Source of the DNA: a bacterium | GTDB taxonomy: Bacteria; UBP6; UBA1177 | Assembly: GCA_017538365.1 (NCBI GenBank) | Contig: JAFYIZ010000038.1 | Span: forward strand, 1 to 40,719 | Direction of reading: 5' to 3' | Length of the DNA stretch: 40,719 nucleotides | Shown: positions 1 through 40,719 of the stretch, piece after piece | Position numbering within the stretch: position 1 is the stretch's first letter | How the letters are laid out: each line of letters begins with the position of its first letter | Made by a program: the position numbers and the translations under genes | Notes under the pieces: model-generated | The model's input: only the letters and a program-made list of their open reading frames with translations | What the model was told of the DNA's origin: nothing | The model's database searches: none

Positions 1-108
1 ATCCAAATGTCAAATTATTTTTTTCACTTTTTTTATCTTTTTGCACAACACCCCGATTTTACTGAGATATTTTTTTGCGTTTTTCCCGCCGCCGCGCTTT
101 TTTTACCG

Positions 109-140
109 GGATCACGTGATTTCGGAATCACGGGATCTCG
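109..140. repeat. Octamer array 1 (4 x 8 bp, RRATNNCG-like)
   Basis: Four consecutive 8-bp units read GGATCACG, TGATTTCG, GAATCACG and GGATCTCG, each ending in CG. GC-rich inverted sequence brackets the array (CGCCGC before, GCGGCG at 144-149), so it would sit in the loop of a hairpin. A lone unit GGATAACG follows at 158-165. The same architecture recurs at 180-211 and 8291-8322. No repeat family name was recognised. Confidence 0.7.
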
Positions 141-179
141 ACCGCGGCGAAAAACTGGGATAACGGAGCGCCGCTACCG

Positions 180-211
180 GAATCCCGAAATCTCGAGATA
201 CCGGAATAACG
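180..211. repeat. Octamer array 2 (4 x 8 bp, RRATNNCG)
   Basis: Four units in exact 8-bp register read GAATCCCG, AAATCTCG, AGATACCG and GAATAACG. GCGCCGC lies before the array and GGCGCCGC after it. The unit AAATCTCG also occurs exactly in the array at 8291-8322, and the ACGAYCA that follows the last unit is shared, which indicates a common ancestral element. Confidence 0.7.
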
Positions 212-250
212 ACCAAAGGCGCCGCAACTCGCTTTTTCAAAAAATCCGAT

Positions 251-256
251 TATAAT
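251..256 (+). promoter_or_regulatory. Possible -10 box for the FHA/sigma-54 operon
   Basis: A perfect TATAAT lies 73 bp upstream of the FHA-gene start. No good -35 hexamer is visible 16-18 bp upstream (the best is CTCGCT), so this is a weak prediction. If used, transcription would start near 263 and the leader RNA would contain the hairpin repeat at 283-305. Confidence 0.35.
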
Positions 257-280
257 GGCGAGGTTTTTATCTTGCCTTCG

Positions 281-318
281 CTCCCCTCGCCACAGTGGAG
301 AGGGGCTGGGGGTGAGGT
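281..318 (+). repeat. Hairpin leader repeat, copy 1
   Basis: This GC-rich element contains a near-perfect hairpin: CCCCTC (283-288) and CCAC (290-293) pair with GTGG (295-298) and GAGGGG (300-305). The opposite strand reads in one frame as the peptide LTPSPSPLWRGE, a signature I associate with a widespread bacterial interspersed repeat. A diverged copy with the same orientation relative to its downstream gene lies at 20014-20051. This copy ends 10 bp before the FHA-gene ATG and its GTGAGG tail may act as the Shine-Dalgarno. Confidence 0.65.
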
Positions 319-328
319 GGGGTTTGCC

Positions 329-1747
329 ATGTATCTTCTTATATACCGCGGTACGAAGCATCTTTTTTCCTTTTATATAAACAGCGCGAGAAAAAAAATC
401 GTGATCGGCGGCAGCGAGGGCGACATCCTCTTTCCGCAGGAACTCCAAAACTGCGAACTCGTGATGCGCAAAGAGTTCAACTTCGAGAAAAAGGACTACT
501 CATGGTGCCTGTATCCTACAGCGGGCGAGTTCAAACTCAACGGCCAAACAATTTCGGGCGGTGAAGTTTTCGAGGATTCCGATGTATTTTCACTTCAGGA
601 TTTCAGTTTTTCGTTTTCTCCGACATCGAATCTTTCCGTTCTTTCAGCAGCAGCGGACGAAACACCCACAAAAGCTGGCAACACGCTTATAATCGAGGAT
701 GAGCCTACTGAATTTAAGAATATTGAAACCACTTACGGCGGCATCCACAAAACTTTTGTTTTCAGACCGGGGCGCAGAATCGTGATCGGGCGCAAAAACG
801 CCGATGTTTCGGTCGCTTTCGACGAGGTTTCAAGCGAGCACGTCATCCTCGAAATGCAGGAAAAAGGCGTAAACTTTATAAATAAAGGTAAAAACGGCAC
901 GTGGGTAAACGGCGTGAGAATCAACAGCGGCATTCTCGAAGAGGGCAAATACCACCTTTCGATCGCGGGAAGACACGACGTCACGATAAAAATCAACAAG
1001 GAAAAAACGAGCGAAACCTTCCTCGCAGGGACACTTTCGCCATATTTCGAGCAGATAGAAAACTGGCTCAACCAGCCCGTTCTTTTCCGCAACCATCCAA
1101 TAATCCTTCTTTCAGGCGAGAGCGGTGTGGGAAAAGAGGTGTTCGCCGAATTCATCCACAAAACGAGCGGCAGAAAGGGCGCTTTCATCACTTACAACGC
1201 GGCGAGCATCCCCGAAACTTTAGCCGAGAGCGAGCTTTTCGGCACGGCAAAGGGCGGGTTTACCGGCGCTGAAGAGCGTGACGGCGCATTCATGCAGGCT
1301 GACGGCGGCACACTTTTCTTAGATGAAATAGCCGAAATCCCGATGAATCTGCAGTCGAAACTTCTCAGAATTCTCGAAGACTGGAAAGTCCGCAAAGTGG
1401 GTGAAAGCGGCGTCGGCAGGACTGTTGACGTCAATCTCGTTCTGGCAACGAACAAAAATCTTGAAGCAGCAGTTGAGGCGCAGACTTTCCGAAAAGACCT
1501 TTTTTACAGAGTTTCGACTCTCCACATCCAGATCCCGCCTCTGCGCGAGCACAAAGACGACATAATCCCGCTTGCAAAGCACCTTTACCGCGCTCTGAGC
1601 GGCAGAGAACTCGTTATCGAAGATGCCGCTGCGGAAAAACTCGTCTCCTACTCCTGGCCCGGCAACGTGCGTGAACTCAAAAGCGTGATAACGCGCTTCG
1701 CATACTCCGGCAAAAGCGTTCTCGGAAGCGCCGATCTTCAGTTCTGA
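329..1747 (+). CDS. FHA-domain sigma-54 AAA+ activator without DNA-binding domain
   Basis: This 472-aa protein should work with sigma-54 RNA polymerase, remodelling the closed complex by ATP hydrolysis. A degenerate FHA-like region (about 1-97) is followed by a clear FHA domain (about 140-205; IGRKNADV, SSEH, NGTWVNG), which would read a phosphothreonine signal. The AAA+ domain has Walker A GESGVGK (263-269), a sigma-54 contact loop GGFTGA (309-314) in place of the usual GAFTGA, Walker B GGTLFLDE (326-333) and WPGNVREL (443-450). It stops right after the AAA+ lid with no Fis-type helix-turn-helix, so it probably acts from solution or through a partner. The ATG at 329 was preferred over a start at 272 because the extra 19 residues come from a repeat. 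It heads a tight five-gene run. The Ser/Thr kinase in this window is a conceivable but unproven input. Confidence 0.85.
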   Translation: MYLLIYRGTKHLFSFYINSARKKIVIGGSEGDILFPQELQNCELVMRKEFNFEKKDYSWCLYPTAGEFKLNGQTISGGEVFEDSDVFSLQDFSFSFSPTSNLSVLSAAADETPTKAGNTLIIEDEPTEFKNIETTYGGIHKTFVFRPGRRIVIGRKNADVSVAFDEVSSEHVILEMQEKGVNFINKGKNGTWVNGVRINSGILEEGKYHLSIAGRHDVTIKINKEKTSETFLAGTLSPYFEQIENWLNQPVLFRNHPIILLSGESGVGKEVFAEFIHKTSGRKGAFITYNAASIPETLAESELFGTAKGGFTGAEERDGAFMQADGGTLFLDEIAEIPMNLQSKLLRILEDWKVRKVGESGVGRTVDVNLVLATNKNLEAAVEAQTFRKDLFYRVSTLHIQIPPLREHKDDIIPLAKHLYRALSGRELVIEDAAAEKLVSYSWPGNVRELKSVITRFAYSGKSVLGSADLQF

Positions 1748-1757
1748 CAGGTGTTGC

Positions 1758-2489
1758 ATGACAAGATGCGATACGCTTTCCGGCGATTTCAAAATTTTTC
1801 AGCCTGAAAACGGGCAGCGCTACAGCACCGACGACCTTCTGACGGCGTGGCTTGCAATAAAAACAGTTTCGGAAAATCCTCCGGCGCGATTTCTCGACCT
1901 CGGAAGCGGTCTGGCAAGCGTTCCAATGATAGTTTTGTGGAAATTCCCGAATTTAAGCGGCATCGGCATCGAAATCAGGCCCAACCGGTACGAACTTGCC
2001 GAAAAATCGCTTGAAATCAACGGTCTCACGAAAAGATTTTCGATACTTCACGGAGATTTGCGCGAACTAGATCTCGATGAAAATTTCGATCTCGTAACCT
2101 CCACACCTCCCTACTACCAAAGCAGCGAAGGCCCTTTGAGCGGAAACGACGACAAAGCGGCAGCGCGCTTCGAACTGAACGGAAACATCGACGACTACTT
2201 CAAAACCGCGGCGAAACATCTGAGTCAAAACGGCGTTTTCATCACCGTTTATCCCTATACCTATAATAAAAGAGTATATGACGCCGCGAAAAATTGCGGA
2301 ATGTTCATAAATTCCAGAGTCGATTTCATCCCGAAAGCGGGAAAACCGGCACTCATTTCGATATTTTCGGCATCGTTTTCAGAAAAAGAACATGTCGCTG
2401 AAACCCTGACGATGCGCGACGAGGCGGGAAACCACACGGCAGAATACAACGACGCACGGATTTTGTGCGGATTCAAAGAAAAAAAGTGA
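1758..2489 (+). CDS. TrmN6-like SAM-dependent methyltransferase (tRNA adenine-N6 type)
   Basis: This 243-aa class I SAM methyltransferase resembles TrmN6/YfiC, which methylates N6 of A37 in tRNA1(Val). The N-terminal QPENGQRYSTDDLLTAW matches the family's opening motif. The SAM-binding motif DLGSG lies at 47-51, and TPPYY at 116-120 corresponds to the NPPY catalytic motif of N6-adenine methyltransferases, with Thr in place of Asn. The gene starts 10 bp after the FHA gene and 7 bp precede the Nudix gene, so it is probably cotranscribed. The tRNA target is inferred from the family. The Asn-to-Thr change leaves the exact substrate open. Confidence 0.75.
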   Translation: MTRCDTLSGDFKIFQPENGQRYSTDDLLTAWLAIKTVSENPPARFLDLGSGLASVPMIVLWKFPNLSGIGIEIRPNRYELAEKSLEINGLTKRFSILHGDLRELDLDENFDLVTSTPPYYQSSEGPLSGNDDKAAARFELNGNIDDYFKTAAKHLSQNGVFITVYPYTYNKRVYDAAKNCGMFINSRVDFIPKAGKPALISIFSASFSEKEHVAETLTMRDEAGNHTAEYNDARILCGFKEKK

Positions 2490-2496
2490 GGTAAAC

Positions 2497-3048
2497 ATGG
2501 CAAAAAACACGATAATTTCAGAAAAACAGGTCGCAGACATGCGGGTTTTCACGGTGTCGGAAGTAGAACTCGACAAGTCTGGAAGGCGCGTAAAACATTC
2601 GATCATCAGGTTCTGCGGAACTGCATCAATTCTGGCAGTAACTAAAGAGGGTAAAATCCTTCTCGAAAAGCAGTACCGCACGCCGATAGACCGCTGGATC
2701 TACGAGATTCCGGCGGGAAAAATCGACAAAGGCGAAGATCCGACGCACTGCATAATCAGAGAACTCGAAGAAGAGACCGGCTACCGCCCGATAAAGATTG
2801 CAAAAACCTTTGAAGCCTACACCTCATGCGGCTGCAGCGACGAATACATGCACTATTTCACGGCTTTAGTCGAAAAAATTCCCGAAGGCGAGCGCAGACT
2901 TTTCCCCGAAATCGACGAGGACCTTGAAATACTCGAAGTAACGCTTGATGAAGCGTGGAAAATGATCGAAAGAAAAGATATCGTCGATGCGAAGTCTATC
3001 ATGCTGATAACCGCTTTCAAAGCGGGTCTGGCGGGATTTGAGGGATGA
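2497..3048 (+). CDS. Nudix hydrolase, ADP-ribose pyrophosphatase-like
   Basis: The 183-aa protein carries a complete Nudix box at 74-96 (G-x5-E-x7-RELEEETG), with the Glu cluster that binds Mg2+. Length, the N-terminal beta-rich region and PAGKIDKGE resemble ADP-ribose/ADP-sugar pyrophosphatases (NudF type), which hydrolyse ADP-ribose to AMP and ribose 5-phosphate. Substrate choice within Nudix enzymes cannot be read safely from sequence. A GAGGT Shine-Dalgarno precedes the ATG, and the stop overlaps the start of the next gene (ATGA), indicating translational coupling to the rRNA methyltransferase. Confidence 0.85.
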   Translation: MAKNTIISEKQVADMRVFTVSEVELDKSGRRVKHSIIRFCGTASILAVTKEGKILLEKQYRTPIDRWIYEIPAGKIDKGEDPTHCIIRELEEETGYRPIKIAKTFEAYTSCGCSDEYMHYFTALVEKIPEGERRLFPEIDEDLEILEVTLDEAWKMIERKDIVDAKSIMLITAFKAGLAGFEG

Positions 3049-4154
3049 CGGAAGTCAAAATCGCAAAAATAATTTCAAACGGCTGCGGGATCGGCTGGGC
3101 TGACGGGAAAACGTTTTTTGTTCCCTTCACCTGTCCCGGCGAAACAGTCAGAATCAAAAGTGCTGTGAAGGAAAAAAGTTTCTTTTACGCTGAAGATTTC
3201 GAGATTCTCGAAGCCTCGCCCGAAAGAAGGAAACCGCTCTGTAAGTATTACGGAATCTGCGGAGGCTGCTCGCTCCAGCACATTTCGTATCCGGCACAGA
3301 TGAGAATAAAAAAGCTAATATTTTCAGAGCTTTTAAAGCAGAATCAGATAGCTCTCGATATCGAGCCCGAGGTCATAACTCCCGGAGAAACGGGGCTTCG
3401 GACACGCGCAAAACTCTTTTCATTAAAAGGAAAACCTGCATACAGGCAAAAGAGGAGCAGCCGTTTCGTTCAAATTGAAAACTGCCCCCTTCTCAACCCC
3501 GTTTTTTTTGAAAAAATTCTTGCAGACATCCCGAAAAGACGCGGCGACACGCAGTTTGAATATTCAAAATTCACAGGCGATTTCATGCCGGGAGCCGAAA
3601 CTTTGAGGAAATCGGTGCTGGGAAAAATCATGAAGATCCGCCGCGACAGTTTTTTCCAGTCTTCAGAAGATGGTGCCGGCATAATGTGCTCGTTAGTTAT
3701 GCGCGAAGCCGAGGAAATCAAAGCAAAAAACGCAGTCGATCTCTTTTGCGGAAGCGGCCTTTTCTCGCTTTTTCTCGTTGACAAAGGGATAAAAACGACA
3801 GGTTTCGAAATAGAGGACGCTGCTTGTAAAAGTTACGCAGAAAACCTCGGGAACAGGGCGAAAATCGTAAAGATGAACGCCTACGACCTGAACCGCCTCG
3901 AAAAAACAGATCTCGTCGTGGCAGACCCGCCGCGCGCCGGACTCGGCCCGAAACTTTCAGAAATCATAAGCGAATGCACAGACAATGTGGTCTACATCGC
4001 ATGCGAGCCGCCCAATCTGGTGCGTGACTTAAAGACATTTTTTGCAAAAAGGTTTCACGTGAAACATTTGTATATTATCGACCTTTTTCCCGACACTCCG
4101 CACTTTGAAACAGTGTGCGTTCTGAGCCGCGGGACTGAATCTTCCGAGGGTTGA
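3045..4154 (+). CDS. 23S rRNA m5U methyltransferase, RlmD/TrmA family
   Basis: This 369-aa RNA (uracil-5) methyltransferase has an N-terminal TRAM-like region (about 1-55). Iron-sulfur ligands are C66-x5-C72-x2-C75 plus C147, and the SAM fold carries DLFCGSG (232-238) and DPPRAG (294-299). C320 in YIACEPP is the predicted nucleophile, and HFE (353-355) supplies the general-base Glu. The Fe-S cysteines favour RlmD (U1939) or RlmCD-like enzymes over TrmA, but the exact uridine is uncertain. The start overlaps the Nudix stop by 4 bp. Codons about 337-341 (FHVKH) encode a parS-like palindrome, see the entry at 4051. Confidence 0.88.
   Translation: MTEVKIAKIISNGCGIGWADGKTFFVPFTCPGETVRIKSAVKEKSFFYAEDFEILEASPERRKPLCKYYGICGGCSLQHISYPAQMRIKKLIFSELLKQNQIALDIEPEVITPGETGLRTRAKLFSLKGKPAYRQKRSSRFVQIENCPLLNPVFFEKILADIPKRRGDTQFEYSKFTGDFMPGAETLRKSVLGKIMKIRRDSFFQSSEDGAGIMCSLVMREAEEIKAKNAVDLFCGSGLFSLFLVDKGIKTTGFEIEDAACKSYAENLGNRAKIVKMNAYDLNRLEKTDLVVADPPRAGLGPKLSEIISECTDNVVYIACEPPNLVRDLKTFFAKRFHVKHLYIIDLFPDTPHFETVCVLSRGTESSEG
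4051..4066. other. parS-like chromosome partition site 1
   Basis: The sequence GGTTTCACGTGAAACA matches the ParB-binding consensus TGTTTCACGTGAAACA at 15 of 16 positions, and the inner 14 bp are a perfect palindrome. It lies inside the rRNA methyltransferase gene and is read as FHVKH, a typical imprint of parS in coding DNA. A second, exact site lies 9.5 kb away. parS sites usually cluster near oriC. Confidence 0.8.
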
Positions 4155-4667
4155 ATGGCACCGTTTGTAGTGATTGAAGCACTGATTTTTATCGTAACTA
4201 TTCCGGCGACTGCCTATTTTCTGATTTCAAAGCGGATGTTCCTGCCGGTTGCTGCATCGGCAACAGCTTCGATAATTCTGGAAATTGTCAACGAACGGGT
4301 TTTTGCCGGTCAGGGAACTTACTACCCCGCTTCACTCCTATTCTTCCCGGGTTTTAAATTCCCTGTCGCAATCGTTCTTTTGAGCGTATTTTACTGCTGC
4401 ACTCTTAACTTCGCAGCCTTTAAAATATCGAATTTGTCCGCAAAAAGGCATGTTTCGCTGCTTATTTTCGCAGTTTCGATTTTTACTCTCAACCTATTTT
4501 CGCTCGCGATAGAAAAGGCCGGGCTTGCGTCAGAATACTGGATGGCGCGATACACCGCAGGGATGGCGGCGATTTACGGCCCGGTTTATCTTTTTTATCT
4601 TGCCGTCGTAATTCCAGGATCGTTTTTCTTCATCCGCAGAATCATTTCCCGCATTCCTGAATTTTGA
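4155..4667 (+). CDS. Small polytopic membrane protein of unknown function
   Basis: This 170-aa, very hydrophobic protein has about five predicted membrane segments (near residues 4-24, 28-47, 68-90, 100-122 and 138-162). Acidic residues lie in or next to the second (EIVNE) and fourth (AIEKAG) helices, and a YYPASLLFFPGFKFP loop is notable. I do not recognise the family. It begins directly after the methyltransferase stop (TGA then ATG), with a GAGG sequence as likely Shine-Dalgarno, so it looks like the last gene of the five-gene run. Its 3' end overlaps the convergent membrane gene by 26 bp. Confidence 0.65.
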   Translation: MAPFVVIEALIFIVTIPATAYFLISKRMFLPVAASATASIILEIVNERVFAGQGTYYPASLLFFPGFKFPVAIVLLSVFYCCTLNFAAFKISNLSAKRHVSLLIFAVSIFTLNLFSLAIEKAGLASEYWMARYTAGMAAIYGPVYLFYLAVVIPGSFFFIRRIISRIPEF

Positions 4668-6435
4668 AAAGCGTGCTTCCTTCGCTGTTTGTTTCGATTT
4701 TTCTAAGGCACGGAGAACTTTCGAGGGCGTTCAGCGACAGGGTGTCAGCCTTTATCTTCATAAATTCGTGCCAGATTATGAAGTGTACTCCCGCCTTTTT
4801 CAGAAACATCAAAGATTCCGCATCGGGCAGGCGGTTTATGTGATACTGAAAAATCATGCGCGGCGTCGGGAAATAACCGTTCACGCCGTTTATCGAGTCG
4901 ATTTTGTGCCTGTTCTGCCAGTTGGTATAGATAATTTCGCGGTTGTACTGAAAAATGTCGTCCCACGAATCGACGAACATTCCGATGTTGTTGACTTCAA
5001 GCTGCTGGTTCTGCTCTTTTTTTGTAACAAAATCGCGCGGTTTGGCAAACATTTTCATTTTTTCTTCCGGAAATTCGATTTTCATTTCTGCCGGAAGTTC
5101 GAGAATCAGCGGCCGGTTTATGTTCTGCTGTTTCACTGTTTCGTAAATTTCCGGCACTTTTTCGGTGATTGCTGCATCGAAACCTTTAAGCGGCACCGGA
5201 GTGTTTTCGAAGAAGCCGAGCACGAAAAACGCGGCAACGACAAGATGTGGTTTCTTTACTTTGCCGCAGATTCTTTCAAGCGAAAGCGCCGCGGAAACAG
5301 AAACTGCAAACAAAAATATGAAGTACGCCCTGACAGCGACACGGAGAAACTTCAAAACCGGAACCGGCTTGTAGAAAATGTAGAGCGGCGAATAAAAAAC
5401 CTCTTTGAAATTGAACATAAAAACAGGTCCGCAGGCAAAAAACAGGCCGACCGCGGCAAGAATTATGAACAAAAGCCTCTTTTCAGCGTTCCACTTGAAA
5501 AGCGAATAGCCGAAAAGGGCAAGAGGAAGCAGACCGATAAAGTTGCAGTGTCTCACAAAACCCCAGTTCAGTGAAATCCCGAAAAGAGACGGAATATTCG
5601 GATAAATCAGGTTGTCAGGAAGGACAAAAATCATATCAATAAGGTTGAAACTCGCCATCTTCGCCGTATAAAAAGATTCAAAAACAGGAACAAAATCAAG
5701 ATGATACAGTGTATTTAGATAGTAAATGAAATCGGGAAGCGCAATAATAAAAGCAAGCGCCGAATAGAAAAACAGATTTTTCACCGCACTTTGAATTTTC
5801 ACGCCCGATCTGCGTGCAAGAAAAGCGTAAAGAACAAAAACCATGAGAAACTGATAGAAAAAGACATAAAACGAGAAATATATTTCCAAGCCAGCCAAAA
5901 CACCTGAAATTATTAGATATTTATTCTTGTTTTCTTCAAAATAGCGGTACATCAGATGAAGAGAGAGAGCCGGAATAAAGAAGAAAATTATGACGGAATC
6001 GTCAATGTGCGCAAAAACCATGTTGCTGCACGCAAAACAGAAACCGGCAAAAAGCTGCGCCGGAAAAAATCGGGTGAAATTGCCAGTAAAAACAAAAATC
6101 CCGAACGCAGTCAAAGCAAGAAGAATGGTGATAAAAAGATAATTCGCCCAAGAATCGCTTAAGCCCAAAGCCTTGAAAAACATTATCAGAATCTGCATTC
6201 CGGGCGCAGATTCGCCGTAAGCGAGCGGATTTTCGGCAGGAAACATGGCGCGTCCGGTCTCTTCACCTGTGAAAAAGGATTTTACAACTTCCAAAGTGTG
6301 TGCGGAATAGGTCAGCACAAGCCAGGAATCGCAATTTCCGGAAATTTCGTGCCGCAGCGGAAGCTGGATGAAAAGAAGGGCAAAAAACAGAAAATAGAAA
6401 ATAAACGCCGCAATATTGCGATGTTTCGTCAGCAT
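4642..6435 (-). CDS. Large polytopic membrane protein, possible GT-C/YfhO-like
   Basis: A 597-aa protein with about 10-12 hydrophobic segments in the first ~420 residues and a soluble C-terminal third. The layout (N-terminal helix, large loop with NCDSW, many helices, then an extracytoplasmic domain) resembles YfhO-type or GT-C lipid-linked sugar transferases. No catalytic motif is certain, so the function stays open. The start was set at 6435 because GGAGGTGG lies just upstream of that ATG. A TATAAT -10 box on the same strand lies at 6460-6465. The gene is monocistronic as seen here, diverges from the yceD operon, and its tail overlaps the convergent gene by 26 bp. Confidence 0.7.
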   Translation of the reverse strand: MLTKHRNIAAFIFYFLFFALLFIQLPLRHEISGNCDSWLVLTYSAHTLEVVKSFFTGEETGRAMFPAENPLAYGESAPGMQILIMFFKALGLSDSWANYLFITILLALTAFGIFVFTGNFTRFFPAQLFAGFCFACSNMVFAHIDDSVIIFFFIPALSLHLMYRYFEENKNKYLIISGVLAGLEIYFSFYVFFYQFLMVFVLYAFLARRSGVKIQSAVKNLFFYSALAFIIALPDFIYYLNTLYHLDFVPVFESFYTAKMASFNLIDMIFVLPDNLIYPNIPSLFGISLNWGFVRHCNFIGLLPLALFGYSLFKWNAEKRLLFIILAAVGLFFACGPVFMFNFKEVFYSPLYIFYKPVPVLKFLRVAVRAYFIFLFAVSVSAALSLERICGKVKKPHLVVAAFFVLGFFENTPVPLKGFDAAITEKVPEIYETVKQQNINRPLILELPAEMKIEFPEEKMKMFAKPRDFVTKKEQNQQLEVNNIGMFVDSWDDIFQYNREIIYTNWQNRHKIDSINGVNGYFPTPRMIFQYHINRLPDAESLMFLKKAGVHFIIWHEFMKIKADTLSLNALESSPCLRKIETNSEGSTLFKIQECGK

Positions 6436-6459
6436 ATCCACCTCCGAAAAAAGCACGGT

Positions 6460-6465
6460 ATTATA
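6460..6465 (-). promoter_or_regulatory. -10 box upstream of the membrane protein gene
   Basis: A perfect TATAAT on the minus strand lies 24 bp upstream of the start at 6435. The best -35 candidate is TTGTGG with a rather long 19-bp spacer, so the promoter is plausible but not strong. It is back to back with the yceD promoter at 6553-6580. Confidence 0.45.
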
Positions 6466-6552
6466 CCTGCATTCATGAGAATTTCCACAATTCGGCAAAG
6501 CCGGAATCACAGCAAAAGCGCGGGCGGCAATAAAGCTGGAATCAGATTTACC

Positions 6553-6580
6553 TTGACATTTCAACTTTTCGGAGTATATT
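6553..6580 (+). promoter_or_regulatory. Strong sigma-70-type promoter for yceD-rpmF-plsX
   Basis: TTGACA (6553-6558), a 16-bp spacer and TATATT (6575-6580) form a near-consensus promoter. Transcription would start at about 6587, giving a short leader of about 20 nt before the ATG at 6608. It is the clearest housekeeping promoter in the window. Confidence 0.75.
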
Positions 6581-6607
6581 CCCGCAGTTATTTTTTTGGT
6601 GGTTGAA

Positions 6608-7045
6608 ATGCTGCTTTATCTTAGTGAAATCACCGAGTCGAAGGTCACCCGCGATGTCGAATACCACATTGCCGGAGACGAGCTCGGAGAAAGTGCCGAA
6701 ATAAAAAATGTCTCGTTAAAAGTCGAGTTTTACAGAGCATCAGAAACGATTTCTCTCAGATTTTTCGGAAATGCGACAGTAAAAACCGTGTGCGACAGAT
6801 GCCTGGCGGATCTTGAACTGGAAATGGATATTGATGAAAATTATTACCTTTTTCCAGAAAACACGCCCGATGTCGACTATTTTTATTCAGGTGATGAGAT
6901 AGAGCTTGACGATTTCGTAAGAGAAACACTGGTTATGAACATGCCGGGGAAAGTGCTTTGCAGCGAGGATTGCAAAGGTCTCTGCTCAAAGTGCGGCGCA
7001 GACCTCAACCTTGGAGATTGCGGCTGCGAAAAATCCGGCGAATAA
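6608..7045 (+). CDS. YceD/DUF177 family protein
   Basis: This 145-aa protein is of the DUF177 (YceD) family, encoded just before rpmF in most bacteria. In plants and E. coli members are linked to 23S rRNA or precursor processing. Conserved cysteines form two likely metal sites: CDRC in the middle and the C-terminal C-x4-C-x3-C-x2-C with DCGC near the end. The ATG at 6608 was chosen over an upstream TTG at 6596 because GGTGGTTG sits just before it and the family begins near MLLYLSE. It is 20 bp upstream of rpmF, in an operon driven by the promoter at 6553-6580. Confidence 0.88.
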   Translation: MLLYLSEITESKVTRDVEYHIAGDELGESAEIKNVSLKVEFYRASETISLRFFGNATVKTVCDRCLADLELEMDIDENYYLFPENTPDVDYFYSGDEIELDDFVRETLVMNMPGKVLCSEDCKGLCSKCGADLNLGDCGCEKSGE

Positions 7046-7065
7046 ACTAAAATTAGGAGGATTCA

Positions 7066-7248
7066 ATGGTTCCAAAGAGAAAACACTGTTCAGCTCGTTC
7101 GAAAAAAAGAAGAGGCGGACACCTTAAATCAAACCCGATGACCACGATAGCATGCCCGAAATGCGGCGAACCGATGCTTCCGCACCGTATTTGCCCGAAC
7201 TGCGGCAACTATAAAGGTAAAGAGATAATCTCTGTTTCCGAACAATAG
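7066..7248 (+). CDS. rpmF: 50S ribosomal protein L32
   Basis: This 60-aa protein has the L32 N-terminus MVPKRKHCSARSKKRR and a zinc ribbon formed by CPKCG and CPNCG, so it is the zinc-binding (C+) form. A perfect AGGAGG lies at 7055-7060, 5 bp before the ATG. The order yceD-rpmF-plsX is conserved widely and couples ribosome and phospholipid synthesis genes. Confidence 0.97.
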   Translation: MVPKRKHCSARSKKRRGGHLKSNPMTTIACPKCGEPMLPHRICPNCGNYKGKEIISVSEQ

Positions 7249-7254
7249 GTTTAA

Positions 7255-8271
7255 ATGACATCAACTGTCATTGTTGATGCTATGGGCGGGGACAACGCTC
7301 CAGTTGTTCCCGTTTTTTCATCTATAGAAGTTTGCACTGAGAATCCCGATATAAAAATTCTGCTTGTCGGTTCCGAAAGCGTGATAAAAGAGCAGATCGG
7401 AGAAGCTAAAATCCCAGAAAACCTTGAAATTATCGATGCAGTTGACAGCATAACAATGGATGATTCTCCTTCTGCGGCATTCCGCAGCAAAGGAAATTCT
7501 TCGATCCATATCGGCCTCGATCTTTTAGTCGAAGGAAAAGGCGATGCTTTTTTTTCAGCGGGAAATACCGGCGCAATCGTGACGGCGGCCTACTTCAAAA
7601 GCGGCGTAATTCCGAATATCACGAGGCCTGCTCTGGCAACAAGTTATCCTTCAGTTGACAAGCACAAACTCATAATTCTCGATTTGGGGGCAACAATAGA
7701 CCCGAAATCGGAAAATCTTTTTGATTTCGGTGTTTTGGGTGAAGCTTACCGCTTTTTTATGACGGGGCTTGAAGATTCAAGAATTTCGATTCTCAATGTC
7801 GGCACGGAAGAAAACAAAGGAAACAAAAAATTAGCTGAAGCCGCTGAAATGATTAAGGAATCTACGCTTAATTACAACGGCTTCATCGAAAGCAACATCC
7901 TTTTTTCGCACCCGGAAACAGATGTTGTCGTAACAGATGCCTTCACTGGAAACGTTGCTTTGAAAACGGTCGAAGGTTTGACCGAAACGATATCTCAGCT
8001 CATCAAAGCGAAGATCGCGCCGCAGCAGCTGCCTAAAATCCAGACTTTTCTTTTCAATAAAATTTTCGGTGAAGTTTTCAGAATGTTCCAGTACAACCTT
8101 TACGGAACGGCGTTTCTGCTCGGCATGAACCACTTCATCGGGATCGGTCACGGCAGAAGTGACAAAAAAGCATTCAAAAACGCAATTTTAAGGCTCAAAC
8201 GCTATTCCGAGCGCAATTTCACGAAAAAAATCGCCGACAGAGTTCAGGCCGTCAAAAAAAACCTTGAATAG
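7255..8271 (+). CDS. plsX: Phosphate acyltransferase PlsX
   Basis: The 338-aa protein converts acyl-ACP to acyl-phosphate for phospholipid synthesis and is a peripheral membrane enzyme. The N-terminal DAMGGDNAP motif, SAGNTGA, TEENKGN and the C-terminal IGHGRSD region are all characteristic. Length is normal (330-350). The ATG follows the rpmF stop by 6 bp with only a weak Shine-Dalgarno, suggesting translational coupling. The octamer-array hairpin just downstream may act as transcript end. Confidence 0.96.
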   Translation: MTSTVIVDAMGGDNAPVVPVFSSIEVCTENPDIKILLVGSESVIKEQIGEAKIPENLEIIDAVDSITMDDSPSAAFRSKGNSSIHIGLDLLVEGKGDAFFSAGNTGAIVTAAYFKSGVIPNITRPALATSYPSVDKHKLIILDLGATIDPKSENLFDFGVLGEAYRFFMTGLEDSRISILNVGTEENKGNKKLAEAAEMIKESTLNYNGFIESNILFSHPETDVVVTDAFTGNVALKTVEGLTETISQLIKAKIAPQQLPKIQTFLFNKIFGEVFRMFQYNLYGTAFLLGMNHFIGIGHGRSDKKAFKNAILRLKRYSERNFTKKIADRVQAVKKNLE

Positions 8272-8279
8272 TTTTCGTT

Positions 8280-8337
8280 GGCGGCGGTCGAGATTACGAG
8301 ATCACGAAATCTCGGGATAACGATCAGATTTGCCGCC
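8280..8337. repeat. Octamer array 3 in a GC-bracketed hairpin
   Basis: Four units in register at 8291-8322 read AGATTACG, AGATCACG, AAATCTCG and GGATAACG. GGCGGC (8280-8285) before and GCCGCC (8332-8337) after can pair, and inside them CGAGAT can pair with ATCTCG. It fills the gap between convergent plsX and the TraB-family gene. The element shares its unit type and its ACGAYCA tail with the arrays at 109-211. Confidence 0.7.
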
Positions 8338-8340
8338 GCT

Positions 8341-9534
8341 TTAAACCAAGAGTTTCATCAAAAACGGAAGTGCGGCAAAAGTTCCGATTGCACTTCCGAT
8401 CGAAGAAAAAAGCGAAACCAGAAGCGTGCGGGAGAGTTTGTTTTTCCACCATCCTTTGAGGTGCATCGTGTCCTGAGAGACGGTTTCAAGGTCGATGACG
8501 CGCGGTCTCACAAGGTAAAGCTGGACTAAACCGGTGACGATTCCGGCGCCGATAGTCGGATTGAGGCTTGTTATAGGTGCTGCAATAAATCCGGCTAAAA
8601 TCGTAAGCGGATGCCCTAAAGCGAGCGCGCAGCCGAGAGCCGAAAGCGTGCCGTTGATTACAACCCACCAGATCGCGGCTTCGAGCGTATCGGGAGTATT
8701 TCCGTTGAAAAATCCGTAAATGAACATTCCGATGATGAAAAGAGGAATTATCCACGGGATAAGTTTTGTTGCTGACGAACCTTTCGGAACAAAATTGATG
8801 TCATCGAGCACATCTTCTTCCGGTTTTTCCTCCTGCAAACGGCGCAAAATGCCGGGAACATGCGCCGCACCGACGACCGCGACAGTTTTTTCGCCTAAAT
8901 TCTGCGCAATATTTGCAGCAAGATAGCGGTCTCTTTCATCCAGAATCGTTCTTTTGAGCGAAGGAAATTCGTCCTGCATTTCACCGATTATCTGCATCAG
9001 CATGTCGCCTTTTTTCAGCTCTTCGATCGCCTTTTCATCGACATCTTTGTCGTCTCCGAAAAGCATTCCGGTGAAAAATTTCACCTTTTCTTTGAATGTC
9101 ATCGCGTTGATTGTCCGTTTCAGCGTCACGGAAATGTCTCGGTCTGCGTTCACAAGCTTGAGATCCTTCTCTTCCGCGAGTTCGATCGCCTTTTTGAATT
9201 CCGATCCCGGAGCCGAACCTGTTTTTTCGGCTATTTTCTTCTGATAGCCCGACATAATGAGCTGAACCGTAAAGAAGAGAACTTTTTTCTTTTTGAAAAT
9301 GTCGAAAATGTCGGTTTCTTCGTATTTTTTGCGGTTTTTGAGCACATCCATCCTGTTTTTGTCGAGTTCGACTGCTACGGTGTCGGGTTCAAATTCGTTT
9401 ATGCACTCTTCAACGAATTTCACGGAATCACCTGAAACGTGCGCCGTGCCTATGAGATAAAGCACTTTTCCGTCGTCGAAAGTTATTTTGTTAAGGTTTG
9501 TTTTAGGGGTTTCGATTGAAGAAACAGCAGACAT
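8341..9534 (-). CDS. TraB/PrgY-family membrane protein
   Basis: This 397-aa protein has a TraB/PrgY (TIKI/GumN-related) domain in the first ~245 residues followed by membrane helices (about 260-397). Signature motifs are GTAHVS at 29-34, AVELD, the ERDRYLA segment and VVGAAHVPGI. The family includes Enterococcus PrgY, which reduces endogenous pheromone activity, and predicted metalloproteases. The actual substrate is unknown for most bacterial members. A GAGAGGAT Shine-Dalgarno supports the start, and a promoter at 9567-9595 may serve it. It is convergent with plsX. Confidence 0.85.
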   Translation of the reverse strand: MSAVSSIETPKTNLNKITFDDGKVLYLIGTAHVSGDSVKFVEECINEFEPDTVAVELDKNRMDVLKNRKKYEETDIFDIFKKKKVLFFTVQLIMSGYQKKIAEKTGSAPGSEFKKAIELAEEKDLKLVNADRDISVTLKRTINAMTFKEKVKFFTGMLFGDDKDVDEKAIEELKKGDMLMQIIGEMQDEFPSLKRTILDERDRYLAANIAQNLGEKTVAVVGAAHVPGILRRLQEEKPEEDVLDDINFVPKGSSATKLIPWIIPLFIIGMFIYGFFNGNTPDTLEAAIWWVVINGTLSALGCALALGHPLTILAGFIAAPITSLNPTIGAGIVTGLVQLYLVRPRVIDLETVSQDTMHLKGWWKNKLSRTLLVSLFSSIGSAIGTFAALPFLMKLLV

Positions 9535-9566
9535 CTTATCCTCTCAAAATGACAAAAAAACGGCGT

Positions 9567-9595
9567 CTTATAGCACAAAGCCGCAGCAGCCGCAA
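9567..9595 (-). promoter_or_regulatory. Candidate promoter for the TraB-family gene
   Basis: On the minus strand TTGCGG and TATAAG are separated by exactly 17 bp, in the 67-bp gap between the kinase gene and the TraB-family gene. CGGC/GCCG with a following T run in the same gap could also act as a weak terminator for the kinase transcript, so the region may serve both roles. Confidence 0.45.
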
Positions 9596-9601
9596 AAAGT
9601 T

Positions 9602-12600
9602 TTAAAATTTTCCTTCTTCTTTGGCGATTTCTTCGCTCGTGAGGGTTTCCAGATAAAGGTCTTTAAGCTCCATACCGGCTTCCAGCTCCATTTTGCGGAG
9701 AAGTTTTGCCGGTGGAAGCTCGAGATCGGGTGCTTCGAGCGGATAGAACCTGATTTGTCCGCCGGTGCATATTCCGAGATAGTTTTTCCCGTGGACAAAA
9801 ACAAGAGAGGAAGGTTCTTTTTCGGTTGCAATGGTCAGGAAGAGCCTGTGTTCAGGCACGTTCCAGATCCTGACACCGTTATGAGCCGCTACGGTCGCCG
9901 CAAAAGTTCCGTCGTAAGAAACCGCAATCTTATCGGTTGCGTCAAATCTGCCGCTGAAATCCATTACCGAGTTGTCGTAAGTATCAATACGGCTTAAAGT
10001 TCCTTTGTCGAAACCTGCAAGAAGGGTCGAATCCGGCATGAATTCAAGGGCAACTGTCTTTCTTCCTTCGATTTTCACTTCACCGGAAACTGAAAAATCG
10101 GGTACTGAAAAAATCGTTATTGTACCGCCGCAGAGAACCGCAAGTTTTTTGCCGCCGGGTGAAAACACAGGTCTTACAGCGCTGTCGCGTACACATCTGC
10201 TGCTTTTGACTTCGTCTTTTTCAAACGAAACGAGAAGGATTTCCGTGTCGCCGCGGACTGCCGCATGGTCGCTGTCTGGCGAAAAGTCAACAGAGCGGAT
10301 TTCCTCTTTAAGTTCAATCTCCTTCTTTTCTTTACTTTCCCTATCATAGAGCCGCAGCATTGTTCCTTTTTCCGCGACAACCACGTACCTGCCGTATGAA
10401 GAAACTCCGGCATCGGCAACTTTAAAATCTTCTTTCTGTTCGAACAGAATTCCTTCATTTTTTGATACAACAGAAATTTTGTTACCGCTTAAGACAGCAA
10501 TTGCGCCCAAACCTTTTAGGAATGCAGCTTTTCTGATATCTTCAGAAGTAACGTCAAAGAGTCTTGTCACTTCCCTGCCGTGTCTTTTCCAAACACGAAG
10601 AAGTCCGTCTTCTCCGGCAGAAACAAGTTTGTCGTCTCCTACAAAAAATGCAGCACTGACTGCCGAATCGTGACCGTCAACAACAAAAAGCGGCTCAAGT
10701 TTCTCAGCATCCCACACTACGATCTTACCCTCTTTTGAAGCGGTTACGAAGTGAGTCGCATCTTTTTGGAAATGTATATCGGTGATGGCCGAATTCCTGA
10801 ATGTAAGAGTGTTAAGAAGTTCTTTTCTTTCAGTCGAGAAAACGGCTATTCTGCCGCTTTCAGTCCCTGAGAGAAGAGTTTTTCCGTCAGGTGAAAGAGC
10901 AAAAGCCGAAATTTTATCGTTTTCTTTTTGATACCATTTCAAAAACAGGTTTTCGAATTCAGACGAATTGCCGCCAAACGTCCTCCCGAAAGAGCTTTCA
11001 GCGGTTTTAGCCTGAATGTCTATAATAAAATTCTTATCTTCCGGAAGAGAAACTAAGACCTTTTTGTCATCATTGGAAAAAGCAAAATCAGAAACCCTGC
11101 CTTCGAGGTCGAATTTGTATATTTCGCTAAGTGCCGGAAAGTTGAAGAGAGTCACCGTTCCGTTGTCACATCCCGCAGCAATGATCTTTTCATCGTGAGA
11201 AAGTGCGGCGGAAGTAAGTTTGCAGCCTATTGAAATATCGCGTTCGAAAGTCGCTCCGCGGTGGAAATTCTTTATGTAGAACTTTGAAGCGGCACTTGAA
11301 AGCATCTCTTCGGTATCGCCGGAATGAGCCGAAAATCCGGGGCTGTATTCTGGGCTTTTTTTGTTCAGCGGGTTGTAGTACATCGCCGCAGCCGCATAAA
11401 TTCTGGATGCAATGTAACTTTTTTCACTGTCGAGCTTGTTTGATTTTTCGCTGAAAGCCTGCGCAGTGCGGTAGTTTGCCGTTATTTTGCCGCGCTCCGC
11501 ATCCTGACGCGCAATATTCGTTCTGTGGAAAGAAACGGAGATTTGCAGTACTGCCACAAAAGTTATCACAAAAATGAGAATACCCGCAATAAAAGCCGAC
11601 TTGTGATGGGCGGCCACGAATTTAAGACTTTCAAAAACCGAATAGTGGTAAACATCGACTTTCCTGCCGGACATATACGCCGAAAGATCGTCAAGCATCT
11701 CTCCGACCGAAGCGTAACGATTTTCCTTGCTCTTTGAAAGAGCCTTCTGAGCGATTGCAGCAAGCTCCGGAGGAATCTCTTTGTCTTTTTTAACGGCATT
11801 TTCGACATCCTCGTTAAGAACTTTTCTGATTATTTCGTCCGTCGTTTTCCCTGTAAAAGGCGTTTTGCCGGTCAGAATCTGGTAAAGTATCGCTCCCAGA
11901 GAATAAATGTCTGAAATTTCGTCTATCTCGCCAATATTGCCCTCGGCCTGCTCAGGCGGCATGTAGGAAGGAGTTCCGATTGCCTGACCCACGACGGTTT
12001 TTCCTATCTCTTCATCCTCGTGACGCACAAAAATCGTTTCAGCTGAGCCTTTTATCTTTGCAAGTCCCCAGTCGAGAACGACTGTCTCGCCGAATTCTCC
12101 GATCATAACGTTTGACGGCTTGAGATCGCGGTTGATGACACCTTTGCTGTGGGCGTATGCCACTGCGTTGCAGACGTGGTAAAAATGGGGAAGAAGCGAC
12201 AGCCTGTCAGAAACGTCGCCGCTCCTCTTTATCGCACTCAGCAGAGTCGTTCCCTTGACCAGACGCATCGTATAGTAGAACGAGCCGTCGGCGTGACATC
12301 CGATTTCGTAAACCGGAACTATCGAAGGGTGTTCCAGCCTTCCAGTTACTCTTGCCTCGCGCAGAAAGCGGTTTCTTATCGCCGTAACCTGCGGATCATC
12401 CGTTTTGGCAGGAGTTTTCGAAATGTCGGACAGGAGTTCTTTCATCGCGATTTTTCTGCCGACATGCCTGTCTAAAACAACAAGAATCCTGCCTGAACCA
12501 CCGCGTGCAAGTTCTTCGATCACTTCGTATCTGCCCGGCATTTCGTCGGTCACGGTTTTAAGTTTTTCCAGCTCAGGCTCACCGCTTTCTACAAGAAATT

Positions 12601-12619
12601 CAACGGTTTTATCACTCAT
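9602..12619 (-). CDS. Membrane Ser/Thr protein kinase with WD40 repeats
   Basis: A 1005-aa Hanks-type kinase. The kinase domain spans about 31-316: glycine loop ARGGSGR (38-44), Lys60, catalytic loop NRDLKPSN (163-170), DWG (183-185) in place of DFG, and GTPSYMPPEQ. The usual His of HRD is Asn163. One membrane helix (about 341-363) is followed by a short helical linker, then about a dozen WD40-like repeats to the C-terminus, predicted to be outside the cytoplasm. Such proteins probably sense an envelope signal or scaffold a complex. The ATG at 12619 was chosen because it overlaps the recC stop (ATGA) and is preceded by AAGGG. A longer frame from 12679 would lie wholly inside recC. Confidence 0.9.
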   Translation of the reverse strand: MSDKTVEFLVESGEPELEKLKTVTDEMPGRYEVIEELARGGSGRILVVLDRHVGRKIAMKELLSDISKTPAKTDDPQVTAIRNRFLREARVTGRLEHPSIVPVYEIGCHADGSFYYTMRLVKGTTLLSAIKRSGDVSDRLSLLPHFYHVCNAVAYAHSKGVINRDLKPSNVMIGEFGETVVLDWGLAKIKGSAETIFVRHEDEEIGKTVVGQAIGTPSYMPPEQAEGNIGEIDEISDIYSLGAILYQILTGKTPFTGKTTDEIIRKVLNEDVENAVKKDKEIPPELAAIAQKALSKSKENRYASVGEMLDDLSAYMSGRKVDVYHYSVFESLKFVAAHHKSAFIAGILIFVITFVAVLQISVSFHRTNIARQDAERGKITANYRTAQAFSEKSNKLDSEKSYIASRIYAAAAMYYNPLNKKSPEYSPGFSAHSGDTEEMLSSAASKFYIKNFHRGATFERDISIGCKLTSAALSHDEKIIAAGCDNGTVTLFNFPALSEIYKFDLEGRVSDFAFSNDDKKVLVSLPEDKNFIIDIQAKTAESSFGRTFGGNSSEFENLFLKWYQKENDKISAFALSPDGKTLLSGTESGRIAVFSTERKELLNTLTFRNSAITDIHFQKDATHFVTASKEGKIVVWDAEKLEPLFVVDGHDSAVSAAFFVGDDKLVSAGEDGLLRVWKRHGREVTRLFDVTSEDIRKAAFLKGLGAIAVLSGNKISVVSKNEGILFEQKEDFKVADAGVSSYGRYVVVAEKGTMLRLYDRESKEKKEIELKEEIRSVDFSPDSDHAAVRGDTEILLVSFEKDEVKSSRCVRDSAVRPVFSPGGKKLAVLCGGTITIFSVPDFSVSGEVKIEGRKTVALEFMPDSTLLAGFDKGTLSRIDTYDNSVMDFSGRFDATDKIAVSYDGTFAATVAAHNGVRIWNVPEHRLFLTIATEKEPSSLVFVHGKNYLGICTGGQIRFYPLEAPDLELPPAKLLRKMELEAGMELKDLYLETLTSEEIAKEEGKF

Positions 12620-15600
12620 TTGCCCTTTTTGTCCCTCGTTGATGAATAAAATTTCTTCAAAAGTACGCCTGTTTCCCAAACTTCCGCCACAGGGAATTCG
12701 CTCAAAAAATGCTCTTTATGCCTCAAGAACTGCTCAATGGCAATAAGAAGTTCCTGAGACATAAAAGAACGTTCTTCGTTTCTCTTCAGCCATTTTTCTT
12801 CAAAAAAAGATGCAACTCCCGCCGGAACATCATTCTCCTTTTTGCCTGCCGCTTTTACAATCAGATCCGGGTCAAAAAGCGGCATGTGCCTTTTCCCGAA
12901 TTTCCAAAGCTTCAAAAACGCAGCAAGATCACTCTTTGCAGCATCTTCGGATAATTTTGCCAAGACGAAAGTTTTGTCTGTAAAACATGACAGGGTATCG
13001 ACATTTATGCCTGCAGCATTTGCCGCGAGATGACGGATCACGGATTCAATCTGATACTTCGCTTTTGAACTTGAGGGATAAACAAGTATCATTCTGTCAG
13101 GCCGTTCTATATTTTTTATCCTTCCCTGCAGTTTTAACGACAAATTTTCAAAATCGAGCGAGATATCTTCAAAATCCAGATTTTTTCCCATTATATTTTC
13201 TGTCACAGCACCCAGATTCGAATCTGCCACCAAGCCTTTCAACTCCGCTTCACCGAAAGCTCCGAAAGGTATTTTGCCTTCATTTTTTATCCGGCGTATA
13301 AAAGCGTCATTCAATTTATCCGGATCATGAATACTCTGTGCCATGTCGATGTAGGTCTGACGGGTATTGTATGCAATCAGACCGTCGGAGAAGTCGAAAA
13401 GTTCTTCATCGCCGTTTTCATTTGAATCATCCGGCAAGGCGATTTTAAGAATTTTCGTAAGGTAGAATTTTATCGGATTTCTAAAGAACGAAACCAGTTT
13501 TTCAAGATCGGCATCTGTTTCGCTTTCCTGCTCCGTAACCCGCTCCGGTTCTGGGCGCGGCGCACTTTGTTCCACGTGAAACATTGCGGCTGCGAGCTTG
13601 AAATCCTTCTTCGAAAAAGTTCTGAAAACGCCGTCTTCTTTGAAGTATTCACCTGAAAACGGCTGAACCGGATATTTTGTTTCCAGTTCTTCAGCTTTCA
13701 CACCTGTTTTTGCCTCGATATATTTTTCTAAAATCTGTACAGGCATCGCCGCCCTGCGGTGTTTTTTGGAATCTTCGGAAAGATCTTTGGCTTCGTAACT
13801 TATGAAAAGTTTTTCGCGCGCAGAAACAATCGCTTCCGCGAAAAGATATTTGTCGTTGTCTCTCACGGAACGCGGCACAGAGGCTCCGGGCTCTTTTTTC
13901 TGCGTCAGATCGAACGCATACCTGTTTTCACTGCGCGGAAACTCGCCGTCTCCCATGCCGACAAGGTAAATAACCTTAAAAGGAAGCGCCCGCAGAGGTT
14001 TGAGCGAACAGAAATTCACTTTTGCCGACAAAAATCCTCTGCCGGAACGTTCTCTTCCGAGTTCGTCTTCAAGATACTCCAAAAGCACGTCAAAAGAGAG
14101 GCTGCCGGAGAATTTTCCCGCAGTTTCGGCAAAATCGTCGACTACACTTCTGATATAGCGTATCTCTTCGCGGGCACCGCTGTTGCCCGGGTCGCACACA
14201 AAAAAGAAATCGAGCATGCTTTCAAGCAGATTTTTAAATTCGGCAGGCGATTTTTCAGCTGAAAAAAGGAGTTTTGAATAACGGAAGAGCTCTTTTGCAA
14301 ACGCGATGAAACATGAAATATTCTCAAAATCCTCTTTGGAAACGGATTCCACCGGAAGAATATCCTCAAAACCTTCTCCGGTTTCAGAAAACGGCATAGC
14401 CTGACTCATCATAATCCTTGAAAGACCGAAATCCCATGTGTTGAGCCGTAAATCTCCGCTGTTTTCACCTCTCGAATCTGCATCAAGACCCCATTTTACG
14501 CCGCTTTTGTCAAGAAGTTTCTCGATATCGTCGAGAGATTTTTCGTCGACACCGAATTTCGCATAGACACACGGATTTCTGAAAACGGAAAGGACTTTCG
14601 ATTTTTCGTAATTCGAACTGCCGAGCTTCAATATTTCAAGAAAAGTTGCCGCAATTCTGCTTTCGCTCGAAAAAGTTCTGTCTGAAATCACCCACGGTAT
14701 AAAAGTTTTGTCTCCAGGATCAGTTCCGCCGAAAACAGCAGTGATATAAGGAACATAGTCGTTTATTTTCGGAGCCATCACCGCGACATCTTCAGGTTTC
14801 AGCTCACTGTTTTCTTTGAAAAGTTCAAGAAGATTGTCCTTTAAAACTTCGATTTCACGCATTTTGTCGCGGCAGGATATAATCTGAACAGAGTCGTCGT
14901 TTTCAACATTTTCCGGAGTTTCCAGATCATTCAGAATGTCGCGCTGAATCGAATTGAGAAGCGTATTTCCTTCCGGCGTTTCAAAATCGCTTTCATCGTT
15001 CAAGTCGCTTGTAAAATTCAGGAAGTCGAGTCCTGCAGCACAGAACCTTCCGAAAAAAGTGTCCGGCAGATCGTCAGCCGAAAGTTCCGGCGTTTCCCCA
15101 CTGTCAAAGCCGCCCTTTTTCTTCGAGAGCGAAAAATATTCTCTGCTCGGAGACATTGCGAAAAGATGAACCGGAAAAAGACGGGAAAGTTCCCTGAACA
15201 TACCGAGCTGATACTTGTTCATGATCGAAATGCCGAATAAAACAAGCGCGTCGGGATAATCGGGATTTTGCAGCGGCGCATTTCTGCATTTTTCTTTGAA
15301 AAGCTGCGAAAAACTCTGCATTCCGGCATTGTCAGCCTCTGCAAGTCTGCGGAATATTTCAAACTGCCACGACTCGTCGTAATCCAAACTTGTCTTTTTC
15401 CCTTCCTGCCATGACTTCATCATATTCGGACGATAGACGAAATACTGCTCAATCAGATCGGCGAGAATGCGGCTGAACCTGAATGCGCGAGCTTCGTTTC
15501 CACCGATATATTTTCCGATTGCCCCCGATTTTTCGTTTCTGAGCAGCGCATAAAGCGACCACTCGGCATTTTTTTTGTTGTAAACCGAATCAGCCGTTAT

Positions 15601-15855
15601 CCCGAAATATTTTTCGGCGAAATTTCTCAAAAAAACATCTGGCGAAACAAATTCGAAATTTGCAAAAACACCTGTGTCAGTTGCGGCTTTCAGCGTGAGC
15701 CAGCGGGCCATTCCGTCACTTTGAACAATGATGTTTTTCTTTTTCAGAGGCGCCTTTCCGGCAAGTTCTTTTATGATCGAAATCGCCGTTTTAAGAAATT
15801 TTTCATTTTCCAGCTTGTTGCTTTTATGGATCGTAAAATCGTAATTTCCGGACAT
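12616..15855 (-). CDS. recC: Exodeoxyribonuclease V gamma subunit RecC
   Basis: This 1079-aa protein is close to the usual RecC length (about 1100). The N-terminal IVQSDGMARWLTL motif, the DVAVMAPKINDYVPYI segment, and LPFKVIYLVGMGDGEFPR are typical of RecC, a catalytically inactive helicase-like subunit that recognises Chi in RecBCD. recB and recD are not in the window, so they would have to lie elsewhere. AAGGTG precedes the ATG. The stop codon overlaps the kinase start by 4 bp. Codons near residue 757 (FHVEQ) encode an exact parS palindrome. Confidence 0.88.
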   Translation of the reverse strand: MSGNYDFTIHKSNKLENEKFLKTAISIIKELAGKAPLKKKNIIVQSDGMARWLTLKAATDTGVFANFEFVSPDVFLRNFAEKYFGITADSVYNKKNAEWSLYALLRNEKSGAIGKYIGGNEARAFRFSRILADLIEQYFVYRPNMMKSWQEGKKTSLDYDESWQFEIFRRLAEADNAGMQSFSQLFKEKCRNAPLQNPDYPDALVLFGISIMNKYQLGMFRELSRLFPVHLFAMSPSREYFSLSKKKGGFDSGETPELSADDLPDTFFGRFCAAGLDFLNFTSDLNDESDFETPEGNTLLNSIQRDILNDLETPENVENDDSVQIISCRDKMREIEVLKDNLLELFKENSELKPEDVAVMAPKINDYVPYITAVFGGTDPGDKTFIPWVISDRTFSSESRIAATFLEILKLGSSNYEKSKVLSVFRNPCVYAKFGVDEKSLDDIEKLLDKSGVKWGLDADSRGENSGDLRLNTWDFGLSRIMMSQAMPFSETGEGFEDILPVESVSKEDFENISCFIAFAKELFRYSKLLFSAEKSPAEFKNLLESMLDFFFVCDPGNSGAREEIRYIRSVVDDFAETAGKFSGSLSFDVLLEYLEDELGRERSGRGFLSAKVNFCSLKPLRALPFKVIYLVGMGDGEFPRSENRYAFDLTQKKEPGASVPRSVRDNDKYLFAEAIVSAREKLFISYEAKDLSEDSKKHRRAAMPVQILEKYIEAKTGVKAEELETKYPVQPFSGEYFKEDGVFRTFSKKDFKLAAAMFHVEQSAPRPEPERVTEQESETDADLEKLVSFFRNPIKFYLTKILKIALPDDSNENGDEELFDFSDGLIAYNTRQTYIDMAQSIHDPDKLNDAFIRRIKNEGKIPFGAFGEAELKGLVADSNLGAVTENIMGKNLDFEDISLDFENLSLKLQGRIKNIERPDRMILVYPSSSKAKYQIESVIRHLAANAAGINVDTLSCFTDKTFVLAKLSEDAAKSDLAAFLKLWKFGKRHMPLFDPDLIVKAAGKKENDVPAGVASFFEEKWLKRNEERSFMSQELLIAIEQFLRHKEHFLSEFPVAEVWETGVLLKKFYSSTRDKKGK
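13568..13583. other. parS-like chromosome partition site 2
   Basis: TGTTCCACGTGAAACA fits the ParB-binding consensus TGTTYCACGTGAAACA exactly. On the coding strand of recC it is read as FHVEQ. With the site at 4051-4066 it is one of two in the window, which supports location near the origin of replication. Confidence 0.85.
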
Positions 15856-15863
15856 AAAGCACC

Positions 15864-16424
15864 TTAAACCGAAAGGTTTTCAAAGTTGGAAAAAATCTCC
15901 GCAATCTGTTTTTTAGCTTTGCAAAGTTCCTGAGCCACCTGAGCCCTGATGTCACCCTTGCCCATATCGGAAACAAGACGGATCGAGAAAAAATGCTTTT
16001 TAAATTCAACAGCCGTTTCGCGGAAGCGCAAAGTTTCCATCGTGTAGAGAAGCGGCATTTCAAGAAGGTCAGCCCAGTCGTATCCGTCGCCGGTGTAAAG
16101 TCTGTCATCGCCTGTTACCGCTGCTGTCGGAAGGTTGGTAAAACTCTGCGCCGAAGCAACTATTCCGCCGTTTAGATCGCAGAAAGTGGTACACTCGTAG
16201 ATGTTTCCGACAACGCCCTTCGAAACCGAAGCTGCCGTTCCGAATTCGCAGACACTCTTTATTTCCGGATATTCAGCTAGAACTTTGCCCAAAGCAAGAA
16301 CGCCGGCACTCCCCATTCCGGAACACAAAAGCATCATATTTTCGCTCTTTTTTGTAACGACACCCGTTGAAACCTTGATTGGGAAAGGGTTTTCATGCTT
16401 TAGCGGAAAAACGATAAGATTCAA
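15864..16424 (-). CDS. Nucleoside phosphorylase-like protein (MTA/SAH nucleosidase or futalosine hydrolase type)
   Basis: A 186-aa member of the purine nucleoside phosphorylase/hydrolase superfamily. Visible landmarks are CSGMGSAG near the N-terminus, EFGTAASVS, YTME with the ribose-binding Glu, and LVSDMGKGD with the base-binding Asp. It is shorter than MTA/SAH nucleosidase (about 230) and futalosine hydrolase (about 210-225), lacking part of the N-terminal strands, so the substrate is unclear. GGAGATTTGA before the ATG supports the start. It lies 1 bp after DUF4416 and 8 bp before recC in a dense minus-strand run. Confidence 0.7.
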   Translation of the reverse strand: MNLIVFPLKHENPFPIKVSTGVVTKKSENMMLLCSGMGSAGVLALGKVLAEYPEIKSVCEFGTAASVSKGVVGNIYECTTFCDLNGGIVASAQSFTNLPTAAVTGDDRLYTGDGYDWADLLEMPLLYTMETLRFRETAVEFKKHFFSIRLVSDMGKGDIRAQVAQELCKAKKQIAEIFSNFENLSV

Positions 16425-16425
16425 T

Positions 16426-16977
16426 TCAAATCTCCGTATTTTTCAAAAGCAAAGCTCTTTTTGCGCGATACAACTCACGAACTTCGAGCAGAAATGAACG
16501 TGCAGGTTCGTAAAGATAGTCGCGGTAACTCCACGGAAGCTCTTTTATGACGTTTTTTTTGCCGAACATGAGCGTAACCTCGGCAAAAACGCCGCTTCCC
16601 AAGTATATTCTGTGACTATAGTTTTTCCCTGTCGCCAGAATGAAATTTTCGAGCGTAACCAAGCCGGGATCAAGGTTTACCAGCCTGTTTCCGTTGTCTG
16701 AATATTCCTTTTCGAGCTTAACACAGAAAAGTTTGACCTCTTTGAGAATATCTCTTGCAACGGGCTCTTTGAAGCTGAAAACAATCTTTTTTATGTCACT
16801 GCCCATTTCGGGGTCGTAATAAGGCGATATTGACGAAAAATCATAAACATCTGAAATGGCATCAATTTCGCCGTATTTTTTTTCGAGAATCTCCCTTATC
16901 TCTTCTAGCAGAGCAGGATCTCTGAACATAACCGAAATAGTGAGATTAGCTTTTACGGGTTCAAGAAGTTCGCTCAT
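16426..16977 (-). CDS. DUF4416 family protein
   Basis: This 183-aa protein belongs to the DUF4416 family of unknown function. Family landmarks are the ISPYYDPEMG segment, RLVNLDPGLVTLENFILAT, HRIYLGSGVFAEVTL and the WSYRDYLYEP box. It is soluble with no signal peptide. The gene starts 8 bp after rfbB and its Shine-Dalgarno (AAGGAAG, long spacing) lies inside the rfbB end, so it is probably read through from the glycan locus. Confidence 0.85.
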   Translation of the reverse strand: MSELLEPVKANLTISVMFRDPALLEEIREILEKKYGEIDAISDVYDFSSISPYYDPEMGSDIKKIVFSFKEPVARDILKEVKLFCVKLEKEYSDNGNRLVNLDPGLVTLENFILATGKNYSHRIYLGSGVFAEVTLMFGKKNVIKELPWSYRDYLYEPARSFLLEVRELYRAKRALLLKNTEI

Positions 16978-16985
16978 TTTGGCAT

Positions 16986-18011
16986 TTATCTTCCTTCATA
17001 CATTTTTTTGTAGTAATTCCGGTATTCGCCGCTGATTATCTCTTCCCACCATTCGCGGTTGTCGAGATACCATTTTATCGTTTTCTTGATTCCGTCGGCG
17101 AATTTCGTTTCTGGCAGCCAGCCGAGTTCGTTGTGGATCTTCGTCGGGTCGATGGCATAGCGCATATCGTGACCTTTTCTGTCTGTGACAAACGTGATGA
17201 GGCTCTCTGGTTTGCCGAGTTCCTTGCAGACAAGTTTCACAATGTCGATATTACGCATTTCATTGTGACCGCCGATGTTGTAGACTTCGCCGACACGCCC
17301 TTTGTGGATAACAAGATCGATCGCTTTGCAGTGATCTTCGACATAAAGCCAGTCACGGACATTGATTCCTTCGCCGTAAACAGGAAGCGGCTTGTCGTTC
17401 AGCGCATTTGCAATCATCAAAGGGATCAGTTTTTCGGGGAAATGGTAAGGCCCGTAGTTATTCGAACAGCGCGAAATCGTTACCGGAAGCCCGAAAGTGC
17501 GGTGATAAGCCATGACAAGAAGGTCAGCCCCTGCTTTTGAGCTTGAATAAGGGCTGCTCGTATGTATCGGAGTCTCTTCGGTAAAGAAAAGGTCAGGTCT
17601 GTCAAGCGGAAGATCGCCGTAAACTTCATCGGTCGAAACCTGATGATAACGCTCTATCCCGTATTTCCTGCATGCGTCCATGAGAACTGATGTTCCGATT
17701 ATGTTTGTCTGAAGAAATACTGACGGATCCTCTATGCTTCTGTCAACGTGGCTTTCAGCCGCAAAGTTGACGACTATATCGGGCTTTTTCTCTTCAAAAA
17801 GTTTGTATATCCCCTCTCTGTCACAGATATCGATCTTCACGAAATCAAAATTCGGGTTGTCCATGACACTTTTGAGAGTGCTGAGATTTCCGGCGTAAGT
17901 GAGCTTGTCAAGGCACACGATTTTGTAGTCGGGATGCTTTTTCAGCATGTAAAATATGAAGTTGCTGCCGATAAATCCCGCGCCGCCTGTGACAAAAACC
18001 GTTTTCTGCAT
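16986..18011 (-). CDS. rfbB: dTDP-glucose 4,6-dehydratase
   Basis: This 341-aa extended short-chain dehydrogenase converts dTDP-glucose to dTDP-4-keto-6-deoxyglucose. It has the NAD-binding GGAGFIG at 9-15, the STDEVYGD motif containing the catalytic Thr-Asp-Glu, and the YSSSK (YxxxK) motif. AGGAGGAG precedes the ATG. It follows rfbA by 9 bp. rfbC and rfbD (rhamnose branch) are absent from the locus, which points to another deoxysugar. Confidence 0.96.
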   Translation of the reverse strand: MQKTVFVTGGAGFIGSNFIFYMLKKHPDYKIVCLDKLTYAGNLSTLKSVMDNPNFDFVKIDICDREGIYKLFEEKKPDIVVNFAAESHVDRSIEDPSVFLQTNIIGTSVLMDACRKYGIERYHQVSTDEVYGDLPLDRPDLFFTEETPIHTSSPYSSSKAGADLLVMAYHRTFGLPVTISRCSNNYGPYHFPEKLIPLMIANALNDKPLPVYGEGINVRDWLYVEDHCKAIDLVIHKGRVGEVYNIGGHNEMRNIDIVKLVCKELGKPESLITFVTDRKGHDMRYAIDPTKIHNELGWLPETKFADGIKKTIKWYLDNREWWEEIISGEYRNYYKKMYEGR

Positions 18012-18020
18012 GGTCTCCTC

Positions 18021-18890
18021 CTATTTTTCTTCCGTGATCGAAAGCAGATACTGACCGTAATCGGTCATTTTGAGTTCTTCGCCGATTTCTCTGAGCTCTT
18101 CCCGCGTGATAAATCCGCGTCTCCAGGCAATTTCCTCGATACACGAGACGTAAAAACCCTGCCTGTCCTGCACCGCTTCGACAAATTCAGCCGCCTTCAG
18201 CATATTTGCGGGTGTTCCGGTATCAAGCCACGCCATGCCGCGTCCGAGCAGGGTGACATTGAGTTCACCCATTTCCAGATATGCATTGTTGACTGCCGTG
18301 ATTTCTATTTCTCCGCGCGCCGAAGGTTTCACATTTTTCGCGATTTCAACAACGCGGTTATCGTAGAAATAAAGCCCCGGGACAGCATAGCTGCTCTTCG
18401 GATGTTCCGGTTTTTCCTCAATGGAAATAACCTTATGGTTTTTATCAAACTCAACAACGCCGAACGAACGCGCATCTTTTACCGGATAACCGAAAATAGT
18501 CGCTCCGACCTTGTTTTCCATCGCCCTGCGAAGCATTTTCGTCATATCCTGACCGAAGAAAACATTGTCCCCGAGTATCAGGCAGACGCTGTCTTCTCCG
18601 ATAAATTCCCCGCCAAGAATAAAGGCATCGGCAAGTCCGCGCGGCGTTTCCTGCACTTTGTACGAAAATTTCATTCCGAGCTTTTTTCCGCAGCCGAGAA
18701 GCCTTTCGTAAAGCGGAGTATCCTCCGGCGTCGAAATGATGAGCACTTCGCGTATCCCTGCCAGCATGAGGATCGAAAGCGGATAGTAAATGAGCGGTTT
18801 GTCGTAGATCGGCAGAAGCTGCTTTGAAACAGCTTTCGTCATCGGATAAAGCCTTGTTCCTTTGCCGCCGGCAAGAATGATTCCTTTCAT
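18021..18890 (-). CDS. rfbA: Glucose-1-phosphate thymidylyltransferase
   Basis: This 289-aa enzyme makes dTDP-glucose from glucose 1-phosphate and dTTP. The nucleotide-binding GGKGTRLYP lies at residues 8-16, followed by [22 protein letters not shown] and [11 protein letters not shown], all typical of RmlA. The ATG at 18890 was chosen over one 15 bp upstream because AGGAG lies at the right distance. The start is 2 bp after the upstream aminotransferase stop, so the three rfb-type genes form one transcript. Confidence 0.95.
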
Positions 18891-18892
18891 TT

Positions 18893-20002
18893 TTATCTCC
18901 TGCATTTCAAAATTATTTCACAAATTCTGTCGACATCTTTAAGCGTAAGATCGGCGTAAAGCGGAAGCGTCAGCACCCTGTCGGCAAAGTATGCCGCAAC
19001 AGGCGTTTTTTCGGCACCGGCAGTCGGAAGATCGCGGTAACATTCAAAAGAATTTGTCAGCGGATAGAAATATTTTCTCGCCATAATGCCGTTTTCACCG
19101 AGTTTTGCGAAAATTTCGTTTCTCGTTGCGCCGAAACCGTCAAAAACAACGGGAAAATATGCGTAATTCGGCGTGACATCCCTGCCAATCCTGCACAGTT
19201 TGATTCCTTTAACACCGTCGAGATGACTGAAATAGCGCTCGACAACGGCTTTTCGTTTTTCAATTTCTCCGTCAAGATGACGCAGATTGCAAAGCCCCAT
19301 CGCCGCCTGAAATTCGCTCATTTTTGCGTTTCCGCCTACAAATCCGACACTTTCTGCACCTGTTATTCCGAAATTTTTCATGCTGTTCAGCCTTTCTACA
19401 AGCGAATCGTCCGAAAAACAGACCGCACCGCCTTCGATCGTGTTGAAAACTTTGGTCGCATGAAAGCTGAACATCGCTGCGTCACCGAAACATGCAGAAG
19501 CTACACCTTTGTATTTCACAGCAAAAGCATGAGCCGCATCGTAAATGACTTTCAGACCGTGCTTTTTTGCAATATCGGCAATTTTTTCGACATCGCACAT
19601 GTTCCCGTAAACATGAACCGGAACTATCGCCACAGTTTTGTCTGTGATCAAAGCCTCGATCTTATCGGCATCGATCGTGTAATTTTCAGGATTCACATCG
19701 CAGAAAACGGGAACCAGGCCGTTCCGCACGATCGCATGAGTCGTTGAAGCAAAAGTGAAAGGAGTCGTAATAACTTCCGCACCTTTTTCAAACTGCATCG
19801 CCGCGATGACATTTTCGAGCGCCAGATGTCCATTCGTGTAAAGCGCGACATGCGGCACACCAAGAAACTTTTCAAGTTCAGCCTGAAACCGCTGATGTTT
19901 CACACCGGAATTGGTAAGCCAGCGGCTCTCCCACAACTCCTTTATTTCAGCACAGTATTCCTCAAAATCAGGCATTGAGGAACGGGTAACGTTTATGGTC
20001 AT
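18893..20002 (-). CDS. dTDP-4-keto-6-deoxyhexose aminotransferase, VioA-like
   Basis: A 369-aa DegT/DnrJ/EryC1/StrS-type PLP enzyme. The PLP lysine is K184 in [14 protein letters not shown], and D155 in YDAAHAF contacts the cofactor. That lysine segment resembles VioA (dTDP-Qui4N synthesis) more than WecE/RffA or FdtB/QdtB. No 3,4-ketoisomerase gene is present, which also argues for amination at C4. The product would be dTDP-4-amino-4,6-dideoxyglucose. The start at 20002 follows GGAGGAG, and an upstream in-frame ATG was rejected. A diverged hairpin repeat (20014-20051) lies in its leader. The exact stereochemistry of the product is inference. Confidence 0.82.
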
Positions 20003-20013
20003 ATCTCCTCCAG

Positions 20014-20051
20014 ACTTCATCCCCAGCCCTTATCCATTGTGACGAAGGAAA
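20014..20051 (-). repeat. Hairpin leader repeat, copy 2 (diverged)
   Basis: On the minus strand this 38-bp segment aligns without gaps to 281-318 on the plus strand with 29 identities, sharing GGGCTGGGGRTGA. As in copy 1 it sits just upstream of a start codon (12 bp before the ATG at 20002) and has the same orientation relative to the gene. The hairpin arms are largely decayed here. Confidence 0.5.
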
Positions 20052-20119
20052 CAAAAAGACAAAGTCAAAACGGTGTATAATACTTATTTTTTGAGAAATT
20101 GCGAGAAGGCAACGGTCGT

Positions 20120-21175
20120 TCAGCTTATATATTTTTCGATTTCATCAATGCTGTATCCGACAGACCTGTAATCGCAAGCTTTCAAAGAGGAAGCAATTGT
20201 GATCAAAGCCGAGGCGATGGGTGTTGCAATCCTTTTTTTTGCCGCCAGTTTTTCGAGCATGCACAGTTCCATAGGAACATCTTCATAAATATAACGCGTA
20301 TTCAGATCACTCGGTCCTTTAGGTCCGCCGGTAGCGGCATAATTTCTGAACACCTGCAAACTGTCTACAGACAGATCCTCTTCATTTCTCCATTTGCATG
20401 CATCAAGATAGTCTATTGCATGCTCGCCGCCGTATGCAGTTATTACCTGCTTCTTTTCATCATCAAGTCTTTCAACTATGTTCCAGACCGACGGGGAAAA
20501 CGCTTCGCGATACATCCAGAACTCACCTTTTGAATACTCGATCCGGCTTGCCGACATTATCGATCCGACAGTATGAACCACCATGTTGGGATTGTGCATG
20601 GTGGATTCAACGATGTTGCTTCTCAAATACTTGTGTGCACCGAACAAGGATGTGATTACAGGAAGAAACCGCTCATCCTCTTTGTGAAGAAAGGCAACTG
20701 CGTTGCGAACATTTCTGAACAGTATTTCGACTTTGCCTGGAGAGGTAATTCTTGCATCGTAAGGAGTCGATTCGCCCTCGACATATACGATATGCTTCCC
20801 TTCGCTGTATTTCGCGAACTGGGTAGAACCCATGTTGCCCGGAATCAGGAAGACTATCTGTCCTTCTTTTAAAAGCGGGCCTATTCTTTTCGCCAGATCG
20901 CGATGCTGAAGGCTCTGAGTCAGAATCATGACGACTTCAGCGCCTTCCAGACCGGCTTCTATATCTCTGGTGATCATATTCGGTTTTACCGAAAATTCTT
21001 TGTTGCCGTCAGTAGTATCAAGACAGCTGATTTCGCCAGTTTTCACAATAAATTCAAAATTGTCGTCGTGTAAACTGTGAGATGTCTTGATCAAATTTAC
21101 ATGATGTCCGTTTTGTATCAGCTTGACAGATTGAGCACAACCTGCATTTCCGGCACCTACAACTGCAACTTTCAT
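20120..21175 (-). CDS. NAD/NADP octopine/nopaline dehydrogenase-family protein
   Basis: This 351-aa protein has an N-terminal Rossmann fold with GAGNAG (residues 7-12) and an all-helical C-terminal domain of opine dehydrogenases, with a HNPNMVVH segment and SIMSASRIE in the expected place for catalytic and substrate residues. Opine dehydrogenases reductively condense an amino acid with a 2-oxo acid such as pyruvate. Its place between an amino-sugar aminotransferase and ATP-grasp ligases suggests an N-(carboxyalkyl)amino acid for glycan decoration. That is inference. GAGGGCGG precedes the ATG, and 36 bp separate it from the GNAT gene. Confidence 0.8.
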   Translation of the reverse strand: MKVAVVGAGNAGCAQSVKLIQNGHHVNLIKTSHSLHDDNFEFIVKTGEISCLDTTDGNKEFSVKPNMITRDIEAGLEGAEVVMILTQSLQHRDLAKRIGPLLKEGQIVFLIPGNMGSTQFAKYSEGKHIVYVEGESTPYDARITSPGKVEILFRNVRNAVAFLHKEDERFLPVITSLFGAHKYLRSNIVESTMHNPNMVVHTVGSIMSASRIEYSKGEFWMYREAFSPSVWNIVERLDDEKKQVITAYGGEHAIDYLDACKWRNEEDLSVDSLQVFRNYAATGGPKGPSDLNTRYIYEDVPMELCMLEKLAAKKRIATPIASALITIASSLKACDYRSVGYSIDEIEKYIS

Positions 21176-21211
21176 ATAACCGCCCTCGCAAAAAAATTGT
21201 TTTTTACCCTG

Positions 21212-22321
21212 TCAAACCAGAATCGTATCGCATCCGCCGTATCTGATTCTCCATTTATTCTGATCCGTAATATCGCTTTTACAATCTTTGCCAGCTTTAA
21301 ATGTCATCTGATACATACCACGATATGAAAAACCGAGACTCTCAATATCTTTGCCGACTCCCTCACTGGATATCACGGTATTGATTTTATCGACATCGGG
21401 GCTGAATGTTGCAAGAGCCAACAAATTTAATTCCACTTCACTCAATTCAGATTTATTCACACTTCCCCATTCAACAACCGTGCCTCTGATCAGATTTTTA
21501 AACATTCCCTTTTTGTTTTCTTCGAAGCGCTCCTTTGTCATATAGAAACCTTTGGGGGAACCGTTTTTGTCATAAACTGAATAAAAACAGTTTTTATCTT
21601 TCGGATTAGCAGAGAACATATGATCCAGATTCCACTGCAGCCATTTCTGATCATGTATTTCCGTATATTTGTGACCGTCATTTAAAGTAATATCGTTTAC
21701 CCATTCTGGAATGAGATTCTCTTTTTTTACAGTAAAGCGTTTTTTCAGATCACGAATCTTCATCAAGTTCGGGAGGTTCTGAATTTTCAGAAAAACATCG
21801 CCGAATAAAGCTAAAAAAGATAATGAAAAACCTTTAAATCCTTTGGCCGCCAAAACCGACTGACTCCTGCACAGTTTATAATAAAGCGGCTTTTCAAAAA
21901 TAGCGACGTCCATTTTTCGGAATATAGAAATAGCACCGGAAGAATAGAGCTGCCCGATATGTATAGGATATTCTCTATTTAAAACGGAGTCTTGAAGAAG
22001 CATGGTTCCTAGACCTTTTCCTTGAAAATTTTCATGAATTTCAAGACCTCCGCCGGTCTGGGCAAGCATAAAACCCTCTCCTGTTTTTATCCGAGTCTGC
22101 ATAAATATTCTTCTGCCCACTATCTTACCATTGAGATAAAGTATGTTGACTGCTGTTTTTGATCCGTCATAGTTAGGGTTAGTCAGCAAAGCATCTTTGG
22201 TGGGTTTGATGAAATAATCGGAAATGATTCCATAGTCATCTCCTGAGATTTCATAAGATCCGTTTTTCAATTCATCGTATGTTACTCTCTTCATCAAAAG
22301 AGTATCGGTTTCGGCCATCAT
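21212..22321 (-). CDS. GNAT-family N-acyltransferase, two-domain
   Basis: A 369-aa protein with an N-terminal GNAT domain (about 10-165) whose acyl-CoA motif is QGKGLG at 100-105. The C-terminal half (about 205-360) may be a second, degenerate GNAT-like unit. It probably acylates an amine on the sugar or amino-acid precursor of this locus, but the substrate is not evident. GAGGAG precedes the ATG, and 24 bp separate it from the ATP-grasp gene. Confidence 0.72.
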   Translation of the reverse strand: MMAETDTLLMKRVTYDELKNGSYEISGDDYGIISDYFIKPTKDALLTNPNYDGSKTAVNILYLNGKIVGRRIFMQTRIKTGEGFMLAQTGGGLEIHENFQGKGLGTMLLQDSVLNREYPIHIGQLYSSGAISIFRKMDVAIFEKPLYYKLCRSQSVLAAKGFKGFSLSFLALFGDVFLKIQNLPNLMKIRDLKKRFTVKKENLIPEWVNDITLNDGHKYTEIHDQKWLQWNLDHMFSANPKDKNCFYSVYDKNGSPKGFYMTKERFEENKKGMFKNLIRGTVVEWGSVNKSELSEVELNLLALATFSPDVDKINTVISSEGVGKDIESLGFSYRGMYQMTFKAGKDCKSDITDQNKWRIRYGGCDTILV

Positions 22322-22345
22322 TACTCCTCAAAAAACGCCTTCAGA

Positions 22346-23626
22346 TCACTCAAACAGGCTTTTAGGATCAAGTTTATCCATCAGAATAGATTTTCCTTCA
22401 GGATTAAAGACATCAAAAATGTTATTTATATAATTAACCTTTTCAATAACTTGTTCTTTGTTTTCCAAAACAATTTCGGCAACCATTATCGGGATGTCAA
22501 CGATCCTCTCCCTGTCATAATGATAACCTACTTCATGGTATTTTTGTATCTCCACGCATTCAGGCATAGCTTCAACTTCATCCATACCGCAAATTTCGGC
22601 AACAGTTTCGTTGCAACCTTTCAACAGATAATTACAGTCTAAAGCATATTTTTTGTATTTTGCAGATTCTTTGCTGATCATGTTGATATCATTGACCATT
22701 TTACCTGTCAAAGCATAATTTATGATCATATCCATCGCATTGTAACCAAGGCACGCCTGCTCATGGTTGAAGTATGAACCACCTAGTCTGCACCCCATTT
22801 CAAAGAACATGATCCTGTTTCCGTCATAGTATCCCTGCATAAAAAGAACGCCGTCCGTAAAACCTTCTTTTTTGAACATATTGACGACCGTATCATTTAT
22901 GTTTTCGAGATAATAATCCACCGCTTTGGAAGGCGACATGCTGATAGTTGAGTAATTGACAGCACTTCCCCTGTCAGAAGCCATGAAACGATCGAATATC
23001 GAAAGCAGTCTAAACTCTCCGTTTACCGCAATATAGTCAAGAAGAAACTCTCTACCGCTGATATAATCTTCAATTATTGCATTTCCACTGGCAGAATAGC
23101 TTAGGGCATCTTTAAACCTTGCAAACAATTCCGTTTCGTTTTTACAAACTCCGGCACCGCGCGAACCGCTTCCGTCAAGAGGCTTTACAAAAACAGGATA
23201 TTTGATTTTACCTAGGATTTCCTTATCGATTTTATTTCCTGTCAAATATGTCTTCGGCACCGGCACATTATAGCGGCTGCAGGTCTCTTTAAAATCGATT
23301 TTGTTCGTTGACATACTCAGCATTTTTTCAGTAATATAGCAGGGAAGATCGAGTTTTTTGCAAACGTCCATATACGGCCTCAGCAATATATCGACAAAAC
23401 CTGTAATTACGCCGTCAACCTTCTCTTTTCTGCAGAAATCCACCAGCGCATCAACATCCAAGGCATTGATCAAAACAGGCTTGTCAGCGACTAGCTTTGC
23501 AGGTGAGTCTTCTTTATAGTCCGCAACTATCGTATATATTCCCTTATTCTTTGCGTAACGGACGATATCGCACTCGGTCTTTGTTGCACCGATTATAAGC
23601 AGTTTTTTTCCAGCCAATTCATTCAT
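22346..23626 (-). CDS. ATP-grasp carboxylate-amine ligase (second)
   Basis: This 426-aa ATP-grasp enzyme has an N-terminal Rossmann-like domain (LLIIGATKTECDI), the central FVKPLDGSGSRGAG phosphate loop, IIEDYISGREF, and FFEMGCRLGG in place of the usual E-x-N-x-R Mg2+ motif. Such ligases form amide bonds through an acyl-phosphate. It is not purine or carbamoyl-phosphate enzyme-like in length. A GGGGGT stretch precedes the ATG. Together with the gene at 24580 it makes two ligases on either side of a PLP-fold protein. Confidence 0.85.
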   Translation of the reverse strand: MNELAGKKLLIIGATKTECDIVRYAKNKGIYTIVADYKEDSPAKLVADKPVLINALDVDALVDFCRKEKVDGVITGFVDILLRPYMDVCKKLDLPCYITEKMLSMSTNKIDFKETCSRYNVPVPKTYLTGNKIDKEILGKIKYPVFVKPLDGSGSRGAGVCKNETELFARFKDALSYSASGNAIIEDYISGREFLLDYIAVNGEFRLLSIFDRFMASDRGSAVNYSTISMSPSKAVDYYLENINDTVVNMFKKEGFTDGVLFMQGYYDGNRIMFFEMGCRLGGSYFNHEQACLGYNAMDMIINYALTGKMVNDINMISKESAKYKKYALDCNYLLKGCNETVAEICGMDEVEAMPECVEIQKYHEVGYHYDRERIVDIPIMVAEIVLENKEQVIEKVNYINNIFDVFNPEGKSILMDKLDPKSLFE

Positions 23627-23638
23627 AAGAACCCCCGT

Positions 23639-24583
23639 TTATTGCTTTTTAACAAAAGTTATCAATTCATTCATATCCTCTTCCGAATACCGCTGGTCGA
23701 CCGGCAACGGCAGAATATTCTCCGCAAATTTGTATTCAAGACTTGTTTTATCCGTTTCATTCAGAACATTCGGCCAGAGTGTCGGAATATATATTTTCTG
23801 TTGTTGAAGTTTTTTGCGTATTTCAGCACCGTTTTCAATAAGCAGCGGATAAGCGAAAGCCCCCTCAACTTTTTTCAGTTTCAGTTGATTTATTTTTCCG
23901 AGTTTTTCATGACACAGTCTAAAATTACAGGTTCTGCGATTTTTTACGAATTCGTAATCTATTGCGTGAAGCAGATTGTTCGTAAGTTTCGACATCTTTT
24001 TTACCGGCTCGCTCGAAAACATCTTATTGTTTGACACATTTTCGCTATAAAATTCAGAAGCCGTCCGTTCGAAACGTCCGAGCAGAAAATGCATCCGTTC
24101 AAAAGATTCATCCACCGGCAACTCTTCACCAAGAATTGTATCGGTGTATAAAAACGCACCGTCAGCGACTCCGAAAAATTTGCGACAGGTATAAAGCGTG
24201 TCGACTCCGTGAATAGCCATTTCAAAATATGCCTGAGCGTTGTCAACGATGATTCTGCCATATTTGTTTTTCAGTTCTTTGATGTAATTCAAATCCAACT
24301 GACCGTAATAATTCATCAGATAGAACCATTCGCCGTCAGCAAGTTCAATGTTTTCCGGCAAAAAGTTCTCGTCAATATGATACAATGATATTTCCACGCC
24401 GTATTTTTTGCACACTTCGAATACGCTGTCACACATAAAATAAGGCACTTTTATTTTTTTTATGTTCTTCGCCTTTATCAAGTAAGCCAAACAATTTCTG
24501 CCGCAATTCAGGGCAACAGCGCCTTCATGTAGCATCGGCAGTCTATAAGTATCAAGTTCTATGTATCCGCCAATCTCTCTCAT
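23639..24583 (-). CDS. Short DegT-like PLP-fold protein of unknown function
   Basis: A 314-aa distant relative of DegT/DnrJ sugar aminotransferases. D114 (VDNAQAYFE) matches the PLP-ring Asp and K135 (CRKFFGVADG) sits where the PLP lysine should be. The N-terminus (IGGYIEL, LNCGRNCLAYLIKAKN) resembles uncharacterised proteins encoded in surface-polysaccharide loci. It is shorter than classical aminotransferases (about 370). It could be an aminotransferase, an amino-acid beta-replacement enzyme, or non-catalytic. Its start overlaps the upstream ATP-grasp stop (ATGA), so the two are translationally coupled. Confidence 0.7.
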   Translation of the reverse strand: MREIGGYIELDTYRLPMLHEGAVALNCGRNCLAYLIKAKNIKKIKVPYFMCDSVFEVCKKYGVEISLYHIDENFLPENIELADGEWFYLMNYYGQLDLNYIKELKNKYGRIIVDNAQAYFEMAIHGVDTLYTCRKFFGVADGAFLYTDTILGEELPVDESFERMHFLLGRFERTASEFYSENVSNNKMFSSEPVKKMSKLTNNLLHAIDYEFVKNRRTCNFRLCHEKLGKINQLKLKKVEGAFAYPLLIENGAEIRKKLQQQKIYIPTLWPNVLNETDKTSLEYKFAENILPLPVDQRYSEEDMNELITFVKKQ

Positions 24584-25782
24584 TTTTTGTATTCAATCAT
24601 TATATGCTCGTTTATATTCCCGAGTATTTTTGCCATATTTTCAGCATTATCAAATTTGAAAAAAACGATCCCTAGCGCTTTTGCCGCATTGTCGAAATAC
24701 TCTACACGATCCCCCTGCTTTTTGTAAAGACATTCTCTGACAATATACTTTTTTATTTGCTCTGAATATCGGATTTTATTAAAAATTCCGCTCCGCGCAG
24801 CATGAAGATTGTGCGTTGCACAGTATAAAACAGGTTCATTGACCGTCACATTCGGCATCTCACCCATCGCCGCCTGAATAGTCATCTCGACCATATCAAT
24901 ACCGAAAATATATCCAAGTAAATCGGGAATCATGTTTCCACCGCTGCGCGGACCGACATCTATCAGAAAGACATCGCCTTTTCCATCGACAACAAGTTCG
25001 ATATTCATGGCCCCAAAACCGATATGAAGCCTGTTGACCATATTCTGCAGGACAGATTTTGCTTTTTCGAGGTCTTCCTCTGCTAGTTCGGGTGGGAAAC
25101 TCTTGCCGACTGGAACGAGAGGATTGACGTTACAGTCTCGGTGACAGTTCATCAGTCCCCATATAACGACCTTGCCGTCTTGAACAAATATGTCTCCGCC
25201 GACAAGATAGGGATGCTTTTTTTCGATAAATTCTTCAACTACAACACGTTTGCATCTTGAAAAAGAGAATGCAAACTCGAGGGCTTTTTCAAAATTTTCA
25301 CAACAGTGCAGAACCGTCGCACCTTTGCTTCCGGAAGAATCGACCGGCTTTATAATAACCGGCATATTGAAAAAATTTTTTTCAATGTCATTCAATGCAG
25401 AGTGCGGGTTGTCATATCCTTTTGCCTTCGGTGTGCAGAAACCGTTTTCTGCAAGAAACTTTCTGAATCGGTCTTTATTGCAGAGAATTTCGACAGAATC
25501 ATAAGGATTCCCCGGAAGTCCGAGTTTTTCAGCAACATAAGCCGCAGTCGGAGCAGCCGGATCGGAAGCATAGGCAAGCACTCCGTCAACTTTTTCACTT
25601 TTTGCGACTTCAAGTACCGCTTCTTTGTCTGTTGTGCTGACAAGATAAAATTTATCTGCATGATACTGCCCTGGATTGTCTGTGAGATAATCGCAGAGAA
25701 CGGTATAATATCCGAGTCTTTTTGCCGTCTCTATTGCTATAATCTGCTGAGCCGAACCTCCGAGCAATAAAATTTTCTTCAT
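24580..25782 (-). CDS. ATP-grasp carboxylate-amine ligase (first)
   Basis: A 400-aa ATP-grasp ligase. LLLGGSAQQIIAIETAKRLG begins the N-terminal domain, IIKPVDSSGSKGA is the phosphate loop, VVVEEFIEKKHP follows, and LIDVGPRSGGN carries Asp where Glu is usual in the Mg2+ motif. The type is common in polysaccharide loci and is often annotated as carbamoyl-phosphate-synthase-like or PurK-like. Start and stop both overlap neighbours by 4 bp, so this gene, the flippase and the PLP-fold gene are tightly coupled. Confidence 0.85.
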   Translation of the reverse strand: MKKILLLGGSAQQIIAIETAKRLGYYTVLCDYLTDNPGQYHADKFYLVSTTDKEAVLEVAKSEKVDGVLAYASDPAAPTAAYVAEKLGLPGNPYDSVEILCNKDRFRKFLAENGFCTPKAKGYDNPHSALNDIEKNFFNMPVIIKPVDSSGSKGATVLHCCENFEKALEFAFSFSRCKRVVVEEFIEKKHPYLVGGDIFVQDGKVVIWGLMNCHRDCNVNPLVPVGKSFPPELAEEDLEKAKSVLQNMVNRLHIGFGAMNIELVVDGKGDVFLIDVGPRSGGNMIPDLLGYIFGIDMVEMTIQAAMGEMPNVTVNEPVLYCATHNLHAARSGIFNKIRYSEQIKKYIVRECLYKKQGDRVEYFDNAAKALGIVFFKFDNAENMAKILGNINEHIMIEYKK

Positions 25783-27233
25783 GTTTTTTTTCTCTTCATA
25801 AAAAAACCCTGCACTATACTCAACAAATATTCGAAGCTGTCAATTTTGAAGAGTTTTGATCCTGCGACATACAAAAACGCACCGAGAGAAACCTGAATCA
25901 AAAGCGTCAGAATGTCGTCCAAACCGATAAAGCTTATACAATATACCACAGCCCCCATTCCGAGCGAAAGAATTATCTGCGGCAGCATATCCTTGAACTG
26001 GTCTCCGTATTTGTAGTCAAGCAGTTTTCTGTTAGGCCATGAATTTACGATCTGATTGCACAACGATACCGCAAGAGCACTATATGCCATTGCAAGCACG
26101 CTTATCCACATTGTTGCCAGCACTGATATAAGTCCAAGAATTTTCTTGATTATTTCAAGTTTTAAAAAAAGATCGCTTCTTCCCAAAGCTTTCATGGCGT
26201 TTAGATTTGCAGTGTGAATCGGATAAAATGCATATGTAAAGCAGAAAATCCTTAAAAACGGAACGCACGGCAACCACTTTTCCGTAAGGAGAAGCCTTAC
26301 CAACGGTTCTGCACACACAGCAAGCCCGGCCATACATGGCATTATTATATAAGTGCTCGTTTTTATTGCCCTTCTTGTCATAGCCCGGACACGCTGCCTA
26401 TCATCCTGTTCTGCCGACATTGTCGGCAGAAGAACACTGTCGATTGAAGAATTTATATTTGACACTATGAAACGCGGGAAATACGTCGAGCGGTTATAAA
26501 AAGCCAAATCAGAAGTAGTATAAAGTTTGCCTATTATCAAAGATCTGAGCTCGCGGTAGCCGACTTCTATCAAAGCTGAAGCAAGCAGTTTCCAACCGTA
26601 AGAAAAAAGACCTTTCAGTCTTTCGAACGAAAACAAGAGCTTTGGTCGCCATTTCACAGTCACCCAAAGAATAAGCGCTGCAGATGCAGCTCTTGACAGT
26701 TGCTGCGCAACAACTGCCCACACGCCGAAGCCGTTATAGGCCATAGCGATACCCACAACCGCAGCAAAAACCGTCCCCCCTAAAGTCGAATAAAAAAACC
26801 GTTTGAAAATCAAATGCCGTGAAACATAAGCCTGCTGAATATTGCATACACCTGAAATAATAAGCATAAGACTTAAAACACGGACAACAGATGTCAGATC
26901 GGGCATACCGTAAAAATCGGCGATAAGCGGAGCCACAGCAAACATCAATCCGTAAAGAACAATACATACCGCCATATTGAAATAGAAAACACTCGAAAAA
27001 TCGAGGTCATCAGCATGCTTCTTCTGGATAAGAGCATTGCCAAGTCCGCTATCGACAAAAACCTGTAAAACGTTAATAAAAACAGTAACTATAGCGATTA
27101 TACCAAATGCTTCAGGGGCAAGTAAACGGGCAAGAACAATCTCGACTAAAAAGGCAACCGCCTGAGCTCCGGTACGCTCAGCCAACCGCCATAAAATATT
27201 AGAGAATGCTTTATTTCTAATATTTTCGCTCAA
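25779..27233 (-). CDS. Wzx-like polysaccharide flippase
   Basis: A 484-aa membrane protein with about 12-14 helices of the polysaccharide transporter (MOP/WzxC) family, which moves lipid-linked repeat units across the inner membrane. The N-terminus SNILWRLAERTGAQ, the VLARLLAPEAFGIIA segment and SGLGNALIQKK are characteristic. The start codon is TTG at 27233, supported by AAAGGTGA just upstream and by the family N-terminus. It begins 3 bp after the polymerase stop. Confidence 0.9.
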   Translation of the reverse strand: MSENIRNKAFSNILWRLAERTGAQAVAFLVEIVLARLLAPEAFGIIAIVTVFINVLQVFVDSGLGNALIQKKHADDLDFSSVFYFNMAVCIVLYGLMFAVAPLIADFYGMPDLTSVVRVLSLMLIISGVCNIQQAYVSRHLIFKRFFYSTLGGTVFAAVVGIAMAYNGFGVWAVVAQQLSRAASAALILWVTVKWRPKLLFSFERLKGLFSYGWKLLASALIEVGYRELRSLIIGKLYTTSDLAFYNRSTYFPRFIVSNINSSIDSVLLPTMSAEQDDRQRVRAMTRRAIKTSTYIIMPCMAGLAVCAEPLVRLLLTEKWLPCVPFLRIFCFTYAFYPIHTANLNAMKALGRSDLFLKLEIIKKILGLISVLATMWISVLAMAYSALAVSLCNQIVNSWPNRKLLDYKYGDQFKDMLPQIILSLGMGAVVYCISFIGLDDILTLLIQVSLGAFLYVAGSKLFKIDSFEYLLSIVQGFFMKRKKT

Positions 27234-27236
27234 AAA

Positions 27237-28301
27237 TCACCTTTCGAATATCCAATAGTAATTAACCGTATCGGGGTTCTTGTACAGATCGTAGATCCAA
27301 AAAATAAAATAAAAAACTAAAACCATAGCATAAACTGCCATAACTATCGGCTTTATCTTTTCGTGCTCCGGCTTCAAAGACGGGAATATCAGCGGAATAA
27401 AAAGAATGTTGAAGATATTGGTATAACTACAGATCCTGTTTAAATAGATACTGCCCATCGACGCCACATTGAGGACAGCGTTAAGAAGCGAAAGGTTAAA
27501 AAGGCAATAAATATCGTCATTTTCTACGTTTTTATATGTTTTTTTGAAAAACGCATAGACTGCAACAGGCATACAATTGACCACTATCCTCAGCATATTG
27601 ACAGACTGGGTAACAGTTGCTGAAGTTGCATCGGCAATACCCTCACCTCTTTTAAGCAACGCCATGAAAATGAATAATTTGTCGTAAAAAAATCTCACTA
27701 TCAAAGCGAAAAACACCAACATAGCGATACGTTTTTTATCGATTTTATTATCTGCCAGAAAGTAAACAGGAAGCATCAAAACTGCAGAGACGTGGAATGC
27801 CGCAGCAATCGCACAGAATGCGCACCAGTACCAGAATTTACGATCCCTCAAAAACGGGTATCCACAAAAAAGTATTGTTGCAGCAACTGACTGTTTAACA
27901 ATGTTGAACGAAAAATGCCAGCACCCTATCAAAATATAGAGCAGAATGGCTAGTTCTATGCTTTTGCCCCTTTTCACTATAAAGACAATGACCGGAACAA
28001 CCGTGATAACAGCCATCAAAAAAAACCATGTCGCGTAATCGTTGTATATCAGTGAGGAAATTTTGGCGAAAATTGAAAGCGCCGGCTGGGAAAGAATGGA
28101 AAAATTGTCTATATATTCCGAATACATAATCACGTAGGTCTTGTAATCCGTTCCAACCATATACCTTAGACCGGACACAGCAGTCAGAATTACTGCTGCA
28201 ACTATATAGGACATCTTTCGTATTATTGGCTTACAACCTTCAGCCGATGAAAACACAAAAAGGAAAGAAAGTATTGAAAATACTGATAAATATACTAACA
28301 T
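27237..28301 (-). CDS. EpsG/Wzy-like polysaccharide polymerase
   Basis: This 354-aa protein has about 10 membrane segments and the EpsG-family signature GLRYMVGTDYKTY, so it probably polymerises the glycan repeat unit. It is the first gene of the locus after the rpoC terminator. The ATG has no clear Shine-Dalgarno, which is odd for this window. A -10 box lies about 60 bp upstream. Ligase versus polymerase activity cannot be separated from sequence alone. Confidence 0.8.
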   Translation of the reverse strand: MLVYLSVFSILSFLFVFSSAEGCKPIIRKMSYIVAAVILTAVSGLRYMVGTDYKTYVIMYSEYIDNFSILSQPALSIFAKISSLIYNDYATWFFLMAVITVVPVIVFIVKRGKSIELAILLYILIGCWHFSFNIVKQSVAATILFCGYPFLRDRKFWYWCAFCAIAAAFHVSAVLMLPVYFLADNKIDKKRIAMLVFFALIVRFFYDKLFIFMALLKRGEGIADATSATVTQSVNMLRIVVNCMPVAVYAFFKKTYKNVENDDIYCLFNLSLLNAVLNVASMGSIYLNRICSYTNIFNILFIPLIFPSLKPEHEKIKPIVMAVYAMVLVFYFIFWIYDLYKNPDTVNYYWIFER

Positions 28302-28357
28302 TCACAAACAACTGTTTCACGACATTTTCTGTCGGCAATTTTTACCGTAGCGAACAT

Positions 28358-28363
28358 ATTATA
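28358..28363 (-). promoter_or_regulatory. -10 box for the glycan locus
   Basis: A perfect TATAAT on the minus strand lies 56 bp upstream of the EpsG-like start and between it and the rpoC terminator. Upstream DNA is a long T/A run with no clear -35 hexamer. Because the rpoC transcript ends just before it, a promoter is needed here. Confidence 0.45.
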
Positions 28364-28402
28364 ATTAAAAAAAAAAGCAATATATTAAAACTTCTCAGGC
28401 AT

Positions 28403-28428
28403 AAAAAAACCCCTCCGAAGAGGGGTTT
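28403..28428 (-). terminator. Rho-independent terminator after rpoC
   Basis: On the minus strand the 9-bp stem AAACCCCTC / GAGGGGTTT closes a TTCG tetraloop and is followed by a run of T. It lies 23 bp past the rpoC stop and should end the ribosomal-protein/RNA polymerase transcript. The flanking A and T runs mean it could also work in the other direction. Confidence 0.92.
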
Positions 28429-28451
28429 CATAAAAATAATGAGCAAAATTT

Positions 28452-31400
28452 TTATTCTTCGTCTCTCGTATCGGAGCCGGAAGGAATGTCGTCAGTTTCG
28501 CTGAAACCTTCTTCATCTCCTTCCATACCGTTGGAGATATTACTGAAATCAAAAGCGCCTTCCATATCCATGTCCTCGGAAAGTCTTCTGCTTGCACGGA
28601 AAGAAGTTCTCGAGGTTCTCGTGGTGACATCTTCGTCGTCAGAAACCGCTTCGGAGTTTTCCATTCCCGGGATTTTGATTTCGTAATTTGCTTCGCTGTA
28701 TTTTGGGAACCCTGTTCCGGCAGGAATGATTTTTCCTATGATGATATTCTCTTTGATACCGCGGAGAATATCTTTTTTCCTTTCGACACTTGCATTGGTG
28801 AGGACTTTCGTCGTTTCCTGGAAGCTGGCTGCCGAGAAGAAACTTTCGGTGTTGAGGGCTGCCTTCGTGATACCGAGAAGAACAACGTCCCATGTTGCCG
28901 GTTTGAGTCCTTTCTCTTCAGTGATGCGGTTGATCTTTTCGAGTTTTTCCTTCTCGACGAGCTCGTCTTTCATAAGCATCGTGTCGCCCGGATCGATGAT
29001 TTTTCTCTTCTTGAGCATCTGTTTTACGATGATTTCGATGTGCTTGTCGTTGATCGGAACACCCTGAAGTTTGTAAACTCTCTGGACTTCCTGAACAAGG
29101 AACTTCGCAACAGCAACTTCACCGCTGATTCTCAGGATGTCGTGCGGATCGATCGTTCCTTCGATAAGAGCTTCGCCCGCTTCGACCGTATCACCGTCGT
29201 GGACGTTGATGTGCTTTTCTTTAGGAATCTGAATCGGTTCCATCGATTCACCGCCGTCAACAGGAGTAACCGTGATGACACGTTTGCTCTTCGAGTTCTT
29301 TCCTTCGCTGGTAATCGAAACGATACCCGAAATTTCCGATACTTTCGCCGGATTTTTGGTCTTTCTGGCTTCGAACAAATCGCTGATTCTCGGAAGACCG
29401 CCCGTGATATCTTTCGTTTTTCTTGCAGCTCTCGGAACTTTGGCGAGAACATCGCCGGGTGCTACGAGCGCGCCGTTCGGAACTTCGATGTATGCGTTGA
29501 CCGGAAGATGGTAAACCGCTTCACCTCTTTCGAGTTTTTTCGCGGTCTTTCTTCCTTTTTTACCCTCTTCGGTAATAAGGAGCTGAGGAGACATTTTCGC
29601 ATCACGGGTCGGAATTACAACCGTTTTGGTAAGACCGGTGTTCTGATCCTGCTCTTCCCTCATCGTGATACCGTTTTCAAGGTCTTCGTAAGCGATGACA
29701 CCGTCGGTCTCTGCAATAATCGGATCATTGTAAGGATCCCAGTCTGCAAGGATCGTTCCTTCGGCGACATGAGCACCGTCAGCAACTTTAAGGTTGGTTC
29801 CGTATGTTACCGGATATTTTTCCCTGTCTCTTCCTTTCTCGTCCTGAATAACGATTTTTCCGTTTCTGTTCATGACGACGAAAGTTCCGTCGGGTTTCTG
29901 GAGAAGTTTGATGTCTTTGTAAGCGACTTTGCCGGCTCTCTTCGACTCGTGGCTTGACTTTTCACTTTTACCTGAAGCAACACCGCCGACGTGGAAAGTT
30001 CTCATCGTAAGCTGCGTTCCTGGTTCACCGATTGACTGTGCCGCGATGAATCCGACAGCTTCACCGACGTTTACGAGGTGACCGCGCGCCAAATCTCTGC
30101 CGTAGCACTTTGCACAAACACCGAAAGGACTTCTGCACGTAAGAACCGATCTGATTCTGACGCTGTCAATACCGAGGTCGACGATTTTATCAGCCTTTTC
30201 CTCGTCTATCATCGTGTTGGCCTCGATGATGATCTCGCCTGTATCGGGATCTTCAATATCGTCAAGCGTGACTCTGCCGAGGATTCTCTCTTTGAGCGGA
30301 GCTATGATTTCGCCCGATTCATTGAGCATAGCCTCAACATCGATACCGCTGTTCGTTCCGCAGTCTTCTTCGACTACGACTACATCCTGAGCGACATCGA
30401 CAAGTCTTCTTGTGAGGTAACCTGAGTTAGCGGTTTTAAGAGCGGTATCGGCCGAACCTTTTCTTGCACCGTGTGTTGACGTGAAGTAGTCAAGGGAGTC
30501 AAGACCTTCCTTGAAGTTTGCAAGAATAGGCGTTTCGATGATGTCGCCGTTCGGTTTCGACATAAGACCACGCATACCGCCGAGCTGTCTGATCTGATCC
30601 TGAGAACCTCTGGCTTTCGAGTCAGCCATGACGTAGACCGAGTTTTCCGAAGGCATGATGATTTCGCCCCAAAGCGGATGTTCGATCTTCTTTTCCTTGA
30701 GACCTTCCATCATCTTTTTGGTAACTCTTTCGTTTGCAACACCCCAAAGGTCAACGATCTTATTGTAACGCTCAGACTTCGTGATGTTACCGTCTTTGTA
30801 CTGATCTTCGACTTCACGGACAGATTTTTCGGTTTCAGCGATAATTGCAGCCTTTTCAGCCGGAATTTTGATATCGTCTATAGAAATCGAGTAAGCTGCC
30901 TTTGTCGAATACTGGTAACCGAGGTTTTTGATTTTGTCGGCAAAAATGACCGTAGCCTTTCCGCCTGCAACTCTGAAACTCTTGTCGAGAATCGACGTCC
31001 AGTCACCTTTTTTGAGCTGTCTGTTGATCGTATCAAAACCGAGTTCTTTCGGTGTTACAGCCCAGATAAGAAGACGTCCTGCCGTCGTGACGCGAAGTTT
31101 TCCGTCAATGCGGACCTTGATTATAGACTGCCAGTCAATAATGCCGGAATCACGCGCCATAAGAGCTTCAGTATCGGAATAGAAAACCTTTCCTTCGCCC
31201 TTCGAATAAGGTTTTGCGGTAGTCAGGTAGTAAAGACCGAGAACCATATCCTGCGCCGGAGAAATTACCGGAGTACCGGATGCCGGAGAAAGAATGTTGT
31301 TCGTCGACATCATGAGAACGCGGCTTTCGAGCTGCGCCTCAATGCTGAGCGGAAGGTGAACAGCCATCTGGTCGCCGTCGAAGTCAGCGTTGAACGCGAC

Positions 31401-32768
31401 GCAAACGAGCGGGTGAAGTCTGATCGCCTTCGAGTCGATAAGAACCGGTTCAAAAGCCTGAATACCGAGTCTGTGAAGCGTAGGAGCACGGTTGAGAAGG
31501 ACCGGATGCTCTTTTACGACTTCTTCAAGGATTTCCCATACAACATCTTCGCCCGCTTCGACCATGTTTTTAGCTGCCTTGACAGTGCTTACAAGGTTTC
31601 TTTCGGAAAGTTTGTTGTAGATGAACGGCTTGAAAAGCTCGAGAGCCATGACTTTCGGAAGACCGCATTCGTGCAGTTTGAGTTCCGGACCGACCGTAAT
31701 AACCGAACGACCTGAGTAGTCGACACGTTTTCCGAGAAGGTTCTGACGGAAACGGCCGCTCTTACCTTTGAGCATTTCACTGAGTGATTTCAGCGCTCTG
31801 CCGTTCGCACCCTGAACCGGTCTGTGCACTTTCGTGTTGTCGAAAAGCGCGTCAACCGCTTCCTGAAGCATTCTCGTCTCGTTTTTGATGATGACATCGG
31901 GAGCACCAAGATCCATAAGCTTTTTCAAACGGATATTTCTGTTGAGAACTCTTCTGTAAAGGTCGTTGAGGTCGCTTGTCGCGAAACGGCTTCCGCCTTC
32001 AAGCGGAACAAGCGGTCTCAAATCGGGCGGAAGAACGGGAAGGACAGTGAGGATCATGTTTTCAGGTCTCTCTCCCGAACGGATGAACTTATTGAAAACA
32101 TTGATCCTTTTCTGCAACTTAGCCTGCTGGTTCTTGTCACCGCAGGTTGCAAGTTCTTCTTCGACTTCCTTCTTTACGGCAACGAGATCCATCTCTTCGA
32201 GAAGCTGTCTGAGCGGAGCTGCACCTGTTTCGGCGTAAATCTGTTCCGGACCGTATTTTTCAAGAAGTTCGTTGTACTGCTCTTCTTCGAGATACTGTCC
32301 TTTGACAACGCCTTTTATTTCCGATCTGAGAACAACGTAGCCTTCGCAGTAGATAACGCTGCTGAGGTTGGTGTTGCTCATTCCGAGAAGCGTATTGATG
32401 TAGAAAGGAGAGGTTTTGACATACCAGATGTGGGCAACCGGAGTAGCCAGTGTGATATGCCCCATTCTCTCTCTTCTGACCTTGGATTCGATAACTTCGA
32501 CACCGCATTTTTCGCAGACGATGCCTTTGTATTTCATCCTTCTGTATTTGCCGCAGAGACACTCGTAATCATTGATCGGACCGAAAATTTTCGCGCAGAA
32601 AAGACCGTCCTTTTCAGGCTTATATGTTCTGTGATTGAGTGTTTCGGGCTTTTTGACTTCGCCGTAAGACCATTCGAGAATCTTTTCGGGCGAAGCGAGC
32701 GATACCTCAATAGCCTTAAAATCAAAACTGCTTTTCGACTTGTCGAAAACTTTGTAAATGTCTTTCAA
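28452..32768 (-). CDS. rpoC: RNA polymerase subunit beta-prime
   Basis: The 1438-aa catalytic subunit has the active-site NADFDGDQMAVHLP, an N-terminal zinc site (CLCGKYRRMKYKGIVCEKCG), a second zinc site (CRSPFGVCAKC) and a large SI3-like insertion in the trigger-loop region. The C-terminus is an acidic tail (GDEEGFSETDDIPSGSDTRDEE region). The start codon is TTG at 32768, positioned by AGGAGG seven bases upstream and by the family N-terminus MKDIYKVFDK. It follows rpoB by 9 bp and is closed by the terminator at 28403-28428. rpsL/rpsG/fusA do not follow. Confidence 0.97.
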   Translation of the reverse strand: MKDIYKVFDKSKSSFDFKAIEVSLASPEKILEWSYGEVKKPETLNHRTYKPEKDGLFCAKIFGPINDYECLCGKYRRMKYKGIVCEKCGVEVIESKVRRERMGHITLATPVAHIWYVKTSPFYINTLLGMSNTNLSSVIYCEGYVVLRSEIKGVVKGQYLEEEQYNELLEKYGPEQIYAETGAAPLRQLLEEMDLVAVKKEVEEELATCGDKNQQAKLQKRINVFNKFIRSGERPENMILTVLPVLPPDLRPLVPLEGGSRFATSDLNDLYRRVLNRNIRLKKLMDLGAPDVIIKNETRMLQEAVDALFDNTKVHRPVQGANGRALKSLSEMLKGKSGRFRQNLLGKRVDYSGRSVITVGPELKLHECGLPKVMALELFKPFIYNKLSERNLVSTVKAAKNMVEAGEDVVWEILEEVVKEHPVLLNRAPTLHRLGIQAFEPVLIDSKAIRLHPLVCVAFNADFDGDQMAVHLPLSIEAQLESRVLMMSTNNILSPASGTPVISPAQDMVLGLYYLTTAKPYSKGEGKVFYSDTEALMARDSGIIDWQSIIKVRIDGKLRVTTAGRLLIWAVTPKELGFDTINRQLKKGDWTSILDKSFRVAGGKATVIFADKIKNLGYQYSTKAAYSISIDDIKIPAEKAAIIAETEKSVREVEDQYKDGNITKSERYNKIVDLWGVANERVTKKMMEGLKEKKIEHPLWGEIIMPSENSVYVMADSKARGSQDQIRQLGGMRGLMSKPNGDIIETPILANFKEGLDSLDYFTSTHGARKGSADTALKTANSGYLTRRLVDVAQDVVVVEEDCGTNSGIDVEAMLNESGEIIAPLKERILGRVTLDDIEDPDTGEIIIEANTMIDEEKADKIVDLGIDSVRIRSVLTCRSPFGVCAKCYGRDLARGHLVNVGEAVGFIAAQSIGEPGTQLTMRTFHVGGVASGKSEKSSHESKRAGKVAYKDIKLLQKPDGTFVVMNRNGKIVIQDEKGRDREKYPVTYGTNLKVADGAHVAEGTILADWDPYNDPIIAETDGVIAYEDLENGITMREEQDQNTGLTKTVVIPTRDAKMSPQLLITEEGKKGRKTAKKLERGEAVYHLPVNAYIEVPNGALVAPGDVLAKVPRAARKTKDITGGLPRISDLFEARKTKNPAKVSEISGIVSITSEGKNSKSKRVITVTPVDGGESMEPIQIPKEKHINVHDGDTVEAGEALIEGTIDPHDILRISGEVAVAKFLVQEVQRVYKLQGVPINDKHIEIIVKQMLKKRKIIDPGDTMLMKDELVEKEKLEKINRITEEKGLKPATWDVVLLGITKAALNTESFFSAASFQETTKVLTNASVERKKDILRGIKENIIIGKIIPAGTGFPKYSEANYEIKIPGMENSEAVSDDEDVTTRTSRTSFRASRRLSEDMDMEGAFDFSNISNGMEGDEEGFSETDDIPSGSDTRDEE

Positions 32769-32777
32769 GGTATCCTC

Positions 32778-35700
32778 CTATCTGTTGTTGTCTTCAATCA
32801 AATTTACGTTAAGGCAGAGGCTCTGCATCTCTTTTACGAGAACGGAGAACGACGCCGGAATTCCCATTTCGTATTTGGTCTTGCCGCGGACGATTGCTTC
32901 GTAAAGTTTCTTTCTTCCCTCGACATCATCCGATTTTACGGTAAGGAACTCCTGCAGACAGTAAGCCGCGCCGTAAGCACCGAGCGCCCAAACCTCCATT
33001 TCACCGAGTCTCTGACCGCCGAACTGAGCTTTACCGCCGAGAGGCTGCTGCGTAACGAGCGAGTAAGGACCTGTGCTTCTTGCATGGACTTTCTCGTCGA
33101 CCAGGTGGTGGAGTTTGAGGAAGTACATAACGCCGACAGTTACATCCGATTCGAAAGGTTCGCCGGTTCTGCCGTCGAAAAGTATCATCTTGCCGTTTTC
33201 ACGCTCGCCCGTCTTCTTGAGAATGTCTCTGATTTCCGATTCCTGTGCACCGTCGAAAACCGGTGTAGCCGTATAGATACCGCCTTTCATCGACTTGATG
33301 AAACTGCGGACATCGTCTTCCGAAGCCTCGTCGATAAGTTTGGAAACTTCTTCGCTCGGATCGAGAATCTCTTTGAGTTTTGCTCTGAGTTTATCAACGC
33401 CGTAGTTTTCTTCCATATAGCGGTTGATCTGTTCGCCGAGTTTTCTAGCGCCGAGACCAAGATGGACTTCAAAAATCTGTCCGATGTTCATACGACTGGG
33501 AACGCCGAGCGGGTTAAGAACGATGTCGACCGTTCTGCCGTCTTCCATGTAAGGAACATCCTCTTCCGGAAGAAGCATCGAAACAACACCTTTGTTACCG
33601 TGACGACCCGACATTTTGTCGCCGACCGAAAGTTTTCTCTTGACCGCAACAAAAACCTTGACCGATTTTACAACGCCAGGAGTAAGGTCGTCGTCTCTCG
33701 TGATCTGCTTCATCTTGTTGTCGTAGATCTTTTTGACCATATCGACCTTGCGGTTCATATTAAGGAAAAGCTCTTTCGCATTTTTGAGAAGCTCTCTGTC
33801 TTTTACACTGACTGCACCGAGAAGGCTTTCCGGAATAGTTGCAAGGATTTCCGGAGTAAGTTCCGTTCCTTTCTTGACTACAACAGCATCCTTTTCGTTC
33901 TTGAGATCAGCATCGGTCTTTTTGCCTACAAACATCTTTCTGATAAGTTCGTAAGTGTGTTTTTCAATGATGCGGACTTCGTCGTCGCGGTTTCTCTTGA
34001 CGGCATCCATCTGCTCCTGCTGCTGCTCTTTCATGCGGTTGTCTTTCTTGGTTCCCTTTCTCGAGAAAATTCTCGTGTCGATGACAACACCTTCCGTGCC
34101 GGGATGGACATAAAGCGAATTGTCTTTTACGTCACCCGCCTTTTCGCCGAATATAGCTCTGAGGAGTTTTTCTTCGGGAGTGAGAACAGTTTCACCTTTA
34201 GGCGTAACCTTACCGACAAGAATATCGCCCGGTTTTATCTTCTGACCTATCCTGATGATACCGCTTTCGTCGAGTTTTCTAAGAATCTCGTCGGATGCGT
34301 TCGGAATATCGGCCGTGATTTCTTCCGGACCGCGCTTGGTGTCTCTCGCCTCGCAGATGAATTCTTCGATGTGGACCGACGTGTAGTAGTCGTCCTTGAG
34401 AAGTCTGCGGTTAATGAGAACCGAGTCCTCGTAGTTGTAGCCGTTCCAGGGCATGAACGCGATGAGAACGTTTTTGCCGAGTGCGAGTTCGCCGCGGTTG
34501 ATAGCGGGACCATCGGCAATGACGTCGCCCTTTCTGACGAAATCACCAACCGAAACGACCGGACGCTGGTTGATCGCAGTGTTCTGGTTGGAACGTTTGA
34601 ACTTTATAAGGTTGTAAATATCGACATCGACATTGTTGTCTTCTTCGACTTTGACAACGATTCTGCTCGAATCGACCTTTACTACAGTACCGTTTCTCTG
34701 TGCGAAAAGTGTATAGCCCGAGTCTCTCGCAACATACCTTTCCATACCCGTTCCTACAAGCGGAGCATCCGTTCTGATAAGCGGAACTGCCTGACGCTGC
34801 ATGTTCGAACCCATCAACGCTCTGTTTGCGTCATCGTGTTCAAGGAACGGAATAAGCGCTGCGGAAACAGAAACAAGCTGAACCGGAACAAGGTCGACAA
34901 GCGTAATTTCTTCACGCGGAACTCTGACAGGCTCGCCGTCTTTTCTCGCATTAACGATTTCGTCAATGATTTTACCGTTTTTGTCAAGCTTTACCGAGGA
35001 AGGCATAATGACTTCCGTCTCCTCCTTTATTGCGTCAAGGTAGACTACTTCATCGGTGACTTTGCAGTTTTTGACAACTCTGTAAGGAGTTTCGATGTAT
35101 CCGAATTTGTCTATTCTTGCAAAAGTCGTAAGCGAAACGATAAGACCGACGTTCGGACCTTCGGGAGTTTCGACAGGGCAGATTCTGCCGTAGTGCGTTC
35201 TGTGAACGTCTCGGACTTCGAAACCTGCGTGTTCACGAGTCAAACCGCCGGGGCCGAGTGCGGAAAGTCTTCTTTTGTGGGTCATTTCGGAAAGAACGTT
35301 CGTATGATCCATGAACTGACTGAGCTGACCTGTCGCAAAGAAGTCTTTCAGAACTGCGGAAACCTGCTTGTAGCTGATGACTTCATAAGGAGACTGGTTG
35401 TTTTCGGGAGATCCGCTCGCAATCTTCTCCTTTATGCTGTGCGACATCTTGAGAAGACCTGTCTTGAAAACATCTTCAAGAAGTTCGCCGACAAGACGGA
35501 CTCTTCTGTTTCCAAGATGGTCGATATCGTCAACCTTACCTCTGCCGTCGGTGAGTTCGAGAAGACGAATGACTGAATTCATTACATCTTCCCTTCTGAG
35601 CTGCCTTTCCGTGAGAGGAACATCCTCTTTGAACTTATAGTTCATTCTAAGACGGCCGACTTCGCTGAGGTCATAGTTTTCCGGATTCAGGAAAGTGTTT

Positions 35701-36965
35701 TTGAAGTAACCGGCTGCAACTTCGGGTTTGACCGGATTCGAAGGAACCATCATCCTGTAAATTTCAAGCAGAGCTTCCTTCTGAGCTTCGGTCAACCGCC
35801 AGTTGTTTTCCTTCCTACCGATATAACTGTCTGAAATATCGGAGAATTTACCATCTTTATCTGCCGGGACTTTGTCAACTTTGAGAGTATTTGAGAAATA
35901 CGCCGAATAGTTCATATTTTCGAAGTAGATTATCGAAAATTCCGTCACACCCTTCTTAATTATGTTGTCAAGAAGCGTAGCGTTTATCTCGTCGTTTACA
36001 TTTGCAAAAACTTCGCCTGTTTTCGGGTCGCAGACAGGTGCATAGAGACGCTTGCCGAGAAGATATTCGGCAGGAAGCATGATCTCGCTGATACCAGCAG
36101 CTTCAAGTCTTTTCAGGATACCGGTCGAGAATTTTTTACCCTCTTTCGCGATTTCCTTGTCTTCAGGGCCCATAACATCAACAGGCACCTTCTGTTTGGA
36201 AAGATTTGCATCATCGCGGGAAACGACTTTGGCAAGAACGCCGTCGTGAACCGCAATTTTTTCAGGTATATAGAAAGCCGAAACTATCTCCTGAGTAGTG
36301 TAACCCCACGCTTTCAGGAAAATAGTCGCCAGAATTTTCTTCTTTCTGTCTATTTTGACGTAAAGCAGTCTTTTCGAATCGAACTCGAAATCAAGCCACG
36401 ATCCGTGATATGGAATAAGCCTTGCGGCATAAACTTCGTTTCCGCTTGTCGTCTTGTTTTTATCGCAGTCAAAAAAAGTTCCGGGAGAACGGTGAAGCTG
36501 ATTTACGATGACCCTTTCAGTTCCGTTGATAATAAACGTTCCCCAATCGGTCATGCACGGGATGGAACCGAAATGAACCTCCTGCTCCATGATGGAGTTG
36601 AGTTTGCTTCTGTTACCGTTTTCATCGATATCGTAAGAAGCCAGAGCCGCCTTGATTTTCAAAGGAAGCTCATAAGTCGTGCCTCTGAGTTTGCATTCAT
36701 CGACATCGTACTGCGGTTCGCCGATGGAATAACCTAAATACGAAAGCTCGATAGCGTTATTGAAACTTGTTATCGGAAAAATCGACAGAAATGCGTTGTG
36801 CAAGCCGATTTTTTTCCTGTCCGCAGGTGCGACGTCTTTCTGGAGCAGTTCCTGAAAAGAAGCCTTCTGCACTTCAAGAAGATCCGGAATGTCAGTAACG
36901 TTTTTCGCTACCTTTCCGAACCATTTTCTCGTTCTGTAATTCTGCTGTCCTAAGATCCCCATCAT
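32778..36965 (-). CDS. rpoB: RNA polymerase subunit beta
   Basis: This 1395-aa subunit is longer than in Bacillus and similar to Gram-negative forms. It has the rifampicin-pocket segment (SALGPGGLTRE), GRHGNKGVVS of the active site, and a SI2-like insertion rich in charged residues (about between GTKKDNRMKEQQQ and DDDLTPGV). GAGAGGT precedes tandem ATG codons at 36965, and either may be used. An attenuator lies between rplL and this gene. Confidence 0.97.
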   Translation of the reverse strand: MMGILGQQNYRTRKWFGKVAKNVTDIPDLLEVQKASFQELLQKDVAPADRKKIGLHNAFLSIFPITSFNNAIELSYLGYSIGEPQYDVDECKLRGTTYELPLKIKAALASYDIDENGNRSKLNSIMEQEVHFGSIPCMTDWGTFIINGTERVIVNQLHRSPGTFFDCDKNKTTSGNEVYAARLIPYHGSWLDFEFDSKRLLYVKIDRKKKILATIFLKAWGYTTQEIVSAFYIPEKIAVHDGVLAKVVSRDDANLSKQKVPVDVMGPEDKEIAKEGKKFSTGILKRLEAAGISEIMLPAEYLLGKRLYAPVCDPKTGEVFANVNDEINATLLDNIIKKGVTEFSIIYFENMNYSAYFSNTLKVDKVPADKDGKFSDISDSYIGRKENNWRLTEAQKEALLEIYRMMVPSNPVKPEVAAGYFKNTFLNPENYDLSEVGRLRMNYKFKEDVPLTERQLRREDVMNSVIRLLELTDGRGKVDDIDHLGNRRVRLVGELLEDVFKTGLLKMSHSIKEKIASGSPENNQSPYEVISYKQVSAVLKDFFATGQLSQFMDHTNVLSEMTHKRRLSALGPGGLTREHAGFEVRDVHRTHYGRICPVETPEGPNVGLIVSLTTFARIDKFGYIETPYRVVKNCKVTDEVVYLDAIKEETEVIMPSSVKLDKNGKIIDEIVNARKDGEPVRVPREEITLVDLVPVQLVSVSAALIPFLEHDDANRALMGSNMQRQAVPLIRTDAPLVGTGMERYVARDSGYTLFAQRNGTVVKVDSSRIVVKVEEDNNVDVDIYNLIKFKRSNQNTAINQRPVVSVGDFVRKGDVIADGPAINRGELALGKNVLIAFMPWNGYNYEDSVLINRRLLKDDYYTSVHIEEFICEARDTKRGPEEITADIPNASDEILRKLDESGIIRIGQKIKPGDILVGKVTPKGETVLTPEEKLLRAIFGEKAGDVKDNSLYVHPGTEGVVIDTRIFSRKGTKKDNRMKEQQQEQMDAVKRNRDDEVRIIEKHTYELIRKMFVGKKTDADLKNEKDAVVVKKGTELTPEILATIPESLLGAVSVKDRELLKNAKELFLNMNRKVDMVKKIYDNKMKQITRDDDLTPGVVKSVKVFVAVKRKLSVGDKMSGRHGNKGVVSMLLPEEDVPYMEDGRTVDIVLNPLGVPSRMNIGQIFEVHLGLGARKLGEQINRYMEENYGVDKLRAKLKEILDPSEEVSKLIDEASEDDVRSFIKSMKGGIYTATPVFDGAQESEIRDILKKTGERENGKMILFDGRTGEPFESDVTVGVMYFLKLHHLVDEKVHARSTGPYSLVTQQPLGGKAQFGGQRLGEMEVWALGAYGAAYCLQEFLTVKSDDVEGRKKLYEAIVRGKTKYEMGIPASFSVLVKEMQSLCLNVNLIEDNNR

Positions 36966-37024
36966 TACCTCTCTTTTGTTTGGTATCTGATATCTTCCGG
37001 CACTCCGAATAATCCGAATAAGCT

Positions 37025-37066
37025 AAAAATAAAAAAGCAGGTAAGACAGCACAAAGCTGCCTTACC
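37025..37066 (-). terminator. Attenuator/terminator between rplL and rpoB
   Basis: On the minus strand GGTAAGGCAGC pairs with GCTGTCTTACC across a TTTGT loop (one G-U pair) and is followed by TTTTTTATTTTT. It lies about 50 bp past rplL and 60 bp before rpoB. The position matches the partial terminator in the E. coli rplJL-rpoBC operon that lowers rpoBC relative to L7/L12 expression. Confidence 0.8.
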
Positions 37067-37117
37067 TTCCAAAAAAATCATAAGTTCTGCAACAAAATGC
37101 AGAATGTTTTCAATCAC

Positions 37118-37486
37118 TTACTTAATCTCTATCTCAGCGCCAGCTGCAACAAGTTTCTCTTTGATAGCTTCTGCATCAGCTTTCGAAACGCCTTCTTTTA
37201 CAACGCCGTGGCCTTCAACAAGGTCTTTTGCTTCTTTAAGACCAAGACCGGTGATCGTTCTTATTTCTTTGATGACGTTAAGTTTGTTTGCGCCTTCAGA
37301 CTTAAGAATAACGTCGAATTCGGTCTTTTCTTCTGCCGGAGCTGCCGCTGCTGCTGCCGGACCAGCTGCTACTGCTACAGGAGCTGCTGCGCTTACGCCG
37401 AGTTCTTCTTCGAGTTCTTTAATAAGTTCCGAAAGTTCGAGAACGGTCATTCCTTTGATAAATTCTTTTACTTCTTCTTTTGTCAT
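37118..37486 (-). CDS. rplL: 50S ribosomal protein L7/L12
   Basis: The stalk protein (122 aa from this start) binds translation GTPases. The N-terminal dimerisation region is [18 protein letters not shown], followed by an Ala-rich hinge and the C-terminal domain with [20 protein letters not shown]. Two ATGs are in frame. The one at 37498 has no upstream Shine-Dalgarno, whereas GGAG within its second codon is positioned for the ATG at 37486, so the later start is preferred. rplJ ends 33 bp upstream of this start. Confidence 0.95.
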
Positions 37487-37519
37487 TGTTTTCTCCATAA
37501 AACAAAAAATTAATAAAAA

Positions 37520-38041
37520 CTAAGCCTGTTCAAGTTTGTCTTTGTATGCAGCAAGCAAGCGTACAAAAGTCTGCGGAACAGCATTAAGCAGCCGCACGAA
37601 ATTCTGAGGTACAGCAAGCATTGTTGCAAGTAGCTTCGCCTGAAGCTCTTCTTTGCTCGGAAGGTCTGCGAGCATTTCCACTTCTTTCGCCGTAAGGATC
37701 TTTCCATCCAATGCGCCGGCTTTTACAACGATGCGCTCGTCTTTCTTTGCGATCTTTTTGACGACTTTTGCACCGCTGACCTGATCTCCCATCGTAAGAA
37801 CGAGAGCCGTCATTCCGCTGAGGAACTTCGAAATTCCCTCGTAAGGAGTTCCTTCAATTGCGTGTTTCGCAAGAGTGTTCTTTACGACAAGCAGCCTGAC
37901 CTGCTCTTTCGCACACTCTTTACGGAAAGGAGTGAAGGTCTCCATGTTTACTCCGTTGAAATCAATTACAACGCATGACGAAGCTTTGGAAAGTGCATCT
38001 TTGATCTCCTCGATGATCTGTTGTTTTTTGCTTTTTTCCAT
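37520..38041 (-). CDS. rplJ: 50S ribosomal protein L10
   Basis: A 173-aa protein, anchoring L7/L12 dimers on 23S rRNA. The CVVIDFNGVNMETFTPFRKE region, LLVVKNTLAKHAI and the C-terminal L7/L12-binding helix (QNFVRLLNAVPQTFVRLLAAY) are visible. GGAGTTGC precedes the ATG. An L10 leader hairpin upstream suggests autoregulation by the L10-L7/L12 complex. Confidence 0.97.
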   Translation of the reverse strand: MEKSKKQQIIEEIKDALSKASSCVVIDFNGVNMETFTPFRKECAKEQVRLLVVKNTLAKHAIEGTPYEGISKFLSGMTALVLTMGDQVSGAKVVKKIAKKDERIVVKAGALDGKILTAKEVEMLADLPSKEELQAKLLATMLAVPQNFVRLLNAVPQTFVRLLAAYKDKLEQA

Positions 38042-38060
38042 TAAGCAACTCCATCAATTT

Positions 38061-38140
38061 ACTTCTGGTCATCGAAGAACAATGACAGGTCTCAGACAGG
38101 AAATTAAGCCCTCAGGCACCCGACTTCTACGACCAGAAAC
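38061..38140 (-). ncRNA. L10 leader (autoregulatory rplJ leader)
   Basis: The 112-bp gap between rplA and rplJ holds an RNA whose ends pair: TTTCTGGTC-side against GACCAGAA (positions 38131-38138 with 38063-38070). Between them are the family-like GGGTGCCTGAGGGCTTAA and CCTGTCTGAGACC motifs. It matches the L10 leader that binds L10(L12) and represses rplJL translation. This call is from pattern recognition, not a covariance model. Confidence 0.85.
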
Positions 38141-38153
38141 GATTATTAAAAAA

Positions 38154-38858
38154 CTACTTAGCCTCGTTTGCGAGAGCTGACTCATCAAGTTTGAGTCCCG
38201 GTCCCATCGTGCAGGAAATCGTGACTTTCTTGATGAATGCGCCTTTTGCCGTTGCCGGTTTCAACTTCTGAAGGTCTTTGATAAATTCAACAACGTTGTC
38301 GTAAATTTTATCAGGACCGAAGCTGAGTTTGCCGACCATGCAGCAAAGGACACCGGCTTTGTTGACTTTAAATTCAACACGACCGGCCTTTACAAGTTTG
38401 ATTGCCGCGGTAATGTCGTTATTGACAGTTCCGAGTTTCGGGTTCGGCATCAAACCTTTTCTTCCGAGAACCTTACCAAGTTTACCGATTTTACCCATCA
38501 TTGCCGGAATCGTAACCAATTTGTCGAAATCGGTCCATTCTTCCTGCATGATTTTGTCGATAAGCTCTTCGCTGCCGTAGAAATCAGCACCGGCGTTCTT
38601 AGCCTGCTCAACCATGTCCGCGGGGACGATTGCGCAAACTTTTACAACTTTGCCGACACCGTGAGGGAATACGGTAGCACCACGAACCATCTGATCCGAT
38701 TTCTTTGCGTTAATACCGAGGTTAACTGCAAGTTCAACCGTCTCATCAAATTTTTTGGATGCGCTTTTCTGAAGAATCGTTACAGCTTCCTGAACGGTGT
38801 ACTTAACGTTTCTGTCGAAATTTTTAGCTGCATCTGCAAGTCTTTTTCCAGCTGCCAT
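38154..38858 (-). CDS. rplA: 50S ribosomal protein L1
   Basis: The 234-aa protein of the L1 stalk has FDETVELAVNLGINAKKSDQ near the N-terminus, the GRKGLMPNPKLGTV core and a C-terminal KKVTISCTMGPGLKLD. GGAGGG precedes the ATG. It follows rplK by 10 bp, the usual rplK-rplA pair in which L1 can repress both. Confidence 0.97.
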   Translation of the reverse strand: MAAGKRLADAAKNFDRNVKYTVQEAVTILQKSASKKFDETVELAVNLGINAKKSDQMVRGATVFPHGVGKVVKVCAIVPADMVEQAKNAGADFYGSEELIDKIMQEEWTDFDKLVTIPAMMGKIGKLGKVLGRKGLMPNPKLGTVNNDITAAIKLVKAGRVEFKVNKAGVLCCMVGKLSFGPDKIYDNVVEFIKDLQKLKPATAKGAFIKKVTISCTMGPGLKLDESALANEAK

Positions 38859-38868
38859 TTTTCCCTCC

Positions 38869-39291
38869 TTACTCTACGGTGATGCCCATGCTGCGGGCAG
38901 TTCCGATGATAATTTGTTCTGCAGCTTCAAGATCTGTCGTGTTGAGGTCGACAAGTTTCATCTTTGCGATCTCAGCAATCTGATCCATCTTCAAAGAACC
39001 GATTTTCTTTTTGTTGGGCTCCCCGGATCCTTTACTCTTGTCTAATGCTTTCATAAGCAACTGGGAAGCAGGCGGAGTTTTTGTAATGAACGTGAAGGAT
39101 CTGTCGCTGTAAATCGTAATGACTACAGGAATTACATAACCTTTCTGTTCCTGTGTCTTTGCGTTGAAAGCCTTACAGAACTCCATGATGTTTACGCCGT
39201 GCTGTCCGAGTGCAGGACCAACGGGAGGAGCCGGATTCGCTGCGGCTGCAGGAATCTGCAACTTTACGTTTGCGATCACTTTCTTAGCCAT
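38869..39291 (-). CDS. rplK: 50S ribosomal protein L11
   Basis: This 140-aa protein contains the [21 protein letters not shown]-terminal motif and the GTARSMGI C-terminal motif in the rRNA-binding domain. It forms the GTPase-associated centre with 23S rRNA. GGAG precedes the ATG. It follows nusG by 21 bp. Confidence 0.97.
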
Positions 39292-39312
39292 TGTTTTACT
39301 CCTCTTAAAATG

Positions 39313-39885
39313 TTAATCCTCAACCTTCTCAACCTGCGAGAAGTTAAGCTCGACGGGTGTAGAACGCCCAAAAATATTAACCAACACTTCTAACTTTTCT
39401 TTTCCTTCCTTTACGTCGTCGATAACGGCTTTAAAACCTGCGAAAGGACCGTCTTTGATAAGGATCATTTCGCCTTTTTCGTACATCGTAGAGGAAGAAC
39501 CGGAAACCTCGCCCTCTTCAAGCATTCTCTTGATTTTCTGGATCTCGGCTTCCGTAATAACCATAGGCATAGCGAAACTTTGTTTCTGTTTCGGGGTCTG
39601 GAATCTCTTTTTTTCTCCTATGAAAAGCGGCTTTCTTGAAAAAGGAACTTCTTTGACGAGAAGAAGAGCATCTTCCGAGAATTCCATCTGAATAAAAACA
39701 TATCCAGGATAGAGATTCTTTTTGACGATTTTGGTTTTGCCGTCTTTCTTCTCTTCTATCTCGACTTCGGGAACAATGATCTCGCCGAAAGAATCCTGCA
39801 TTCCCTTTTCCGCAATCAGTCGTTCGATAGCATTTTTGAGTTTGCTTTCTTCAGCTGACTGAGTATGAATTGCATACCATTTCAT
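39313..39885 (-). CDS. nusG: Transcription termination/antitermination factor NusG
   Basis: A 190-aa protein with an N-terminal NGN domain (MKWYAIHTQSAEESKLKNAI, YPGYVFIQME) and a C-terminal KOW domain (GPFAGFKAVIDDV). NusG tethers the ribosome and Rho to RNA polymerase. It lies 15 bp downstream of secE, the usual pair. The Shine-Dalgarno is weak. Confidence 0.97.
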   Translation of the reverse strand: MKWYAIHTQSAEESKLKNAIERLIAEKGMQDSFGEIIVPEVEIEEKKDGKTKIVKKNLYPGYVFIQMEFSEDALLLVKEVPFSRKPLFIGEKKRFQTPKQKQSFAMPMVITEAEIQKIKRMLEEGEVSGSSSTMYEKGEMILIKDGPFAGFKAVIDDVKEGKEKLEVLVNIFGRSTPVELNFSQVEKVED

Positions 39886-39900
39886 GGATGACCGCCCGAT

Positions 39901-40284
39901 TTAATAAATCAATCTGGAAAGATTCGACCAGATAAGATCGAAAACAACAAAAACTATCAGCATAATACCAACAAAAACGAAGACCGAAATCGTCGTGACT
40001 TTCGTCTCTTCTTTCGTCGGAGTTACGACCTTTTTGAGTTCGTCTATCGCCTTATTAAGCTCGTCAAGGTAAAAACCTTTTTTTCCTTTCCAGAAGTAAA
40101 AAGTGATTCCTGCTGCAAGGATGAAGCCGACAAGATTTTTTACCGGCAGCACTGAAAGCAGCTTGACATCGGCGATATCAATCGCTCTGATTCCGAGCAG
40201 AGCATCTGAAGCCTGCGTCATGAAATACATCAGAACAAGGAAAAAAACCGTATAAAGCCCAAGGACTATCTTTCCGTTTTTCAT
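39901..40284 (-). CDS. secE: Preprotein translocase subunit SecE, three-helix form
   Basis: This 127-aa protein has three membrane segments (about 4-22, 46-68 and 97-127) and the conserved amphipathic YLDELNKAIDELKKVVTPTKEE before the last helix. Most bacterial SecE proteins have one helix and about 60 residues, whereas this matches the three-helix E. coli form. The start at 40284 is supported by GAGGGT. An earlier in-frame start would read through the tRNA gene and was rejected. Confidence 0.92.
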   Translation of the reverse strand: MKNGKIVLGLYTVFFLVLMYFMTQASDALLGIRAIDIADVKLLSVLPVKNLVGFILAAGITFYFWKGKKGFYLDELNKAIDELKKVVTPTKEETKVTTISVFVFVGIMLIVFVVFDLIWSNLSRLIY

Positions 40285-40302
40285 AAGACCCTCAATCAAA
40301 AA

Positions 40303-40378
40303 TGGCAGGCCAGGCAGGAATCGAACCCGCAACCCCCGGTTTTGGAGACCGATGCTCTACCAATTGAACTACTGACCT
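40303..40378 (-). tRNA. trnW: tRNA-Trp (CCA)
   Basis: The 76-nt gene folds as a standard cloverleaf. Acceptor arms AGGTCAG and CTGGCCT pair with one G-U, the D-loop is TTCAATTGGTAGAGC, the anticodon loop CTCCAAA gives anticodon CCA for tryptophan, and the T arm is GCGGG / TTCGATT / CCTGC. The discriminator is G, and the CCA tail is encoded. It sits between rpmG and secE, a widely conserved position. Confidence 0.97.
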
Positions 40379-40391
40379 GCCTCGCGACCAA

Positions 40392-40568
40392 CTAAATCTT
40401 TACCTCTTTATGAACAGTGTGTTTTCTGTCATAGGGGCAGTACTTTTTGATTTCCATTTTATCAGCGGTGTTCTTTTTGTTCTTCATGGTCGTGTAATTT
40501 TTTCTCTTGCACTCAGAACAGCAGAGAGCGATTTTAACTCTCGCACCGACTTTTTTCTTAGAACCCAT
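40392..40568 (-). CDS. rpmG: 50S ribosomal protein L33
   Basis: This 58-aa protein reads [31 protein letters not shown] and [15 protein letters not shown]. The N-terminal Cys pair (C-x2-C) is intact, but the second pair is CPYD, with Asp in place of Cys, so the zinc knuckle is incomplete. GGAG precedes the ATG. Its neighbours are tuf upstream and tRNA-Trp downstream, with 13 bp to each. Confidence 0.94.
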
Positions 40569-40581
40569 TTTTTACTCCAAA

Positions 40582-40719
40582 CTATTCAATTATCTTGGAA
40601 ACGACACCTGCACCGACCGTTCTTCCGCCTTCTCTGATTGCGAAACGGAGACCTTCGTCCATTGCGATCGGAACTATGAGATTTGCCGTGATCTTTACGT
40701 GGTCACCAGGCATTACCAT
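40582..40719 (-). CDS. tuf: Elongation factor Tu, C-terminal fragment
   Basis: The last 45 residues of EF-Tu are present: [34 protein letters not shown] and the C-terminal VVSKIIE, with a stop at 40582-40584. The window edge cuts off the rest. It is 13 bp upstream of rpmG and is the first visible gene of the minus-strand ribosomal/transcription operon. Confidence 0.96.

Follow-up and report, generated by a model that had tools for sequence, protein, structure and literature searches.

Amino acids carried on bacterial surface sugars help decide serotype and charge, and their attachment is, in our judgement, still mostly unassigned. Pathways to acylated amino sugars usually pair an aminotransferase with an acyltransferase. 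The DegT enzymes bind pyridoxal phosphate (PLP) through a lysine and face its pyridine nitrogen with an aspartate, while a G-T motif binds the phosphate and an aromatic residue, at the position numbered 51 below, lies over the PLP ring. Amide formation by the ATP-grasp and FemAB-type enzymes that figure as partners below is known or predicted from their families.

Three published O-antigens and one capsule bear on what follows. As set out in the relevant passages of PMC10609480, the Escherichia coli O123 unit contains Qui4N carrying an N-[(S)-3-hydroxybutyryl]-D-alanyl group, together with GlcNAc and L-QuiNAc residues; Shigella dysenteriae D7 bears N-acetylglycyl on Qui4N; and Providencia alcalifaciens O35 bears alanopine on the same sugar. 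In the Campylobacter jejuni capsule, PLP enzymes stand beside the ATP-grasp amidoligase Cj1438, and the pertinent part of PMC11800379 describes Cj1438C as amidating glucuronic acid with serinol or ethanolamine phosphate and names two PLP enzymes of the pathway in its reference list. Because these PLP enzymes feed a capsule amidoligase, a pairing of the kind described below is not without precedent in principle. Their role differs from the one that we propose, since what they provide is a free amine to be joined to a carboxyl group.

Here we describe an unnamed protein which, from its sequence, is predicted to represent a branch that has diverged from the other DegT enzymes of PLP fold type I. 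Its gene lies in a stretch of 40,719 nucleotides (contig JAFYIZ010000038.1, hereafter the window) from a bacterial genome of 2.32 Mb in 49 contigs. The phylum of this genome was searched through 28 genomes, and the records close to it are two MAGs, one from goat duodenum and one from red deer.

The gene and its surroundings

The short DegT-like gene lies on the minus strand at 23639..24583, starts with ATG and encodes 314 aa, with K135 and D114 as the hallmarks of a predicted PLP enzyme. The first-pass annotation had described a 314-aa frame that overlaps an ATP-grasp gene by 4 bp, and the coordinates (23639-24583 against 24580-25782) agree. Homologues are 88% identical within the genus and still 31-43% identical in Cupriavidus, E. 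coli, Acetoanaerobium and Proteus, so this frame is a real gene and not a product of chance.

The surrounding genes, all on the minus strand, form a polysaccharide cluster, given here in the order of transcription. An EpsG-family protein (27237..28301, by Pfam) and a MOP-family polysaccharide flippase (25779..27233, by Pfam and NCBIfam) are followed by ATP-grasp protein 1 (24580..25782, 400 aa), which lies immediately upstream of the short DegT-like frame and matches Pfam ATP-grasp_4 with 36.3 bits against a cut-off of 27; its LAL_C2 (L-amino acid ligase) domain scores 24.5 in the window as against 34.3 in the homologue from genome G011, for a cut-off of 29.4. ATP-grasp protein 2 (22346..23626, 426 aa) begins 12 bp downstream of the short DegT-like gene and has a counterpart of 79% identity in genome G702. 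Next come a GNAT-like protein (21212..22321, 369 aa), whose Pfam matches stay under the cut-off, and a protein of the octopine/opine dehydrogenase family (20120..21175, 351 aa), recognized by a domain match. A canonical, VioA-like DegT sugar aminotransferase (18893..20020) is 45% identical to E. coli O7 VioA and 27% to the O71 enzyme, and is predicted to make dTDP-Qui4N. The last two genes are an RmlA-like glucose-1-phosphate thymidylyltransferase (18021..18905), matching annotated E. coli RfbA proteins with E-values of 8e-118 to 4e-126, and an RmlB-like dTDP-glucose 4,6-dehydratase (16986..18011), matching annotated E. coli dTDP-glucose 4,6-dehydratases with E-values of 9e-114 to 5e-119; we take these two to be RmlA and RmlB.

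The cluster (16986-28301) directly adjoins a gene on the same strand at 28452-32768, which we take to be rpoC, and the same neighbourhood is seen in genome G014. Beyond its other end, the stretch 15864-16977 encodes a DUF4416 protein and another, short one that weakly matches nucleoside phosphorylases.

A divergent relative of the DegT enzymes

By family models, the protein is nearly invisible. No Pfam family passes its cut-off, and two non-PLP families, far below theirs, are the only ones at E<=1; PF01041 (DegT/DnrJ/EryC1/StrS) thus falls short of its gathering cut-off and gives no match even at E<=1. NCBIfam yields no match at E<=0.1 and PHROGs a single one (E 0.32), and the E. coli member, like the window protein, has no Pfam match. 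A sequence match to PDB entry 2osd (E 0.004) spans residues 39-115 only and was treated as chance. Among the relatives, which were gathered from genomes, plasmids and E. coli, PF01041 is nevertheless matched at E<=0.01 by 11 of 32, the best at 6.7e-30. Four scans of viral sequences found no viral relatives.

Profile comparison bears out the earlier view of a remote DegT relative. A profile of 17 members aligned by hhalign with a profile of eight canonical DegT proteins from the same loci gives a probability of 97.5 and an E-value of 8.5e-12. Searched against the PDB, the 17-row profile finds WlaRF best (9.2e-6), with QdtB at 1e-4; a 32-row profile, four of whose rows are distant and lie nearer to canonical DegT, has its best match in a scyllo-inositol transaminase (1.6e-16) and also finds QdtB, WlaRF/WlaRG, WbpE, ArnB and the like. 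To judge from these profiles, the close branch is related to the DegT/DnrJ/EryC1/StrS family but has diverged from it, and by the Pfam cut-off the window protein is no member of that family. In a tree, 18 close members form one group (100/99), within which those with ATP-grasp neighbours and those with WbqC neighbours are intermixed. Since four distant members (G839, G922, G957 and G788) fall on the canonical DegT side, on long branches, the tree does not establish a single origin for the short DegT-like family as a whole. No published description of the family was found among the literature matches listed, and RefSeq labels the E. coli member "hypothetical protein."

The first-pass annotation had further noted an Asp and a Lys in PLP-binding positions, and as positions these are secure: D114 and K135 are invariant in 34/34 aligned members and fall, in the profile alignment, on D161 and K190 of the window's canonical DegT protein. 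(This alignment leaves aside G734, whose frame is broken; the broken members of G496 and G600 stand outside both the count of 34 and that of 35 loci used below.) Equally invariant are R29, P47, G94, R217, N220 and W270, with Q297 kept in 33 and R134 in 30 of the 34. Like the sugar aminotransferases VioA, ArnB, QdtB and WlaRF/WlaRG, the family shares profile similarity over most of its length, the Lys and Asp, a Gly seven residues after the Lys, a C-terminal LP motif and, in the predicted model, an N-terminal half that Foldseek matches. It differs from them in its invariant N220 and nearly invariant Q297, and in having a Ser or Thr three residues before the Lys (30/34), where canonical proteins have a Ser five before.

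The differences extend to the cofactor and substrate sites. Position 51 is Cys in 32/34 and His in 2/34 members, as against seven Phe and one Tyr in the eight canonical proteins, and the residue after the glycine motif is Arg (R29) in every member, as against five Thr, two His and one Leu. The phosphate-binding G-T motif and the ring aromatic are thus both absent, replaced in 34/34 by Arg and by Cys or His. The window protein has only 27 residues before the glycine motif, close members (n = 18) a median of 27.5, distant ones (n = 15) 39 and canonical proteins (n = 8) a median of 64.5; the W270-P294 spacing is 24 versus 33.5 in canonical proteins, and the G142-R217 spacing is longer, 75 versus 59. 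Given these shortened and altered active-site segments, a VioA-like nucleotide-sugar pocket is unlikely to be intact.

Structure prediction adds a partial view. The AlphaFold2 model of the window protein, built from a four-sequence input, has a mean pLDDT of 49.8, with values above 50 roughly at residues 20-133 and 142-155 and below 50 at 134-141, around K135, and at 156-314; by this measure half of the model is unreliable. Foldseek places DegT sugar aminotransferases at the top (E about 1e-6) and some further fold-type I enzymes below them; one of its local matches, to ArnB (1mdo), has 3.4 A over 145 columns. VIA-align returns fold-type I enzymes in near ties (Z 12.3-13.8 over 145-174 residues). 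Its list is led by histidinol-phosphate aminotransferases, with WlaRF in 39th place (Z 12.5), and therefore does not single out DegT. Entries missing from either list carry no evidential weight.

Partner genes and the E. coli O-antigen clusters

The proposed coupling to an ATP-grasp ligase survives in part: the adjacency recurs, but ATP-grasp is only one of three kinds of partner, WbqC or FemAB/Acetyltransf_6 proteins standing in its place elsewhere. ATP-grasp as the sole partner was rejected on this account. Taking as adjacent any gene that overlaps or lies within 100 bp, a predicted amide-forming gene adjoins the short DegT-like gene in 26/35 loci (ATP-grasp 1 in 11, WbqC in 6, FemAB/Acetyltransf_6 in 9). 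These 35 loci are those found by the searches and not a random sample, and include near copies (G000/G014 and G251/G123/G392); G839 and G922 were added from coordinates and Pfam matches, and the G251 frame is cut by a contig end. G394 carries both ATP-grasp 1 and FemAB. In six further loci a partner lies within 3.6 kb, and in three of the 35 (G883, G788 and G294) no partner gene was found near the member. A separate canonical-type DegT (E<=1e-15 to that of the window) occurs in the same stretch in at least 18/35 loci, several stretches ending at contig ends. All three kinds of partner are predicted from their families to form amides.

Seen from the partner's side, ATP-grasp 1 (E<=1e-40) occurs in 7/386 sampled genomes and has the member next to it in six of them (G000, G003, G011, G014, G702 and, with a broken frame, G734); four of the six belong to the window's own genus, so that there are fewer independent lineages than the counts suggest. 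ATP-grasp 2 likewise occurs in 7/386 genomes, with the member adjacent in five, the exceptions being G006 and G009. The exact 4-bp overlap recurs only in the broken-frame G734, while the remaining nine loci in which ATP-grasp 1 adjoins the member have gaps of 2 to 62 bp or, in G531, a 26-bp overlap (start as called). Adjacency to ATP-grasp is conserved; the overlap is not.

Individual loci show further arrangements. G007 (L147 7526-10768) has ATP-grasp 1 (55% identical), an opine dehydrogenase homologue and, by eye, a TupA-like gene, and carries no member. In G006 (L135 7848-11714), two ATP-grasp genes flank what looks by eye like an MmgE/PrpD-like gene, where relatives have the DegT-like gene; in G734 (L123 5196-5678), the DegT-like frame between two ATP-grasp genes is broken after 160 aa. 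Locus L051 has a cut FemAB frame beside the member, and no partner gene was found beside that of L127.

G702, from another family in the sample, keeps a flippase, DegT, ATP-grasp 1, the DegT-like gene, ATP-grasp 2 and an opine dehydrogenase together. In the stretch L118 3992-6434, from a genome of another family in the sample, ATP-grasp 2 shares 79% identity with its window counterpart and the opine dehydrogenase is very similar to that of the window (E 6e-207), while the DegT-like protein is 36% and ATP-grasp 1 37% identical. Such a contrast in identities suggests that the ATP-grasp 2/opine dehydrogenase pair may have been transferred separately. On the megaplasmid of Cupriavidus metallidurans CH34 (L012 10140-12960), a DegT gene, WbqC and the member lie close together, WbqC beside the member, in a region for which the gene table holds no features.

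The E. coli O123/O186 cluster connects the family with a known structure. Its genes run rmlB, rmlA, wzx, DegT, WbqC, "hypothetical protein," GNAT and MaoC, and the "hypothetical protein" of 324 aa (WP_096884079.1, WP_001206706.1) is a family member: as sole target of each search, it is hit by the window protein at E 1.2e-57 and by the profile at 1.1e-96. WP_096884079.1 is 33-34% identical to the window protein and, like it, is encoded near a VioA-like DegT (64% to O7 VioA), but beside WbqC in place of an ATP-grasp gene. From galF to gnd there is no homologue of ATP-grasp 1 or of the opine dehydrogenase, and up to gnd no DegT-type gene besides the VioA-like one. The member was reached through its DegT neighbour; by DNA search, in which diverged members would be missed, it occurs in 10/5426 E. 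coli genomes, and the same 10 carry the O123-type WbqC. Three of these were opened, and all have the O123/O186 wzx label, from which serotype was read. When the Proteus stretch of WbqC plus member was used as the query, the E. coli genomes gave one 34-base match (E 2).

The amino groups of GlcNAc and L-QuiNAc derive from UDP-GlcNAc, so only the Qui4N of the O123 unit needs a dedicated aminotransferase. As the VioA-like DegT can already account for that amine, what remains for the short PLP-like protein would be the acyl chain. Of this chain, the 3-hydroxybutyryl part would suit GNAT and MaoC, which would leave D-alanine to WbqC and the short protein.

The O121 cluster offers the counterpart. 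We take E. coli O121 to share its O-antigen with S. dysenteriae D7, whose amino acid is glycine; glycine has no alpha-stereocentre, and alanine has one. Between galF and gnd, O121 has DegT, WbqC and GNAT and no member (profile search, all frames of at least 60 aa). Its WbqC, 39% identical to that of O123, occurs in 13/5426 genomes, none of them among the 10 with a member. Eight E. coli stretches were opened around a DegT match, and a member is present in the O123-type stretch alone; O7, which encodes the acetyltransferase VioB, is among those that lack one. E. coli O161, a second D-alanyl case, was sought by NeuB DNA and gave no match.

What the protein may do

We see about an even prospect that the short DegT-like protein acts on the amino-acid substituent which its operon partner couples to an amino sugar, rather than on the sugar. 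For the window, dTDP-Qui4N would be made by RmlA, RmlB and the VioA-like DegT, and ATP-grasp protein 1 would couple an amino acid to its 4-amino group; the short protein, with PLP at K135, would then capture the free alpha-amine as an aldimine and alter the alpha-carbon. ATP-grasp 2, the GNAT-like protein and the opine dehydrogenase would add or build further groups, leading to an opine-like (alanopine-type) chain. The window would thus probably specify an opine-type chain on Qui4N, a chemistry predicted from the genes: the P. alcalifaciens O35 O-antigen fits its VioA-like, opine dehydrogenase and ATP-grasp genes.

As to the alteration at the alpha-carbon, we commit to an inversion from L to D, for which Cys51 is a candidate second acid/base. 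It was chosen because the glycyl cluster lacks a member, because the family stands beside aminoacyl-type enzymes, and because the ring aromatic has given way to an acid/base residue, Cys or His, in 34/34. That inversion is the actual chemistry is, for all this, only a tentative proposal, and the full reading, namely that a widespread branch of the DegT fold left sugar chemistry and serves as an aminoacyl-sugar epimerase, inverting the alpha-carbon of an amide-linked amino acid with Cys or His as second base, is possible and equally tentative. If true, the fold of a sugar aminotransferase has been re-used for amino-acid chemistry, and the D-amino acids on Qui4N and on legionaminic-type sugars could be explained from L-amino acid donors. 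The family would in turn tie an unnamed gene of E. coli O123/O186 and of other O-antigen, capsule-like and nonulosonic-acid loci to an aminoacylation step, a question which the published O123 and D7 structures make directly testable, from gene to structure.

Several points weigh against action on the amino-acid substituent, some of them against inversion in particular. The structure-to-gene argument is built on one pair of O-antigens, with serotype taken from the wzx label. D-Ala is already available in cells, so that a dedicated epimerase is not obviously needed; we know of no racemase in the DegT family, and Cys or His at position 51 is no proof of a second base. For the window in particular, the published alanopine holds L-alanine, which needs no inversion. 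Finally, three loci have no partner, and in G007 ATP-grasp 1 and the opine dehydrogenase do without a member.

The main rival to inversion is an aminotransferase of the acyl side, whose partner would attach a 2-oxo acid to the sugar amine, the protein then transaminating it to an amino-acid residue; alternatively, the free 2-oxo acid would be the substrate. Most of the solved relatives found are indeed DegT-family aminotransferases or PLP/PMP dehydrases, and such an activity would explain where GNAT or ATP-grasp 2 finds a new amine to acylate. However, because O121 is read as making its glycyl group with WbqC and without a member, WbqC is unlikely to transfer 2-oxo acids, and free alanine needs no dedicated enzyme; we hold such an aminotransferase to be somewhat unlikely.

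The idea first suggested by the context was that the protein is a second sugar aminotransferase, its pocket trimmed, which provides each cluster with another amino sugar for the adjacent enzyme to acylate. Kinship to the DegT sugar aminotransferases and the familiar pairing of aminotransferase with acyltransferase speak for it. It was lowered when the O123 repeat unit offered no place for one: in this one structure, the sugar amines need a single dedicated aminotransferase, the canonical one is present, and the amino sugar that the member would make is not there. The two shortened segments (27 versus a median of 64.5 residues before the glycine motif; 24 versus 33.5 from W270 to P294) and the canonical-type DegT already present in at least 18/35 loci point the same way, and we consider this function improbable.

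If the protein instead used some other PLP chemistry (aldol, beta-elimination or decarboxylation) to provide the ligase with an unusual amino acid as building block, it would resemble the PLP enzymes that serve the Cj1438 amidoligase in Campylobacter. Besides this precedent, as far as the cited part of PMC11800379 presents it, plasmid pLAU-OXA3 (L151 4525-13399) has an rmlBA-DegT-type cluster with GNAT in which a different PLP-type protein, similar to ACC deaminase/D-cysteine desulfhydrase, is paired with an ATP-grasp gene. Against it, O123 carries plain D-alanine in the structure as given in PMC10609480, and an unusual amino acid is accordingly quite improbable.

A dead enzyme, whose part beside the ATP-grasp, WbqC or FemAB enzyme would be structural, would suit the Arg at the Thr position after the glycine motif, the Cys or His at the usually aromatic position 51 and the close spacing to the partner gene. 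It is scarcely credible, however, since a dead protein would have no need of K135 and D114, and these are kept in 34/34 members, among them some with as little as 15-20% identity to the window protein.
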